Origin: Synergistaceae bacterium
GTDB lineage: Bacteria > Synergistota > Synergistia > Synergistales > Synergistaceae
DNA: 64,000 bases
Direction of reading: 5' to 3'
Assembly: GCA_021372895.1 (NCBI GenBank)
Contig: JAJFTP010000095.1
Coordinates: 1-64,000, forward strand
The position numbers and the translations under genes were made by a program. Positions 1-64,000 of this stretch are shown one piece after another (within the stretch, counting starts at the first letter, position 1; each line of letters starts with the position of its first letter). Under the pieces are notes generated by a model. That model did no database searches. It was not told the DNA's origin and worked only from the letters and a program-made list of their open reading frames with translations.

Positions 1-39
1 AATTCCAACAGATTTCTTTTCCTTCATCGTCAGCGTCAT
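1..39 (-). CDS. 5' end of a leftward gene, product unknown (partial)
   Basis: Only the first 13 codons lie in the window. An ATG at 39-37 (reading leftward) begins Met-Thr-Leu-Thr-Met-Lys-Glu-Lys-Lys and stays open to the window edge. A purine-rich site (AGAGGG, complement of 46-51) sits six bases upstream, the right distance for a ribosome binding site; a second in-frame possibility is the Met at codon 5. The product cannot be identified from so few residues. The gene would diverge from the DUF3089 gene. Confidence 0.35.
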   Translation of the reverse strand, partial: MTLTMKEKKSVGI

Positions 40-169
40 CCATATCCCTCTTTTCGTGCTTCTGCTAGGGATATTTTCAAGTACATTTTTGTTTTGACGC
101 AACGATGTGTTTTTGAGTACTTTTTTAATGACGCAATGCGACCCGTTTACACAGAATTATATGAATGGT

Positions 170-184
170 ATACTTTTAAAGTAT
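170..184. promoter_or_regulatory. 7-1-7 inverted repeat upstream of the DUF3089 gene
   Basis: ATACTTT-T-AAAGTAT is a perfect inverted repeat in the leader between the two divergent genes, about 60 bases before the chosen start of the DUF3089 gene. It could be an operator for a dimeric regulator. It is too short and AT-rich to be a terminator. Function is inferred only from symmetry and position. Confidence 0.3.
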
Positions 185-241
185 CATATTATTAGAGTAT
201 TCTATATACTTGTAAAGCTGTTCAGAAAGGGGTTGTCTGTT

Positions 242-1258
242 TTGTCATCGCGTATTTACCGTTATACCGTACTGTCTCTCCTATCTTTGCTTCTTTTATC
301 ATGGGATCCAATTTTATGCAGCGCATCTTCAGGTCCTGCTGATCCTTTCAGTTTTTCTTCTGCTCCCGCTGCCCCTGTATATTCTGATATATCTTCATGG
401 GCTGTAACTCCTAAAGATACTGCCAGATATCCGGTAGATGTACTGTTTTTTTATCCTACAACTTACTTTGATGATAAGAACTGGAATCAGTCAATAAAAG
501 AGGCGGCAATAGACAAAAAAATCCCACAATGGATCAAAAGTCAGGCAGGGATTTTCAATGGTTCCGCTAATCTTTATGTGCCATATTATAGACAGGCTAC
601 GATATATGTTTTAAATGCGCCGCTCAACAGCAATAACCATCATGCAATGGATATTGCATATGATGATGTTGAACATGCATTTGACTACTATATGAAAAAT
701 TGGAATAAAGGGCGACCTTTCATATTATCCGGTCATAGTCAGGGTTCAAACCTTTTATTTATGTTGCTTAAACGTCGTTTTAATGATAAAACACTGCAGA
801 AACAGCTTGTAGCTGCGTATGTTATCGGCTGGCCTGTTACGCAAGAAGATCTGGAAAAATATCCGCACCTTAAAATGAGTGAAACTCCTGATGAGACTGG
901 ATGCATAATCAGTTATAACACACAGGAAGCTGACTCGCCTGTTTCCATTGTCATAAAAGGTACGGTTGCAGTAAATCCATTGACAATGACATTAACAAAA
1001 GATTTTGTCCCTGCGGAAAAAAATCTTGGTGCTATGTTCTTCACAGAGGACAACGTACAATATATTCCATATTATACAGGAGCTCAGATAATAGACGGTG
1101 CACTTATTATCCCTCGGCCGTCAAACGCTGATTTATTACAGACGTCGCCACCAGGTTTTTATCACCAATATGATTACACATTTTTTTATTGCAATCTGGT
1201 TGAAAATGTAAATGCGCGTATAAAAGCCTATTTACGCAAGAATATGCCAGCAAAATAA
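242..1258 (+). CDS. DUF3089-family secreted alpha/beta-hydrolase-like protein
   Basis: A 338-residue protein of the DUF3089 family, which has an alpha/beta-hydrolase-like fold; the natural substrate is not known. I start it at TTG 242 because AGAAAGGGG lies just upstream (224-232) and because this start places a signal peptide at the N-terminus: a basic SSRIYR head, a leucine-rich core and a small-residue CSASS exit. An in-frame ATG at 107 would add 45 residues and bury the signal. Visible motifs are the strand VDVLFFYPTTYFDD near the mature N-terminus and the nucleophile elbow GHSQGS about 175 residues further on, whose Ser is the probable catalytic residue. The gene stands alone, is AT-rich, and is followed by the stress-protein gene after a 133-base gap that contains a promoter. 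Confidence 0.75.
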   Translation: MSSRIYRYTVLSLLSLLLLSWDPILCSASSGPADPFSFSSAPAAPVYSDISSWAVTPKDTARYPVDVLFFYPTTYFDDKNWNQSIKEAAIDKKIPQWIKSQAGIFNGSANLYVPYYRQATIYVLNAPLNSNNHHAMDIAYDDVEHAFDYYMKNWNKGRPFILSGHSQGSNLLFMLLKRRFNDKTLQKQLVAAYVIGWPVTQEDLEKYPHLKMSETPDETGCIISYNTQEADSPVSIVIKGTVAVNPLTMTLTKDFVPAEKNLGAMFFTEDNVQYIPYYTGAQIIDGALIIPRPSNADLLQTSPPGFYHQYDYTFFYCNLVENVNARIKAYLRKNMPAK

Positions 1259-1303
1259 GATGAAAATGTCACTTTGCTATTTGGTTGATGTACATGCTAA
1301 CCG

Positions 1304-1332
1304 TTGTTTTTATAGGACAATTATGGTATAAA
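1304..1332 (+). promoter_or_regulatory. sigma70-type promoter of the universal stress protein gene
   Basis: TTGTTT (1304-1309) and TATAAA (1327-1332) are separated by exactly 17 bases, and a TG one base before the -10 box makes it an extended -10. The start codon follows 59 bases downstream. This is the best promoter match in the gap between the DUF3089 and stress-protein genes. Confidence 0.6.
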
Positions 1333-1391
1333 ACAAATCGATGTAGAGCAATATTAACTTTTCCAAATTTTATCAAGAAGGAGGAATCGTT

Positions 1392-2264
1392 ATGTTTAGA
1401 AGGGTGATCGTTGCATTGGATCTATCAAGGGATTCTCAGGCTCTTGTGAGCTGTTTTGGGGCTTTAAATGTTTATGGCATTGAGAAGTGTCTGCTGCTGC
1501 AGTTTTGGGATATGCTGGAAATTCTGGGGATCAATAATTTTTACAGCCCTACAGCGCTTATTGATTTTAAAAAAAACCTTCAAAACCAGAAAGAAATACT
1601 TGAAAAACAAGGATATGAGGTAGAGGCAAGGTTATTATCAGGATTTTCAACAAGTGAGATAAACAAAATTGCTGATGAAGAAAATTATTCAGCCGTTGTA
1701 GTCGGTACAGATAAGGACATTTTCAGTCCTATGGCCAATGAGTTGATCCATAATGTAGAAAAACCTATCCTGATTGTTAAATTGGATTTAGATGGAGAAG
1801 GACCAGGAATATCCTGCACAAAAGCAGCAGGTGGCAAAATAACAAATCATGTTTTATTCCCAACTGATTTCTCTAAAAATGCAGAACAGGCGTTTGACTG
1901 CTTAGTAGAAATGGCAGCGGCTGATAAAATAAAGAAAATTACATTAGTTCATGTGCAGGATCAATATCGCATCAGTCCCTATCTTGATGATCGCATAGAG
2001 GAGTTTGATAAGATCGACACCGAACGCCTTGAAAACATGCAAAGGATCCTTAAGGAGAAGGGACATGCCGAGGTGGATATAGTTTTGAAATTTGGGTCCC
2101 CCTCGGTCAAGATCCTGCAATTAGTCAAAGAACGTAATGTACAGCTTGTTGTCATGGGCAGCCAGGGCCGTGGTTTCGTAAAAGAATTTTTCTTGGGAAG
2201 CGTAAGCCATAATATCGCACGTCAATCACTGTCGTCTGTTTTGCTGATTCCGGCAAAACGATAA
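1392..2264 (+). CDS. two-domain universal stress protein (UspA family)
   Basis: A 290-residue cytoplasmic protein made of two tandem Usp domains (about 1-130 and 150-290). Usp proteins bind ATP or act as dimeric stress factors; their exact role varies. The second domain carries the nucleotide-binding signature G-x2-G-x9-G-S near the C-terminus (GSQGRG...LGSVSHN). The first domain ends in VVVGTDKDIFSPMANEL at the same place and lacks that signature, so only the second half is likely to bind ATP. The start is ATG 1392 after AAGAAGGAGG. The gene appears monocistronic, with its own promoter upstream and a hairpin shared with the convergent glucan synthase gene downstream. Confidence 0.9.
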   Translation: MFRRVIVALDLSRDSQALVSCFGALNVYGIEKCLLLQFWDMLEILGINNFYSPTALIDFKKNLQNQKEILEKQGYEVEARLLSGFSTSEINKIADEENYSAVVVGTDKDIFSPMANELIHNVEKPILIVKLDLDGEGPGISCTKAAGGKITNHVLFPTDFSKNAEQAFDCLVEMAAADKIKKITLVHVQDQYRISPYLDDRIEEFDKIDTERLENMQRILKEKGHAEVDIVLKFGSPSVKILQLVKERNVQLVVMGSQGRGFVKEFFLGSVSHNIARQSLSSVLLIPAKR

Positions 2265-2320
2265 TGGGATCATTTTTCACTCTTGATGTGCACGGCAGCC
2301 CAATAATGAGAAATCAATAT

Positions 2321-2367
2321 GGAAGAGCCAGCCATCCGCCCATCCGCCAGCCTTTACTGGCTCTTCC
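2321..2367. terminator. bidirectional hairpin between convergent genes
   Basis: GGAAGAGCCAG (2321-2331) and CTGGCTCTTCC (2357-2367) form an 11-bp perfect stem with a 25-base loop. It lies between the 3' end of the stress-protein gene and the stop codon of the leftward GH94 gene (2369-2367), so it can serve both. There is no long T run, which lowers certainty about intrinsic termination. Confidence 0.5.
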
Positions 2368-4865
2368 TACGCGTTCAAATTCCCTGGCGTTTTCCGCTCT
2401 GCTATAACCAGATGATGTGCGCCGTCGTCTGCCATCTGTAGCATGTTGCCGGAAAGTCTGGCCCCGTCAACGGTTAACTCGGTTATACCTGTATTTTCAT
2501 CACTTTTATTTATAACCCTTATTTCGTACGTTGTATTTCCGTACCTGTACCAAACTGTATAATCCCCGAAGCTTGCCGGAGTTGAAGGAGCTATTATCAG
2601 TCCGGTATTTTCTTTTATGATTCCGAGAAAATTTTTGATCAGTCCCTGATACATCCATCCTGCCGACCCAGTATACCAACTCCAGCCGCCCCTGCCTGTA
2701 TCCGATCCGCCCACGGATGATATATCCGCCGTCATAACGTAAGGCTCCTTTTCATACCGGAGCGCATCCTTCCTGGCGGAAGTTATGTGAATGGGGTTCA
2801 GCATTGTGAAGAGTGTATGTGCTAGACTGTGATCGCCAATCATAGAAGCGGCGATAGCCAGCCATACTGACGCGTGAGAATATTGACCGCCGTTTTCCCT
2901 TACTCCAGGATAGTAATTTTTAATGTATCCTGGATTTTTGTTGGTTTTGTCGAAGGGAGGATAAAGGAGTAAAGAGAGTCCGTCTTTCTCATTGACCAAA
3001 TATTGTTTGGCAGAGTGGATAGCTTTTAACGCCCTATCTCTTTCTGCTCCGCCTGAAATAACGCTCCAAGACTGGCTGATGGAATCAATTTTACATTCGT
3101 CGTTTTCCCTTGAGCCTATTTTTTCGTAATCGTCATAAAAAGCCCTTATATACCATTCGCCATCCCATGCATGTTCCTCTATGTTGCATAAAAGTGTTTT
3201 TCTGCTGCTTTCCTGTTCTTTGGCAAAGTCATTGTCTTTTTCATGGCTGCAAAGGGGGATAAATTCCCCAAGCAGTCCATAAAGGAACCATCCCAGCCAG
3301 ATGCTCTCTCCCTTGCCCTCAATGCCGACTTGATCCATACCGTCGTTCCAATCGCCGCCTCCCATCAATGGCAGGCCATGTACTCCAAACCGTGTATAAA
3401 TTATGGTTTTCTTGCAATGTTCATAAACAGTACCATCCATATCCGATACTTCAGGAGTAAACATAGCCTCATGTTTATCCTTGTCCAACAGCGGACCCTT
3501 AATATAAGGGACCCTTTCCTTCAGTATGGAATAGTCGCCTGTGCATCTGACATAAATGGCAGTGACATAGGGAAGCCAGAGCAAGTCGTCGCTAATTCTC
3601 GTCCGTACCCCAACCCCGGTAGGAGGATGCCACCAGTGCTGGACATCACCTTCTTCAAACTGTCTGCTGCAGGCGAGCATAATCTGTTTTCTTGCTACCC
3701 CTGGATCGGTATATAGAAGGGCAAGCACATCCTGAAGCTGGTCTCTGAACCCATAAGCCCCCCCCGACTGATAGAAGGCAGACCTTGCATTGATCCTGCT
3801 GGAAACAGTCTGATATAGAAGCCAGCCGTTCAGAAGTATATCAATAGCTCTATCTTCGGTCTTCACCTTGATGGTGCCCAGAATGCCGTCCCAATAGGCC
3901 TTTATTTTTTCCAGTTCAATGTCGATCATGGAAGCATCTTTATACTTGTATCTTAATGTTTTTATTTTATTATAATCTGCACTCTGTCCCAGGCCAAAAA
4001 CGACAGTTTTGCTTTCACCAGGCTTTATTGCTATCGATACCTGTATAACTCCGCATGGATCGTATCCCACACCGGTATTGCATGATAATTTTTTCTTCAG
4101 TCCTTCTGGGTTTGTTATGGAGCCTTTTAAGCCCAGAAATTCCCTCCGGTTCCCCGTATAGCCCGTTATCATTTCGCTCGAGAATATAAAGCTTTTCTGT
4201 TCCCGGAAACGACCATTATATGTATTTTTTGCTGTAAGGTATTCGTTTTCATTGTTATAAGAGGACACTGTGTATGGTTCTGCATGTTCTTTATCCACGC
4301 CCATGACCCATTCCACATAATAAGTGACGCTCAAATACTTGTCCTGGTCGGAAAGGTTGACAAGCTTGAGGCTCCAAAGTTTTACAGGCTCGTCAAGTGG
4401 AGTTAATACCTTAAGCTCCTGCTTAATATTGTTTTCGTCATGAAAGAAAACCGAATATCCAAAACCATGCCTTACCCTGTAAGTTCCTCTGTCCATTCTT
4501 CCAAGGGACGTTGTAGTTATTACCTTTCCGGTTATCTCGTCCTTGATATATATTGCCTCTGAAGCCCTATCGCATACAGGATCATTGGACCACGGCGTTA
4601 TTTTATTCTCTCTGCTGTTAACTGCCCATGTCATTCCAGCGCCTGATTCAGTAACCAAAAAGCCAAAATCAGGGTTGGCTATTACGTTGACCCATGGTGC
4701 GGGAGGTCTGTTATAATCACTTAGAATGATTTCATATTCTCTGCCATTTTCAACGAAACCACCGAAGCCGTTGAAGAACTCACAGTTTTGGTTCTCTATA
4801 GGGGATATATTTTCTTCATTCAACGATTTCATCGCCTTTCCATATAACGTTGCATCTTTGCTCAA
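2367..4865 (-). CDS. GH94 phosphorylase half of a split cyclic beta-1,2-glucan synthase
   Basis: An 832-residue protein matching the C-terminal GH94 region of NdvB/Cgs. In the single-chain enzymes this domain phosphorolyses linear beta-1,2-glucan and so sets chain length before ring closure. The N-terminal beta-sandwich begins at FGGFVENGREYEI and APWVNVIANPDFGF; the (alpha/alpha)6 barrel includes QLQDVLALLYTDP and the GGGDWNDGMD segment, whose Asp is the expected general acid. It starts at TTG 4865 with AAGGAA upstream, overlapping the stop of the upstream gene as TTGA, which suggests translational coupling; ATG 4832 is an alternative. Its size plus the 2017 residues of the upstream protein equals one full NdvB chain (about 2,850 residues). 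No signal or membrane segment is seen, so it probably acts in the cytoplasm beside its membrane-bound partner. Confidence 0.85.
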   Translation of the reverse strand: MSKDATLYGKAMKSLNEENISPIENQNCEFFNGFGGFVENGREYEIILSDYNRPPAPWVNVIANPDFGFLVTESGAGMTWAVNSRENKITPWSNDPVCDRASEAIYIKDEITGKVITTTSLGRMDRGTYRVRHGFGYSVFFHDENNIKQELKVLTPLDEPVKLWSLKLVNLSDQDKYLSVTYYVEWVMGVDKEHAEPYTVSSYNNENEYLTAKNTYNGRFREQKSFIFSSEMITGYTGNRREFLGLKGSITNPEGLKKKLSCNTGVGYDPCGVIQVSIAIKPGESKTVVFGLGQSADYNKIKTLRYKYKDASMIDIELEKIKAYWDGILGTIKVKTEDRAIDILLNGWLLYQTVSSRINARSAFYQSGGAYGFRDQLQDVLALLYTDPGVARKQIMLACSRQFEEGDVQHWWHPPTGVGVRTRISDDLLWLPYVTAIYVRCTGDYSILKERVPYIKGPLLDKDKHEAMFTPEVSDMDGTVYEHCKKTIIYTRFGVHGLPLMGGGDWNDGMDQVGIEGKGESIWLGWFLYGLLGEFIPLCSHEKDNDFAKEQESSRKTLLCNIEEHAWDGEWYIRAFYDDYEKIGSRENDECKIDSISQSWSVISGGAERDRALKAIHSAKQYLVNEKDGLSLLLYPPFDKTNKNPGYIKNYYPGVRENGGQYSHASVWLAIAASMIGDHSLAHTLFTMLNPIHITSARKDALRYEKEPYVMTADISSVGGSDTGRGGWSWYTGSAGWMYQGLIKNFLGIIKENTGLIIAPSTPASFGDYTVWYRYGNTTYEIRVINKSDENTGITELTVDGARLSGNMLQMADDGAHHLVIAERKTPGNLNA

Positions 4866-7800
4866 AACGATTCCTTGACATTCCTGAAGTATATGCCTGT
4901 CTTATCTGTGAAAACAACTCTCGCAACGGTGAGGAGCAGATCCACCTCAGTCGGTGTCATCTGGTATGTATGTAGTATAAAGAGGCTGGGTTGCTCCCTC
5001 TTTTCATCATATATCTTAAGAGAAGATGTCATCTCATTCAGCATATCGTCAAGCTTCTGCATGTAACCGTATGGAGCTTCGCTGAGTATCACCAGATCTA
5101 TATTTACCTCATTTATTCTCAGATATTCATAAGCTTTGATTACATCCTTTATTATCCCGACATCCTCAGTAGAGTTGACCCTCAGTAACATTATAGGGTT
5201 ATCTCCGGATATGCCGAATTTCCATAAATCGCTTTGGTTCCCCCAGTTCCGTCGGATGTTCTCTGCCGGACCTCTGTAATAAATTGACGGATAAAATATC
5301 GGACTGATTAAATTCTGAAATGCGTTAAGCTCTGAACTTGAGATATTCAGATATTTAAGTTCAAGGGCACTTTGTAGCCTGAACTTTACATTTATATCCT
5401 CTAGCTGAGGGATATAGTTTAGTTCCTCGCCTATTCTTATTGCCTCTTCCTTTCCGGAACACACTCCTGTAATAAAATAAATACTGGCTGTGCTTTCTGC
5501 TTCCAAATCAATGTTTACCCTTAAGCTTATAATAGGATCATTTGAAAAACCTGCGTTATTCGACATGGGGCGGCTTTCTACGACTGTATCCGGGTTTCGG
5601 ACTGTATTATTTCTGCCGATGAATTTCAGTCTGTCGTTCTCATATTCGATACTTCTTGAAAGTTTCAGTTGTGATTTGACCATATGCATCAGGTATGGGG
5701 ATTTGCCGTCTTTCCCATCCCGTCTTTTAGACAGAAAAATATCATGCCCTTCTATAAACTGGCTTTCTATGAAAAGTTTGTTAAACGCAGGGTGAGCGAT
5801 TTCCGCCGAAAAACTATCCATAACTACCTCCATATAACTTGTCAGTTCTATGAGTTTTTTCTCGTTGCTGTGGTTAGTCAATGTAACTTTACGGACCTCT
5901 AGGTTATGATTCGGTGACAGATTCACAACCGTATGAGAGGATACATCATCATCTCTTCTGTTAAACTCTATCTGATGGGGCGAGAATATGACCTTATATT
6001 CGTCCGGTTCTGTCTTAGTAGGATTATACGTGCTGCTCCAAAGCCTACCGCTTTTTATGTCTTTTATAAATATATAACTGCCCGTACAGGCATAAATATC
6101 GGATCTCCATCTGTAAAGCATTAAGTCCCTGTAATAGCTAAAACCATCTCCGTCTGAAGTTATCATTATAGAATAGTTGTCGTTTGACAGTAAATGTGCT
6201 ATGGGCATTTCAGGTGCGACCTTGCTGACATGTCTTTTATGAGGGATTTCCTGAGGGATATCCATTTTCTTGAGTTGGATATTATACCCTTTCCTGGAAA
6301 TCAGGATAAAATATGAGGCAAGTTTTTCTTCGAGAAGCATTTCTGTGGCCTTTATAATGGGTTCGGCATGAAATCTTCTCTTCATTACTCCGTTATGAAT
6401 GAAATTATTTATAGATACCAGACTCATGCCCTGATGGTGGGCCATGAAAGATTTAACTATAGAGTATGGAGTTATGGCTACAGGGTCGGGACCGTTGAAA
6501 TCTATTGCTTCGTAGTATCCATAATAACCGGTACATCCGAGCTCTGCCAGCTTCCTGAGATTTGAGAAGCAATGCTTATCGGCGTAATCCAAGGCTATTA
6601 TCGTTGCATAGGGGGCAACTACCAATGTCGGGCTCAGGGAAGGCTGAAGGCGCAGCTCCGGCACGCCGAATGCCCTGTACTGATAATTGGAGTCCTGGTC
6701 AAAATGGTAGTGCTGTGATTCGGATATGCCCCAGCATGGGATCCCTATCCGCTTAGCATACTTTATCTGTTTTATAACTGCGGCTCTTGATGTCTCGGCA
6801 AAGACAGAACCTTTGTATTCCTTCATGACCAGATTCGGCATAAGGTATTCGAACATAGTTCCGCTCCATGATACAAAGCATGGTATCCCGTCAACGATAG
6901 TAAGAGGTCTTCCAAGTTTATACCAATGTTCTACCAGCACATCGTTTCTTGCCACGGTTAAAAAGCTGGTCAGTAAAAATTCGGAGGCAGCCAGATCATA
7001 GCAGCCTGAATCCAGTTTTTGTGATGACAAATTGTAGCCGATATGGAACAACTTGCGTTTTTCATTATATAGAAAACGAAAATCGACATTACTAAACATA
7101 ATGTCTATATTTTTGGTAATGGACTCTATTTTTTCCATAAGAGCCTTTGCATGTAAATTATCTTTTAAGACAAGCTCCCTCAATGTGGGCACAGAAGCAA
7201 AGCTGCCGCTTATTTCGAAATCTGAGATTTCATTTAAGATGGAGTCGATGCTGAAGTTTAGCTCTCCGATAAAGCGGGCTCCTTCTCTGTGGGCATGGTC
7301 CTGTGAATTAATATTTCCCTTTATCTTGGTAATTTCGTTTATAAATTCTTCTATTGTCTCGTAATTATTTTTTAGTTCAATATCATAACCGCATAAGCCT
7401 ATAATATCTCTGAGGCCAAAGACCAGATCAGGCGAGAGCAGCGGAGCATCAATAAGCTCAAGGAGCCCGTTTTTAAGAGTAATCATATACGCATAAAAGT
7501 TTCCGCTGTCTACAGTAGATATATATGGGGGATTCAACACATCAAGAGTTTTGATGTTGTACCAGTTGTAAAGATGTCCCCTCCATTTTGGCAGCCGCTC
7601 AATGGATTGGAATATCTTCCAGATATATTCCAATGTTTTGTTCAGGGTTTCAAATCCTAAATCCCTTGCTGAAAGGACTGATAAAAGTTGAAGCCCAATA
7701 TTGGTTGGCGAAGTTTTGTCAGTGACTTTCTCCGTGGGTTCACTCTGGTAATTGTCCGGGCAAAGCCAGTTGTTGCTCTCTGTTGAGAAATCCTTAAAGA

Positions 7801-10800
7801 ACTGCCACGTTCTGCGTGCTGTCTCCCTCAGCATCTTCTCATTCTCATCCGATATGATCTTTTGACTGTTGTCCTCCGGCAGGCTGATACCGTAAGCTAT
7901 CAGATACGATAGACCCCAGGCGGCGGATAATGTCCCGTAAAGGACCATTCCTGTCAGTGGTATCTCAACTGAGGATAACAATTTGATTATTATAGCGGAA
8001 GGTATCAGGGAACTGCACATATGAAGAAAATAGTTTGTTTTTGTACCCAGGGCGTATTTCTCTGTGGTTTCGGCGGTATTCCACATAAGAAGGTGTCTCC
8101 TGCTCTTAATAAGCCTGTACAATGTCCGTAATATTGCATCCGCAGCAATATAGGCCCTGTATGGCGCGAAGGCTATATCCAGGAGCGCCCTTTGTATAAT
8201 CTGCAAGATGTCTTTCAGCAGATCTTTATATACAATGACAAGTTTCGGTCTGCGGATCTTCTGCGAAATAATCCCATAAAGAATAAAAAAGAGACTGACA
8301 ATATCAGCGAAAAACACCAAAGGCAGCCAGAGGTAATAAATCTCCGGCATCAGTGCAAGATTTAGAATTATTATAAGGACTTTGCACAGCGGCACAAGAC
8401 TTAGCCTGAGATTGTCGAATATTTTCCATTTGGATAACCCGGCAAGTGTTTTTTTCTTAAACAGCCACGGCAATAGCTGCCAATCTCCCCTTATCCATCT
8501 ATGCTCCCTTAGTGCATAGGAGATGACGTTGCCGGGATAGTCTTCCATTATTTTTACAGCGCCGGAAAAAGCGGTTTTGACATAACAGCTTTCTAGCAGG
8601 TCATGGCTCAGTACGCTGTTCTCCGGTATGTTCTTGTTCATAATGGCATGAAAGGCTTTTATATCGTATATCCCTTTGCCGGCAAAAACGCCCTCGTCAA
8701 ATATGTCATGATAAATATCCGATATGACTGTTGAGTAGTGGTCTAATCCCTGTTTGCCGGCAAAGACTTTGTAAAAAAGGTTGTTTTTTTTGTATTGGAT
8801 ATTATTTGTTATAGAAGGTTGAATTATTGCATAGCCGTCTTTAACCCTTCTCTTCTCGTAATCTATAACCGGTTGGTTTAGGGGGTGATCTATTATACCG
8901 ACAAGCATTGATGCGTTATCCTTTAAAAGGACAGAATCGGAATCCAATGTGATCACATATTTGAAGGTATGAAGCAGGTTTTCATCACACAATATGATCG
9001 AATAGCTTGTATCCTTCTCCCCTGACAGAAGGGCGTTAAATTCCTCAAGCTTTCCCCGTTTACGTTCCCAACACATATAACATTTTTCAGATTCATTCCA
9101 TTTCCGGAATCTTACGAAAAGCGAAAAACGATTGTATTCTGATGGATAAAGAGTATTCAGCCTGTTGATCTCTTCAATTAAAACATTTTCAAGCTCTTTA
9201 TCTTCCGGCAACTCTTTTGCAGGAGAATCCTTAAAGTCGACCAGCAGGGCAAAGAAAAGATTTGACTGCCTATTGGTCAAATAATGTCTTTGCAGTTTAC
9301 TTACATACTCAAGCGCTTGTTTTTTGGATGAAATGATCACGGGCATTACCAGAAATGTCCGGGCCCTGTCGGGGATGCCTTTTAGATAATCAAGAGCAGG
9401 CAACTCCCTCACCTTGATAAGCCTGGCAAATATATTATTTGTTATATCAGTGGCTATCCCGATAACAATACACAATGCAGCGGCGAGGAAAAATAATTCA
9501 CCATATATCCCGCATGTTACTTTAGAACGCCGCAGAATGTATATTAAAATACAGTAAGCTATAAAAATTGTCACGTATAAAGAGATAAAATATAAGAGTC
9601 CTTTGAAATTATGCTTGGGCTGAAGATTCATGGGGCCCGGTTTATTTAAAATTTTTGCCACCAGGAGGGGATATCCATGACCGATAAGGTAAGAGCCGAC
9701 ATGATTAGCACATTTCAGATCATCTCTGCCTTTGACGGCAAGTTCCAGGCAAAACTCTGCTATTGTTTTTTCTTCCATTTTATGTTTCAGCGATAGTTTT
9801 TCTATTACAGCCCTGTAATTGCTGCGGCTCTTTTGATCCATAGCAGGATATACTTCTGCCGGGTCTTTAAGCAGGATGTGCTCAATGGTTGAAAGGTCCT
9901 CAAAAAAAATCACACCGTCTATTTCAGATGCTTCCCATAAACTGGCTAAAAAGATCCGGATGTTGGACTCAAGGTACGATTCCAGTTTGCCCTCATCCAG
10001 AAATATATCTGAAGGTTTTGAGTATTTTGTTTCATTGAAATAGCATTCTACATATCTTTGGATGGAGGAATCGTCAAAAGCCATATTTTTCAGCAGGTAT
10101 ATAACATAAGAATGGAATGAAATATTTTTGCTGTACTTTTCTTCCACCCCCTTAAGAAGGGGATCGATACTGATCGTGTTTCCTTGCTCCCTCAGGCTGT
10201 TCTTAACAAAAAGGTCAGCTTTAAATTTTGTCTCTGTGATATTTATAATATCCTCAGCCACAGATGTTATGCTTTCTAAGAGACAGAAGCTTATTATTTC
10301 GGGGAGGGCCCAAAGTTCCGTGTCTGTTAATGAGAGCTCTTTTTGGTATGCCTTTACCATAAGAGAGATTTTGTCCTCGTTCAAATAACCGCCTGACAGC
10401 TTTACGATTTTTCTGGCAAGAACATAAATTCTCGGATATCCTTTGAATTCCCCTTCCTGTAATATAGGAAGGATTTTATCGCTTGTCTCCGCGGCCTTGA
10501 TTTTCTTGAGCTCTCTGTACATAATCTGGAAGTTGTCAAATAGCCAGCGCGCGGCTGGTACCAGCGCAATAATTTCCGGGGATACCCCAGATAAGGTGTC
10601 ACGAATTTTGTTCAATTTTTTGTAGGCAATGTCATTTCTATCTCTTATTACAAAATTGTATTTCTTCCATTTGACGTTCCTGTGAGCATAGGACAGATTA
10701 AGCATCTGTTGCTCCAAATCACTTGATCCGAGTATCTTTTCGGTATCTGTTGTTTCTACAGGTAGAAGGGCTCTTCTCCTGGCATTAATAAACCGGTGGC

Positions 10801-10915
10801 AAAAAAGCAAAAAGACAACGATGAAAATGACAACAGAAACCATAAACACTGCACCCCAGATAAAATTCGGAGCAGGCATTAATTCGTTAATCCCTTCAAT
10901 AATTCCTTTATACAT
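4862..10915 (-). CDS. ndvB: cyclic beta-1,2-glucan synthase, membrane GT84 and transglycosylase half (NdvB type)
   Basis: A 2017-residue inner-membrane protein corresponding to the N-terminal two thirds of NdvB/Cgs. In order: a membrane anchor (residues about 20-42), the N-terminal CGS region, two membrane segments near 440-490, a GT84 glycosyltransferase with the acidic motif LDSDS and a later HRWIRGDWQ motif (the QxxRW-like element), further membrane segments, a glycoamylase-like cyclising domain (RRTWQFFKDF, SPTNIGLQLLS, HLYNWYN), and a GH94-like beta-sandwich ending in LVILSEAPYGY and FILHTYQMT. The catalytic GH94 barrel is missing here and is encoded by the next gene. Family knowledge: UDP-glucose is polymerised to beta-1,2-glucan on a protein Tyr, then cyclised. 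The start ATG 10915 follows GGAGG with 6-base spacing. No NdvA-type exporter is present nearby. Confidence 0.88.
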   Translation of the reverse strand: MYKGIIEGINELMPAPNFIWGAVFMVSVVIFIVVFLLFCHRFINARRRALLPVETTDTEKILGSSDLEQQMLNLSYAHRNVKWKKYNFVIRDRNDIAYKKLNKIRDTLSGVSPEIIALVPAARWLFDNFQIMYRELKKIKAAETSDKILPILQEGEFKGYPRIYVLARKIVKLSGGYLNEDKISLMVKAYQKELSLTDTELWALPEIISFCLLESITSVAEDIINITETKFKADLFVKNSLREQGNTISIDPLLKGVEEKYSKNISFHSYVIYLLKNMAFDDSSIQRYVECYFNETKYSKPSDIFLDEGKLESYLESNIRIFLASLWEASEIDGVIFFEDLSTIEHILLKDPAEVYPAMDQKSRSNYRAVIEKLSLKHKMEEKTIAEFCLELAVKGRDDLKCANHVGSYLIGHGYPLLVAKILNKPGPMNLQPKHNFKGLLYFISLYVTIFIAYCILIYILRRSKVTCGIYGELFFLAAALCIVIGIATDITNNIFARLIKVRELPALDYLKGIPDRARTFLVMPVIISSKKQALEYVSKLQRHYLTNRQSNLFFALLVDFKDSPAKELPEDKELENVLIEEINRLNTLYPSEYNRFSLFVRFRKWNESEKCYMCWERKRGKLEEFNALLSGEKDTSYSIILCDENLLHTFKYVITLDSDSVLLKDNASMLVGIIDHPLNQPVIDYEKRRVKDGYAIIQPSITNNIQYKKNNLFYKVFAGKQGLDHYSTVISDIYHDIFDEGVFAGKGIYDIKAFHAIMNKNIPENSVLSHDLLESCYVKTAFSGAVKIMEDYPGNVISYALREHRWIRGDWQLLPWLFKKKTLAGLSKWKIFDNLRLSLVPLCKVLIIILNLALMPEIYYLWLPLVFFADIVSLFFILYGIISQKIRRPKLVIVYKDLLKDILQIIQRALLDIAFAPYRAYIAADAILRTLYRLIKSRRHLLMWNTAETTEKYALGTKTNYFLHMCSSLIPSAIIIKLLSSVEIPLTGMVLYGTLSAAWGLSYLIAYGISLPEDNSQKIISDENEKMLRETARRTWQFFKDFSTESNNWLCPDNYQSEPTEKVTDKTSPTNIGLQLLSVLSARDLGFETLNKTLEYIWKIFQSIERLPKWRGHLYNWYNIKTLDVLNPPYISTVDSGNFYAYMITLKNGLLELIDAPLLSPDLVFGLRDIIGLCGYDIELKNNYETIEEFINEITKIKGNINSQDHAHREGARFIGELNFSIDSILNEISDFEISGSFASVPTLRELVLKDNLHAKALMEKIESITKNIDIMFSNVDFRFLYNEKRKLFHIGYNLSSQKLDSGCYDLAASEFLLTSFLTVARNDVLVEHWYKLGRPLTIVDGIPCFVSWSGTMFEYLMPNLVMKEYKGSVFAETSRAAVIKQIKYAKRIGIPCWGISESQHYHFDQDSNYQYRAFGVPELRLQPSLSPTLVVAPYATIIALDYADKHCFSNLRKLAELGCTGYYGYYEAIDFNGPDPVAITPYSIVKSFMAHHQGMSLVSINNFIHNGVMKRRFHAEPIIKATEMLLEEKLASYFILISRKGYNIQLKKMDIPQEIPHKRHVSKVAPEMPIAHLLSNDNYSIMITSDGDGFSYYRDLMLYRWRSDIYACTGSYIFIKDIKSGRLWSSTYNPTKTEPDEYKVIFSPHQIEFNRRDDDVSSHTVVNLSPNHNLEVRKVTLTNHSNEKKLIELTSYMEVVMDSFSAEIAHPAFNKLFIESQFIEGHDIFLSKRRDGKDGKSPYLMHMVKSQLKLSRSIEYENDRLKFIGRNNTVRNPDTVVESRPMSNNAGFSNDPIISLRVNIDLEAESTASIYFITGVCSGKEEAIRIGEELNYIPQLEDINVKFRLQSALELKYLNISSSELNAFQNLISPIFYPSIYYRGPAENIRRNWGNQSDLWKFGISGDNPIMLLRVNSTEDVGIIKDVIKAYEYLRINEVNIDLVILSEAPYGYMQKLDDMLNEMTSSLKIYDEKREQPSLFILHTYQMTPTEVDLLLTVARVVFTDKTGIYFRNVKESF

Positions 10916-11156
10916 TTTTATCCTCCATTTTTATATGAACGCCCGCACTTCAAATATATTTAATCACCTCATATGCTGACAGTAATTTCACTCTTTTATC
11001 TTAGTTTGACCCATTATTAAATTATATCATATTTTTTAGAATTATCAGAACCGGCGCCGGATAATGCTTACACATATTAACAATTGTTCTCAAGCAGGTT
11101 CATCATCGGCCGCCCTAAGGTTTGATTATCATTTGCTTGATTTTACATAAGCTGTA

Positions 11157-11184
11157 TTGTGTATTCTTTGTGCCCATGTATAAT
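11157..11184 (+). promoter_or_regulatory. promoter of the amidohydrolase/peptide-transport operon
   Basis: TTGTGT (11157-11162) and a consensus TATAAT (11179-11184) are spaced 16 bases apart, about 65 bases before the GTG start of the first gene. The -10 is perfect and the -35 is fair. Confidence 0.5.
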
Positions 11185-11203
11185 GATGTACAGCTATGTA
11201 AAA

Positions 11204-11215
11204 TATGTATACATA
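11204..11215. promoter_or_regulatory. 12-bp palindrome between promoter and first gene
   Basis: TATGTATACATA is a perfect 12-bp palindrome about 20 bases downstream of the -10 box, where a repressor could block transcription of the operon. Related TATGTA half-sites flank it. The regulator is unknown, and AT-rich palindromes also arise by chance. Confidence 0.3.
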
Positions 11216-11249
11216 AACTATGTACTGAAAAATCGGGAGGGATTTCAGA

Positions 11250-12443
11250 GTGCTGTCGGTCAAGGAAGAAATAGCTGTTGCGGTGGAAGAACTTAGGGCG
11301 GAACTGCTCAAACTCAGTCATGACATACACGATAATCCGGAGCTGGGGCTACGTGAGTATAATGCGGTAAAGTGGCAGAAAGAACTGCTTGAGAAGCACG
11401 GCTTTATTGTAGAGACCCCGTTTTGCGGTATGGAAACAGCATTTAAGGCAACATGCCCGACGAATAATCCCAACGGCGTCAAGATTGCATTTCTTGCGGA
11501 ATATGACGCGCTTGACGGGATAGGGCACGGATGCGGCCATAATATTATTGCTGCAAGTGCCGTCGGAGCTGCCATATCACTGTCAAAGACGATGGATGAA
11601 AATAATATTTCCGGAGAAGTTGTGGTTTTCGGAACACCGGCGGAAGAGACGCGTGGAGGAAAGATCCCGATGGCCGATAACGGAGTTTTTGATGGTTTTA
11701 CTTGCGCGCTTATGATACACCCGGCTACGGAGAACATAATCGCACGCCATGGACTTGCCGCTCAGTCCGTTGATGTTGAATTCTTCGGTAAGGCGGCTCA
11801 CTCATCGAGTCCGGCGGATGGTGTCAATGCACTTGCATCCATGATCGCCTTCTTTAATGGAATCGACTCTTTCAGCCATACATGGAGCAACGAGAGCAAG
11901 ATAAACGGCATAATTACTCAGGGAGGAACTGCATCAAACATTATTCCAGACTATACATCGGCCTCATTCACTGTGCGCGCAGGGAAGAAAAAGACGCTGG
12001 TAAATATGTTCGGCGATATAGAGCGCATAGCAAAATCAGCAGCACTTCTTACCGGGGCAGGCTTTAAGGTCAATGGCGCAGATATTTATGCTGAACGCTA
12101 TCCGAGTATGGCGCTGGGAGAGGCTTTTAAAGCAAATATGGAAACCCTCGGAGAAATAATGAACTATCCAGACTACACCGCACAGGTAGGTTCTTCCGAT
12201 ATTGGCAATGTTTCACTGGTGGTGCCCGCCATTCACGAATATCTTTCAATTGCCGGACCAGGAAGCGTCACAGCCCACCATGAATCATTCTGTAATGCTG
12301 CCGTCAGCCCCAGAGCCGACGAAGTAGTTCTTCTCGCTGCAAAAGGACTGGCTATGACTGCCGCAGATATCTTGACGGATGAAAAGCTTCGCGCCCGGAT
12401 GTGGAAGGAATTCGATGAAAAAGTACGTCCGAACCAGTGCTGA
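11250..12443 (+). CDS. M20-family amidohydrolase / aminoacylase-like peptidase
   Basis: A 397-residue cytoplasmic metallohydrolase of the M20 amidohydrolase group (relatives include AbgB, IAA-amino-acid hydrolases and PM20D2-like dipeptidases). Such enzymes split amide bonds between an acyl or amino-acid group and an amino acid. Visible elements are HDIHDNPELGLREY near residue 25, the metal-binding EYDALDGIGHGCGHN (84-98), the catalytic Glu pair in TPAEET (129-134), MIHPA with a ligand His at 157, and the lid-domain sequence FFGKAAHSS. The start is GTG 11250, eight bases after GGGAGGG. It is the first gene of an operon with a dipeptide-type ABC transporter, so the imported compound is probably its substrate; which compound cannot be told from sequence. 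Confidence 0.88.
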   Translation: MLSVKEEIAVAVEELRAELLKLSHDIHDNPELGLREYNAVKWQKELLEKHGFIVETPFCGMETAFKATCPTNNPNGVKIAFLAEYDALDGIGHGCGHNIIAASAVGAAISLSKTMDENNISGEVVVFGTPAEETRGGKIPMADNGVFDGFTCALMIHPATENIIARHGLAAQSVDVEFFGKAAHSSSPADGVNALASMIAFFNGIDSFSHTWSNESKINGIITQGGTASNIIPDYTSASFTVRAGKKKTLVNMFGDIERIAKSAALLTGAGFKVNGADIYAERYPSMALGEAFKANMETLGEIMNYPDYTAQVGSSDIGNVSLVVPAIHEYLSIAGPGSVTAHHESFCNAAVSPRADEVVLLAAKGLAMTAADILTDEKLRARMWKEFDEKVRPNQC

Positions 12444-12472
12444 TTATAACAGGTGAAATGGAGAGAGATTAG

Positions 12473-13438
12473 ATGCTTAAATATATGCTCAAGAGAATTA
12501 TTCAGATGTTTGCGGTCCTCTTTGTGGTCTCTGTCATTGTATTTTGTGTTATGAGCTTTACAGGCGACCCTGTCCTTATGATAGTACCTCCGACGGCGAC
12601 AGATGCACAAATAGAAGAGGCAAGAACTGCCCTTGGGCTGGACCAGCCACTGTGGGTGCAGTACAAGGTCTTCCTTGTTAATCTACTGCATGGAGATATG
12701 GGTGTGTCATATATATTCAAACGTCCTGCCCTTACTCTGATTATTGAGCGCATGCCTGCAACTCTCGAACTTGTGTGTCTTTCGGTGATAATCTCCCTGC
12801 TTATAGCCCTGCCGTGCGGTGTATTTGCCGGTGCATGGCCGAATAACACGTTCAGCCGCGTAATAATGGCCGGTTCTCTTTTTGGTATATCGCTTCCGTC
12901 GTTTTGGGTCGGCATACTGCTTATATTTTACTTCGCGGTTGAGAAGGGTTTTCTGCCGTCTTCAGGACGCGGTGTTACCGATACTCTTTTTGGCATCCCA
13001 TTTGCTTTTATGACTTGGGATGGTTTCAGGCACATAATCCTGCCGGCAGTCTCACTGGCACTTGGCACCCTTGCTATGATGATACGTCTCATAAGGGCTC
13101 AGATCATGGAGGTCATGCGCCAGGATTTTATCAAGTTTGCAAGAGCAAAAGGTGTCTCATGGAAAAATCTGCTCTTTTCCCATGCTCTGAAAAATGCACT
13201 TGTGCCTGTGGTAACTGTATTCGGAATGGAAGTTGGCGGCCTCATTGCTTTTGCGACTGTGACCGAGACAATATTTGCATGGCCAGGGATGGGAAAGCTT
13301 CTTGTAGATTCGATCAACACCGCCGACAGGCCTGTTATTGTGGCATATTTGATAATAGTTGCGGCTATGTTTGTATTTATTAACTTTATGGTGGATATTA
13401 TTTACACTCTGATAGACCCGCGCATTGACCTGAGGTGA
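12473..13438 (+). CDS. peptide ABC transporter permease, DppB/OppB type
   Basis: A 321-residue inner-membrane permease of the dipeptide/oligopeptide importer family. It shows the N-terminal membrane segment after MLKYMLKRIIQMF, the DppB-family region FTGDPVLM, and the cytoplasmic EAA loop (MEVMRQDFIKFARAKGVSWK) that contacts the ATPases, with about six membrane segments. The start ATG 12473 follows GGAGAGAG. It lies 29 bases after the amidohydrolase gene and its stop overlaps the start of the next permease by four bases (ATGA-like coupling), so it is co-translated with its heterodimer partner. Confidence 0.92.
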   Translation: MLKYMLKRIIQMFAVLFVVSVIVFCVMSFTGDPVLMIVPPTATDAQIEEARTALGLDQPLWVQYKVFLVNLLHGDMGVSYIFKRPALTLIIERMPATLELVCLSVIISLLIALPCGVFAGAWPNNTFSRVIMAGSLFGISLPSFWVGILLIFYFAVEKGFLPSSGRGVTDTLFGIPFAFMTWDGFRHIILPAVSLALGTLAMMIRLIRAQIMEVMRQDFIKFARAKGVSWKNLLFSHALKNALVPVVTVFGMEVGGLIAFATVTETIFAWPGMGKLLVDSINTADRPVIVAYLIIVAAMFVFINFMVDIIYTLIDPRIDLR

Positions 13439-14328
13439 TGAATGTGAGTAAGAAAATAAAGGATTTTTTTAACAGCGAGTTTTTTCATAATTTTGTAAGA
13501 AGTCCGGGTGCAGTAGCGGGTTTGATCATAGTTGTTTTCTTCCTGTTGATGGTAACGATAGGCCCGATGTTCACCCCGCAGAATCCATATGACATCGCGG
13601 GGCTGGACCTTATGGATGCATATAAACCGCCGTCATGGATGAGCGGAGGAGACCCCGCGTTTTTCTTCGGTACTGACGAGCAGGGCCGTGACATGCTGAG
13701 TGCCATAGTTTACGGAAGCAGGATTTCCCTCTTTATCGGAATAATTGTAGTGGCTCTTTCCTGTACCATAGGAACCGCGTTAGGGTTGATTGCAGGTTAT
13801 TTCGGCGGGCGGCTGGACAGTTTTCTCATGCGCGTTGTGGATGTACAGCTCTCCTTTCCGGCAATGCTGGTGGCTCTGTTTATTATGGCGGCCTTTGGAA
13901 GGGGGCTAGGCAAGCTTGTATTGGCGCTTACAATAGTTGGATGGGTGCTTTATGCTCGTACTGTCCGGGGTTCTGTGCTGGGGGAAAAGAAAAAAGAATA
14001 TGTAGATGCGGCGAAACTTATCGGACTCTCTCCATTCTCGGTAATACTTCGCCATATACTTCCCAATATACTGACACCGCTTATTGTCATAGCCACAATA
14101 CAGGTCGGATCAGTGATACTGACGGAGGCAACGCTGAGTTACCTTGGCGTCGGGGTCCCAGTTACTGAGCCATCCCTCGGCCTGCTTGTCAAAAACGGCT
14201 ATGATGTGCTCTTCAGCGGGCTTTGGTGGTCCTCTGTCCTACCGGGAATGTTTATTATGTTTCTTGTATTCGGGATCAATCTCCTCGGAGATTTTCTCCG
14301 TGATGAATTCAATCCGCGTTTGAAGTAG
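13435..14328 (+). CDS. peptide ABC transporter permease, DppC/OppC type
   Basis: A 297-residue permease of the DppC/OppC family. It has the N-terminal OppC-type segment (FVRSPGAVAGLIIVVFFLLM), the periplasmic FFGTDEQGRDMLS motif typical of this subunit, and the EAA loop near EYVDAAKLIGLSPFSVI. It pairs with the preceding DppB-like protein to form the channel. The start at 13435 overlaps the stop of dppB; a second ATG three codons further (13441 is GTG) is possible. Nine bases separate it from the first ATPase gene. Confidence 0.92.
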   Translation: MMNVSKKIKDFFNSEFFHNFVRSPGAVAGLIIVVFFLLMVTIGPMFTPQNPYDIAGLDLMDAYKPPSWMSGGDPAFFFGTDEQGRDMLSAIVYGSRISLFIGIIVVALSCTIGTALGLIAGYFGGRLDSFLMRVVDVQLSFPAMLVALFIMAAFGRGLGKLVLALTIVGWVLYARTVRGSVLGEKKKEYVDAAKLIGLSPFSVILRHILPNILTPLIVIATIQVGSVILTEATLSYLGVGVPVTEPSLGLLVKNGYDVLFSGLWWSSVLPGMFIMFLVFGINLLGDFLRDEFNPRLK

Positions 14329-14337
14329 GTGAAGTAA

Positions 14338-15324
14338 ATGTCAGAATTTTTACTGGAAGTAAAAAATTTAAGAACCTACTTCGATATCTTTCGCGGTACA
14401 GTTAAATCTGTTGACGGCGTTGATTTTACGTTAAAGACCGGTGAGATACTTGGCATTGTCGGAGAATCAGGCGGCGGAAAGTCCGTTACGGGGTTCTCTA
14501 TTCTTCGCCTGATAGATTACCCTGGAAGAATCGCCGAAGGCGAAGTTCTTTTTAATGGAGAAGACCTGGTTAAAAAGAGTGAAGATGAGATGCGCCATAT
14601 CAGAGGGAAGGAAATATCGATGATTTTTCAGGATCCCATGACATCTCTTAATCCGCTCCAGACTATAGGCCGGCAGATAGATGAAATGCTTTGTCTGCAT
14701 ACCAGTCTGTCTTCTTCCCAACGTAAGAAGAGGATGCTTGATCTGCTGAATGAAGTCGGCATATCAAACCCTGAGGAGCGTCTGAGGAGTTACCCTCATC
14801 AATTTTCTGGCGGAATGAGGCAGCGTGTTGTCATAGCAATTGCACTTGCGGCTAATCCAAGGATAATCATAGCCGATGAACCCACGACGGCACTTGATGT
14901 GACAGTGCAGGCACAGATACTGACCCTTATGGATAACTTGGTGAAGAAGTTCGGATCGGCCCTTATTCTTATAACGCATGACCTTGCTGTTGTATCGGAA
15001 ATGACTCACAGGGTAGCTGTAATGTACTGTGGGAAGATAGTCGAAGAGGCTCCGACCAAGGAATTGATCAAGGATCCATATCACCCGTATACCAAGGGCT
15101 TAATGGATTCAATCCCTAAGATGTCGGGAGAAAGAACACGGCATTTACCTCAGATATTGGGAATGGTGCCAAGTCTGTTCGATCTGCCGAACGGCTGTTA
15201 TTTTGCTCCGCGCTGCAGCAGAGCAACAGAGCGCTGCCGGAATGAAATTCCTCAGATGAAACAGGTCTCCTCTGAGCGCAGGGTTGCATGTTACAATCCT
15301 GTATGTAAGAATAACGGAGGGTAA
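14338..15324 (+). CDS. peptide ABC transporter ATP-binding protein, DppD/OppD type
   Basis: A 328-residue ATPase of the DppD/OppD family. Walker A GESGGGKS lies at 42-49; the Q-loop MIFQDPMTSLNP, the signature FSGGMRQR and Walker B IIIADEPTTALD follow in order. The C-terminal oligopeptide-importer extension (PYHPYTKGLMDSIP, later GCYFAPRC with several Cys) marks it as a peptide/nickel-class subunit; in some DppD proteins these cysteines bind an FeS cluster. The start ATG 14338 follows TAGGTGAAG. It is the third transporter gene in the operon. Confidence 0.93.
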   Translation: MSEFLLEVKNLRTYFDIFRGTVKSVDGVDFTLKTGEILGIVGESGGGKSVTGFSILRLIDYPGRIAEGEVLFNGEDLVKKSEDEMRHIRGKEISMIFQDPMTSLNPLQTIGRQIDEMLCLHTSLSSSQRKKRMLDLLNEVGISNPEERLRSYPHQFSGGMRQRVVIAIALAANPRIIIADEPTTALDVTVQAQILTLMDNLVKKFGSALILITHDLAVVSEMTHRVAVMYCGKIVEEAPTKELIKDPYHPYTKGLMDSIPKMSGERTRHLPQILGMVPSLFDLPNGCYFAPRCSRATERCRNEIPQMKQVSSERRVACYNPVCKNNGG

Positions 15325-15328
15325 GGGA

Positions 15329-16324
15329 ATGTATAGTAATCAGGATCCTAATAATTCAGAATACATTCTTGAAGTCTGCGACCTTGTGCAAAGTTTTGAT
15401 CAGCCTCATGGGATCCTGGACAGATTGACAGGAAGAACTAAAAAGGTTGTCCATGCGGTAAACGGCGTATCGTTTAATTTAAAGCGCGGTGAGGTATTCA
15501 GCCTTGTCGGCGAATCCGGCTGCGGGAAATCGACAACTGCGAGGACCATAGTCAGGCTGCTTGAGCCAAAGGCAGGAAGAGTGGTCTTTGACGGAGAAGA
15601 TATTTCAAAGTTCAGTGCAAGGAAAATGATGTCTGTCCGCAAAAAAATGCAGATGATTTTTCAGGATCCTTATGCCTCTTTGAATCCCAGGCAGAAGATT
15701 AAAAACATTATAATGGAGCCGATGCTATTTCATAAAGTTGTGTCGTGTAAAGATGAGGCAATAGAGAGAATGTACAGGCTTCTTGACATAGTCGGTTTCA
15801 GGCCTGAACAGGCGGATCGTTATCCTCATCAGTTCTCTGGAGGTCAGAGGCAGAGAATAGGCATAGCAAGGGCCATATCTACCAATCCGTCCTTTATAGT
15901 AGCAGATGAACCTGTTTCAGCTCTTGATGTATCCATACAAGCTCAGGTGCTTAACCTGATGATGGATCTAAAGGATGAATTTAACCTGTCATATCTTTTT
16001 ATAGCGCATGATCTCTCTGTTGTCCGCCATGTGACTGAGAGGCTGGGTATAATGTATCTTGGGTTCATAGTAGAACAGGGGGAACGCGATTTGATCTTTG
16101 AAAAACCAATGCATCCATACACAAGAGCTTTGCTGGCCGCTGCACCTACGCTTGACAGGGAGAAGGCAGTCGAACCATTACAGGGGGATGTGCCAAGCCC
16201 TATTGACCTGCCTGAGGGTTGTCCGTTTGTAAACCGCTGCCCTCAGAGGATGGAAATATGCAAAACAGCCCGTCCCGTGCTTCGTAACCTTGAGGGACGG
16301 TCCATAGCGTGTCATCTTTATTAG
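15329..16324 (+). CDS. peptide ABC transporter ATP-binding protein, DppF/OppF type
   Basis: A 331-residue ATPase, partner of the DppD-like protein. Walker A GESGCGKST is at 61-69, the Q-loop is MIFQDPYASLNP, the signature FSGGQRQRIG, and Walker B FIVADEPVSALD. The C-terminal importer domain ends with CPFVNRCPQRMEIC. I place the start at ATG 15329 because GGAGGGTAAGGG precedes it and it lies five bases after the dppD stop; an upstream in-frame start at 15284 would overlap dppD by 41 bases without a good site. Confidence 0.92.
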   Translation: MYSNQDPNNSEYILEVCDLVQSFDQPHGILDRLTGRTKKVVHAVNGVSFNLKRGEVFSLVGESGCGKSTTARTIVRLLEPKAGRVVFDGEDISKFSARKMMSVRKKMQMIFQDPYASLNPRQKIKNIIMEPMLFHKVVSCKDEAIERMYRLLDIVGFRPEQADRYPHQFSGGQRQRIGIARAISTNPSFIVADEPVSALDVSIQAQVLNLMMDLKDEFNLSYLFIAHDLSVVRHVTERLGIMYLGFIVEQGERDLIFEKPMHPYTRALLAAAPTLDREKAVEPLQGDVPSPIDLPEGCPFVNRCPQRMEICKTARPVLRNLEGRSIACHLY

Positions 16325-16383
16325 GAACTATCAGCTGTTATGGCTGTAGTCGTTACCATAGAAAATAAGAGGGGGAATGCATC

Positions 16384-17931
16384 ATGCGCAGAAAATTGGC
16401 AGCAATACTGGTTATACTTTTACTTTCGCTGATGGTGGCTGCATCAGCGGTGGCAGCAGAGAAGAGCATTGTCATCGGAATTGGGTCAGATGCGCTTTTT
16501 TTGGATCCGTCACAGCAGGATGAGACGATTACCAACACAATGGGACGTTATATGTTTGATGGACTTCTCAACAACAACGCGGCTGGCGTTCCTGTTCCGG
16601 CCCTTGCAACGTCATGGTCGATAGGCAAAGATAACCTTACGTGGACCTTCAACCTACGCAAAGGTGTAAAGTTTCATGACGGCAGCAGTTTCACAGCAGA
16701 TGATGTAGTTTACACCATAGACGTCTGTCGTACTTCACTGCTTAAGGATTTCACTGCCTCAATTAAGGATGTGCAGGTCGTTGACCCTTACAAAATCAAA
16801 ATCATCACAAACGTACCTACTGCCGTTCTGCTGGAGTCGCTTGCGCCTCTGCGTATCCTTCCCAAGGCATACAGGACAAAGGTCGGAGAGACAAAATTCA
16901 ATCAGGCACCGGTCGGCACAGGTCCGTACATATTCCAGGAGTGGGTCAAGGAAGACCACATCTCAATGAAAGCCAATGATGCTTACTGGGGTGGCGCTCC
17001 GAAGATCAAGAAGGTTACTTTGCGTCCCATCAGCAATGCAGCAACCAGGACGGCGGCTCTTCTTACCGGAGAAGTTGACATTATCGAAGATGTGCCTGTC
17101 CGCGACATAGCCAAAGTAAAAAGTACAAAGGGCTTTACGGTTGTCGACCGCCCGAGTGAACGCCTTATCTTCCTACACGTTGATGCGAACAGGCCGAAAG
17201 GGCCTGGGATCATAGGCCTTGACAAGAACCCCTTCAACGATATCCGTGTCCGCAAGGCTCTTTCAATGGCTATAGACAGGGATGCGATTGTAAAGGTGAT
17301 CATGAATGGCAATGCCTACGCTACAAACCAGATGGTCCTTGAAGGCAGACGTGGCTATAATAAAAAGATTCCAGCTCCTGTGTACAATCCTGCAGAAGCG
17401 AAGAAACTTATAGCAGATGCCGGTTATCCCAACGGGTTCAAGGTTTATCTTGATGCTCCGAACGGCCGTTATATAAATGACGCGCAGGTTGCCCAGGCAC
17501 TGGCAAGCCAGCTTACCAAGGTCGGCATTCAAGTTGAGCTCCGCCTGCATCCGAAGTCGATTTTCTTCGATTTTGTGCGTCCCGGTGACAAGTCCAGCCT
17601 TGTAATGTCAGGTTGGTCAGAGCCAATAGACGTAGGGGAAATGTCAAATGTCCTTTTCTATACAAGGGATAAAAATCCAGCAAAGGGCGGTTCAAACCGC
17701 TGTCACTATGCAAATCCTGAATTTGACAAGCTCATCGACGAGGCAGACGCCACAGCCAGCCCTAAAAAGCGTGCTGTTATCCTTGAAAAAGCAGCGAAGC
17801 TTATTGTTGAAGACTGCGGAATCGTTCCGCTATACTTTCAGCAGGATATATACGGCATAAAGGACACAGTGAAATTTACGCCCCGTTCCGACCAGTCCAT
17901 TCTCGCATACGAAATGGATATAAAAAAGTAG
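16384..17931 (+). CDS. family 5 extracellular solute-binding protein (DppA/OppA type)
   Basis: A 515-residue periplasmic binding protein for the peptide importer. The N-terminus is a classical signal peptide (MRRK, then an I/L/V core, cleaved near SAVAA-EK) without a lipobox Cys, so the protein is probably free in the periplasm, as in a Gram-negative-type envelope. Family 5 features include DPSQQDETITN near the mature start, the WTFNLRKGVKFHDG block, PVGTGPYIF and the C-terminal GIVPLYFQQDIYG. It is placed last in the operon, 59 bases behind dppF, an arrangement that often gives the binding protein its own message stability. A terminator follows. Ligand: probably a short peptide or an N-acylated amino acid, from context. 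Confidence 0.9.
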   Translation: MRRKLAAILVILLLSLMVAASAVAAEKSIVIGIGSDALFLDPSQQDETITNTMGRYMFDGLLNNNAAGVPVPALATSWSIGKDNLTWTFNLRKGVKFHDGSSFTADDVVYTIDVCRTSLLKDFTASIKDVQVVDPYKIKIITNVPTAVLLESLAPLRILPKAYRTKVGETKFNQAPVGTGPYIFQEWVKEDHISMKANDAYWGGAPKIKKVTLRPISNAATRTAALLTGEVDIIEDVPVRDIAKVKSTKGFTVVDRPSERLIFLHVDANRPKGPGIIGLDKNPFNDIRVRKALSMAIDRDAIVKVIMNGNAYATNQMVLEGRRGYNKKIPAPVYNPAEAKKLIADAGYPNGFKVYLDAPNGRYINDAQVAQALASQLTKVGIQVELRLHPKSIFFDFVRPGDKSSLVMSGWSEPIDVGEMSNVLFYTRDKNPAKGGSNRCHYANPEFDKLIDEADATASPKKRAVILEKAAKLIVEDCGIVPLYFQQDIYGIKDTVKFTPRSDQSILAYEMDIKK

Positions 17932-17969
17932 GGCGGTCGCTGGGAAAATCATCTGTAATGCAATCTGCA

Positions 17970-18015
17970 AAAAGCAGACTGAGGGGGTATAACTCCCCGA
18001 AGCCTGCTTTTATAA
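17970..18015 (+). terminator. terminator of the peptide-transport operon
   Basis: AAAAGCAG (17970-17977) pairs with CTGCTTTT (18004-18011), and an inner GGGG/CCCC stem extends the hairpin. T-rich sequence follows immediately, so this looks like an intrinsic terminator. It lies 38 bases after the binding-protein stop, and its symmetry could also stop leftward transcription from the NeuD-like gene. Confidence 0.65.
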
Positions 18016-18111
18016 GTTATAACGATAGTTGCCTATTTGCAGAGATCCATACCGAACAGCCGGAAGAAATGGTCAGTGTGATTCAATAAGTGACAAAAGA
18101 CACGGAAACTA

Positions 18112-18762
18112 TCACGATCTCCATTCTCCCTCACTGATCACGGACCTTAGTATCCTTCTTGCCGGAGTTCCTACAAATGTGCCGTCTGGATCCAGATCCC
18201 TGATGACTGTCGAGCCCGCTCCGACTGTGACGTTTGTTGAAATATGCGTATGCGGAATAACTACGGCCCCCATTCCGATGAAAGAACCATCTCCGACAGA
18301 TACGCCATCTGCTATGCAGGCACGGGGCAAGATGTGACAGTAGTCCCCTATCGTACAATCGTGGTCTATCAGAACAGATGCGTTTACTATAGAATGATTG
18401 CCTACCGTTGTGTCCGCCTGAATTATAGTGCCGGCAAATACAATAGTTCCATATCCAAGACGTACGGAGCTGTGTACATCAGTTAAAGGGTGAACTATGA
18501 CAGGCCAGCAGATATTGGAAAACTTTTTACTGATCTCTCGTCTCACACGGTTCGACCCGATAGCTATCACCGCCATGTTACCTGGTTCGTCAGGCATATC
18601 TGAAGTAGGGCCAAGGATAGGAACACACCATAGTTCCTTGCCCCAAAGGTTCTCATCATCATCATAAATGCCGGCACATCTAATTTTGCAGGCCTCCAGA
18701 GTGGTCATGACGACTTTTGCATGGTCTCCGGCCCCTATCATATAGACAGAATCTCTGCTCAT
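18112..18762 (-). CDS. NeuD/PglD-family acyltransferase (left-handed beta-helix)
   Basis: A 216-residue sugar O- or N-acyltransferase of the NeuD/PglD type. The N-terminal Rossmann-like sugar-nucleotide domain begins MIGAGDHAKV (8-17); from about residue 95 the chain is hexapeptide repeats (RLGYGTIVFAGTII, ADTTVGNHSIVNAS) forming a left-handed beta-helix. His134 in LIDHDCTIGD aligns with the catalytic base of PglD. The start ATG 18762 follows GGGAGG with 8-base spacing. Acetyl-CoA is the expected donor. No sugar-nucleotide or polysaccharide genes adjoin it, so its acceptor cannot be told; it appears to be a single-gene unit divergent from the EFR1 protein. Confidence 0.82.
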   Translation of the reverse strand: MSRDSVYMIGAGDHAKVVMTTLEACKIRCAGIYDDDENLWGKELWCVPILGPTSDMPDEPGNMAVIAIGSNRVRREISKKFSNICWPVIVHPLTDVHSSVRLGYGTIVFAGTIIQADTTVGNHSIVNASVLIDHDCTIGDYCHILPRACIADGVSVGDGSFIGMGAVVIPHTHISTNVTVGAGSTVIRDLDPDGTFVGTPARRILRSVISEGEWRS

Positions 18763-18969
18763 TTTTTGAACCTCCCTTTTGGCTTCTACTGGATATTCCC
18801 CACATTAGCACTGTGTCTTCCAAGCTATGTATATTTTACCTTATCTTTAGTGGTTTGGCGTGCCTTTGCAAATATATGCAAGCGACTCCGAATGATTTTT
18901 GCTTTACAATAGGGTAGGCAGACGGACAGCAAAATATCTGTGCGAAAATAGAAAGAGAGGTAACGGGAT

Positions 18970-19752
18970 ATGAATATAGAATACTTTGTCTTCTCCGGAA
19001 CTGGGAATACCCTAATGATAGCGCGTGGGATAGGCAGTGAGCTTGTCAAGAAAGGGAATACCGTCAATTATTATATGATGGAGCGGCAGCGGGCTTTTAT
19101 TCCTGAAGAAGATAGTGTTATTGGACTGGCGTTTCCTATAGCATTTTTCTCTTCCTATCCGCTTGTTCTGGATTTCATCGATTCCTTGCCCGAGGGCAAC
19201 GGATGCAGGATATTTATGTCCGCAACAATGGGCGGTATGGGGATGGGCGTCGAGGGAAAAATTCGTAAGATGATTGTAGCCAGAGGTTATACACCTTTTG
19301 GTGCAGAGCTTTTTCTTATGCCGGGAAACTATAATAACAAAACGATGCCTGCCGAGAAGAGCGAGAAGAACAAAAAACTTATTGATGTTGCAATGGAAAA
19401 AGCACGCTTATTCGGCGACAGCCTGAATAATGGAACAGCAAAATGGAATAGCGGTGTGCCGGTCATCCCTTCTGTATCTCAGTGGTTTGTCCGCAGTGGC
19501 AGGGCGCTTCGTTTTTTCTACCGGACATTCCCGATCGAAATAAACAACGATAAATGCATCAGATGTATGCGATGTATTGATAATTGCCCAATCGGAGCCA
19601 TCTACAGGAACTCCGGATCACTATTTATACGTCCTGAACTCTGCCAGTCATGCCAGCGCTGTGTCGGTTTCTGTCCTGTTCATGCTATTATTGTTCCAGG
19701 GAAACCGGCAGAACAGTATAGGGCGATGGATTTTGAGGAATTTATAAAATAA
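18970..19752 (+). CDS. EFR1-type flavodoxin / 2x[4Fe-4S] ferredoxin protein
   Basis: A 260-residue redox protein. Residues 1-150 resemble flavodoxin, with the FMN phosphate loop FSGTGNT at 8-14. Residues about 190-240 carry two ferredoxin clusters, CIRCMRCIDNCP and CQSCQRCVGFCP, each a C-x2-C-x2-C-x3-C-P [4Fe-4S] motif. Proteins of this build (EFR1 family) pass electrons between FeS carriers and flavin in anaerobes; the partner is unknown. The start ATG 18970 follows AGAGAGG. The gene is single and is transcribed convergently toward the zinc-ribbon gene. Confidence 0.85.
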   Translation: MNIEYFVFSGTGNTLMIARGIGSELVKKGNTVNYYMMERQRAFIPEEDSVIGLAFPIAFFSSYPLVLDFIDSLPEGNGCRIFMSATMGGMGMGVEGKIRKMIVARGYTPFGAELFLMPGNYNNKTMPAEKSEKNKKLIDVAMEKARLFGDSLNNGTAKWNSGVPVIPSVSQWFVRSGRALRFFYRTFPIEINNDKCIRCMRCIDNCPIGAIYRNSGSLFIRPELCQSCQRCVGFCPVHAIIVPGKPAEQYRAMDFEEFIK

Positions 19753-19837
19753 TTTTTTACGTTAAAGCCGGTAAATCAAGTTAATTCCAAGAATCGGGCA
19801 GTCATTTATGCTATGATTTATCGGTCCGTATCAGGGG

Positions 19838-19981
19838 CTAATCTTCAGATTCGAATTGCAGATCGTTCGCAACAGCGCAGTCATTGCAGACAATTACTGA
19901 CTCTCCGTCTTCGGTCACCGCTTCATGGAACAGATCGCAGCATTCATGGAGCGCTCTTCCGCACAATGCACAGCTAAGCAT
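19838..19981 (-). CDS. 47-residue zinc-ribbon-like small protein
   Basis: A short leftward reading frame, ATG 19981 to TAG 19838. It encodes 47 residues with paired CxxC knuckles: CALC at 4-7 and CNDC at 33-36, plus His12, Cys14, Cys15 and His19 between them, and an acidic C-terminus (FESED). This is the pattern of a small zinc ribbon; no specific family is recognised. AGGTG lies eight bases before the ATG. The start is 25 bases behind the stop of the methyltransferase gene on the same strand, so the two are probably co-transcribed. The conserved-looking Cys spacing and good ribosome site make it more likely real than chance. Confidence 0.65.
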   Translation of the reverse strand: MLSCALCGRALHECCDLFHEAVTEDGESVIVCNDCAVANDLQFESED

Positions 19982-20006
19982 TAAAATCACACCTATCCAA
20001 TATATT

Positions 20007-20600
20007 TCAGTCATATTGTTGTTTCAGCAACCCGGTACATTCATAGACGAACGCAGGAGGAATATTAAGAGGGACAAATCTTGTCCTGACACTGCTGAAT
20101 ATTTTTTCAAAAGGTTCCCTCATATGCAGTGAGTACTGAAAGGCAAGGAAAACCCCTTCAGGTCCCAACGATTTTATTATACTCTTAAGAATGCTGTCAG
20201 TTTCCTCCTTTGGCAAGACTGCGTAAGGAAGGCTCGAGATTATCAGGTCAACGTGTAAAATACCCCTTGACTCAAGGATTTGCGGAAGTTTTACTGCGTC
20301 GGAGTATATCTTGAGTTTTGTTTGTGTTTCCAGCCGACTTCTGAGTTCCGGTTCTATCTCAAATATAAATATGTTGGAATTATTACCCATCCTCTGAATT
20401 ATATTTTTTGTAAATACTCCGGTGCCTGCGCCAAGTTCGGCTACAGATCCGACAGAACTCCACTCAACATTAGCCAGTATCGATTCCGTCAGGAATGAAG
20501 AGCTGGGAGCTATGCTTCCAATTCTTCTGGGGTTATTGACAAACTTTTTCATGAAAAGTATTTTTTCTTTTATTGTCTCGTCTATAAAATCCATATACAA
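20007..20600 (-). CDS. SAM-dependent methyltransferase, PmtA/KsgA-like
   Basis: A protein of about 197 residues resembling phospholipid N-methyltransferases (PmtA) and, more distantly, rRNA adenine dimethylases. Motif I is VAELGAGTGVFTK; the acidic end of strand beta2 is IFEIEPEL; motif IV reads DLIISSLPYAVLP, where SLPYA replaces the NPPY of base methylases, which favours a phospholipid or small-molecule acceptor. The N-terminal FMKKFVNNPRRIGSIAPSS is typical of the PmtA group. I choose TTG 20600, nine bases after AGAAGG; ATG 20594 is close behind, and a start at 20681 would add an unlikely Cys-rich leader. Whether it makes phosphatidylcholine is not shown. Confidence 0.75.
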   Translation of the reverse strand: MYMDFIDETIKEKILFMKKFVNNPRRIGSIAPSSSFLTESILANVEWSSVGSVAELGAGTGVFTKNIIQRMGNNSNIFIFEIEPELRSRLETQTKLKIYSDAVKLPQILESRGILHVDLIISSLPYAVLPKEETDSILKSIIKSLGPEGVFLAFQYSLHMREPFEKIFSSVRTRFVPLNIPPAFVYECTGLLKQQYD

Positions 20601-20752
20601 AGCTATACACCTTCTTAATTTCTTTTGCACAAATACAGCATAGCAACAAGTGCAAAAATACAGTTCCAAAACACTAAACACAGTGTGGGCACTCAGGCCG
20701 GAACTTTGTTTAATGCAAGGGCTATAAGCAAATTCAGAAAATAGATTGTTTC

Positions 20753-21319
20753 CTACCGGCCTCTTTTCTTAACAGAATAGCCAAAAGTGCCTAGCTGTCT
20801 TCCAAGGGAAAAGTATTTCCCGTGACTGGCAGCGATTAGTCCAGCTTTCTCAAGATGCAGCACGCTCTTTGTGTCTAAAAGCATTTCATCCGCATTAACG
20901 GCGAGGATCTTCGAGAGGAACATGTCATGGGTCCCAAGGGGGATTATCCTTTCAACTCTGCATTCTATGCTTAGCGGACTCTCTTTTATCATAGGGGCGG
21001 CTGCCTGAGACGCAGGCTCTGCGGTTATAGACGGCAAGTCAAATTTGTTTATATCGCGGCCCGATTTTACACCGCAGTAATCAGCGGTCCATAAAAGAGA
21101 TTCTGTAGTCAAGTTGATCACAAAATCGCCTGTCTCTTTTATGAGGCCATAAGAGTAACGTTCCGGCCTGATCGATATATATGTCATTGCCGGGTCTGAA
21201 CATACAATGCCAGTCCATGCGACGGTTATGACATTCGGTTTTTCCATAGTTCCGCACGACACCATAACAGGCGGAAGGGGATATAACATTGTTCCAGGTT
21301 TCCATGTGACCTTGCCCAT
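20753..21319 (-). CDS. flavin reductase family protein (FMN-binding split barrel)
   Basis: A 188-residue protein of the flavin reductase/FlaRed family. The pattern PPVMVSCGTMEKPNVITVAWTG followed by DPAMTYISIRPERYS matches the FMN-binding split-barrel core, with FVINLTTESLL in the middle and an extended C-terminus (FGYSVKKRGR). Family members bind FMN and act as NAD(P)H:flavin reductases or as flavoproteins of unknown reaction. The start ATG 21319 is chosen because GGAGGG lies seven bases upstream; a Met six codons earlier lacks a site. It is the upstream gene of the leftward block that includes the methyltransferase. Confidence 0.85.
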   Translation of the reverse strand: MGKVTWKPGTMLYPLPPVMVSCGTMEKPNVITVAWTGIVCSDPAMTYISIRPERYSYGLIKETGDFVINLTTESLLWTADYCGVKSGRDINKFDLPSITAEPASQAAAPMIKESPLSIECRVERIIPLGTHDMFLSKILAVNADEMLLDTKSVLHLEKAGLIAASHGKYFSLGRQLGTFGYSVKKRGR

Positions 21320-21430
21320 ATATCGACCCTCCTTCAATTTGTCTATCGTATAAGATTACCACGAATCAGGTTTGATTTAAAGTGCAGACTTTGAATAATC
21401 ACTGTACAATATACTGGGAGTGTTGGATGA

Positions 21431-22195
21431 ATGAAATTAACTAAAGACAGTTTTCTACATGATGGTCTGATAGTTCCGTTCATATTTGTTTTTTTGTGGT
21501 GGTTTGGTTCAAAGGCCGGCTGGTGGAACCCATTCCTGCTTCCTTCACCGGGGCAGATTATGCATTCATTCATCGTTTCGATAGAGGGCGGAGAGCTACA
21601 GAAACATGTATGGGCCAGTCTGGACCGTATTATAAAGGGCTTTGGCCTGTCGGCGGTTTTTGCACTGACCCTTGCTCTTATATGTGCATGGTTTCCTGCC
21701 TTGCTGTCGCAACTTGAACCTACGCTTGAGTTCTTGCGTCATATCCCGCCAATGTCTGCCATACCAATGCTCATACTATGGTTTGGCATAGGTGAGACTC
21801 CTAAAATAATTCTTATAATCCTAGCTACGTTTTTCCCTGTCTTCATGAATGCACTTCAGGGCATAAGGGATTGTGATCCTAAAATGATTGAAGTTGCAAA
21901 GGTCTTCGGCTACACTCGCTGGCATCAGTTCAAGTTCGTGATTATACCCTCCGCTATCCCGTCTATTCTGACAGGGCTGAGGCTGGGACTTGGATACAGC
22001 TGGCGCTCACTTGTAGCTGCCGAACTTGTCGCAGCTTCATCCGGGCTTGGTTATATGATACTTGATGCCGAGCAGCTTTCGCGTTCCGATGTTGTAATGA
22101 TGGGCATACTGGTTATAGGGGTTCTTGGCGCGCTGCTTGACTATGGATTCCTATGGGTTATGAAGCGTTATTTGAAAAGGGGCATAGAGGCTTGA
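21431..22195 (+). CDS. ABC transporter permease, SsuC/TauC/NitT type
   Basis: A 254-residue permease of the nitrate/sulfonate/taurine/thiamine-precursor importer family. It has about six membrane segments, the characteristic LPSPGQI near residue 38, LEFLRHIPPMSAIPMLILWFG and the cytoplasmic EAA-type loop (KVFGYTRWHQFKFVIIPSAIP). It couples with the ATPase encoded next, whose TTG start overlaps its stop codon. No NMT1/SsuA-like binding protein gene is next to it, so the substrate is open and the binding protein must be elsewhere if this is an importer. Confidence 0.88.
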   Translation: MKLTKDSFLHDGLIVPFIFVFLWWFGSKAGWWNPFLLPSPGQIMHSFIVSIEGGELQKHVWASLDRIIKGFGLSAVFALTLALICAWFPALLSQLEPTLEFLRHIPPMSAIPMLILWFGIGETPKIILIILATFFPVFMNALQGIRDCDPKMIEVAKVFGYTRWHQFKFVIIPSAIPSILTGLRLGLGYSWRSLVAAELVAASSGLGYMILDAEQLSRSDVVMMGILVIGVLGALLDYGFLWVMKRYLKRGIEA

Positions 22196-22938
22196 GCTGG
22201 CTCAGGATAGAGAATCTCAAAAAAACTTATGATCTGGAAGATATGAAGGTCCAAGCCCTGGCTGGGATCGACCTTGATATAGAAGAGGGTGAATTTATTG
22301 TCATCGTTGGGAGGAGCGGCTCAGGAAAGACGACACTGCTTCGTATACTAGCGGGGCTTGAGGAACAGACTGAAGGTAAAATAATTTTTAAGGACAAAAT
22401 CTGTGACACTGAGAATACACTTCATGTCGGCATGGTCTTTCAGGAGGCACGTCTTTTACCCTGGCTTTCTGTTGAACGTAATATTCTTTTCCCGTATCTG
22501 CCCAATGGCAATATCTCAATGCTTCATCAGAAGATGCTGGATATTCTTAAGATGCTTGGGCTTGAGGGGTATGAGAACGCAATGCCCGCACAGCTTTCCG
22601 GCGGTATGGCACAACGGGTGGCACTTGGTCGGGCGCTTTCGTGTGATCCGGAGATCATCCTATTGGATGAGCCTCTGGGTGCGCTTGATTATTTTACGAG
22701 GAGGGCTTTGCAGCGTGAGCTTGCGAGGATTTATATGGAGGGCGGTAAAACCTTCCTTATGGTGACCCATGATGTGGGAGAGGCTCTGCGGCTTGCAACC
22801 AGAGTCCTTGTGCTCAAGAACGGGAAAATCGACTCATCTGTGCCGGTACCCATGGGATATCCAAGAGTGCGCGGCAGTACGGAATTCCAAGGGCTAATTG
22901 ATAAGGTTTTGGATGCGATAGGCGATACCGGCTGGTGA
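22192..22938 (+). CDS. ABC transporter ATP-binding protein, SsuB/TauB type
   Basis: A 248-residue ATPase, partner of the preceding permease. Walker A GRSGSGKT is at 40-47, the Q-loop is MVFQEARLLPWLSV (typical of SsuB/TauB), the signature is LSGGMAQRV and Walker B is IILLDEPLGALD. I start it at TTG 22192, which overlaps the permease stop as TTGA; AGAGG and GGGG lie just upstream. An in-frame ATG at 22153 would overlap the permease by 43 bases. The next gene, an MBL hydrolase, follows after 62 bases and may belong to the same unit. Confidence 0.9.
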   Translation: MSWLRIENLKKTYDLEDMKVQALAGIDLDIEEGEFIVIVGRSGSGKTTLLRILAGLEEQTEGKIIFKDKICDTENTLHVGMVFQEARLLPWLSVERNILFPYLPNGNISMLHQKMLDILKMLGLEGYENAMPAQLSGGMAQRVALGRALSCDPEIILLDEPLGALDYFTRRALQRELARIYMEGGKTFLMVTHDVGEALRLATRVLVLKNGKIDSSVPVPMGYPRVRGSTEFQGLIDKVLDAIGDTGW

Positions 22939-23000
22939 CAGTGTCTGCCAAAATATGTTGTATTTTAATCATCAGATAATGATTGAAAGGTGGATGTTAT

Positions 23001-23912
23001 ATGGATACAAGGGAGATTATTCCCGGTCTGACTCAGATAGTATTATATCTTCCCGGTGTTGGATTTGAGTCTTTCATCAATGCATGGCTCATAAAGGACG
23101 AAAAAAGGGGGCGTAATGTACTCGTTGAAACAGGTCCGGCTGTCTCTGTTCCACAGCTTGCGGAGGATATCAAAGCGCTTGGCATAGATAAGATAGATTA
23201 TCTGCTCTATACACACATCCATCTTGACCATGCCGGCGGGGCTGGGCAGTTTCACAGAATTTTCCCTGACACAAAATTTATCGTGCCGCCTAAAGGCCGC
23301 ATACATCTCGTGGATCCCGAAAAGCTGATACAGGGCAGCAGGGAGAACCTGGGAGACCTCTGCGATATTTACAAAATGCCGGAACCTCTTCCTGCAGATG
23401 CTCTTGCGCCGCTTAATTTTGAGCTTGACGGGCTGATGATAATTGACACACCGGGGCATTCTCCACATCACAGTTCTTATGTATATGATATTGGCGGGAC
23501 TAATGTCCTATTTGCCGGAGAAGCTGGCGGCTGTTATTTTGAACTGCCCGACGGCTCTGTTTTCATGCATCCGGCCACGCCGCATAAATTTTACTATGAG
23601 ACTGCAATTGCGTCACTTGACAAACTGATTGCGCTCCAGGACATAGACCTGATATGCTATCCGCATTTCGGCTGCAGCCGTGACTGGAAAAACCTGCTCA
23701 TATCAGCCGAGACACAGATGGCATTGTGGAAGGATATAATTTCCGCACTGCCGAAGGACAAGAAAGCTGATGACATTGTTAAAGTACTGTTGAACTCAGA
23801 TCCGATGTTGAAAAACAACGAGAGGCTGTCTGCGGAAGAGAGGGAGAGGGACTCTTTCTTCTTACGGCAGAGCGTCGATGGGTATCTTGGGAATCTGAAC
23901 AGAAAATTCTGA
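23001..23912 (+). CDS. MBL-fold metallo-hydrolase
   Basis: A 303-residue metallo-beta-lactamase-fold hydrolase. The metal motif THIHLDHAGG gives His72, His74, Asp76 and His77; further ligands are in DTPGHSPHHSSY and in the late CYPHFGCSRDW. It has a C-terminal extension of about 70 helical residues. The family covers glyoxalase II-like thioesterases, lactonases and others, and I cannot choose among them. The start ATG 23001 follows AAAGGTGG by seven bases; an earlier TTG at 22983 lacks a site. It stands between the ABC transporter genes and addB. Confidence 0.85.
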   Translation: MDTREIIPGLTQIVLYLPGVGFESFINAWLIKDEKRGRNVLVETGPAVSVPQLAEDIKALGIDKIDYLLYTHIHLDHAGGAGQFHRIFPDTKFIVPPKGRIHLVDPEKLIQGSRENLGDLCDIYKMPEPLPADALAPLNFELDGLMIIDTPGHSPHHSSYVYDIGGTNVLFAGEAGGCYFELPDGSVFMHPATPHKFYYETAIASLDKLIALQDIDLICYPHFGCSRDWKNLLISAETQMALWKDIISALPKDKKADDIVKVLLNSDPMLKNNERLSAEERERDSFFLRQSVDGYLGNLNRKF

Positions 23913-23939
23913 TGTCTGACAAAAACAGGGAGGTGCGAG

Positions 23940-26834
23940 ATGTCTTTAGAGGTTGAATCTTATTACAACATCTCCGAGAAACAGTTTCGCCTTGTGCAGC
24001 TTTACAATAATCTTAGTGAACGGGCAGTTTTTCTTGTCCCTTCAGGTCTGGACAAAGAGCCTCTGCTGCAGATGATCTCCGACCGCGGCTCATTCTTCGG
24101 CAGGCGTCCTTCCATATGGACATGGGGCGAATTTTACCGTGAAACCTCGCCTCTTGACAATAAAAAGACCAGGAGAGTTATCGATCCCCCGGACCATAAC
24201 CTCATCATCCGATATATCCTTGGCATTTACCTCAAAGAGATGAGGGATAAGGGGGTCAGCCTTCCTGCAGGTGTCACCCATAGAGGGTTTGTATCTGTTC
24301 TTGGAGATAACATAAAAGACCTGCTGGCTGAGGAAGTTTCGCCGGAACATCTGAGCGCAGCCCTGTTTGCGGAAGAGGAAGATCCTTCGGCGCCTGAGGC
24401 TATACTTCATCGCCTGTATTCGGATTATATAGAGTACCTTCTTGCCAATACGATCGCAGATAATGCACAGATGCCTACGCTTATTAAAGAATCTTTAAGC
24501 GGAGAGAATGTTTCTGTATTTGTCCGGAACCATGTATTTATACCGGTTGGCTTTCTTTCTTTCACCGGAGCACAGATCAAGCTTATAAGGGACCTTGGCG
24601 ATATTACAGAATGTATTCTGATTTTGCCGGAAACCGGGCTTGATAATTTTCATGATGCGATAAAACAGTCGGGATGTGAATATAAAGAGAGGCCGATATG
24701 GACGACTAACATCGTAGAGATGTATGCCAATAATTCACACCTGCAGTTTGACGCGATTGCACGTGAACTTGCCCTTTGGGCGCATGGAGCGGGGGGATTC
24801 GATAAGCTTGGAGAGCTGGGGGACTACGGAGATGTCGGCATTATGATTGCACCCCGCCACCTCCGTAATATCGAAAATTCTCTCGCGCGTTATAAAATCC
24901 CCTTTAACACCCAGGTCCGCGGTTCTGTCGGTGAAACGCAGCTCGGAGGGCTTCCAAAGATGATATGGGATGCATATAAATCGGGCTGGAACACTAATAA
25001 TACCTCATTTTTACTTTCAAACCCGTTGATCTGCGGTGACGATTTTGACGCTGCCGGAAGCAGGAGATCCTTCCCGGAGGGCTATGATGCATGGGCTAAA
25101 TTCTTAAACGGCAGGCCGCGCGAGATATTTGAGTCCATGAGTATTCTTTGCTCGGGTCTTTCTGATGGCGGTTACCCCGCAGACATCCTCAGGCTTTGGA
25201 GGGATTTTCTTTCTAAACTTGAAATAGCTGATCATACGGCAGAATTGATCGGCGAGGAGATATCGCTTGACAATGTTGTCAAAGATTTGTCGTCCAGCCT
25301 CACGGAATTGGATAAAAAAATCGAGATACTGGAAGATATAAAAAGAGACATAGGAGAAGCCGCCAAAATACCTATGCAAGGCGGCGAGGCCGTCTCCTAC
25401 CTGCTTGACTGGAGCCGCACGGCTACTTTGCCCATATCCCTCCCTCAGAGCCGCTCTGTAACGATCTATGCAGGATCACCTCCTGTTTTGACTTTTCATC
25501 GCTACTGGATAATGACCGACGTGGATTACAACACATGGCCGGGAAAGCTGCGCGAATCACCGCTTCTTCGCAATGAATACAAACAGAAAATCAACTCTGA
25601 CGCAGAAAACAGGTGCAGGGAGCATGAGGGACCAGCCCTGCACATACCGGATATACACGATGAGAGGGAACAGAAAGAGGCTCTTTTCAGGAGACTGATC
25701 GCGACTGGCATCAAAGGTACGGTCATCACCCGATCTCTGACGGACTCAAGCGACAGGCCGGTGGGCGAATCACAGTTTATGGCGGCTCTCTTTGATCAGA
25801 AATCCAAAAATAGGAAATGGGTCAGGCTTGAACCGGTTGTTGCATACCCCCTCTCTCGCTCGTTGCCGGGTAACGGAGACTACTGTTTCCCGGACGCTGA
25901 GGTCAGTATCATAGAGGGTAAAATAAACAGAGGAGATCTGCCGCGAAAGGGTGTCCTCGCGCAGGAAGCCGATGCTGATCCAATTGTATCCCTGAGCTCA
26001 CTTGATGACTGGATAGCCTGCCCGTATCGCTATTGGTGCGGGAACATCCTGCGGCTCTCTATGCCGTTGAGGGATATTTTTGACACTGCAAAAGCTGGGA
26101 TTTTTCTTCATTCGCTATGGAAGATGGCATGGGAGGATTATCTTGGAAAACGCCGCAGTTTCATAATACTTATTGAGGCGCATTGGCAGGAGGCACTGAA
26201 AAAAGAATATCCTGAACTTGCCGATGACCCGAGGCTCAAAAGACATCAGGAACGGCTGAAAAAACAGGTACTCTCACTGGCAGAGCTTCAGAATGATATA
26301 GAAGATGCGATAACGGGAAGAATAAAAGTCGAACTTGAATTTACGCTGCCCGATTATAAAGTTGACGGTGTCATATTCAGAGGGCGCAGCGACAGGATAG
26401 ACTTTTACAAAGATGGGGCCGTAGTCCTTGATTACAAGTCAAACAAAGCATCCCAGCACCTGAATGAACTTCAGCTTGCAGCCTATTCTGTTATTCTCCG
26501 GGAAAAGTGCGCCCTTGAGCCCTTAGGCTATGGATGGCTGGGGCACAGAGACGGTTTGTTGAAGGGATATTTTGCCGATGACTTGATCCGCGAAACATAT
26601 CACGCCCCAAGGTCTGGCAGGCCCAATGAAAAGAACCTTGGCAAATTCATTGCCGAAGCCGGAACGGCTATGGATATGATGTCTGCTGCGGTAAGGTCAG
26701 GGGAATTTCCGGCACTTTATGATTCAGACAAATGCAGGATATGTGAATTTTATCCTCTCTGCAGGAAGCGGGAAGATCCTTACTATGGATCGGATTATGA
26801 TTCTGCAGAGCAGGGAGGCGACATGGATGACTGA
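23940..26834 (+). CDS. addB: AddB-like helicase-nuclease subunit with FeS nuclease domain
   Basis: A 964-residue subunit of the AddAB (RexAB) double-strand-break resection enzyme. The long N-terminal part is a degenerate SF1 helicase scaffold without a clear Walker A, as expected for AddB. The C-terminal nuclease is of the PD-(D/E)xK class: RGRSDRIDFY followed by VVLDYKSNK supplies the acidic residues and Lys. The four cysteines of the AddB/Cas4-type [4Fe-4S] cluster are visible: one in IACPYRYWC before the nuclease and three in CRICEFYPLC (C-x2-C-x5-C) at the end. ATG 23940 follows GGGAGG. It overlaps addA by a few bases; the gene order addB-addA is the usual one. Confidence 0.88.
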   Translation: MSLEVESYYNISEKQFRLVQLYNNLSERAVFLVPSGLDKEPLLQMISDRGSFFGRRPSIWTWGEFYRETSPLDNKKTRRVIDPPDHNLIIRYILGIYLKEMRDKGVSLPAGVTHRGFVSVLGDNIKDLLAEEVSPEHLSAALFAEEEDPSAPEAILHRLYSDYIEYLLANTIADNAQMPTLIKESLSGENVSVFVRNHVFIPVGFLSFTGAQIKLIRDLGDITECILILPETGLDNFHDAIKQSGCEYKERPIWTTNIVEMYANNSHLQFDAIARELALWAHGAGGFDKLGELGDYGDVGIMIAPRHLRNIENSLARYKIPFNTQVRGSVGETQLGGLPKMIWDAYKSGWNTNNTSFLLSNPLICGDDFDAAGSRRSFPEGYDAWAKFLNGRPREIFESMSILCSGLSDGGYPADILRLWRDFLSKLEIADHTAELIGEEISLDNVVKDLSSSLTELDKKIEILEDIKRDIGEAAKIPMQGGEAVSYLLDWSRTATLPISLPQSRSVTIYAGSPPVLTFHRYWIMTDVDYNTWPGKLRESPLLRNEYKQKINSDAENRCREHEGPALHIPDIHDEREQKEALFRRLIATGIKGTVITRSLTDSSDRPVGESQFMAALFDQKSKNRKWVRLEPVVAYPLSRSLPGNGDYCFPDAEVSIIEGKINRGDLPRKGVLAQEADADPIVSLSSLDDWIACPYRYWCGNILRLSMPLRDIFDTAKAGIFLHSLWKMAWEDYLGKRRSFIILIEAHWQEALKKEYPELADDPRLKRHQERLKKQVLSLAELQNDIEDAITGRIKVELEFTLPDYKVDGVIFRGRSDRIDFYKDGAVVLDYKSNKASQHLNELQLAAYSVILREKCALEPLGYGWLGHRDGLLKGYFADDLIRETYHAPRSGRPNEKNLGKFIAEAGTAMDMMSAAVRSGEFPALYDSDKCRICEFYPLCRKREDPYYGSDYDSAEQGGDMDD

Positions 26835-29800
26835 TGATAAAGTCCGCGGATCAAGCTGGTGTGATGCGATAACAGGCCTGCCGGAGCAGATGGACGCTAT
26901 AACAAGTACTGCTTCTCTGACCGTTGTCAGCGCGGGGGCGGGGACTGGCAAGACTCAGACTCTCTCTCAGCGTTTCGCGTGGCTTCTTGCCAATGATCCT
27001 GAGTGCAGGGTGGATCAGATACTTGTCCTAACGTTTACCGAGAAGGCGGCAAGGGAGATGCAGTCACGTATAAGGGAAACGATAATAGACTGGCACAGGT
27101 GTTATCCCGAGGAACTTTCCCACCTCAGCGTGAGTATCCGTTTCATTGAGGACGCCTATATTTCGACTATTCATTCCTTTGCGATGAAGATAATCCGTGA
27201 ATCGGGCCTTGTGCTTAATCTTGACCCGGAGGCGGTAATTGTACCGGCTCCGAAGGAGGAAGTCTGGTGGAACGATTTTTCATCAGCTCTTGGTTCTGTC
27301 TCAGAAGTTCAGCTTTTAAGCCTGCTTTCCGACGAATGGAAAGCCAGGGCGGAAGAGTTGTTTGCCGATGAGAATTTCAGTGATTTTGTGAACTCATATA
27401 GCCCGGCAAAACTTGCCGAGGCCGCAAAGGATGCTGCGGAAACACTGGGGAGCTGCGGTAGAAATCCTGAAGACCTGTGGGATCAGTCTATGGAGCTCCT
27501 ACTTCAGGACGTTGCAGAAAAACAGGGAATATTCAGAGGAATATGGGATTTGTGGCAGGAAAATGTCTTTCCCGCCGTGAGAGAATTTTTGTACAGTAAA
27601 CCGGACAAGAGCTTCGAGAAGCTCAGGGATATTGCCATAGAATTCAGCGGCAAAGAGCCTACCAATGAAAATATAGAGGAATTTGCGAGGCTTTTGCTCT
27701 TTGAGGGTCTTGCAAAACTGCCCGGCAATTCGAAACAAAAGGCTGCGATCGAGGATGCACTGCAGTCCAAGCTGAAGTCCTGGCGCGACGATACCGCGAA
27801 GGATGTACTTATGGCTACCATACCTTCAGAGAGGGAGAATGTCCTTCTCTCCCTGCTGAACCGCACATGCTCAATAGGCTGGCAGTGCTGGGAATCGCTG
27901 CGGCACAGGGATGGGATACTCTCGCATAATGACCTTATACGATATGCCGGAGATGTGCTTTTAAAAACTCCTGAGTACGGAACAAAATTCAGGCACATAC
28001 TAATAGACGAATTCCAGGATACGGACGGACTTCAGGACAACCTGATACGCGCTCTGTGGAGGGAAGGTGTAAATACACTCTTTGTCGTAGGCGATCTCAA
28101 GCAGTCCATATATCGATTCAGACATGCTGATTTAAGTATATTCCAGAGATATATCGACATGGCAAAGCAGTCTGAAGACAAATATTACAAATATATAACC
28201 CTTGACAAAAGCTTCAGGACAAGAAATGCGCTTATTGAAAGGTTCAACTCGATATTTGGTGAGATATGGAAGAGAGGTCTTGAAGAAGGCACTTCAATGA
28301 TATATGAGCCTCTTGCCGGACCAGTCTCCGTCCCCTGGTGGGAGCGCAGAAACGAAGAGGTCATCGAGCCTGTGATGGAGGTCCTTTTATCTATCGAGAC
28401 AAGGGAATTTGATCCGTCCCGTAAGAATAATAAATGGGCGTCAGTTGAGAAAAAAGCGGACATCAGAATCAGGCTGTTTAAGGAACTGGCTGCTAAAATT
28501 ACAGAAATGCACGAAAACGGCGTAAAGGTATGGGATAAGACGATCAAAGAGGAATATAAGTTCAGATCGGTGCGTTGGAAAGACATAGCCGTCCTTGTGC
28601 CGACCAGGACGCTTTACCCCGTTCTGGAGCGTGCATTTGAGTCTTCAGGGGTCCCGTACGTTCTTTGCACGAGCAAGGATTATTTTTCCCGTGGAGAAGT
28701 GGCGGACATTATCAATCTTATCTCGCTGCTGGCCGAGCCGGAAAACCCTTTGTACCTTGCGGGTTGGCTCGCGTCACCGTTCAGTGGCGTAGAACCTGAT
28801 GACGTGCAGAAATATATCCTTTCGGCAGACCGGATCAGAAGAACGATGGAACCAATTTCTCTTGCGGATGTGCTGAGAGCCGAAGCTCCTGCCGTGTGGG
28901 AAGGGATCATGCGGCTTAAGAAGTTCGCGGAACTTCGCGGTGTCGGAGATGCGATACTTGAAATACAAAAAACACCGGCCTATCTGAAGGCTTTTGATCC
29001 CGAACAGCGCAGGCGTGTCAACGCCAATCTGTCAAGTCTCGCCGATCTTGCCGCAGAGTATGAGATGTCGCAGGGAAGCACTCTTTTGGGCTGTGCCGAA
29101 TATTTACAGTTCGCAGTCAGCGAGGCCCGGCAGAAAGAGGAGCCCGATGTCACCGACGAGGATCAGGATGCAGTTAACATTCTTACCATACATTCCTCAA
29201 AGGGGCTCGAATACCCTATTGTAGCAGTCGCCGGAATTGAGGATGCAGTCCGTCTGTCCGCGGGAATTAATATTTCTGTGAGGTATGGAGTTGTTACTTC
29301 AAAACTGCCCGATTTTATGATGGAAGCGGAAGAAAAAGAAGTGAGGACGGTTTCGGGTACATGGTACGCGGAAAAAGAGAAAAAGTCCGCACTTGCAGAG
29401 AAGGAACGGCTATGGTATGTGGCGGTTACAAGGGCAAGGGATCGTCTGTTGCTTTGCGGGACAGCATACAGAGACGGCAGGACCTGTGATATTTTACCTC
29501 CTGATGAGACAAGCTTCCTTGGACAGGTCACTGCTGCCAACGGATCAGAGCGAAAAATGTGTGATATTGTGTATTTTGAGCGAGGAGAGGAAAGCACTTT
29601 TCCCTATAAAAAAGCAAAAGTTAGAGAGGAGGGGAATATACTCCTTAAGCTAAAAACAGTCTCGCCCGCAAAACTTGCGCGCATATCAGCCTCTGCCTAT
29701 GCGATGCTCTCATGGTGCCCTACAGCATATAGGATTGCCTACAGGCAGGGAAGAGATATGCAATGGACGCTCAAGGGAGGCGAGGGCAGCAGTGGTGCAG

Positions 29801-30453
29801 AATTTGGCAGTCTTGCCCACTGGATACTCTCGCGCTGGGATTTTAAGGAAGAAACTATCCCTCTTTGGCTTCCGCAATCAGACAGTCCATATTTTGAATC
29901 GGCACTAAGAAAGGTCCCTTTTGATCTGAGACATGAATTTAAGTCGAACAAAACAAGAAGAGAACTCGGAGCGATACTTGGCGAATATGCTTTAAGCACA
30001 GAGGGGACAAGTCTTGCAGGGCTCATGGTTGGTCCGGGATCAAAACTGATAATGAGGGAGACTCCCTTCCGTGTTCAGGATGGCGATCTGCTACTTGTAG
30101 GCGCTACAGACATATTTTGGGAAGATATAAATGGTATCCACGTGAGAGACTGGAAGACGACATCGGAAGAGATTGCCCCAAGCGAATATTATGTGCGGCA
30201 GCTTCTATTTTATTGTTATGCGATATGGAAATTCAGACAGAAAGGTAAAATTGAAACTGCTTCAATTGAGGCTGCAATAAACTACCTACGTCCGTCCGGT
30301 TCAAAAAAGGAGCCGATTTTTCTAACTACAGACAGGTTTAACGAGGAGGGTTCCAGAATACATAAAGCTGCAGAGGCCGCGCTGTCCGGGAAGTTTATAA
30401 AAAATAACGAACACTGCGGTACTTGCCCATGGAGGGCGTATTGCGGAAAATAG
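26827..30453 (+). CDS. addA: AddA UvrD-type helicase-nuclease subunit
   Basis: A 1208-residue SF1A helicase with a C-terminal nuclease, partner of AddB. Walker A AGAGTGKT is at 36-43; LVLTFTEKAAREM, DEFQDT (Walker B), LDKSFR, TIHSSKGLEYP and YVAVTRARDRLLLCG are helicase motifs in order. The nuclease shows ATDIF...RDWKT near residue 1110. Unlike the textbook AddA, the nuclease also carries an AddB-like cysteine set: Cys in SWCPTAYR (codon 29716) and CGTCPWRAYC (C-x2-C-x5-C) at the C-terminus. The start ATG 26827 is eight bases after GGAGG and overlaps the end of addB; a longer frame begins inside addB without a site. Confidence 0.9.
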   Translation: MTDDKVRGSSWCDAITGLPEQMDAITSTASLTVVSAGAGTGKTQTLSQRFAWLLANDPECRVDQILVLTFTEKAAREMQSRIRETIIDWHRCYPEELSHLSVSIRFIEDAYISTIHSFAMKIIRESGLVLNLDPEAVIVPAPKEEVWWNDFSSALGSVSEVQLLSLLSDEWKARAEELFADENFSDFVNSYSPAKLAEAAKDAAETLGSCGRNPEDLWDQSMELLLQDVAEKQGIFRGIWDLWQENVFPAVREFLYSKPDKSFEKLRDIAIEFSGKEPTNENIEEFARLLLFEGLAKLPGNSKQKAAIEDALQSKLKSWRDDTAKDVLMATIPSERENVLLSLLNRTCSIGWQCWESLRHRDGILSHNDLIRYAGDVLLKTPEYGTKFRHILIDEFQDTDGLQDNLIRALWREGVNTLFVVGDLKQSIYRFRHADLSIFQRYIDMAKQSEDKYYKYITLDKSFRTRNALIERFNSIFGEIWKRGLEEGTSMIYEPLAGPVSVPWWERRNEEVIEPVMEVLLSIETREFDPSRKNNKWASVEKKADIRIRLFKELAAKITEMHENGVKVWDKTIKEEYKFRSVRWKDIAVLVPTRTLYPVLERAFESSGVPYVLCTSKDYFSRGEVADIINLISLLAEPENPLYLAGWLASPFSGVEPDDVQKYILSADRIRRTMEPISLADVLRAEAPAVWEGIMRLKKFAELRGVGDAILEIQKTPAYLKAFDPEQRRRVNANLSSLADLAAEYEMSQGSTLLGCAEYLQFAVSEARQKEEPDVTDEDQDAVNILTIHSSKGLEYPIVAVAGIEDAVRLSAGINISVRYGVVTSKLPDFMMEAEEKEVRTVSGTWYAEKEKKSALAEKERLWYVAVTRARDRLLLCGTAYRDGRTCDILPPDETSFLGQVTAANGSERKMCDIVYFERGEESTFPYKKAKVREEGNILLKLKTVSPAKLARISASAYAMLSWCPTAYRIAYRQGRDMQWTLKGGEGSSGAEFGSLAHWILSRWDFKEETIPLWLPQSDSPYFESALRKVPFDLRHEFKSNKTRRELGAILGEYALSTEGTSLAGLMVGPGSKLIMRETPFRVQDGDLLLVGATDIFWEDINGIHVRDWKTTSEEIAPSEYYVRQLLFYCYAIWKFRQKGKIETASIEAAINYLRPSGSKKEPIFLTTDRFNEEGSRIHKAAEAALSGKFIKNNEHCGTCPWRAYCGK

Positions 30454-30468
30454 TATATTTTGACATAG

Positions 30469-30483
30469 CATAATTAAATTATG
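30469..30483. repeat. AT-rich 7-1-7 inverted repeat
   Basis: CATAATT-A-AATTATG is a perfect inverted repeat just after addA and about 70 bases before the V-ATPase promoter. It is too AT-rich for a strong terminator; a protein-binding site is possible. TTGACA at 30460-30465 overlaps its left flank but has no matching -10 box. Confidence 0.25.
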
Positions 30484-30552
30484 AAAGTATCAAAAATGGA
30501 TTTCATTAAGTTCAGTGCTTATGTGTGCCCAATTTATGCGAATGTGTGAAAA

Positions 30553-30581
30553 TTGACGCAATTTAAAGAAAAGAGTAAAAT
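30553..30581 (+). promoter_or_regulatory. promoter of the V-type ATPase operon
   Basis: TTGACG (30553-30558) and TAAAAT (30576-30581) are separated by exactly 17 bases. This is the best sigma70-type match in the 187-base gap before the operon, and it lies 59 bases before the first start codon. Confidence 0.65.
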
Positions 30582-30640
30582 CATTTGGTGTTTGTATCAA
30601 CGGAAAAATTTTTACGGAGTTACGGGGGGAGGTGTGCTTA

Positions 30641-30976
30641 TTGGCAGAGAATCTGGCTCAGGAAATACGGGAACAGGAAGCCATGGCGAAGAGTATGATC
30701 GCTGATGCCAAGGCAGAGGCCGCGAAGATGATATCAGCTGCACAGGCTGAGGCAGAACAGGCTGTAAAGACTACAAAACAGCAGTGCCACAGGCAGTGGC
30801 GTGAGTCAATAGCCAATGCTGAGAAAGAAGCCGAAGTTAAAGCTAAAGATATACTGCTTAAAGGTGAAGACGAAGCTAAAAAATTTTATGAGAGCAGAAA
30901 AGAATCTGTGAAGGAAGTTGCAGATTGGCTGTTAAAAGAGGTGATGAAGACTTATGGCTCTTGCCGAGATGTGTAA
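30641..30976 (+). CDS. V-type ATPase peripheral-stalk subunit (G/H, NtpF-like)
   Basis: A 111-residue, almost wholly helical Ala/Glu/Lys-rich protein predicted to form a long coiled coil, as the NtpF/AhaH stalk subunit does. It would pair with subunit E to hold the A3B3 head to subunit I. I start it at TTG 30641, eight bases after GGGGGAGG; GTG 30632 overlaps that site and is less likely. Its end overlaps subunit I by 23 bases. Identification rests on composition, size and position as first gene of the operon rather than on a motif. Confidence 0.75.
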   Translation: MAENLAQEIREQEAMAKSMIADAKAEAAKMISAAQAEAEQAVKTTKQQCHRQWRESIANAEKEAEVKAKDILLKGEDEAKKFYESRKESVKEVADWLLKEVMKTYGSCRDV

Positions 30977-32969
30977 GGGAAGGATTGCTGTCCATAAATC
31001 TGTTGCAGATGAGCTTGTCGGAAAACTGCAGGCGCTTGGTTGCTGTGAATTTATAGAGCAGCCGGGAACTCCTCTGGACAGCGGAGCTTTAAATTCGTTG
31101 CGCTCGAAGCAGCGTCACATTGAAGAACTGCTTACAGATACAAGATTTTTGCTTCGTCTTTTGGAACCATTTGAAAAAAATAAGGAAAACTCTCTGTCCA
31201 GAATGTTGGGAGATATCCCTGTTATCACTTTTTCTGAGCTTGCAGCTAAAGTAGATGAAGAAAAATTCAAAGCTTTTGTGGTCAAACTGAGGGAAAAAGA
31301 GCGAAAAATGACCGAGCGGCGCGCTGATATCTCGCGCATCAAGGCTTTGCTTGCCCAGATAACCCTTCTCGAATCCATAAAATATCCGCTGGAATTTTTC
31401 ACTACAGGGACTGATGTCATCGGTGGGGCAGTATACAGTGTGCCGAATAATACAGCTTCCGAAGTCCCGTTGCATCTAGCCGAGGAGCTTGGCGATTTTA
31501 TCGAGTATCAGGAGCTCCCAGGAGGAGAGCGGGATATGAGCGTGATATTCGCAATACTGTTCCGCAAAGAGGACCAGGATAAGGTCCAGAATATATTCTC
31601 TGGTCTTTCTGCAAGCAGGGTTGATATACCAAAGGATTTTGAGCTTACGGCAGAGGAAGAGAAGATAAGGCTGACTGTTTCGCTGGAAATGGCGGAGAAA
31701 GAAGAAACTGCTCTTTGCACTGAGATCGCTTCATATGCCGATGAAGGGCTTGATATGGCCCGATACTATGGTGATTATTGGACCATAATTCACGATCGGC
31801 TTAGTTCTATGATCTCAGGAATGCCTACGGAAGAGGTTTTTATCTGGTCGTTCTGGATGCCGAAAGAATACTTAAAATTAGTCGAATATACGATCCGGCA
31901 ATATGAATCACTGATAGAGTTTACATTGACAGAGGCGGATGAAGGCGAAAGCATACCAACTTTACTGAAAAACCCAGCGTGGTCATCGTCTATAGAGCCG
32001 CTTACGCTTATGTATGGAACTCCAACATACGGCGGAGTTGACCCCACATCTCTCATGGCACCGTTTTTCTTCCTGTTTTTGGGCATGTGCTTCGGTGATG
32101 CCGGCTATGGTCTGTTGCTCAGCGGCATATTTGGATATTTCCTTGTTAAGCATCGGCTCTCTCCTACGCTCCGCAAGTTTTTTATAATGCTCGCGATAGG
32201 AATGGGCTGCTCTGTAATAATAGGGGCTCTTACCGGTTCCTGGTTTGGAGACAGCATTACGGCATATCCGTTTTTAAGCTCTCTGGTCCCACTTAAGGAT
32301 GCGGTGCAGCTGCTTGATCCAATGAATGATCCTATGACTATGCTTATGATTTCATTGGGGCTGGGATTCACACAGGTAATATTCGGGCTGCTTATTGCAT
32401 TTAAAAGTAATTGGAGTCAGGGGGAACGCTTTGCAGCACTTGCTGATCAGGGAGGGTGGATCGTGTTTCTCTTTGGTCTGCTTCTTACCGGGCTCGGCAT
32501 GTCTGGAGTAATAAACGGTGTCCTTGCCGGAATATCCAAGTATATAGCGATACTGGGAGCACTGATCCTGGTAATGACTCAGGGGAGGGGAAAGACAGGT
32601 ATTGTCGGGAAATTATTCTCTGGAGTCTTGAGCCTTTACAACGTTACCGGATATCTCGGAGATGTGCTAAGCTACAGCAGGCTTTTGGCCCTCGGGCTAA
32701 GCTCTGCTGCCATTGGGATGGTCATCAATCTGCTCGCAAAACTTGTTGTCGGCACTCCTTATATTGGTATACTTCTTGCAGTGCTGATTTTTGTTGCAGG
32801 GCATACATTCAGCATAGCTGTTAACCTGCTTGGGGCGTTTATCCACTCATTGAGGCTTCAGTATGTGGAGTTCTTTGGGAAATTCTATGACGCTAATGGC
32901 AAAGATTTTACCCCGCTGTGCAATGCCACACAGTTCGCACGGCTTACCGAAGATCCGGCAGTACATTAG
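30954..32969 (+). CDS. ntpI: V-type ATPase subunit I (stator, a-subunit)
   Basis: A 671-residue membrane stator. The N-terminal 340 residues are soluble and largely coiled coil, attaching to the peripheral stalks. The C-terminal half has about seven to eight membrane helices, starting around FFFLFLGMCFGDAGYGLLL, and includes DVLSYSRLLALGLSSAAIG, whose Arg is the residue that faces the rotor carboxylate in this family. The start is ATG 30954, overlapping the stalk-subunit gene. It forms the ion path with subunit K, encoded 69 bases downstream. Confidence 0.93.
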   Translation: MALAEMCKGRIAVHKSVADELVGKLQALGCCEFIEQPGTPLDSGALNSLRSKQRHIEELLTDTRFLLRLLEPFEKNKENSLSRMLGDIPVITFSELAAKVDEEKFKAFVVKLREKERKMTERRADISRIKALLAQITLLESIKYPLEFFTTGTDVIGGAVYSVPNNTASEVPLHLAEELGDFIEYQELPGGERDMSVIFAILFRKEDQDKVQNIFSGLSASRVDIPKDFELTAEEEKIRLTVSLEMAEKEETALCTEIASYADEGLDMARYYGDYWTIIHDRLSSMISGMPTEEVFIWSFWMPKEYLKLVEYTIRQYESLIEFTLTEADEGESIPTLLKNPAWSSSIEPLTLMYGTPTYGGVDPTSLMAPFFFLFLGMCFGDAGYGLLLSGIFGYFLVKHRLSPTLRKFFIMLAIGMGCSVIIGALTGSWFGDSITAYPFLSSLVPLKDAVQLLDPMNDPMTMLMISLGLGFTQVIFGLLIAFKSNWSQGERFAALADQGGWIVFLFGLLLTGLGMSGVINGVLAGISKYIAILGALILVMTQGRGKTGIVGKLFSGVLSLYNVTGYLGDVLSYSRLLALGLSSAAIGMVINLLAKLVVGTPYIGILLAVLIFVAGHTFSIAVNLLGAFIHSLRLQYVEFFGKFYDANGKDFTPLCNATQFARLTEDPAVH

Positions 32970-33038
32970 TATCTGTAAGGAATTTTCAGTAAATATAGAT
33001 TTCAAGATATACATTAACTGAGGAGGTTTTAGTTTACT

Positions 33039-33539
33039 ATGGAAACAATGCTCGCAACAATTTCCGAACAACTTGGTCCCATGCTTGTCATACTTGGCGC
33101 AGCACTGGCAGTTGGATTTGCAGGTTCAGGTTCTGCATGGGGTATTGGAATTGCCAATGAAGCGGCGGCAGGAATCATGACTGAGGATCCAAAGAAATTC
33201 GGATACGCGCTGGTTCTTCTTGCACTGCCGGGAACACAGGGCATATACGGCCTTCTTGTCGCCGTACTTGCACTGCAGAAGGCAGGTCTTCTCGGAGCAG
33301 GCGGTGCTGCTCTTTCGGTATGGCAGGGTCTTGGTATATGTTTTGCATGTCTTCCCATTGCGATATCAGGTTTCTATTCAGCAATATGGCAGGGGAAGTC
33401 ATCGGCGGCATCCATACTTATGATTGCCAAACGTCCGGAACAGATCGGTAAGGCCGTCATCCTTCCGGCCATGTGTGAGACATACGCAGTTTTTGGGCTT
33501 CTGGTAAGTATTCTGATGCTCAACGGAATCAAACTTTAA
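33039..33539 (+). CDS. ntpK: V-type ATPase subunit K (rotor ring, Na+-type)
   Basis: A 166-residue proteolipid with four membrane helices, the double-hairpin form found in Enterococcus hirae NtpK. The ion site is readable: LPGTQ at 63-67, Gln118 in IWQGK and Glu147 in MCETYA. These match all five side-chain ligand positions of NtpK (Leu61, Thr64, Gln65, Gln110, Glu139), so the ring is probably Na+-specific. One carboxylate per four helices implies a low ion-to-ATP ratio, suited to ATP-driven pumping. The start ATG 33039 follows GAGGAGG by 12 bases, a little long. Confidence 0.93.
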   Translation: METMLATISEQLGPMLVILGAALAVGFAGSGSAWGIGIANEAAAGIMTEDPKKFGYALVLLALPGTQGIYGLLVAVLALQKAGLLGAGGAALSVWQGLGICFACLPIAISGFYSAIWQGKSSAASILMIAKRPEQIGKAVILPAMCETYAVFGLLVSILMLNGIKL

Positions 33540-33560
33540 TATAGAAACGGGGAGAAGACA

Positions 33561-34151
33561 ATGTCTTTGGCCCAAATTACAGAAAAAATCAAAAGCGACG
33601 CACGGCACGATGCCGATGAGATTCTTTCGAAGGCTAAAGCTCAGTGTGAGCTTATAGCGCAGAGAGCGGCAGAGGAAATAGATACCATCAAATCCGGTTT
33701 TGCTCATCGCTTTGAAGTTGAGCGTCCTGAGATATTCCACCGCCGCGAGATAGTAGCAAACCTGGATGTCCGGAAGATGATGCTGCAGTCAAGGCGGGAC
33801 CTTATTCAGGATGTATACGGAATGACCCTCGAAATGATGAAAAACATGGACAAGGCCGATTATGTCGGCCTCTGTGAAGCTCTTATTGACTGTGCAGTCT
33901 CAACAGGAGAAGAAGAAATACAGGTCGGCCCTGATGAGAAATATCTGGATCAGGAATGGCTTGATGCTTACAATGCAAAGCACGGCGCAAAGCTTGTCTT
34001 TCATGAGCTCAATGCAGACATCGCAGGGGGGGGCATTCTTGCAAGGGGAAGGATCCGTACAAACTGCTCATGGGATATGCTTATTCAGGTAACTCAGGAA
34101 AAACAGGAATCTGACGTTGTAAAGCGTTTGTTCCCATCCGCAGCGGAATGA
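33561..34151 (+). CDS. ntpE: V-type ATPase subunit E (peripheral stalk)
   Basis: A 196-residue stalk subunit. The first 100 residues are a charged helix (SLAQITEKIKSDARHDADEI), followed by the globular head that binds subunit B, ending with GGGILARGRIRTNCSWDMLI, the conserved strand of this family. The start ATG 33561 follows GGGGAGAAG. It pairs with the small coiled-coil protein encoded first in the operon. Confidence 0.88.
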   Translation: MSLAQITEKIKSDARHDADEILSKAKAQCELIAQRAAEEIDTIKSGFAHRFEVERPEIFHRREIVANLDVRKMMLQSRRDLIQDVYGMTLEMMKNMDKADYVGLCEALIDCAVSTGEEEIQVGPDEKYLDQEWLDAYNAKHGAKLVFHELNADIAGGGILARGRIRTNCSWDMLIQVTQEKQESDVVKRLFPSAAE

Positions 34152-34164
34152 GAGGGGTGGTCTG

Positions 34165-35181
34165 ATGTCCCGTCAGGAGGCATATGGTTACGCTGTTGCA
34201 CGGATCCGTGCGATGGAGCATCGCCTTCTTGATGCCGGTGCTCTGCAGAGAATGATTGATGCTGAAGATCCCGCATCAGTACTCAAGATACTTGGGGAGA
34301 CATCTTATGCTTCAGCGCTGACGTCCCAGACAGGACCGTTGAACTTTGACAAAATCCTTGAGTCTGATCTTCAAGTGACTTACGATGAAGTTCGGTCCTT
34401 TGTGCCCGATAAGGTTCTTGTTGATATTATGTGTCTGCATTATGACTTCCACAATGTGAAAGTTTTGCTGAAGAGCATCTTCAACGTGCGGAGCGGCGGC
34501 AAGAAAAGGTGGGATCTCCTTACATCACTTGGCTCCTATTCCTTAGATAACATGATCGAAAACATAGAGTCTGAGGACTACCGGCTACTTCCTTTTGGTC
34601 TGGATTCCCTTATTCCTAGGTGCATATCAGTTTGGGACCAGACGAAGGATGTCCTTGAAGTTGAACGCATGATTGACGACAGGCTTTATGAGGTCATGCT
34701 CCAAGAGGCATCAGAGCTTGATATGCCGGGGATGAAAAGTTGGGTTTGTACAAGAATAGACGGAGAGAACATCCGCACTCTTGTAAGACTTAAACGGTTC
34801 AACTTTGACTGTGCCGGAGCGCGTCCCTTCCTTCACGCAGGGGGAGAGCTCGATCTTGACCTGCTGTCATCACTTATAGCAGAGCCATTTGAGGGCTGGG
34901 GAAGAACACTTGAATTCTCAGAATTCGGGAAGGTCCTCGGTTCTATAGATGCAACGGGAGGATTCTCAGAGCTGATATTATCTCTGGAAAAAGCTCTGGA
35001 TGATTTTTATCTTGAAAAGATTGCTATAAGCAGATACAGCTCGTCTGCACCGGAAAACATACCGGTGTATCTGTGGGCGAAAGAAATGGAAGTAAAGAAC
35101 ATCCGTGTAATCTTAGTCTCTAAGGCAAATAAAGGCGACAGGGACATACTGAGGGGGCTTCTGCGTCATGGCTATGTATGA
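34165..35181 (+). CDS. ntpC: V-type ATPase subunit C (central-stalk socket, d-like)
   Basis: A 338-residue funnel-shaped, all-helical subunit that links the central stalk (D-F) to the rotor ring. Family features include YGYAVARIRAMEHRLLD at the start, LHYDFHNVKVLLKS and the C-terminal YLWAKEMEVKNIRVIL. The start ATG 34165 follows GAGGGGTGG. Its end overlaps the F-subunit gene by 14 bases. Confidence 0.9.
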   Translation: MSRQEAYGYAVARIRAMEHRLLDAGALQRMIDAEDPASVLKILGETSYASALTSQTGPLNFDKILESDLQVTYDEVRSFVPDKVLVDIMCLHYDFHNVKVLLKSIFNVRSGGKKRWDLLTSLGSYSLDNMIENIESEDYRLLPFGLDSLIPRCISVWDQTKDVLEVERMIDDRLYEVMLQEASELDMPGMKSWVCTRIDGENIRTLVRLKRFNFDCAGARPFLHAGGELDLDLLSSLIAEPFEGWGRTLEFSEFGKVLGSIDATGGFSELILSLEKALDDFYLEKIAISRYSSSAPENIPVYLWAKEMEVKNIRVILVSKANKGDRDILRGLLRHGYV

Positions 35182-35509
35182 TCATGACTCTCCTATGGCT
35201 GCGGTAGGAAGCTATGACAGCATACTGCCGTTTAAGGCTATAGGTCTTGACGTTGTTGTTATCACAGAAGAGAACCATGATTCACTCGCGCAAATAATGA
35301 ATAAATTTGCACGCTCAGGATATGCAGCGCTTTTTTTAGAAGAATCGCTGTTCGCCGAATATCAGAAAGACGTTGATGAAATAGGCGAATCCACTGATAT
35401 GAGTATAATCCCCGTACCAAACCAGAGCGGTTCCATGGGTGTCGGTCTCAGCTCAATAAGACACAACGTTGAGCGTGCCGTAGGTATGGATATCTTTGGT
35501 GTCAAATGA
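35168..35509 (+). CDS. ntpG: V-type ATPase subunit F (central stalk)
   Basis: A 113-residue central-stalk subunit (NtpG of E. hirae, F of other V/A-ATPases). It has the small Rossmann-like fold pattern VGSYDSILPFKAIGLDV followed by SGYAALFLEESL and a C-terminal helix segment SIRHNVERAVG. It binds subunit D and may modulate ATPase activity. ATG 35168 lies inside the 3' end of the C-subunit gene; a second ATG two codons later is possible. Confidence 0.9.
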   Translation: MAMYDHDSPMAAVGSYDSILPFKAIGLDVVVITEENHDSLAQIMNKFARSGYAALFLEESLFAEYQKDVDEIGESTDMSIIPVPNQSGSMGVGLSSIRHNVERAVGMDIFGVK

Positions 35510-35529
35510 TGAAAATGGAGGCGATGTGA

Positions 35530-37329
35530 GTGGCTAATCCCAATGCCATAGCAGGATTCATCGCAAAAATTTCCGGCCCGCTTGTTATCGCAAAAGGCAT
35601 GGCTGGAGCCTGTATGTTCGATGTTGTCAGGGTCGGCAATGCAGGTCTTGTCGGTGAAATAATAGAACTTAAGAATGATACTGCTTCTGTTCAGGTTTAT
35701 GAGGAAACGTCCGGTCTAGCTCCGGGTGAACCTGTGATAAGCACAGGGGAGCCTTTAAGCGTTGAGCTCGCTCCCGGACTTATTGAGGAATTTTTTGACG
35801 GGATCCAGCGTCCGCTCAAAAGTATCGAAGAGATGGCGGAGAGTCCATATATCCTTCGCGGTATAAACGTTCCGGCAGTCAGCCGGACAAAGAAATGGGA
35901 GTTTATCCCATGTGTCGAAGCAGGTATGGAAGTGGGAACGGGCGACTTTCTGGGGTCTGTACAGGAGACGGTACTGGTCGACCATAAAGTTATGGTCCCG
36001 CATGGAGTAAAAGGTAAAATTAAAGATATCAAAAGCGGGAAGTTCACTGTTGAAGAAACTATTGCAGTTATAACGGATGCGAAGGATACAGACCATGAGA
36101 TCAAACTGCTCCAGAGGTGGCCGGTGCGTAAGCCGCGCCCAGTCGTCAAGCGCCTTGCACCGGAAGTTCCGCTTACTACAGGACAACGTGTTATTGACAC
36201 TTTCTTTCCTATAGCACGCGGTGGTACTGCGTGTGTACCCGGGCCTTTCGGTTCCGGTAAGACGGTTATCCAGCACCAGCTGGCCAAGTGGGCTGATGCC
36301 GAAATAGTCGTTTACATCGGCTGCGGTGAACGTGGAAATGAGATGACGGACGTTCTCCTGGAATTCCCAGAACTTGAAGACCCGCGTTCCGGCCAGCCGC
36401 TTATGAAGAGGACTCTGCTTATAGCGAACACCTCCAACATGCCTGTTGCTGCGCGTGAGGCCTCAGTATATACCGGTATCACTATTGCCGAATACTTCCG
36501 CGACATGGGGTATTCCGTGGCGCTTATGGCCGACTCGACTTCACGCTGGGCGGAAGCACTGCGGGAGATGTCAGGCAGGCTTGAAGAAATGCCAGGTGAA
36601 GAAGGTTATCCAGCATACCTCGGAACACGGCTTGCGTCCTTCTATGAAAGAGCCGGACGTGCGATCTGTTTTGGCAAGGACGGCAGAGAAGGAGCTATTT
36701 CAGTCATCGGGGCAGTTTCGCCTCCTGGAGGAGATCTTTCAGAGCCTGTAACACAGAATACCCTGCGTGTTACGAAGGTTTTCTGGGGTTTGGACTCACA
36801 GCTGGCATACCAGCGTCACTTCCCTGCTATCAACTGGCTGTCAAGTTATTCTCTCTATACACAGATCCTCGGAGAATACTGGGACGGTTTCTATGATGGA
36901 GAGTGGAGTGTCTACAGGACAGAAGCTATGGGACTTCTTGAAGACGAAGATAAGCTCAAGGAGATCGTCCGTCTTGTCGGTGTGGATGCTCTTTCCAAGG
37001 AGGAGCGCATGGTGCTTGAGACTTCTAAATCCATACGTGAAGACTTTCTGCATCAGAATTCCTTCCACGAAGTAGATACTTATGCGTCTATGGATAAACA
37101 GTTTAAGATGCTGAGGAATATCCTGACCTTCCACCACCTTGGTATGCAGGTGCTCACGCACGGAGGGATGCTCCGCTCAGTGCTGGATCTTCCTGTACGT
37201 GATGAGATAGCGCGTATGCGTTATGTGGAAGAGGAAGAAATTGAAAGCCTCGACAAGCTTGAAGATACTATAAAATCTGATCTTGGTAAACTTAGTGCAG
37301 CCGGAGGTGAGATCGATGATGTTGCCTAA
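35530..37329 (+). CDS. ntpA: V-type ATP synthase/ATPase catalytic subunit A
   Basis: A 599-residue catalytic subunit. The P-loop GPFGSGKT is at 238-245, preceded by the ~90-residue non-homologous insert (about 115-200) that separates V-type A from F-type beta. Downstream [13 protein letters not shown] and [14 protein letters not shown] are the family's catalytic and nucleotide-contact segments. The start is GTG 35530, eight bases after GGAGG. It forms the A3B3 head with subunit B, whose gene overlaps its end. Confidence 0.97.
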
Positions 37330-38737
37330 GGAATATAGAACCATCTCCAACCTTGCCGGCCCGCTCATGATGGTTGAAAAAGTTGAAGATGTAAGTTATG
37401 ACGAGCTTGCTGAGATCCGCCTTGCAAATGGCGAACGCAGGCGCGGCAGAGTTCTTGAAATTGCTGAGGACAAAGCGCTGGTGCAGGTTTACGAAGGAAG
37501 CACCGGTATTGATGTTGAGACGACACAGGTCCGTTTTCTCGGAGATGTTCTTAAACTTCCCGTCTCAAAAGATATGCTGGGTCGCATATTCAACGGGCGC
37601 GGCGATCCTATTGACGGCGGAGCACAGATAATCGCGGATGCATACCTTGATGTGAACGGAAACCCGATCAACCCGTACTCAAGGGACTTCCCGTCGGAAT
37701 TTATCCAGACTGGAATATCAACCATCGATGGTATGAATCCTCTTGTCCGCGGTCAAAAACTCCCTATATTCTCCGGAAGCGGTATGCCGCATAACCAGAT
37801 GGCAGCACAGATTGCACGCCAGGCAGCTGTCATAAGCGGACATGCCGACTTTGCCGTTGTCTTCGCAGCCATGGGAATTACATTTGAGGAAGCGTCATTC
37901 TTCATGGAGGACTTCCGAAAGACAGGCGCACTCGAACGGACGGTAATGTTTGTCAACCTTGCGGACGACCCTGCAATTGAGCGTATTTCAACTCCGCGTC
38001 TTGCACTTACATGTGCTGAATACCTCGCATTTGAAAAAGACATGCACGTACTTGTCATCCTGACCGACCTGACTAACTATTGCGAAGCTCTTCGTGAAAT
38101 ATCCGCAGCACGCAAGGAAGTCCCTGGGCGCCGCGGATATCCGGGTTATCTTTACACGGACCTTGCGACTATGTATGAGAGGGCAGGGAGATTACGCGGC
38201 AAAAAGGGATCGATCACTCAGCTGCCTATCCTTACCATGCCTGAGGATGATAAAACTCACCCTATCCCTGACCTTACCGGTTATATAACTGAAGGGCAGA
38301 TCATCCTTGCGCGCGGTCTTCACCGTAAAGGGATCTATCCTCCTGTGGACGTAATGCCATCACTTTCGAGACTCAAGGACAAGGGAATAGGCAAAGGCAA
38401 GACAAGAGAAGACCACGCCGACCTCATGAACCAGCTCTTTGCGGCCTACTCGCGCGGGAAGGAAGCTAAAGAACTTGCCGTCATTCTTGGCGAGAGCGCA
38501 CTTTCAGAAGAAGATAAGGCTTTCGCAAAGTTTGCCGACCTCTTTGAAGATAGGTATGTTCGCCAGGGTGAATACGAAAACAGGGCAATAGAAGATACGC
38601 TCCTGCTGGGGTGGGAGCTCCTTACCATTGTTCCGGTAAGGGAGCTTAAACGTGTCAGGGATGAATACATCGAGAAGTATCTGAAACCGCTCTTAGAAGC
38701 GCATGAGGATCAGACTTTAGAGATGCTTGACGTATAG
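37316..38737 (+). CDS. ntpB: V-type ATPase regulatory subunit B
   Basis: A 473-residue non-catalytic head subunit. It has the typical N-terminal [38 protein letters not shown], and the degenerate P-loop region SGMPHNQMA, where the catalytic GxxxxGKT is absent as expected. [20 protein letters not shown] supplies the arginine finger region. I start it at ATG 37316, just after GGAGGTGA and 14 bases inside the A-subunit end; an in-frame start at 37283 has no site. Confidence 0.96.
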
Positions 38738-38753
38738 GAAGGGGTGACCTCGC

Positions 38754-39380
38754 ATGGCGAAGGCGCTAAATGTCAACCCTAACCGCATGGAGCTTTCGAA
38801 GCTCAAAAGACAGCTTGTCGTTGCCAAGAGGGGGCACAAGCTTCTCAAAGATAAGCAGGATGCGCTTGTCAAGGAATTTCTTGCGAGGGCCAGGGCGGTA
38901 TGGGATCTCCGGAAGGAAATAGAAAGTGAAATAAGTGCATGTTATGCCGGATTTTCACTTGCCCGCGCTCAGACACTGCCTCAGATGCTCGAGCAGTCGC
39001 TTATGAACGCAGGCGGAAACATGAGAGTAAATGTGAAATTCATCAATATAATGAGTGTCAATGTTCCGTCTTTTACACTTCCGGAGCAGCCGGCAGAGCT
39101 TAGCTACGGGCTCGCTACCTCTCCCGGAAGTCTTGATGTAGCGCTGGAACAGTTCCTTAAGCTTATGCCAAGGCTGGTGAGGCTTGCAGCCGAAGAAAAG
39201 GCACTGAAGTCAATGGCCCTTGAAATCGAAAGGACAAGACGTCGTGTCAACGCGCTTGAGCATGTTATGGTTCCGTCATTTACCGAGGCAATACGCTCTA
39301 TTTCTATGAAGCTTGAGGAGATGGAACGTTCGACTCTCTCCCGTCTGATGGTTATAAAGGAAATTGTCCGCTCCCACTGA
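38754..39380 (+). CDS. ntpD: V-type ATPase subunit D (central rotor shaft)
   Basis: A 208-residue rotor shaft. The two long helices are clear: the N-terminal one begins NPNRMELSKLKRQLVVAKRGHKLLKDKQD, a family signature split here by no break, and the C-terminal one ends RTRRRVNALEHVMVPSFTE. The start ATG 38754 follows GGAAGGGGTGA. It is the last gene of the operon; a hairpin terminator follows 40 bases later. Confidence 0.93.
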   Translation: MAKALNVNPNRMELSKLKRQLVVAKRGHKLLKDKQDALVKEFLARARAVWDLRKEIESEISACYAGFSLARAQTLPQMLEQSLMNAGGNMRVNVKFINIMSVNVPSFTLPEQPAELSYGLATSPGSLDVALEQFLKLMPRLVRLAAEEKALKSMALEIERTRRRVNALEHVMVPSFTEAIRSISMKLEEMERSTLSRLMVIKEIVRSH

Positions 39381-39420
39381 TTGGAAGAAGTAAAACTAAC
39401 ATTTTTCTAATTAACATTTG

Positions 39421-39470
39421 AAGCCCGATCGCAGACGCAATATCAAAGCGTCTTCCGACCGGGCTTATTT
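39421..39470 (+). terminator. terminator of the V-ATPase operon
   Basis: A long hairpin: AAGCCCG and AGACGC on the left arm (39421-39438) pair with GCGTCT and CGGGCTT on the right (about 39448-39466), with only small mismatches, followed by a short T-rich tail. It lies between the V-ATPase operon and the convergent nitroreductase gene and may serve both. Confidence 0.75.
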
Positions 39471-39509
39471 GATGCGGTTTTGTCCGGGATATATTACTGC
39501 ATGGTTTGA

Positions 39510-40064
39510 TTATCTGCAGTAGTTGATATTATCGACTTGCTGCTGTCTGGGTTGTGAGAATTTATTATCATCGCCTTCCTTATACCCTGTGATAAGGCCG
39601 CAGGTAGGAATAAAGGCCTCGGGTATATTAAGGCGGTCTTTGATCGTCTTGTCATTGCATATTGTGGATATAGGAGACACTACGTAGCATGACCCCAGAC
39701 CAAGGGCTGTGGCTGCGTTTGCAGCGTTTGTTGCCGCACAGGATGCTGTTGCTGCCTGACCAAAGGGATTCTTGTCCCTGACAGAGAAAAGCAGAAGCAA
39801 CGGGGCCCCGTAGAGGGGCTGGTATCCCGGCAGGTTCGCTCTGCCTACGAGAAAGTCATTGCCTGAGTTTTTCATTGCAATCAGCGTCTTATTGTTGATA
39901 TCGCTGAGCAGATCGCGATTTTCTATAACTGTGATGTGGAGATCCCCTGTTTTAGGGGCATTATTGGCTGCTTTGAGAAGCACATCGATCTTCTCCTGTT
40001 CAACAGGCTTTATTGAGTAGCTGCGCACGCTTCTTCTTGAGATCATTGCTTGAATTGCATCCAT
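39510..40064 (-). CDS. nitroreductase family protein (FMN oxidoreductase)
   Basis: A 184-residue FMN-dependent oxidoreductase of the nitroreductase superfamily. The N-terminal IQAMISRRSVRSYS carries the FMN-phosphate contact (SRRSVR); NNAPKTGDLH is the next loop; CAATNAANAATALGLGSCYV forms the central helix; the C-terminus contains the glycine-rich CGLITGYKEGD. The physiological substrate is not predictable. The start ATG 40064 follows a GGGAGG site with 7-base spacing (complement of 40072-40077). Single leftward gene. Confidence 0.88.
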   Translation of the reverse strand: MDAIQAMISRRSVRSYSIKPVEQEKIDVLLKAANNAPKTGDLHITVIENRDLLSDINNKTLIAMKNSGNDFLVGRANLPGYQPLYGAPLLLLFSVRDKNPFGQAATASCAATNAANAATALGLGSCYVVSPISTICNDKTIKDRLNIPEAFIPTCGLITGYKEGDDNKFSQPRQQQVDNINYCR

Positions 40065-40256
40065 GAAGGATCCCTCCCAATTTTTACTGATATATACTGA
40101 TATGTATTATATACCAGACTTTTGCGGCGACATTTCTTCTTTGTATTTTTTTCGGTAAATTTGCTTAATTTTTATAATTTTAAAGATTTATCAAGTTAAA
40201 GTGTTATAATGTAACAACGTTAAATAGGTTATAGATTTTTAAGGGAGGGAAAATAA

Positions 40257-40538
40257 ATGGAAAAAATTATTGAAACATTATTTACATGGCTTGCGGTTGG
40301 GGTTGTATTTTATGTTTTATCTTACGTCCTCTATAACATCTCTAAAAGCGGGGAGAAGCTGTCTGAGGGGCGCTTATCCGCGATTATGATATACGGTTCA
40401 TTGATGTTACTGACAGCAGGAGGCATATATGTGCTCACTAAAGAGCGCGGAATAATTGCATCAATATTGCTATTTATTGTAATTGCTGTCATTGGGTGGG
40501 TAACCAATAAAAAGACAGTTGGCCAGGCAGGGGTTTAA
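40257..40538 (+). CDS. small membrane protein, three predicted helices, unknown function
   Basis: A 93-residue protein I do not recognise. It has three hydrophobic segments (about 8-28, 42-61, 67-85), a short basic/polar loop after the first (SKSGEKLSEGR) and a polar tail. AAGGGAGGG precedes ATG 40257, and a TATAAT hexamer at 40205-40210 could be its -10 box, without a convincing -35. The gene stands alone between the nitroreductase and the RNase P RNA gene. Confidence 0.7.
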   Translation: MEKIIETLFTWLAVGVVFYVLSYVLYNISKSGEKLSEGRLSAIMIYGSLMLLTAGGIYVLTKERGIIASILLFIVIAVIGWVTNKKTVGQAGV

Positions 40539-40597
40539 CCTTTGACCATCCATGAGTAACAGTTATATGGCTGTTGTTTTATATAAAGGCAGCCTCG

Positions 40598-40615
40598 AAA
40601 AGGAGATCCTTTTTT
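40598..40615 (+). terminator. short hairpin before rnpB
   Basis: AAAAGG-AGAT-CCTTTT followed by more T residues could act as a weak intrinsic terminator for the small membrane protein gene. The stem is only six pairs and it sits where the -35 region of the RNase P RNA promoter would be, so its role is doubtful. Confidence 0.3.
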
Positions 40616-40625
40616 ATTTCTTATC

Positions 40626-40634
40626 TGCTATACT
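40626..40634 (+). promoter_or_regulatory. extended -10 promoter of rnpB
   Basis: TG-C-TATACT is an extended -10 element ending seven bases before the first paired base of the RNase P RNA. The -35 region is poor, which is usual with an extended -10. Confidence 0.5.
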
Positions 40635-40639
40635 TTATT

Positions 40640-40990
40640 CGGGAGTACTTAGTCCAGCCGCCGGCGCGTAAGCGCGGGAGGAAAGTCCGGGCTTCACAGG
40701 GCAGGGTGCAGGAGAAATTCCTGCGAGTGCAAACTCAGGGAAAGTGCCGCAGAAAGTATACCGCCCGTTTCGGCGGGCAAGGGTGAAAAGGCGGGGTAAG
40801 AGCCCACCGGCCGCAAGGGCGACCTTCGGGCCTGGCAAACCCCATCCGGAGCAAGGTCGAATAGGGGAGGATGAGGCTGCCCGCTGACTCCCGGGTACGA
40901 CCGCTCATTCCCGTCCGTAAGGGCGGGGTTAGATAAATGGCTGGAAGAGATCAATATCTCTTACAAAACCCGGCTTATCGAGTGCTCCCG
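40640..40990 (+). ncRNA. rnpB: RNase P RNA, bacterial class A
   Basis: About 350 bases with the conserved elements of class A RNase P RNA, the ribozyme that trims tRNA 5' ends. GAGGAAAGTCCGGGCT (from about 40677) is conserved region I; AGGGTGAAAAGG and GGTAAGAGCCCACCG follow in the middle; AGATAAATGGCTG and ACAAAACCCGGCTTA near the 3' end complete helix P4. The ends pair: GGGAGTACT (40641-40649) with AGTGCTCCC (40981-40989) forms P1 with one G-U pair, which sets the boundaries. Its own promoter and a very strong terminator make it a separate unit. Confidence 0.95.
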
Positions 40991-40993
40991 CTT

Positions 40994-41041
40994 AAATAGT
41001 GGCGACAGGTTTCAATAAAAACCTGTCGCCACTATTTTTTT
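40994..41041 (+). terminator. very strong intrinsic terminator of rnpB
   Basis: A perfect 19-bp stem (left arm 40994-41012, right arm 41019-41037) with a six-base loop CAATAA, whose right arm runs into a T tract (41035-41041). This directly follows the 3' end of the RNase P RNA and insulates the dcw cluster downstream. Confidence 0.92.
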
Positions 41042-41090
41042 ATCTTTTGACGGTTATTACTTTAATTTTTGTTGTTATTGTTAATTTCAT

Positions 41091-41120
41091 TGTATGCATA
41101 CATGAAGTCTGCCTTATAAT
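41091..41120 (+). promoter_or_regulatory. 12-bp palindrome and TATAAT hexamer upstream of mraZ
   Basis: TGTATGCATACA (41091-41102) is a perfect palindrome, and a consensus TATAAT follows at 41115-41120. They could be an upstream promoter with operator for the dcw cluster; the -35 match (TTGTAT, 19-base spacing) is weak. Nothing else recognisable lies in 41042-41220. Confidence 0.3.
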
Positions 41121-41222
41121 TTCCAGTCTCTATTTCGCCTACAAAAACCAGTCACAATCAATAAAAAACAGAATAATGAGCCTAAATAATCAATTATGTT
41201 CATTGCAATATATTTGAAAGTA

Positions 41223-41249
41223 TTGCAACAAATGGTTCTTGCGTATAAG
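41223..41249 (+). promoter_or_regulatory. probable mraZ/dcw promoter
   Basis: TTGCAA (41223-41228) and TATAAG (41244-41249) lie 15 bases apart, a short spacing. The -10 box overlaps the first MraZ box, so binding of MraZ would block it. Another copy of ATTGCAA lies 20 bases upstream. Confidence 0.4.
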
Positions 41250-41283
41250 GTGGGGCAAAGTGGTAGAAAGTGTATGAAAGTGG
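41247..41283 (+). promoter_or_regulatory. MraZ operator: four AAAGTG-type boxes at 10-bp spacing
   Basis: Four direct repeats, AAGGTGG (41247-41253), AAAGTGG (41257-41263), AAAGTGT (41267-41273) and AAAGTGG (41277-41283), each separated by exactly three bases. This is the known MraZ box arrangement (AAAGTG followed by T or G, repeated once per helical turn) bound by the MraZ ring, which represses its own operon. The last box ends 11 bases before the mraZ ATG and probably doubles as its ribosome binding region. Confidence 0.85.
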
Positions 41284-41294
41284 GTGAATTATTG

Positions 41295-41720
41295 ATGCTG
41301 GTGGGAAGTTACAACCATAAGCTGGATGGTAAAGGCAGAACTGTTTTACCCGCACGCTTCAGGGGTGAACTGGGAGACTCTGTCGTTGCGACCATCGGCA
41401 TCGACCGCTGTATAGCCCTTTATCCGATCTCACGCTGGGAAGAGCTGCTTTTAAAGCTTAAGGATCTTTCTTCATTCAAGAAAAAGACGCGTGATTTCCG
41501 CAGGGTCCTTCTATCTATGGCAACAGAACAGGAAATAGACGGGGCCGGACGTATCCTTCTTCCCGGTATACTCAGGGAATATGCGTGTGTAGAGCAGGAG
41601 ATCACCCTGATTGGAGCAGAGGATCATATCGAGATCTGGGATACGAAGAAGTGGGAAGAACACCGTAACGAAGTTCTCTCTGACTTCAGCGACCTCGCAG
41701 AGGATCTGGAGGATATATGA
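41295..41720 (+). CDS. mraZ: transcriptional regulator MraZ
   Basis: A 141-residue DNA-binding protein with two tandem SpoVT-AbrB-like MraZ domains. The first starts at GSYNHKLDGKGRTVLPARFR; the second holds EQEIDGAGRILLPGILREYA. Both show the D-x-K/A-G-R-x-x-L-P core. MraZ forms a ring that binds repeated AAAGTG boxes and represses the dcw operon. I choose ATG 41295, because the family begins almost directly with G-x-Y-x-H and because earlier in-frame starts run through the operator boxes. It is the first gene of the cluster and overlaps rsmH by four bases. Confidence 0.94.
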   Translation: MLVGSYNHKLDGKGRTVLPARFRGELGDSVVATIGIDRCIALYPISRWEELLLKLKDLSSFKKKTRDFRRVLLSMATEQEIDGAGRILLPGILREYACVEQEITLIGAEDHIEIWDTKKWEEHRNEVLSDFSDLAEDLEDI

Positions 41721-42652
41721 AAGAACATGTTTCGGTAATGGTAAATGAGGTCCTTGAGGCACTGCAGCCGTGGGATTCGGTCATAACAGTCGTAGATGCA
41801 ACACTTGGGCTTGGCGGACACGCTGGGCACATCCTTAAAAACTGCGTGAATGCAAATGTTATCGGTTTTGATCAGGATCCATATGCCAGGACAATTGCAG
41901 CGGAGAATCTTGCAGAATTTAATGGGCGCATTGAGATAGTGGCAGATAATTTCAGGCATATTGAAAAACTGGCGGAACGCGATGAATGGCAGGGTGCATC
42001 TGCAGTCTTTTTTGACCTTGGCGTCTCCAATCTCCAGCTTACGGATTCAGAACGGGGTTTCTCATTTCAAGAAGACGGTCCTCTTGATATGAGAATGGAT
42101 GGGGCTGAACACTGTAACAGTGAACTTACGGCAGAAGACATGCTGGCTCAATGGTCCATCAGAGACCTGACTCGGATATTCAGGGATTTTGGAGAAGATC
42201 CCTTTGCCTATCAGATAGCCAGAGGGATAGTCAGAAACAGGGAACAGGGAGGAAGCGTACATACAACAGGAGAGCTTGTTGAACTTATAAGGAAGATATT
42301 ACCGGCTCCTGTGCAGAGAAAGATGGGCGGTCATCCTGCGAGGAAAATTTTTCAGGCACTCAGAATAGCAGTAAATGACGAAATTAATGCGCTAAACGAG
42401 GCTCTTGACGGGTCGGCAAAAATACTTGCACCGGGCGGAAGGGTGATTGTCATATCTTACCACTCCCTTGAGGACAGAATGGTAAAACAGCGTTTTCGCA
42501 AGTGGCAGGAGTCCGGGATGGGCGAGCCGAAGCCAAGAAAGGCGATTATCCCCTCTGATGGAGAAGTGGAAGCAAATTATAAATCAAGGAGCGCCAAACT
42601 AAGGATTTTTAAGGCTAATACAACAAAGGAGGCAGCAGCAAATGCGATATAA
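41717..42652 (+). CDS. rsmH: 16S rRNA (cytosine-N4) methyltransferase RsmH
   Basis: A 311-residue methyltransferase that N4-methylates C1402 of 16S rRNA. Motif I is VVDATLGLGGHAGHIL, followed by VIGFDQDPYA; the family blocks AVFFDLGVSNLQL, HPARKIFQALRIAVNDE and ISYHSLEDRMVK are all present. The start ATG 41717 overlaps the mraZ stop as ATGA. Its own end overlaps the ftsL start. The position second in the dcw cluster is standard. Confidence 0.96.
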   Translation: MKEHVSVMVNEVLEALQPWDSVITVVDATLGLGGHAGHILKNCVNANVIGFDQDPYARTIAAENLAEFNGRIEIVADNFRHIEKLAERDEWQGASAVFFDLGVSNLQLTDSERGFSFQEDGPLDMRMDGAEHCNSELTAEDMLAQWSIRDLTRIFRDFGEDPFAYQIARGIVRNREQGGSVHTTGELVELIRKILPAPVQRKMGGHPARKIFQALRIAVNDEINALNEALDGSAKILAPGGRVIVISYHSLEDRMVKQRFRKWQESGMGEPKPRKAIIPSDGEVEANYKSRSAKLRIFKANTTKEAAANAI

Positions 42653-43049
42653 AGAATGCAGACACGAATCGGAAAAAACTTATTCTTCTATTTTTGTGAT
42701 CAGTTTTTTGTGTGTGTTTCTTTGTGCGGCCGCCCTTGGTTCTCTCAGACTTTATGGCCTTTATCTTGAACATAGGATCTCGGAGACTACCGGTCGTATT
42801 GAGATCTGCAGGGAAAAGAACCTTGTTATGTCCCGGCATTATTCCGAACTGCTATCCCCGGCAAGAATATACAGCTATGCACGTGAAAAACTCGGCATGG
42901 TCAATGCGCAAAATGTGCAGACAATTTATCTGGACGGCAAGGCAGTCTTAACAGCCAAGGCGTTGATGACGCCTGCCGGAGTTGAAGAAAAGACTGGCTT
43001 TCTGGATTACTTTAATCCTTTTGTAAGGGTGGCACATGCCAAGAATTAG
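42642..43049 (+). CDS. ftsL: FtsL-like septal protein
   Basis: A 135-residue bitopic membrane protein: cytoplasmic head of about 15 residues, one membrane segment (about 16-40), then a periplasmic coiled coil (EHRISETTGRIEICREKN) and the FtsL-type ending PARIYSYAREKLGM. FtsL recruits FtsW/FtsI together with FtsB. Sequence is weakly conserved in this family, so the call leans on topology and on position between rsmH and ftsI. The start ATG 42642 follows AAAGGAGG. The C-terminal 35 residues extend past the usual end. Confidence 0.75.
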   Translation: MRYKECRHESEKTYSSIFVISFLCVFLCAAALGSLRLYGLYLEHRISETTGRIEICREKNLVMSRHYSELLSPARIYSYAREKLGMVNAQNVQTIYLDGKAVLTAKALMTPAGVEEKTGFLDYFNPFVRVAHAKN

Positions 43050-44733
43050 AAAATATGAGCCGGAAGAATGCCGGCGTTCCAAGTCAGTATGGTATGCCGT
43101 ATATCTGATCCTCGCGGTCCTTGCATTTGGTACGGCATATATACAGCTAAAGCCGGACGGCAGGATCGTAAGGCAATCTCAGAAACAGTATTGGGCAAAT
43201 GTGGCAGTCAGTGCTTCAAGGGGAGATATAGAAGACCGGAATGGGATACCCCTCGCAGTTTCTGTCCCTGCCACTAGTTTTTTTATAGACCCTAAGTATT
43301 GGGATCCAAATAACGCCGATGACCTCAGACCATTTTTTGGGGATAAAGTTGCCAAGAGGTTCTCTAAACAACTTCCCGGCCGCTTCTATTGGGTAGCGAG
43401 AAATATCACAAAAGAGAAGGCGGATTTACTGGCGGCTAAAAAGATTCCAGGTCTATATACTTTAAGTGAGAAAATAAGGGTTTATCCGCACGGGCAGTTA
43501 GCGTTTCATATTCTCGGCTTCTGTGACATAGATGACTATGGGCTGGCAGGAGTGGAGCTGGCTTGGAATCACATACTTTTTTCCCCTCCCAGGACAAGGT
43601 TCCTTACCAGGGATTCAAAGGGGGCCACTTTGGATATTATGGGAGGCAGATCCGGCATAGTTAAGAATACCTCCGGTTCTATAAAGCTTACATTAGATTC
43701 GCGGATTCAGCAGATCATAGAGTGGCGGCTTATAGAAGGAGCCAAGGCAGCCGGAGCAGGATGGGCTGCCGGTGTATGCGTAGATCCTTCGACGGGGGCC
43801 ATCGTTGCCCTTGCAAGTTATCCAGCTGTTGACCCTAACAACAGAAAAAATTTAAGAAACAAGGAAGCGTTAAGAAATAATGTAGTGGGGCGGGTATTTG
43901 AGCCAGGGTCGATATTCAAACCTGTAACGATGGCCATTGCCATGGAGACGGGATCCGTATCGGGCAGCAGCCGCTTCAATTGTACAGGGACTATACATAT
44001 TGCGGATAAAACTATAAGCGACGTAAATAGGAAAGCACATGGAATACAGGACCTGACACATGTCCTTATGAATTCATGCAACATCGCGATGTCGATGATG
44101 TCTATGGGTGTTCCGAAACATCAGGCATATGGAATGCTGAAGCAGTTTGGTTTCGGTGAAAAAACAGAAGTGGAGATATCCGGTGAGGAATTGGGCCTGA
44201 TAAAATCCCCGGAAGAATGGTTGGGCATAGTTCCAGCGAATGTCTTTATCGGGCAGGGGATAGCGGTCACTCCGCTGCAGGAGGTAATGGCGATTGCCAG
44301 CATCGCCAACGGCGGATTTCTGCTTAAACCATATATTATCGACGAAGTGCGGGACAGTAATGGTAAGTTGATACACAAAGGCTGCAGGAGGGTCAGATAT
44401 CAGCCAATTTCAAAACAGACAGCGAGCTTTATCAGAAGCGCAATGAAGATGGTTGTAAGCGATGGCGGTGGTAAGGGCGCTTTTTCGCAGAAGACATCTA
44501 TCGCAGGAAAGACCGGCACCGCACAGATATCCTCAGGCGGCGAATATTCCAAAGGACATTATGTTGCCTCCTTTGTCGGATTCTGGCCGGCAGAAAAGCC
44601 AAGATATGTAATGCTGATAAGCATAGGAGAACCAAAAGGAGCAAAATATTATGGGGGGCAGCTGTCCGCACCTTTGTTCAAATCCATAGTTGAAGATATA
44701 ATCGACATCGCTCCCGGAGAAATACAAAATTAG
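43036..44733 (+). CDS. ftsI: septal peptidoglycan transpeptidase FtsI (class B PBP)
   Basis: A 565-residue class B penicillin-binding protein. One membrane segment (about 18-38), the PBP dimerisation region starting near SRGDIEDRNGIPLAV, then the transpeptidase domain with active-site S292-I-F-K295, S347-C-N349 and K492-T-G-T495. There is no PASTA domain, which fits a non-sporulating FtsI rather than SpoVD. It cross-links septal peptidoglycan with FtsW. ATG 43036 follows AAGGGTGG and overlaps ftsL by 14 bases. Confidence 0.95.
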   Translation: MPRIRKYEPEECRRSKSVWYAVYLILAVLAFGTAYIQLKPDGRIVRQSQKQYWANVAVSASRGDIEDRNGIPLAVSVPATSFFIDPKYWDPNNADDLRPFFGDKVAKRFSKQLPGRFYWVARNITKEKADLLAAKKIPGLYTLSEKIRVYPHGQLAFHILGFCDIDDYGLAGVELAWNHILFSPPRTRFLTRDSKGATLDIMGGRSGIVKNTSGSIKLTLDSRIQQIIEWRLIEGAKAAGAGWAAGVCVDPSTGAIVALASYPAVDPNNRKNLRNKEALRNNVVGRVFEPGSIFKPVTMAIAMETGSVSGSSRFNCTGTIHIADKTISDVNRKAHGIQDLTHVLMNSCNIAMSMMSMGVPKHQAYGMLKQFGFGEKTEVEISGEELGLIKSPEEWLGIVPANVFIGQGIAVTPLQEVMAIASIANGGFLLKPYIIDEVRDSNGKLIHKGCRRVRYQPISKQTASFIRSAMKMVVSDGGGKGAFSQKTSIAGKTGTAQISSGGEYSKGHYVASFVGFWPAEKPRYVMLISIGEPKGAKYYGGQLSAPLFKSIVEDIIDIAPGEIQN

Positions 44734-44750
44734 CTTGGAGGTGCCCGCAG

Positions 44751-46253
44751 GTGAAGTTCAACAGATTAATAGCCTTACTTCAGAACAGTTCGCTGGACAT
44801 CAGGGTATATACCCCGGAGGGAATGTGTGCCTTTGATCCTGAGATAACAAAGGTTGTTTCCGATAGCAGAAAGATTGTAAATGATTCACTTTTTGCGTGT
44901 GTGGAGGGAGAACACATAGATGGGCATCATTACGCTGCAAAAGCCGTAGAGGATGGGGCATCTGCGCTTCTATGCCAGCGTCAGCTTGACATTCCTGTGC
45001 CCCAGATAATCTGCGCCGACGTGCGGCGCAGCATGGGGGTCGTAGCGTCCATTTTATATGGGGCCCCGCTTTCGAAGCTGACTATGATCGCGATAACCGG
45101 CACCAACGGGAAAACGACCTCAACCTTTATGACAAAATCAATACTTGAAAATGCAGGAATAAAAACAGGGTTGCTTGGCACCGTATACTACGACGACGGA
45201 GATGTCCTTGAGGATGCGGAGCATACAACGCCTGAGGGTTCAGATCTCCAGTACTGGCTTTACAGGATGGTCAACAATGGCTGCGATGCCTGCGTTATGG
45301 AGACCTCCTCGCATGCGATCGTACAGGGGCGCATTGAAGGGGCTTTATATGACAGGGCGGGTTTCACTAATCTGAGTGTCGACCATCTTGATTATCACGG
45401 AGATATGGAGTCCTATTTTCTTGCCAAAAAAACCCTGTTCGACTGTTATATGCGCAATAACTGGCGTGCCGCAGTGAATATAGACGACGCGTATGGAGCG
45501 AGGCTTTTCAAAGAGCTTGGCAACCGTGCTGTTGGGTTCAGCATAAAAGACAGCAGTGCACATTTTTTTGCAGCAGTAACAGGTACATCAATAGAAGGTA
45601 TGGATGTAAAAATCAAGATACCTGATTCTGATGCCATGGAATTTATCAGGCTGCCGCTTCTTGGTGAGTACAATATCCTGAACGCGCTTCAGGCTCTTTC
45701 CCTTGCGTGGACCCTCGGTGTAAGCAAAGAGACGGCGCTTGATGGGTTGCTTAAAATGGGGCAGATACCAGGTAGATTGGAGCGTTACCTTATAAATGGA
45801 TCAGGCTCATGTGTGATAGATTTCGCACACAGCCCTGACGGGCTCGAGAAAGTCCTGACAGCCCTGCGTCCCGTATGCAGGGGGAAACTGTATGTCGTAT
45901 TTGGTGCGGGCGGCGACAGGGATAAAACGAAACGTCCGCTGATGGGAGAGATAGCGACAAGGCTTGCCGACAGCGTAATAATAACTTCTGACAATCCTAG
46001 AAGCGAAGATCCTGATATTATTGCGTCTGAGATAGAATCTGGCGCGAAAAGACATTCGACGGAATATAAGGTCATAGTGGACCGCAGGACTGCAATATAT
46101 GAAGGTCTGAACAGCCTGAAGCCGGATGATGTACTGCTCATTGCAGGGAAAGGACCGGAACGCTATCAGATATTAAAAGACGGTCCTATACCGTTTCTTG
46201 ATAAAAATATAATGCTGGACTGGTGCCGCCTTAATAATAAACAGGTCATCTAA
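44751..46253 (+). CDS. murE: UDP-MurNAc-tripeptide synthetase MurE (first copy)
   Basis: A 500-residue Mur ligase that adds the third stem-peptide residue to UDP-MurNAc-L-Ala-D-Glu. The uridine-contact motif SDSRK is at 38-42, the P-loop TGTNGKTT at 116-123, the probable carbamoylated Lys at 226 (ESYFLAKK), the conserved GGDRD at 387-391 and the DNPR specificity motif at 414-417. DNPR marks meso-diaminopimelate (or a related diamino acid) as substrate rather than L-lysine. The start is GTG 44751 after GGAGGTG. All key residues are canonical, so this is the likely working enzyme; a second copy follows. Confidence 0.93.
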   Translation: MKFNRLIALLQNSSLDIRVYTPEGMCAFDPEITKVVSDSRKIVNDSLFACVEGEHIDGHHYAAKAVEDGASALLCQRQLDIPVPQIICADVRRSMGVVASILYGAPLSKLTMIAITGTNGKTTSTFMTKSILENAGIKTGLLGTVYYDDGDVLEDAEHTTPEGSDLQYWLYRMVNNGCDACVMETSSHAIVQGRIEGALYDRAGFTNLSVDHLDYHGDMESYFLAKKTLFDCYMRNNWRAAVNIDDAYGARLFKELGNRAVGFSIKDSSAHFFAAVTGTSIEGMDVKIKIPDSDAMEFIRLPLLGEYNILNALQALSLAWTLGVSKETALDGLLKMGQIPGRLERYLINGSGSCVIDFAHSPDGLEKVLTALRPVCRGKLYVVFGAGGDRDKTKRPLMGEIATRLADSVIITSDNPRSEDPDIIASEIESGAKRHSTEYKVIVDRRTAIYEGLNSLKPDDVLLIAGKGPERYQILKDGPIPFLDKNIMLDWCRLNNKQVI

Positions 46254-46388
46254 TGGTTGTCACCAGGCCATAAAAGGCCGAAAGTGCGGGGAAGAAAACC
46301 ATTTATATATACAGCAGGTTTTATGTGTAATGTTGTTTAATTTTGAAGCTAAAAACAAGGCCGATGTATCGCCAGAGGGGTGTTTCGC
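46254..46388. other. 135-base spacer between the two murE genes
   Basis: The only sizeable gap inside the first half of the dcw cluster. It has a small GGCC-ATAAAA-GGCC hairpin (46266-46279), one isolated AAAGTG hexamer (46281-46286) and an AT-rich stretch that could hold a weak promoter. No reading frame with a ribosome site is seen. Confidence 0.4.
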
Positions 46389-47897
46389 ATGAAGTTGAAC
46401 AAGTTGCTGGCTCTACTGGAAAAAAACGCTCTGGATGTGAAGATTTACACAACGGTCTCTGATATCGAATTAGAGAAAATTGAGATTGTAAAATTAGTTT
46501 CCGACAGCAAGATGTCGGAGCCGGGTACGTTATTTGCATGCGTAACAGGAGAACACAGCGATGGCCACGATTACGCGGCAGGTGCCGTTGTCTCCGGCGC
46601 ATCGGCACTTCTTTGCGAACGTCCTCTCGGTATAGATGTGCCACAGATAATTTGTCGCGATGTACGCCGTAACATGGGGAAGGTCGCGTCCCTGCTATAT
46701 GAGAGCCCCCTTTCGAAACTTATTATGATTGCAGTCACCGGCACTAACGGGAAGACGACGTCTGTCTTTATGACCAGATCCATACTCGAGAATGCAGGCA
46801 TAAAGACAGGAATGCTTGGCACTGTATGTTGCAATGACGGTAATTTATCCGAAGATGCCGAGCACACGACCCCGGAAGGCTCGGACCTGCAGCACTGGCT
46901 TTACAGGATGGTTCGCAATGACTGCAGGGCTTGTGTTATGGAGGCATCCTCCCATTCGATAGTGCAAGGGCGACTGGAGGGGGTGCTTTACGACATGGCA
47001 GGCTTTACTAACTTGACAGTGGATCATCTTAATTATCACGGTGACATGGAATCCTATTTTAAGGCGAAGAAGACACTGCTTGACAGCTATATGCGTGGCA
47101 ACTGGCGCGTTACTGTAAATATTGACGACATATACGGGGCCAGGCTCTTTAAAGAGCTTGGCAGCAGAGCTGTCGGCTATAGCATGAAGAACAGGGATGC
47201 CATGTTTTTTGCGGCTGTAAAAGGGGCTTCTACGGAAGGAATGGATGTGGAAATCAAAACGCCGTATTCTGGTATCGCCGAAACATTCAGATTGCCGCTT
47301 CTGGGCGAGCATAACGTGATGAATGCGCTGCAGGCCATCTCCCTTGCCTGGACCCTTGGCATCGGCGAAGAGGAGGCTCTTAATGGCTTAGTTAAGATAA
47401 AGCGGGTGCCAGGGAGACTTGAACACTATATGATAAATGGAGTGGGGACATGCGTGATAGATTTCGCGCACAACCCGGATGGGCTTGAAAAAATTCTTAC
47501 CGCACTGCGTTCTGTTTGCAGGGGAAAACTTTATGTCGCTTTTGGGGCAAGCGGTGAGAGCGACAAGTCAAAACGTCCTTTAATGGGTGAAGTAGCGGCG
47601 AGACTTGCCGATGGAGTAATAATAACCTCTGACAACCCGAGAAGCGAAGACCCATTTGTTATCGCATCCGAGGTAGAGGCAGGAGCCAAGAAACATTCAA
47701 CTGACTATAAAGTGATATTGGACCGTGAATCTGCTATATATGAAGGGTTGAACTGTATCACGCCTGACGATATTTTACTTCTTGCGGGCAAGGGGCCTGA
47801 ATGCTATCAGATATTAAAAGATGGTCCCATTACGTTCCAGGATAAGAATATAATGCTTGAGTGGTGCCGTTTGAACAGCAGGGAGGTGATGCAATGA
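46389..47897 (+). CDS. second, diverged MurE-like ligase
   Basis: A 502-residue paralogue of the preceding MurE, alike along the whole length. The P-loop TGTNGKTT, the Lys in ESYFKAKK and the DNPR motif are kept. Two conserved sites differ: the uridine-contact SDSR is SDSK, and the GGDRD motif of the first copy reads SGESD (388-392). It may be a second ligase with altered amino-acid preference, a conditionally used enzyme or a partner subunit. The start ATG 46389 lies eight bases after AGAGGGG; a GTG nine bases earlier is possible. It arose by tandem duplication and overlaps murF by four bases, so it is translated with the cluster. Confidence 0.85.
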   Translation: MKLNKLLALLEKNALDVKIYTTVSDIELEKIEIVKLVSDSKMSEPGTLFACVTGEHSDGHDYAAGAVVSGASALLCERPLGIDVPQIICRDVRRNMGKVASLLYESPLSKLIMIAVTGTNGKTTSVFMTRSILENAGIKTGMLGTVCCNDGNLSEDAEHTTPEGSDLQHWLYRMVRNDCRACVMEASSHSIVQGRLEGVLYDMAGFTNLTVDHLNYHGDMESYFKAKKTLLDSYMRGNWRVTVNIDDIYGARLFKELGSRAVGYSMKNRDAMFFAAVKGASTEGMDVEIKTPYSGIAETFRLPLLGEHNVMNALQAISLAWTLGIGEEEALNGLVKIKRVPGRLEHYMINGVGTCVIDFAHNPDGLEKILTALRSVCRGKLYVAFGASGESDKSKRPLMGEVAARLADGVIITSDNPRSEDPFVIASEVEAGAKKHSTDYKVILDRESAIYEGLNCITPDDILLLAGKGPECYQILKDGPITFQDKNIMLEWCRLNSREVMQ

Positions 47898-49303
47898 AGC
47901 ATGCGGTAATGGCATCTGAGGCTGCCGGATGGTGCGGGAGCAGTCTCTATGGCCCTGATACACAGATATGCCGCGTATGGAAGAGCGACAGCAGGGATAT
48001 CGCTCCGGGGGACGCTTTCGTTGCTTTGAAAGGTGCCAATGTTGACGGGCATATGTTTGTCCGTCAGGCCATAGACAGAGGAGCAAGACTTCTCCTTGTG
48101 AACCTCTCTGAGATGGAGAGGCTGAGCCATGAGTGTCCCGGTTTCAGTGGGGTATCTGTTGTTGCGGTTCCCGACACATCTTCTGCTCTTGTAAGGATAG
48201 CACAGATGTATCTTGAGGTGCAGGATCCAAAAGTCATAGGCATCACCGGCAGTGTGGGAAAGACTACAACCAGAGAGCTGGTAGTATCTGTGCTGAAACG
48301 CAGGTATAAGGTCCACAGCGCAATAAGAAGCTTCAATACTGTCATAGGGTGCAGCCTGACAATACTGGCAATGTCTGAGGATACTGATATTCTGGTACTT
48401 GAACTTGGCACTAACCATTTCGGGGAGATAAGTGAGATGGTTTCGTTGTTCCCGCCTGATTTTGTAATAATCACAGAGGTCGCACCCGCACATCTTGAAG
48501 GTTTTGGGAATTTAGAGGGAGTATTGCGGGCAAAGCTTGAGATATGCAGTTCCGCAAAACTGACAGGTATTATTTATAATGCTGATAATTTCATCTTGAA
48601 TGAATATATGTCTTATAATTTTAATAATATTTTAAAAATCACTGTTGGAAAAAGGAAAAATGCGGATATTAGAATTATAGGTGTCAATGTATCACTGGGG
48701 AGTAGCGGAGGAAGGACTGTCGCTGATTTTTCAAGCAAGGACGGATTTTTCACTGCAGAAGCGCCTCTTTTCGGCATGCATCATGCTTATAATATGGGTT
48801 ACGCTTATGCGGCAGGGAAATATTTCGGTATCTCGGAGGAAGATATAAGAGCATCGCTTGCCGGATCAAAGCCTATCGCCGGCAGAGGCATATGTAAAAA
48901 GCTGAAAAATAATTCATGGGTCATCGATGAATCGTATAATGCCAATCCAAGTTCCATGGGCGCCGCGATAGATAATGCGCTTGGTATTGCGGGAGCGCAG
49001 AAATACAAAATGTACGCAGTGCTGGGCGGAATGAAGGAACTGGGGGAGGACTCAGCATTCTGGCATCAGAAGATGCTCGACAAACTTATCGGGTTTGAAA
49101 AAGTGTTTCTCCTCGGGGATGAATGGTATGCGGGATCGCTTCTGCTGCCTGCAAATACCGAACGATCCAGAACGTTTGAGGAGATAATGGAAAAGGTCGC
49201 GGCATGCAGAATTTCAGATGGCGTGATTCTTATAAAGGGCTCAAATTCTTATGGGCTCAAGAGGTTGGTTGCCCTGCTCACGGAGGGACCCGATGTTTAT
49301 TGA
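47894..49303 (+). CDS. murF: UDP-MurNAc-pentapeptide synthetase MurF
   Basis: A 469-residue Mur ligase that adds D-Ala-D-Ala to the UDP-MurNAc-tripeptide. The N-terminal SDSRDIAPGDAFVALKG matches the MurE/F uridine site; the P-loop is GITGSVGKTTTRE, with GS in place of GT as in MurF; EVAPAHLEGFG and ESYNANPSSMGAAI are MurF signatures. The start ATG 47894 follows GGGAGGTGATG and overlaps the end of the second murE. Its 3' end overlaps mraY by 11 bases. Confidence 0.95.
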   Translation: MKHAVMASEAAGWCGSSLYGPDTQICRVWKSDSRDIAPGDAFVALKGANVDGHMFVRQAIDRGARLLLVNLSEMERLSHECPGFSGVSVVAVPDTSSALVRIAQMYLEVQDPKVIGITGSVGKTTTRELVVSVLKRRYKVHSAIRSFNTVIGCSLTILAMSEDTDILVLELGTNHFGEISEMVSLFPPDFVIITEVAPAHLEGFGNLEGVLRAKLEICSSAKLTGIIYNADNFILNEYMSYNFNNILKITVGKRKNADIRIIGVNVSLGSSGGRTVADFSSKDGFFTAEAPLFGMHHAYNMGYAYAAGKYFGISEEDIRASLAGSKPIAGRGICKKLKNNSWVIDESYNANPSSMGAAIDNALGIAGAQKYKMYAVLGGMKELGEDSAFWHQKMLDKLIGFEKVFLLGDEWYAGSLLLPANTERSRTFEEIMEKVAACRISDGVILIKGSNSYGLKRLVALLTEGPDVY

Positions 49304-50258
49304 ATTTGTTTTGATCTTTCTCATGTCTATGCTGACCGAGATATTTCTTCAGAGTATCTGGATGGCAAAGATGCACGGTTTAAAGATAGAACAGGTGACC
49401 AAACTTTATGGTCCGAGCTGGCATGAGAAAACAAAGATGGGCACACCTACTATGGGCGGCATAGTCTTTATCCCGGTATTGGTGCTGTCTCTCTGTGCCG
49501 CAGGCTATATTGATAAAAGTATATCTTTTGAAGCTGCCGTGAGGATCGTCACGTATCCTGTTCTTGCTGCTGCGGTAGGATTTCTTGACGATTGGCTCAA
49601 ATACAGCAGGCATTCAAGTGATGGCTTGAAGAGCATGGAAAAACTCCTGCTGCAGGCCGCTGTCACAATACCATGGGCTGTCTGGGCAGTTCCAGGATCT
49701 CTTGAACTGTTGCCGGGGTTTGTAATTAACCGTATAGCTGCTGTAGTTCTTGTTGCTTTTGCCGGTATCGGTCTTCAGAACGCTGTAAATGTAACAGATG
49801 GCCTGGACGGTCTTGCTGCAGGCTGCTCTTTCATATCCTTTGCAGGGGCCCTTGTTTTCCTTGGAGGAGAGCCTGCCGTAACTATGACAATAGCATCAGC
49901 CTGCGGTATCTGTCTGGGGTTTCTATGGCATAACGCAAATCCTGCAAGTGTCTTCATGGGCGATGTGGGCGCGCATTTTTTTGCAGGGCTTTTGCTTTCA
50001 CTCTGTGTGTATTCAGGATTTCTGCTTCTTATAATTCCTCTCGGCTTTATATTCGGGGTCGAAATAATTTCTGTTGCTATACAGATAATAGCTATCCGCA
50101 AATTTAAGAAAAAAATTTTTTTAATGAGTCCGGTGCATCATCATTTTGAGATGCTTGGATGGAAAGAGACACAAATTGTGACACGTTTCTGGATAGTACA
50201 TATTGCAGGCATGTGTCTCTGCATGGTCCTCCTTTTTTTATTGGTGTTTTGGGTATAA
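49293..50258 (+). CDS. mraY: phospho-MurNAc-pentapeptide translocase MraY
   Basis: A 321-residue membrane enzyme that transfers phospho-MurNAc-pentapeptide to undecaprenyl phosphate, forming lipid I. About ten membrane helices; the catalytic/Mg2+ motifs are KMGTPTMGG, FLDDWLK, NVTDGLDGLA and FMGDVGAHF, with the loop PVHHHFE near the C-terminus. I start it at ATG 49293, behind CGGAGGGA and inside the murF end; a longer frame from 49251 has no site. Confidence 0.96.
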   Translation: MFIEFVLIFLMSMLTEIFLQSIWMAKMHGLKIEQVTKLYGPSWHEKTKMGTPTMGGIVFIPVLVLSLCAAGYIDKSISFEAAVRIVTYPVLAAAVGFLDDWLKYSRHSSDGLKSMEKLLLQAAVTIPWAVWAVPGSLELLPGFVINRIAAVVLVAFAGIGLQNAVNVTDGLDGLAAGCSFISFAGALVFLGGEPAVTMTIASACGICLGFLWHNANPASVFMGDVGAHFFAGLLLSLCVYSGFLLLIIPLGFIFGVEIISVAIQIIAIRKFKKKIFLMSPVHHHFEMLGWKETQIVTRFWIVHIAGMCLCMVLLFLLVFWV

Positions 50259-50304
50259 AATATCTGTTTGCATTTGACGGATCGTTATTTGGGGGCTTAA
50301 CCGC

Positions 50305-51675
50305 ATGATGGTTGGAAATGAGCTTGATAATAAAAAAATATCGGTAATAGGCGCCGGAGTGAGCGGCAAAGCACTCGCAGAACTTGCCCAAAAACTTGGT
50401 GCCTCTGTTTTTGTGTCTGATTCCAAGGAACTCCCAGCGGAGACAGAAAATGATTTTAAAGCGGCCGGCATAATATGGGAGGCTTGCGGCAACACAGAAA
50501 AGCTCCTTGATGCGGACGAAATAGTTATAAGTTCCGGAATATCGCCTGAGATCCCAATACTTAAAGAGGCTGTCCTGCGGGGGATCCCGCTTGTAGGTGA
50601 GCTTGATTTTGTTCACCCTTATCTTTCAGGAATGATAATCGCCGTCACAGGAAGCAACGGGAAGACAACTACCACCTCTATGATAGGTTATCTGCTGGGT
50701 AAGATGGGCTATAATGCTATCACAGCGGGAAATATCGGTAATCCTGTAGCTAAAGCGGCAGAGGGAGAATATGATTTCATTGTGCTTGAACTGAGCAGCT
50801 TTCAGCTTTATTGGGCGGAAAAATTCCGCTGTGATGTTGCTGTTGTGACAAACCTCGCTCCCGATCACATAAATTGGCATGGTTCATATGAGAAATATGT
50901 GGAAGCAAAGGCAAAAATTATAAAGAGTCTTTATGAAGGAGGATCTGCTATTTTCCAGAAAAGGGATGCAGATGTCCTCAATGTGGGGCCTGTCCTGTCA
51001 TTTCCACTGAGCTGGGAGATGCCAATAGAACACAGGCCGGGAATATATATGGATAGCAATACCCGCAGCGCATTTTTAAGCGGAGGCGGTCATGCGCTTA
51101 TGCGCAGATTGTTTGATTTTTCTGATGTAAAGTTGCTTGGTATCCATAACCTTGAAAATACGGCTATGGCCACTGCAGTGCTGTCTTTGTTCAATATAGG
51201 GAACGTATCGGCAGAAATACTTTCCGCATATGAACCGCCAAGGCACAGGTGCGCATTTGTAGGCGAGGTAAGGGGCGTCACATTCGTAGATGATTCCAAA
51301 GGTACCAATGTTGCGGCAACTGTAACCGCAATGAACTCTCTGCCCGGCAATAAAATAATTATCCTTGGCGGTCAGGGCAAGGGCGAAGATTATTCGCCGC
51401 TTGCGGAAGCGGTGACAAAGTACGCTGGATTTGCCGTGCTGCTGGGAGAGGAGAAAGAAAAGATCGCCTCTGCGCTTGAAAGCGTAGGATACATATCATA
51501 TACGACCGTTTCAACTATGGAGGAAGCAGTTGAATCTGCATACCTAAATGCATCCGACGGGGATATGGTCCTTCTTTCTCCGGCGTGTACCAGCTGGGAT
51601 ATGTATCCGAACTACGGTGACCGCGGCGATCATTTCTGTAGAATTGTGAAAACAATAATTGAAAGAGAAACCTAA
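50305..51675 (+). CDS. murD: UDP-MurNAc-L-alanine:D-glutamate ligase MurD
   Basis: A 456-residue Mur ligase that adds D-Glu to UDP-MurNAc-L-Ala. The N-terminal Rossmann-like domain starts ISVIGAGVSGKALAEL; the P-loop is TGSNGKTTTTSM; NLAPDHINWHG, HRCAFVGE and DSKGTNVAAT are family motifs, as is LLSPACTSWDMYPNY at the end. The start is ATG 50305 (or 50308), after GGGGG. A 46-base gap separates it from mraY. Confidence 0.95.
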   Translation: MMVGNELDNKKISVIGAGVSGKALAELAQKLGASVFVSDSKELPAETENDFKAAGIIWEACGNTEKLLDADEIVISSGISPEIPILKEAVLRGIPLVGELDFVHPYLSGMIIAVTGSNGKTTTTSMIGYLLGKMGYNAITAGNIGNPVAKAAEGEYDFIVLELSSFQLYWAEKFRCDVAVVTNLAPDHINWHGSYEKYVEAKAKIIKSLYEGGSAIFQKRDADVLNVGPVLSFPLSWEMPIEHRPGIYMDSNTRSAFLSGGGHALMRRLFDFSDVKLLGIHNLENTAMATAVLSLFNIGNVSAEILSAYEPPRHRCAFVGEVRGVTFVDDSKGTNVAATVTAMNSLPGNKIIILGGQGKGEDYSPLAEAVTKYAGFAVLLGEEKEKIASALESVGYISYTTVSTMEEAVESAYLNASDGDMVLLSPACTSWDMYPNYGDRGDHFCRIVKTIIERET

Positions 51676-51679
51676 TACA

Positions 51680-52810
51680 ATGCAAAAAACGGAGGAACCA
51701 CGGATCGGGGCTAAATTGTTCCGCATAAATCCGCTGCTTTGGGTTATTCCGCTCATATTGAGCGGAATAGGCATTCTCATGATCACATCCACTACCAGCC
51801 CAAATTCTTTCATCTATACAGGCACTCCATTCCAGATGGGCATAAAACAGATGCAGTGGCTTCTGATTGCAATATGCGGAATGTTGGTGATGTATACCAT
51901 ACCGCTTCGGATCTGGGAAAAACTGAGCGGCCCAATACTGATTATGACGTGGATAATTACATGGCTCCCTCTTGTTCCGGGTATCGGTGTGGAGGTTGGC
52001 GGTGCAAGAAGGTGGATACACATCCCGAGCGTCTCTGTTTCAATACAGCCCGGGGAGCTTTTATGCCTGGCTATGGCGTTTCATCTTGCAAAAATTTTAT
52101 CCCGGGGAGAAAAGGATCCGGCAAACACGTTCATATCGACCATTGTTCTGGTTGTTTCCGCATCGATCCCGCTGTTGATCCAACCGGACCTGGGTACTAC
52201 TATACTGATATTTCTTGTGTCAATGGGTATGTATGTGGAGAGGATAGGCTGGAAGTGGCCTATAATGGCAGGAGGTCTTCTCGGAGGGATCGTTTTTCCT
52301 GTGCTTATTTTTTTTGAACCTTATCGTATGCGCAGGGTAACCGCATTTCTTGATCCGTGGACAGACCCTCTTGATAAGGGGTTTCAGGCCATACAGGGGC
52401 TGATAGCATTTTCTAACGGAGGTTTCTGGGGTGCAGGCCTTGGTCATGGATTTCAGAAGCTTAATTATCTGCCTGCCGCGTATACAGATTTTATCTATGC
52501 CGCAATAGGGGAGGAACTTGGTCTTGTCGGCACACTGGGAGTCTTGGCTCTGTTTGCGTTCTGGATCTCACAGGCTCGTAGTATCTATTACAGGACCTCA
52601 GATGGATTCAAATCATCTCTGACATGGGGGATAACGCTTACCGTGGTTATCCCGCTTGTTATAAACGTTGCAGGAGTTACGAAGCTCATGCCCCTGACCG
52701 GTATGCCTCTGCCGTTTATAAGCTATGGCGGTACATCGCTGCTGACTATGTGGTCAAGGTTGGGTATACTTTTAAGGCTTGAAAAAGAAAGTTATCTGGG
52801 GGAAATATAA
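51680..52810 (+). CDS. ftsW: septal peptidoglycan polymerase FtsW
   Basis: A 376-residue SEDS-family glycosyltransferase that polymerises lipid II at the septum with FtsI. It has about ten membrane helices. Conserved SEDS segments include GVEVGGARRWI, LIQPDLGTTILI (with the essential Asp), FIYAAIGEELGLVG and PLTGMPLPFISYGGTS. I start it at ATG 51680, five bases after the murD stop; TTG 51659 would overlap murD. Position between murD and murG identifies it as FtsW rather than RodA. Confidence 0.92.
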   Translation: MQKTEEPRIGAKLFRINPLLWVIPLILSGIGILMITSTTSPNSFIYTGTPFQMGIKQMQWLLIAICGMLVMYTIPLRIWEKLSGPILIMTWIITWLPLVPGIGVEVGGARRWIHIPSVSVSIQPGELLCLAMAFHLAKILSRGEKDPANTFISTIVLVVSASIPLLIQPDLGTTILIFLVSMGMYVERIGWKWPIMAGGLLGGIVFPVLIFFEPYRMRRVTAFLDPWTDPLDKGFQAIQGLIAFSNGGFWGAGLGHGFQKLNYLPAAYTDFIYAAIGEELGLVGTLGVLALFAFWISQARSIYYRTSDGFKSSLTWGITLTVVIPLVINVAGVTKLMPLTGMPLPFISYGGTSLLTMWSRLGILLRLEKESYLGEI

Positions 52811-52814
52811 GAAG

Positions 52815-53888
52815 ATGGTTAAGAAACTTCTTCTTGCGGCAGGCGGCACAGGGGGGCATATATGGCCGGCAATTTCATTCGGACAGTGGCTTGGCAAACA
52901 CAAGCCGGATGTCCATGTTGATTACGTCTGCGGGATGCGCCCACTGGAACTCGAGATATACAAATCTGCCAATATTATCCCAAACAGGCTGCCTGTGGAC
53001 GGCTCCCCTTTCTCTGGAAGCGGGTTGCTGAAAAGAACCAAACGTGCAGGTTCTCTGTTTCCGGCTCTGTACAACGCAAGCAAAATAATAAAAAATTCTT
53101 CGCCGGACTGCTGTATGTTATTTGGCGGGTATGTTTCACTCCCGTTGCTGTTCGTCTGCCGTATGCTGAAAATACCGGTTGTCATGCACGAACAGAATGC
53201 ATATGCCGGGAAGGTTACCCGGATCGCGTCAAAACTGAATGTCGATATATTTACCGGTTGGAGCGAGTGTCCTCCTTTGCGCACCGGGGAATACACAAGA
53301 ATCGGTGTGCCTGTTAGAGAGTTTGAGAGACTTGATCAGGATACTGCCTGGCGCACGCTTATGCTTTCGGAAAAAATGCCGGATGGGCCGAAGGTTATGG
53401 TATTGACCGGATCCCTTGGAAGCCAGCCGGTAAAAAAGATGATTTGCGATGTCGCAGGTATGGAGATGTTCAAGGATTGGAGCTTCGTTATACCTGCCGT
53501 TGCGGAGAAAAATGAAATGGCGGCAGACAATGTCTATTTGCTGCCAAAGACATGGAATGCAGGGCTCCTATACAGCATCGCAGATATGGCTGTAATAAGG
53601 GCAGGGGGTTCAACTCTGACTGAAGTCGGTGTTATGGATATCCCGTCTGTTGTCATACCTTGGCGCGGTGCCGCTGACGATCACCAATACCACAATGCAG
53701 TTGCATTTATTGCCGAAAACAGAGCCATAATGTGGGATGGAAATGGCTCTGCTGAAGATTTTTCCAAGAAACTGCTGTCGCTGTATTCTATTTTTAAAGG
53801 ACAGCAGGAAAGTTCGACATTTAAACGGTATAATAACGCGGGGCGAATTTGCGAGGATTTATGGCTGGCACTTTCTTCCCATTTTTGA
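52815..53888 (+). CDS. murG: lipid II synthase MurG (GlcNAc transferase)
   Basis: A 357-residue GT28 glycosyltransferase that adds GlcNAc from UDP-GlcNAc to lipid I. The N-terminal AAGGTGGHIWPA is the glycine-rich lipid/diphosphate loop; VMHEQNAYAGKVTR is the second conserved loop; LTGSLGSQ and RAGGSTLTEV form the UDP-GlcNAc site. The start ATG 52815 lies four bases after ftsW. It acts on the inner face of the membrane. Confidence 0.95.
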   Translation: MVKKLLLAAGGTGGHIWPAISFGQWLGKHKPDVHVDYVCGMRPLELEIYKSANIIPNRLPVDGSPFSGSGLLKRTKRAGSLFPALYNASKIIKNSSPDCCMLFGGYVSLPLLFVCRMLKIPVVMHEQNAYAGKVTRIASKLNVDIFTGWSECPPLRTGEYTRIGVPVREFERLDQDTAWRTLMLSEKMPDGPKVMVLTGSLGSQPVKKMICDVAGMEMFKDWSFVIPAVAEKNEMAADNVYLLPKTWNAGLLYSIADMAVIRAGGSTLTEVGVMDIPSVVIPWRGAADDHQYHNAVAFIAENRAIMWDGNGSAEDFSKKLLSLYSIFKGQQESSTFKRYNNAGRICEDLWLALSSHF

Positions 53889-53902
53889 AAGGGGCGCTTG
53901 TT

Positions 53903-55342
53903 TTGCCACTGGAAGCAGATATTGATCTTAGAACTAAAAAAATCCACCTTATGGGTATCGGCGGCGCGGGGATGAGCGGTCTGGCTATCCTGCTTGACCA
54001 GATCGGGGCGGAGGTCTCGGGTTGTGATATGATACAGACCTCTTATTTTAAAAATTTGAATCTTCATAATATTCCTATAGCTATGGGACACGAGGCAAAG
54101 CATATTGAGGATTTTATGCCTGACATACTGGTCTATTCGAGCGCCATCCCTAATGACCACCCAGAGATATTGAATGCGTGGCAGCATGGCATTACAGTTG
54201 CCCGCAGGGCGGAAGTCCTTAGCCTTATCTTCAACGCAAGACGCGGAGTAGGCATAGCCGGAACACATGGCAAAACTACCACTTCTTCGATGATATCTCT
54301 TATTGGGGAAATGGCTGGAATGGATCCAACTGTCGCTATCGGCGGAGAACTTTCAGATATAGGGACGAACGCAAAAATTGGCACCGGTGAATTTATGGTA
54401 GCGGAGCTTGACGAGAGCGATCGTTCTTTTGTATGTTTTCATCCGGAAATAGCGGTAATCACTAATATCGATTGGGATCACAGGGATCACTATATAACAT
54501 TTAAATCTGTCACTGACGCTTTTGCCGAGTTTCTATCCAACAGAAAAGACGGAGGAAAGAGCATACTCTGCATGGAGGATGCGGGAGTCAACAAGCTATG
54601 CAGGGAATATCGCTTAAAGGAAGGCATCGTCACTTATGGCTGGGGTTCAGGCTGGAACTGGGGTGCAACTGAAGTCCAGCACAGCGTTGGCGGGGGGGTT
54701 TCTTACGCCATTAACTATAACGGGAAAAAACTGGACAGGATATCCTTGGTGGTTTCTGGAGAGCATAATGTGCTCAACTCTCTTGCAGCCTGCGCAGCTT
54801 CTTCTGAGATGGGTATTCTTTTATCAGAGGTAAAAAAAGCACTTGCCACGTTCAAGGGCGCGAAACGCAGGCTGCAGAAGATGGGTGAAGTCGGTGATAT
54901 TTTAGTATATGATGACTATGGTCATCACCCCAACGAGATATGCGCGACTCTAAGCACTATACGTAAGATATTTCCGGATAGGCGGTTAGTTACCATATTC
55001 CAGCCTCACCGTTTCAGCCGGACCGCGGCACTCTACAAGGAGTTCGCCGACGTACTCTCGCTTGCGGACAGTGCGTTTATTTTGCCCATATACGGATCTG
55101 ACGAGGTCCCTATAGATGGAGTCTCCTCACAAATGATATTTGACGCAGTCTCCGAGAATAACAGAGCCAATTATGAACTCTCAGGAAATTTTGATGATCT
55201 GGTGAAATCTGTTTGTATAAATGCAAGGGATGGCGATATTATCCTGACGATAGGGGCCGGCAGTGTCGGGACCCTTGGCAGGAAGATATGCAGGACGCTG
55301 GCCGAAATGAGATCATCGGCAGAAAAAGATCAACTTGCTTAA
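53903..55342 (+). CDS. murC: UDP-N-acetylmuramate:L-alanine ligase MurC
   Basis: A 479-residue Mur ligase that starts the stem peptide by adding L-Ala. HLMGIGGAGMSGLA is the N-terminal nucleotide-binding loop, GTHGKTTTSSM the P-loop, DESDRSF and NIDWDHRDHY the family motifs, and DDYGHHPNEICATL the MurC C-terminal signature. The start is TTG 53903, eight bases after AAAGGGG; this leaves 14 bases after murG. Its stop overlaps the murB start. Confidence 0.94.
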   Translation: MPLEADIDLRTKKIHLMGIGGAGMSGLAILLDQIGAEVSGCDMIQTSYFKNLNLHNIPIAMGHEAKHIEDFMPDILVYSSAIPNDHPEILNAWQHGITVARRAEVLSLIFNARRGVGIAGTHGKTTTSSMISLIGEMAGMDPTVAIGGELSDIGTNAKIGTGEFMVAELDESDRSFVCFHPEIAVITNIDWDHRDHYITFKSVTDAFAEFLSNRKDGGKSILCMEDAGVNKLCREYRLKEGIVTYGWGSGWNWGATEVQHSVGGGVSYAINYNGKKLDRISLVVSGEHNVLNSLAACAASSEMGILLSEVKKALATFKGAKRRLQKMGEVGDILVYDDYGHHPNEICATLSTIRKIFPDRRLVTIFQPHRFSRTAALYKEFADVLSLADSAFILPIYGSDEVPIDGVSSQMIFDAVSENNRANYELSGNFDDLVKSVCINARDGDIILTIGAGSVGTLGRKICRTLAEMRSSAEKDQLA

Positions 55343-56219
55343 AAATTATCCGCTGCGCGAGCTCAATACATGGAATGTCGGGGGATGCTGTTCTTTTTTT
55401 GCATCACCCCGCTCAATTAAGGATGCACATGACATCCTCCTATCTGCTCTGCGCGGAGGAGAGAGGCTTTATATACTTGGAGGAGGCTCTAATATTCTTG
55501 TAAATGACGGACATTTACAGGCAGTGGTTCTGTATACCGGATATCTCAATGGGATATATATAAAAGAAGTAACTTCAGATGGCATCGTTCAGATTGAAGT
55601 TGAGTCCGGATTTTCTGTCAGAAAACTGCAGGAGCTTGCCATCAAGAATGGATGGGGAGGCCTGGAATTCCTGACCGGTATTCCGGGGAGCGTCGGGGGG
55701 GCGCTTTGGGGTAATGCAGGAGCCCAAGGCGAAGGGTTTTCCCCTCTGGTTAAAATACTTGACACCGTTGATTATGACGGCAACATAAGCATACTGACCG
55801 AAAAAGATTTGAACTGGAATTATCGCGAATGTCCATGTGACAGAGAAAAGACGCTCTTCATTACAAAATGTACTCTTAAACTTAGCAAGGCATCGCAAAA
55901 TGTCATATTCGAACGTATGAAATATTTTGCCGAGATGAAAAAGGGGCAGCCGCTTGGCAAAAAAACCGCCGGCTGTGTCTTTAAAAACCCCCCAGGGGAC
56001 AGCGCCGGCCGGTTGCTGGATGGCGCCGGATGTAAAGGGATCAGTATTGGCGGCGCAGTTGTATCTGAAATTCATGCTAATTTTATAGTAAATAAGGGCG
56101 ATGCAACTGCCCGGGATATTTTTACGCTCAGTGAGCGATGCAGGGAACGTGTTTATTCACAATATGGGGTAGGGCTTGATTATGAAATTCATTTTTTCGG
56201 GGATTTCGAGAAAAGCTAA
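55335..56219 (+). CDS. murB: UDP-N-acetylenolpyruvoylglucosamine reductase MurB (type II)
   Basis: A 294-residue FAD enzyme that reduces enolpyruvyl-UDP-GlcNAc to UDP-MurNAc. FAD-binding LGGGSNILV and GIPGSVGGALWGNAGA are clear, and the chain lacks the type I insertion. In the motif KKTAGCVFKNP the residue that is the catalytic proton-donor Ser in E. coli MurB is Cys. C-terminal EIHANFIVNKG is standard. The start TTG 55335 overlaps the murC stop by eight bases and has only a weak ribosome site. Its end overlaps ftsQ. Confidence 0.93.
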   Translation: MLKNYPLRELNTWNVGGCCSFFASPRSIKDAHDILLSALRGGERLYILGGGSNILVNDGHLQAVVLYTGYLNGIYIKEVTSDGIVQIEVESGFSVRKLQELAIKNGWGGLEFLTGIPGSVGGALWGNAGAQGEGFSPLVKILDTVDYDGNISILTEKDLNWNYRECPCDREKTLFITKCTLKLSKASQNVIFERMKYFAEMKKGQPLGKKTAGCVFKNPPGDSAGRLLDGAGCKGISIGGAVVSEIHANFIVNKGDATARDIFTLSERCRERVYSQYGVGLDYEIHFFGDFEKS

Positions 56220-57003
56220 GAATAAAATCAAAATCTGCCTGATCCTGGCTGCACTTGTGGCCGGGTCTCTGATTGCTGTAGAGTCAAGGTATGCCGTCTT
56301 CAGGCTCCGGGACATTGAAGTCTCCCCGCAGGGTATACTGCCGCAGCATGCCATCTGGGGCACTCTTTCTTCTGCACAGGAACGATGCTGGCCTTTTTTC
56401 TGGGTTTTAAGAGGCAGCTATGAAGGACTCATTGAAAAATATTATCCTGTGGATATCAAATTATTTCTGTCCGGCTGGGGCAGGGTCACAATGAAAGTTT
56501 TTCCCCTGAAACCTGCTTTTATGATGTACTGGGGCGGCAGATTCTGGTATGTCTCGACAGGAGGCAAGGTGTGGCAGGCTTCTCTTGTAGAAAATAAGTT
56601 TGTCCCCGAAGAAGCAGTGCGCTCACTCCCGATCCTTTCCTGGGGCAGTGACAGAATAACTCCGATCGATCTGACTGCGGATCATGGCAACGTATTGTCT
56701 TCGAGCCTTCCGATCCCGCGAATATTGAAATGGTATGAAAATCTCAACTCCATCGGATGGAGTCACAGTGTTAAATTTATCCAGGCAGGAGTCAAGGAGG
56801 GCCAGCCCGTTGTGCGGCTTATATTTTATAATCAGGTCGGAGAAAGCGGCGTAGACATGCTTTTTACTGATGACCCTGCGGAATGGCATGCGTCAGCCCT
56901 TGCCGTAAAAAAAATATATCAGGATCCAAAGAAGATCCCGCCAGGAATATCCATAGATACGACATACAAGGATAAGATTTTAGTCAAAAATAAGGTAGAA
57001 TAG
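56182..57003 (+). CDS. ftsQ: FtsQ/DivIB-like septal protein
   Basis: A 273-residue bitopic protein: short basic cytoplasmic head (KFIFSGISRKAKNKIK), one membrane segment (about 18-35), then a POTRA-like domain (VFRLRDIEVSPQGILPQHAI) and a beta domain with WYVSTGGKVW. Conservation is low, as is common for FtsQ, so the call depends on topology plus position between murB and ftsA. I use ATG 56182, seven bases after GTAGGG; TTG 56176 is just upstream. It links the FtsL-containing complex to the division machinery. Confidence 0.8.
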   Translation: MKFIFSGISRKAKNKIKICLILAALVAGSLIAVESRYAVFRLRDIEVSPQGILPQHAIWGTLSSAQERCWPFFWVLRGSYEGLIEKYYPVDIKLFLSGWGRVTMKVFPLKPAFMMYWGGRFWYVSTGGKVWQASLVENKFVPEEAVRSLPILSWGSDRITPIDLTADHGNVLSSSLPIPRILKWYENLNSIGWSHSVKFIQAGVKEGQPVVRLIFYNQVGESGVDMLFTDDPAEWHASALAVKKIYQDPKKIPPGISIDTTYKDKILVKNKVE

Positions 57004-57045
57004 ACACCATATTATTAAATCTTATTAGAAGAGGGGGCTATTTGC

Positions 57046-58398
57046 TTGTTTAAGAAAGCCTCAGGTTATTTGGCAGAAAAAGAACCAGAACTGCTTGCGG
57101 GCCTCGATCTTGGTACGAGCAAAGTCACAGTTGTGGTTGCAGAGCGTGAGCAGGGCAGCGACGAAGCTCAGATTATCGGAGTCGGTCAGGCTCCCTCAAA
57201 CGGGATAAGAAAAGGTCTCATTGTGAACCTTGATCAGGCCGTTCGTTCGGTTAAGCAGGCCGTCAACGATGCACAAAACATGGTTGGTCAGGACATAACG
57301 GAGGTAACTGTCGCTTTCGGGGGGGGAGAAGTGACAAGTATACGCTCTAAGGGCATGGTTTCTCTTGGGCGCAGCCCGCGGCCGGTAATGCAGCTTGACA
57401 TTGAACGTGTGATTGAAGCTGCTCAGGCAGATGTGGCTGTCCCTGCTAATCAAAGCATTCTGCATACGATACCGGTCGAATATTCACTTGATGGTAATGT
57501 CGGGATAGATGATCCTCTCGGCATGACGGCGATGAGACTTGATATACAGCTACAGTCCGTTATAGTCCCTACTGCTACCATTCAGAATGTGCTGAACTGT
57601 GTCGACAAGGCCGGTCTTGATGTTTCAGGGCTTATTATAAAGCCACTGGCTGCGGCGCTCGGAGTTCTTTCTCCGGAAGAGGCCCTTGCCGGTGCGGCTG
57701 TGATAGATATCGGGGGCGGCACGACCGGCGTTGCCGTATTCTCAGATGGGAGGCCGAAACACCTTGGCCTTATTTCGGTCGGCGGAGATCATATCACGAA
57801 TGATGTCGGCAATGTTCTTAAACTCCCGCTAAATAAGGCAGAAGAATTAAAAAGAGAGGTATCTGTCTTTACAGCCCCCGAGGATGCAGAAGAAATAATT
57901 GATTTTGTCTACAACACACGAAACTATAGACTCTCAAAACTTGACCTGTACGAAATTGTCAGATGCCGGTTAGAGGAACTTTTTGACGTCCTTGTAAGGC
58001 CTGAGATAAAAGCAGCCGATATTTCAATGCTGCCTGCCGGGATCATACTTACAGGAGGTGTTTCCAAAACTGAGGGCATAGATGCATTTCTGCTGGATAT
58101 GATGGATCTTCCGGCGCGCGTGTCTGTCCCCATAGATGCCGGACGTATGCCGCCGGGGAGGAACACGCAGGAATATTCATCTGCTGCCGGGATTATCCGA
58201 TATATAATAGAAAGGGAAAGGGATCCGTTCCGTTACCTTGATAATCCGCTCATTATGAAAAACGGCAATGATGCCGTCGGCGCCAGGCAGTCGATAATAC
58301 CCGATAGGGGAATACCGATCCAGACAAAAGATAAAATTCCCGGCAGCGGCTTCGATCCTTTCGGCAGTCTTAAAAAAATATTTCGTGATTTGTTTTGA
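57046..58398 (+). CDS. ftsA: cell-division actin homologue FtsA
   Basis: A 450-residue actin-fold ATPase that tethers FtsZ to the membrane. [16 protein letters not shown] is phosphate loop 1; the 1C subdomain lies near [29 protein letters not shown] is phosphate loop 2, and [11 protein letters not shown] is the adenosine motif. The chain ends in a basic amphipathic helix, [12 protein letters not shown], the membrane-targeting sequence. The start is TTG 57046, eight bases after GAGGGGG. Confidence 0.96.
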
Positions 58399-58433
58399 TT
58401 TATAATTCCCGAAGAATTAGGAGGGAGGCAGTT

Positions 58434-59819
58434 ATGCCTGAGATGTCAGAAATATTCCAGCTTGATAAATCAAACTATCCCACAAGGGAAATCATAAAGG
58501 TCATAGGAGTAGGCGGTGCCGGAAACAATGCCCTTAACCATATAATCAGGGGCGGCATATGCGGTGTGGAGTTTATTGCTGCGAATACGGATGTGGCGCA
58601 TCTGGAGCTGTCAGAGGCCCCCTCGAGGATCATACTTGGCAAAGAGCTTACAAAGGGTCTGGGGGCCGGATCTGACCCTGAGATCGGCTGTAAATCGGCA
58701 CAGGAATCCAGGGAGGAAATCCGTGCGGCAATTGAAGGAGCAGATATGGTCTTTATAGCTGCCGGAATGGGCGGCGGTACCGGGACCGGAGCGGCACCGG
58801 TGATTGCATCTCTGGCAAGGGATGCCGGTTCGCTCGTTGTTGCGGTCGTCACACGGCCGTTCATGTTTGAGGGCAGGAGACGTATAGCTCAGGCAGAATC
58901 AGGCATAATACAGCTCAGGGATAAAGTGGACGCACTTATTGTCATTCCGAACGACAGGCTGCTGAGCATTACTGATAAAAAAACTTCAATAAATGATGCG
59001 TTCCGTCTTGCGGACGGAGTCCTCCATCAGGCAGTGCAGGGGGTAACAGACCTTATACTGCGCCCTGGACTGGTAAATGTTGACTTTGCCGACGTTAAGA
59101 CGATAATGTCGAACGCCGGGACGGCAATTATGGGAATAGGAGAGGGCTACGGAGAAAAACGCGCTGCCACTGCAGCCTACAATGCTATAAACAGTCCTCT
59201 GATGGAGACCAGGATGAGCGGTGCAAAGGGAATACTTTTTAACATCACAGGCGGGGCAAACGTAGGGATCCACGAGGTTGAAGAGGCTACCAGAATAATA
59301 ACAGAGGCGGCAGATGAAGATGCATTTATTATCTGGGGGCATCTTTTTGACCCAGAGATGGAGGATTCTATTCAGATTACGGTCATAGCAACCGGTTTTG
59401 ACTCTTCTGACATAAATAAACAGGACAAAACAATTCCTGATGTACCTATAATTACAAACAGCAATCTTAATATTTCTGCTGTCAAGAATTTAAACATGTT
59501 TACGTCCGGAAAATCATCTGGTGTCACGCACAATACTACAGCAGGACAGGTTTTCCGTCCGGTAATAAAGGCAGAAAAGCCGCCGGTATCATCAGAAGTC
59601 ATACAAGACATAAGGGGAGAGGAGCCGACATTTGAGAGCGAGGCTCGCCATGTTATAAAAAAATCCTCTTTTGATCAGGGTGTTGCTGTGATAAAGCAGC
59701 CTCGCGCGGCAATTTCTCAGCCGATGACCTCGGCAGAGGAAGATCTCTTTAAGGGCAGCGGTGTTCCTGTTGACCAATATGATATTCCCGCCTATATCAG
59801 ACGGAGGCGTAAATCCTGA
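58434..59819 (+). CDS. ftsZ: cell-division tubulin homologue FtsZ
   Basis: A 461-residue GTPase that forms the division ring. GGAGNNALN near residue 27 and the tubulin signature GGGTGTG (113-119) bind GTP; the T7 loop is [11 protein letters not shown]. After the globular domain (to about 330) a long linker of about 110 residues leads to the conserved tail [12 protein letters not shown] that binds FtsA. I start at ATG 58434 behind GGAGGGAGG; a frame from 58395 overlaps ftsA. The stop overlaps a probable CTG start of the next gene. Confidence 0.97.
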
Positions 59820-61354
59820 ATATTAGAGAAAGGCCCGGTGCATCGACAGGAAAAATAACAGCTTGGCAGAGTTGGGAAAAATATCGTGTCGATGAAAAAT
59901 GGACAACAGGACTGCCTAAGGGTGGAGATCTCCCTTGGGCTTTGTTTTATCCGGCGGATTATTCAATAGGGGCATCTAATCTTGGCATCCATTATGTTTT
60001 CAGACTCCTCAGAGAGTCGGGTGTGGCGGTTGAACGTTTTTTTGCGGAGCCCATACCTTATCGCTCAGTTGATGCTGACACGCTGCTGGAGCGATTCCCC
60101 ATAATAACTGCCGGAGTGTCGTATGAGGCCGGAGCTGATGTTTTCTTCAGGTGGCTCCACGGAGCACATGTCCCGCTTATGCCCGCTGACAGGGCGGCCG
60201 GAGGTTATCCGGTGATTGGGGCAGGCGGGGCGATGACTTATATAAACCCGCTTATCCTCTCCGGCGTATGTGATTTTATCGTACTTGGGGATGCCCTGGA
60301 TGTACTTCCGCACATGACCGACTGTCTGAGACGCTACATGTCCGGCGGAGACAGGAAATTATTATGGGAGGAGCTGGCGGGACATCCTTCGATCCTTGTA
60401 CCTCCAATTCATCTTTCCTGCGGGGGCACCATGGCAAAGAGGATTACAGGAAGGTGTCTGCCTCTTGATTCAACCTACCCTATGTACAACAGCTGGGTCA
60501 CGCCCAAGAGCGTGTTTGGGAACTCGTTGCTTTTGGAACTCCAAAGAGGCTGCATAAGGAACTGTTCTTACTGTACTCTACCCGGATGTTTTGGAAAAAT
60601 GAGATCACGCGGTTTTGGGACTATTAAAAAAGAGCTGGACAAAGTGCTTGAGATAACATCCGTGCAGAAGATAGGGCTTGTTACTCCTGAAGCCGGGGAT
60701 TATGCCGACATGGATCAGCTGCTTGAATATCTTGAGATAAAAAACATGAACGTTTCTTTTGCTTCTTTGAGGCTTGACCGGTTGACTGAAAAAATGTTAG
60801 CCGCACTTATCAGAGGAGGCCGACACAGCATAACGGTAGCACCTGAGACAGGAAGCGACGATTTAAGGTTTTCCTGCGGGAAAAAATTTACAAATGAACT
60901 GATACTTGAAAAGCTTTCCCTTGCCAAAGCAATGGGCATTGATCAGGTAAAACTCTATTTTATGGTTGGTCTGCCGGAAGAAAATGAAGAACATATTTCC
61001 GCCATCAGCAAACTTTGTAGTTCCGTAATTGAGGAAACAGGGCAAAATCTTATATTATCTGTAAACCCGTTTGTACCGAAACCCGGTACCCAATGGATGA
61101 AAGCCCCTTTTGTAGGGATTTCCGAAATACGTAAAAAATACAGAAGAATTGCATCAGAGATCCGCAGTATAGGCAAAAAAGCTCCGCAGATGAGATTTAC
61201 GAGCCCTAAAGAGGCCGAAACTGAGTTTGATCTTACATGGTACGGATATTTTGACAGTATTAATCTGGCAAAAGAGATAAGCTCCGGACAAAAAAATAAA
61301 AATGCACATTCCAGCAGAGACAAAACACTGTTAGAATTAGACAGTCTCAGGTAG
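59816..61354 (+). CDS. radical SAM protein with N-terminal B12-binding-like domain
   Basis: A radical SAM enzyme of the TIGR03960-like type (methylthiotransferase-like radical SAM fold; reaction unknown). The N-terminal domain, [20 protein letters not shown] onward, resembles a cobalamin-binding Rossmann domain; the FeS motif is [10 protein letters not shown] (C-x3-C-x2-C) in the middle, and [10 protein letters not shown] and [12 protein letters not shown] follow. The frame is open without a stop back to 59813, but the only standard start inside is TTG 59942, which cuts off the conserved-looking region before LPWALFYP and has no good ribosome site. CTG 59816 lies eight bases after GGAGG and overlaps the ftsZ stop as CTGA, so I take it as the start (about 512 residues). 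If wrong, the gene is 59942-61354. Confidence 0.78.
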
Positions 61355-61378
61355 TCTTATGCAAAGGGGTGGGATTGG

Positions 61379-62065
61379 ATGGTAACAAGAAAAACGCACA
61401 ACTACAAAGAAAGGAAGCCAATGGCTACTTTTGGACAGTTTATATTGCCGTTGGCAGCGCTTATGGCTTTAGCACTTCTGTTTTTCAGTGTTAAATTATT
61501 CTTTCTTGATCCGAACGATGCATCGATGCCGATCGAAAATCAGATCGCGACCGAGCAGCCTCGGTCAAATGATGATAAAAAGAATGAGGTGGCTCCAACA
61601 GGGCAGACGATCGTAAAGAAAGAAGAGAAGAAAACTTCCCCTGTCGTTATTGCAAAGCCTGTTGATGCAAATAAGTCAGAGGTAAAACAGGAAACGAAAG
61701 CTATTCCGACAGATATAAAACAGGAAAAAATACCGCCTAAAACAACAATTCAGCAGAATACAGCCAAGACAGGCACAGTTCAACCGGCGTCTGTAAAGCA
61801 ACAGCCATCTGCTTCTTTAGAAGAAAAGGGGGCTGGGCGCTGGGATGTACAGATAGGCGGTTTTTCATCTAAAAACAATGCGCAACAGATTTTTGAAAAA
61901 GCTAAAGAACAAGGATATGATGTTTATATGATTGAATCTGTGTTCAATAATGCACCCTTTTACAAGGTTCGCGTAAAAGGCGCGAATAACAAAGATGATG
62001 CACAGAAAATATCGTCCAAACTTCAGGAAAAGGGATATCCCGTATATCTTGTCGAAATAAAATAA
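61379..62065 (+). CDS. SPOR-domain protein with one membrane anchor
   Basis: A 228-residue bitopic protein: basic head (VTRKTHNYKERK), one membrane segment (about 19-42), a long low-complexity Lys/Gln/Pro/Thr linker and a C-terminal SPOR domain (from GRWDVQIGGFSSK, about 152-228). SPOR domains bind peptidoglycan strands lacking stem peptides at the division site, so a role like FtsN or DedD is plausible, helped by the position behind ftsZ. The start ATG 61379 follows GGGGTGGGA. Confidence 0.85.
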   Translation: MVTRKTHNYKERKPMATFGQFILPLAALMALALLFFSVKLFFLDPNDASMPIENQIATEQPRSNDDKKNEVAPTGQTIVKKEEKKTSPVVIAKPVDANKSEVKQETKAIPTDIKQEKIPPKTTIQQNTAKTGTVQPASVKQQPSASLEEKGAGRWDVQIGGFSSKNNAQQIFEKAKEQGYDVYMIESVFNNAPFYKVRVKGANNKDDAQKISSKLQEKGYPVYLVEIK

Positions 62066-62103
62066 GCAGTAATTTTTTCAATCGATGAAAGGCAGCTGAG
62101 TTT

Positions 62104-63339
62104 ATGGCAGGTTTTGTAAAAGAGGTGACACCAAGGCTACAGGCACTGGAATATGTGTCTGGATCTCTCTGTTTTCCCTGGGATACGAATCTCCGTGTGA
62201 TCCCTCTGGAAAATTCAATAGGGAGAAGACTTTCCAATGCACAGTTATCCGATATGCCTTATCCACCTTATACCAGAAGCCTGCGTGATGGGTATGCCGT
62301 ACGGAGTTCGGATGTATCGGCGGCCACATATGGTACGCCAACCTTTCTGAACAAGATCGGCGAAGTTACAATGGGAATAATTCCAGATGTCCTTATTTCT
62401 AGCGGAGAAGCGGCGGCTATTCCGACCGGAGGCGTTTTGCCTGAGGGCACGGATTCAGTTGTTATGCTTGAGGATACTTGTCTTACGGGCGGTTGGGTCG
62501 AAGTACGCAAAGGCGTGCAGTCAGGTGAAAATATTATAAAAGCCGGAGAAGAGATAAAAGTCGGAGAACAGATACTCGGGAGAGGAGATATTGTTGATTT
62601 CCGCTCTGTCAGCCTGCTTGCGACTCTTGGAATAAATAAGGTCTCCACGGTGGACCTTCGAATAAATCTACTCAGCACAGGTGATGAGATCGTACCGGTG
62701 GAGGTTTCTCCGTTGCCGCCAGGTTGTATAAGGGATGCCAATGGATTGTCTTTGTGCGCGATGCTGCAGCGTTATGGATTTGCCTCGGAATACCGCGGGA
62801 TAGTCTCCGACGATGGCGTACTTTTTGAGAAAAGAGTTGCTGATGAGCTTGCGGATTGTGACGTGCTTGTCTTGAGCGGAGGGTCGTCTGTGGGCGTCAG
62901 GGATCATTGCTCCAGAGTGCTGGAATCATTGCCTTCGCCCGGACTTCTTGTCCGTGGTGTAAATATAGTGCCGGGCAAACCGACTCTTATAGCAGGCTGT
63001 TATGATAAAAAGAAACTTGTCGTGAGTCTGCCCGGACATCCTTTGTCTTGCCTTACGGCAGCTTATGTCATTCTTATTCCTCTTTTGCTGCTGCTTATAG
63101 GTGCGGAGAATGAAACGCATGGAAACAGGTTATTTCTTGAGCTTGCAAAAGATCTGACTGCCAGATCGGGCCCGGAGGAATTTACTCCGTGTTGTATAAA
63201 GGCTGATGGGAGGGTCTCTCCTCTTCTTGCGAAATCAGGGTATGTATCCGGGTTGACGTCAGCTGACGGGCTGATCAGAATACCTGAGGATCGTGAAACG
63301 ATGAGAGCCGGAGATATCGTGGAGGTGTGGACATGGTAA
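62104..63339 (+). CDS. moeA: molybdopterin molybdenumtransferase MoeA
   Basis: A 411-residue enzyme that inserts molybdenum (or tungsten) into adenylated molybdopterin. MoeA landmarks in order: SLRDGYAVRSSD, SGEAAAIPTGGVLPEGTDSVVM, LLSTGDEIVP, LSGGSSVGVRDH and SLPGHPLSCLTAAYV. All expected catalytic-region motifs are present. The start ATG 62104 has only a weak ribosome site. A second moeA-like gene begins before it ends, so the two are translationally coupled. Confidence 0.93.
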   Translation: MAGFVKEVTPRLQALEYVSGSLCFPWDTNLRVIPLENSIGRRLSNAQLSDMPYPPYTRSLRDGYAVRSSDVSAATYGTPTFLNKIGEVTMGIIPDVLISSGEAAAIPTGGVLPEGTDSVVMLEDTCLTGGWVEVRKGVQSGENIIKAGEEIKVGEQILGRGDIVDFRSVSLLATLGINKVSTVDLRINLLSTGDEIVPVEVSPLPPGCIRDANGLSLCAMLQRYGFASEYRGIVSDDGVLFEKRVADELADCDVLVLSGGSSVGVRDHCSRVLESLPSPGLLVRGVNIVPGKPTLIAGCYDKKKLVVSLPGHPLSCLTAAYVILIPLLLLLIGAENETHGNRLFLELAKDLTARSGPEEFTPCCIKADGRVSPLLAKSGYVSGLTSADGLIRIPEDRETMRAGDIVEVWTW

Positions 63340-64000
63340 CCAAATACCCTGAACATATATCTCTTGAAGATGCATGGGTGCTTCTTCAGGCTGCTTTCAA
63401 GGATAAGCAGAAAGAATTCGGTACAGAGGCAGATATTTCAGATTCTCTCGGGCTTGTCCTTTCTTGTGATATAACAGCAAGAAGAAATGTCCCGCACTAT
63501 GCCGCATCCGCTGTGGACGGCTATGCCATGGATGCCTCCTGTACTATAACAGCGTCGCAGGCGACCCCTGTCTCACTTCTTCCTGATAAATATGTATGGG
63601 TGAACACAGGTGCTGATATACCTTCGTGGGCAAATTCAGTGCTGATGGTTGAAGATTCATCAATAGAAGGAGACAGGCTTTTTGTTTTCAAGACCCTTAC
63701 ACCTTCTGCAAATGTGCGTCCTCTCGGGGAAGATGTGATGGCGGGGCAGATAATCGCGAGGGAAGGAGATATCGTCTCTCCGGCGCTTATATCTCTCTTT
63801 CTGTGCGCGGCTATCGAAAGAGTTCCTGTGATACGCAAGCCAAGGACGCTTTTTATTCCTACGGGAGATGAGATAATATCGAAAGAAAGCTGGCTTTCGG
63901 ATCCAAAACCCAAATCAGGGACAGTGGCAGAGAGTAATTCTATGTTTATTAAAGCGTCGTTCAGGCAGTGGGGGTTTGATATCGACATATCACCGATCAT
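63333..64000 (+). CDS. second MoeA-like protein (cut by window end)
   Basis: At least 222 residues of a second MoeA paralogue; the frame is open at the window edge. ATG 63333 lies seven bases after GGAGG and overlaps the stop of the first moeA. Readable motifs are SAVDGYAMDAS, VNTGADIP, NVRPLGEDV and PTGDEII. In many anaerobes such a second copy is fused to a LysR-type substrate-binding domain; the rest of the gene is outside the window, so this cannot be decided. Two MoeA proteins may serve Mo and W separately. Confidence 0.88.
   Translation, partial: MVTKYPEHISLEDAWVLLQAAFKDKQKEFGTEADISDSLGLVLSCDITARRNVPHYAASAVDGYAMDASCTITASQATPVSLLPDKYVWVNTGADIPSWANSVLMVEDSSIEGDRLFVFKTLTPSANVRPLGEDVMAGQIIAREGDIVSPALISLFLCAAIERVPVIRKPRTLFIPTGDEIISKESWLSDPKPKSGTVAESNSMFIKASFRQWGFDIDISPI

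Follow-up and report, generated by a model that had tools for sequence, protein, structure and literature searches.

Organization of the locus

The window (the whole stretch of 64,000 nucleotides analysed) contains two adjoining reverse-strand genes which together correspond to a cyclic β-1,2-glucan synthase (Cgs). The GT84 and GH94 domains of Cgs are described as parts of one enzyme (excerpts of PMC3960220 and PMC8140972). The open reading frames given in the first-pass annotation, one of 2017 residues with an ATG start and one of 832 residues with a TTG start that share a TTGA, were recovered exactly (Table 1), and its assignment of the pair as a divided cyclic glucan synthase was borne out by Pfam domains and by alignment to Agrobacterium Cgs. 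The 2017-aa protein contained PF10091 (Glycoamylase) and a PF06165 sandwich, and the 832-aa protein contained PF06165 and the GH94 catalytic domain PF17167. When aligned to Agrobacterium Cgs (8rf9, single chain), the synthase half corresponded to residues 49–1978 and the GH94 half to residues 2018–2788, consecutive parts between which nothing but linker is absent. Each of the two proteins gave one match in its own genome, and no second GH94 besides the phosphorylase subunit was found in that genome.

Table 1. Features of the divided cyclic glucan synthase genes and of related loci. Positions are those of the window unless a locus is named.
Feature	Position	Strand	Basis and remarks
Synthase subunit ORF	4862–10915	-	ATG start, 2017 aa; N-terminal region, GT84, GH189 cyclase, GP1 sandwich, RFL
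N-terminal region and GT84	7769–10915	-	Alignment to Agrobacterium Cgs 8rf0
GT84 residues D658, D660 (TLDSDS), D772 (SHD)		-	Cgs 8rf0 D624, D626, D739; alignment
Priming Tyr Y727 (GLDHY)		-	Cgs 8rf0 Y694; alignment
GH189 cyclisation domain	6302–7768	-	Alignment to TiCGS 8wy1
GH189 residues E1312, E1356, E1399, H1493-H1494			TiCGS E1356, E1400, E1442, H1536-H1537; alignment to 8wy1
GP1 β-sandwich, on synthase	5465–6205	-	Equivalent of LpSOGP Ndom1; PF06165, AlphaFold2 model, Foldseek
HPAFNKLF segment of GP1, residues 1708–1715	5771–5794	-	Aligned with cellobiose phosphorylase FQRNF segment
Rossmann-fold-like domain (RFL), final ordered region of synthase subunit	4910–5413	-	AlphaFold2, Foldseek to Cgs
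Junction, synthase stop TGA (4864–4862) to likely phosphorylase start	4824–4861	-	38-base gap
Phosphorylase subunit GP2+GP3 (GH94), favored form	2367–4823	-	818 aa from TTG 4823
Phosphorylase gene, longer alternative	2367–4865	-	832 aa from TTG 4865; shares TTGA with synthase ORF
YNNENE patch of GP2	4242–4259	-	
GH94 Asp of GFRDQLQD	3741–3743	-	Cgs D2393
GH94 general acid Asp (GGDWNDGM)	3342–3344	-	Cgs D2528
Stand-alone GH94 protein	L143:5723–8116	+	
Stand-alone GH94 protein	L144:7962–10304	-	

The C-terminal half of Agrobacterium Cgs is composed of GP1, an inserted RFL (1847–2012), GP2 and GP3 (excerpts of PMC10901819). An AlphaFold2 model of residues 1541–2017 of the synthase subunit had a mean pLDDT of 87.6, with strands alternating with helices to approximately residue 2002, and the GP1-RFL model matched Cgs in Foldseek with a TMq of 0.87–0.89. 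In this model, GP1 corresponds to the first PF06165 sandwich, and RFL to what follows it. A complete fold was also predicted for the 818-residue GP2+GP3 protein (pLDDT 87.6, pTM 0.91, residues 1–11 forming a disordered tail), in which very low confidence was confined to the tails and residues 352–355; its TMq to Cgs was 0.89 with the two more complete chains, against 0.74 with 8rf9. The distance from the RFL motif to the GP2 motif in fused sequences was 48–70 residues (n = 43 distinct linkers, those caught by one sequence pattern).

The domain order GT84-GH189-GP1-RFL-GP2-GP3 and the catalytic and priming residues are the same in Agrobacterium Cgs (excerpts of PMC10901819) and in the pair. However, the Agrobacterium enzyme is one chain of approximately 2800 residues, whereas the pair consists of two chains, divided between RFL and GP2. 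This division coincides with a domain boundary, as the first-pass annotation had stated, yet lies inside the phosphorylase unit, since GP1 and RFL are on the synthase and GP2 and GP3 on the second gene; GP1 remains part of the synthase.

Judged by alignment, all catalytic residues of GT84, GH189 and GH94 that we checked are present in the window (Table 1). The roles of the GT84 Asp residues, the priming Tyr and the GH94 residues D2528 and D2393 are those given in excerpts of PMC10901819, and the roles of the GH189 residues those in excerpts of PMC10834661. The active-site Asp, Arg and Glu of GH94 were unchanged in 18/18 split rows and in 109/109 rows outside the clade (counts read by motif, with the loci L141 and L142 left out of the 109).

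Conservation of the gene split

The search for split genes among relatives, which the first-pass annotation had suggested, identified a group of 20 genomes with GH94 identity of approximately 60–72% (G000, G024, G032, G185–G190, G433, G763, G674, G688, G610, G819, G911, G754, G895, G962 and G965). The group includes the window's genome, two others of its family and 17 genomes from elsewhere, nearly all of them Clostridia (16/17, going by record title or search group; G187, locus L012, is labelled Pseudomonadota). The two genes were adjoining yet separate in all 20 genomes. Continuous genes in related strains, named there as a possible refutation, were seen only at GH94 identity of 50% or below in the samples examined. 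The nearest sequences found outside the split group were the fused genes of the Clostridia G536 (L113/L152) and G966 (L179), with 50% GH94 identity; in both, unlike in the split pair, a single open frame spans GP1-RFL as well as GP2-GP3.

An initial sample of relatives gave matches in 6 of 60 genomes. Of 185 genomes from the window's phylum, 14 gave a match: three are split (G000, G024 and G032), eight have full fused frames of 2923–3154 aa, two (G080 and G170) continue into an extended frame upstream, at the edge of a contig, and one (G182) is partial. Among the best 80 of at least 592 loci, six were split (L010–L015, 61–66% identity) and 74 were single-frame through the junction, all with approximately 48% identity or less; three of these 74 (L064, L066 and L083) shift frame farther upstream within the synthase. 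L010 comes from a cultured species, Anaerocolumna aminovalerica. Genome samples from the class and the order of G185 were even draws from larger groups. In the class, 122/391 genomes matched at 1e-150, three of which belonged to the split group (G185, G433 and G186), and eight further rows had less than 1232 aa of open frame (G366, G456, G239, G300:C495 and G283, and the partial rows G527, G264 and G464). In the order, 14/392 genomes matched: ten split (66–68%), three fused, and G757 with an internal stop. The order of G186 gave matches in 6/33 genomes, four of them split at 61–62% and two, G966 (50%) and G963 (46%), continuous through the junction. The synthase frame was full, at 1934–2096 aa, in 17 of 18 split loci, and the remaining one, L013, was cut by its contig.

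Junctions and start codons

We examined 20 junctions, 18 in one start-site comparison and two more individually. All three frames of the phosphorylase relative to the synthase occurred among the 18; in G688, G610 and G965 both genes share one frame and are separated by a stop. Internal stops listed for L014, L015 and L140 are due to matches extending beyond the terminal stop. Shine-Dalgarno (SD) energies were computed against an assumed 16S 3' end. The start with the best SD site was TTG at 13 and ATG at 5 of the 18 junctions and lay 5 to 67 bases past the synthase stop. At 14 junctions its SD energy was unmatched by any internal ATG, GTG or TTG codon of the same frame, and at the remaining four, 2–6% of internal codons had a matching site.

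The candidate starts in the window had SD duplex energies of -7.0 (TTG 4823), -5.2 (TTG 4865) and -3.3 kcal/mol (ATG 4832), and equally good SD sites were found at 3% of internal codons for TTG 4823 and 10% for TTG 4865. G024 and G032 are the nearest relatives; in both, a stop ahead of the start closes the phosphorylase frame, which opens only 22 bases past the synthase stop and so leaves no room for an overlapping start. The TTGA overlap, regarded in the first-pass annotation as a coupling element, is not conserved. The relatives point to TTG 4823, which would give an 818-aa protein and no overlap, as the best-supported start in the window, and TTG 4865 is a doubtful alternative whose conservation is absent in G024 and G032.

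Evolutionary history

In a GH94 tree of 55 rows, built by a quick method with SH-aLRT support only, the 10 of 20 split members included formed one clade (SH-aLRT 100) with the fused G536 as its sister; G966 was left out of this tree. The fused genes of the window's phylum fell into two distant clades, and its three split genes into a clade otherwise composed of Clostridia and L012. This placement of the split genes among Clostridia, with the fused genes of the phylum elsewhere, makes lateral transfer of the split pair likely, in either direction. Trees of the two halves had 14 of 16 splits in common, and their distances were correlated with r = 0.97 (17 members); both halves share one history. 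The half-trees used LG+G4 without mixture, and the program warned of the long branches L011 and L012 meeting; of four fused rows tried, L022 and L033 were dropped because the pattern missed the junction.

One distant Cgs from Clostridia, L141 (genome G366, L141:7017-15040(-), 45% GH94 identity), had its synthase half intact (1885 aa), followed by a GH94 protein of 788 aa with a TAATG overlap and a strong GGAGGTG site. It probably represents a second, independent fission at the same RFL/GP2 place, and fission at this linker may thus have occurred at least twice, in the main group and in G366. The fewest split/fused state changes on the GH94 tree numbered three when L141 and L142 were counted.

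Several other candidates for split genes were rejected. In G456 (L142:3506-13686(-)), the synthase is broken again inside GH189, so that this Cgs is broken twice. A neighboring gene, presumably a helicase judging from its sequence, is also in two ORFs, which suggests that the Cgs breaks in G456 are sequence errors or decay. The break in G239 (L145) lies inside GH94. G300:C495 and G283 (L143 and L144) encode stand-alone GH94 proteins, 34–35% identical to the window subunit, with only GP1-like cross-matches and no full synthase match in the stretch examined.

A different arrangement was observed on a Verrucomicrobiota contig, where L070:1118-4972(+) encodes a 1284-aa protein corresponding to the C-terminal half of Cgs only (GP1-RFL-GP2-GP3); no synthase match was found in the 1.1 kb upstream, where the contig ends.

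The phosphorylase pocket

The separate GH94 subunit has the domain content of cellobiose phosphorylase (3qde, 8ho7, 2cqs), a sandwich and a barrel, and its model matched these enzymes with TM of 0.85–0.87 both ways at 25–27% identity. Its sequence scored 719 bits against Cgs versus 298 bits against the best cellobiose phosphorylase; in sequence, its closest solved relative is Cgs, not cellobiose phosphorylase. The GP2+GP3 model matched LpSOGP with TM of 0.73–0.74, and the subunit consists of GP2 and GP3 only, without the equivalent of LpSOGP Ndom1. LpSOGP (5h3z, 5h42) is one monomeric chain (excerpts of PMC5309861), whereas in the window the counterpart of Ndom1 belongs to the synthase, and the remaining domains form a chain of their own. 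According to the same excerpts, cellobiose phosphorylase is a dimer with its pocket at the dimer interface, and Ndom1 of LpSOGP occupies the position that the partner subunit has in dimeric GH94 enzymes, where it forms one wall of the pocket; two Ndom1 residues, N138 and Y141, are located at the pocket, and the latter corresponds by sequence to Q165 of cellobiose phosphorylase (PMC5309861).

GP1 of the window aligned across the whole equivalent domain of cellobiose phosphorylase. Its HPAFNKLF segment was aligned with the FQRNF segment, which we take to hold the equivalent of Q165. HPAFNKLF was invariant in 17/17 split rows (17 of the 18 split synthases), and its His and final Phe were also invariant in 108 other rows, which include L141 and L142. 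In both sets it was the most conserved 8-residue stretch of GP1 (a fraction of 0.004 of 237 stretches, i.e., itself). The corresponding segment of GP2, which was picked by eye, was equalled or exceeded in conservation by 86–94% of GP2 stretches in the split rows and by 95–98% in the other rows. That the GP1 segment is the most conserved and its GP2 counterpart among the less conserved favors a pocket completed by GP1, in which HPAFNKLF would have a role by homology to cellobiose phosphorylase and LpSOGP, although its conservation may instead be owed to folding. Right behind the compared GP2 segment lies a YNNENE patch (Table 1), in which a Tyr, an Asn and two Glu were invariant in 18/18 split rows and variable in 109 other rows. 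This split-only patch might mediate binding to the synthase or, alternatively, a new homodimer interface.

A proposed two-subunit enzyme and alternative explanations

Because this genome and 19 others encode it as two genes, we regard the pair as a two-chain variant of Cgs rather than a typical member. The pair is a real and old gene fission, a known enzyme in a new form, and we found no description of a Cgs divided into two genes in the open-access papers searched. The first-pass annotation had considered a frameshift in a single gene as the main alternative. An assembly or sequencing indel at 4862–4870, programmed frameshifting or transcript slippage might be suspected from the TTTT run at the junction and from the draft state of the window's genome (97 contigs), but this is the least credible of the explanations: the 19 other genomes have the same layout with differing frames, gaps and stops, most best starts have SD energies that same-frame internal start codons do not reach, and the phosphorylase frame is closed before its start in the two nearest relatives. 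Separate genes in 20/20 close relatives, in all three relative frames, reject both sequencing error and programmed frameshifting, and the split is conserved. Decay of both halves into remnants would agree with their patchy presence in the window's phylum (14/185 genomes), but is very improbable, as every checked catalytic residue is present in both halves and the synthase frame is full in every examined locus that its contig does not cut.

A more serious alternative is that the GH94 subunit is a free homodimer which, like cellobiose phosphorylase, degrades linear β-1,2-glucan to glucose 1-phosphate independently of synthesis. Its complete stand-alone predicted fold matches whole cellobiose phosphorylase chains, which act as dimers, so that the subunit could be self-sufficient; the lack of another GH94 found in the genome and the split-only patch in GP2 also fit this explanation. 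However, the GP2 segment on which closure of the partner's pocket would depend ranks below most of GP2 in conservation in both split and other rows, the GP1 segment is the most conserved of its domain, and the GH94 gene is beside the synthase in 20/20 genomes. An independent phosphorylase, as proposed in the first-pass annotation, is thus less likely than stated there, since GP1, whose LpSOGP equivalent forms part of the pocket, stays on the synthase; we regard it as unlikely, with perhaps a minority chance of being correct. We favor, with some confidence, a two-subunit enzyme in which the phosphorylase pocket is completed in trans by GP1.

In such a two-subunit enzyme, the synthase subunit would prime itself, elongate β-1,2-glucan and cyclise the product. 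The GH94 subunit, with a translation start of its own shortly after the synthase gene, would dock onto GP1/RFL, where GP1 would close the phosphorylase pocket in trans, and would trim the protein-bound glucan chain while providing the scaffold surface given in single-chain Cgs by the C-terminal domain. In Agrobacterium Cgs, C-terminal truncation abolishes function and mutation of the GP acid has a minor effect only (excerpts of PMC10901819), suggesting that the GH94 subunit, once docked, may be required as a scaffold too. The chances appear about even that fission has placed the active site at the interface of GP1 and the GH94 subunit, usually with a TTG start for the latter, and has made glucan length control dissociable and dose-dependent. 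If so, the pair is a natural split enzyme. With part of the C-terminal domain encoded as a separate subunit, that part can be deleted, titrated or swapped with the membrane enzyme untouched, and scaffolding could be separated from length control. For annotation, the second gene resembles a cellobiose phosphorylase, yet belongs with the synthase.

Genomic neighborhood

No flanking gene family was common to the split group in 18 loci, several of which were cut short, and the most widespread families each occurred in four of them. No tRNA genes were found in window positions 1–64000 with ARAGORN. The pair in the window has two convergent neighbors, a DUF3089 protein (107–1258(+)) and a universal stress protein containing two Usp stretches (1392–2264(+)); a relative of the latter (family F11) is also present near the pair in G032.
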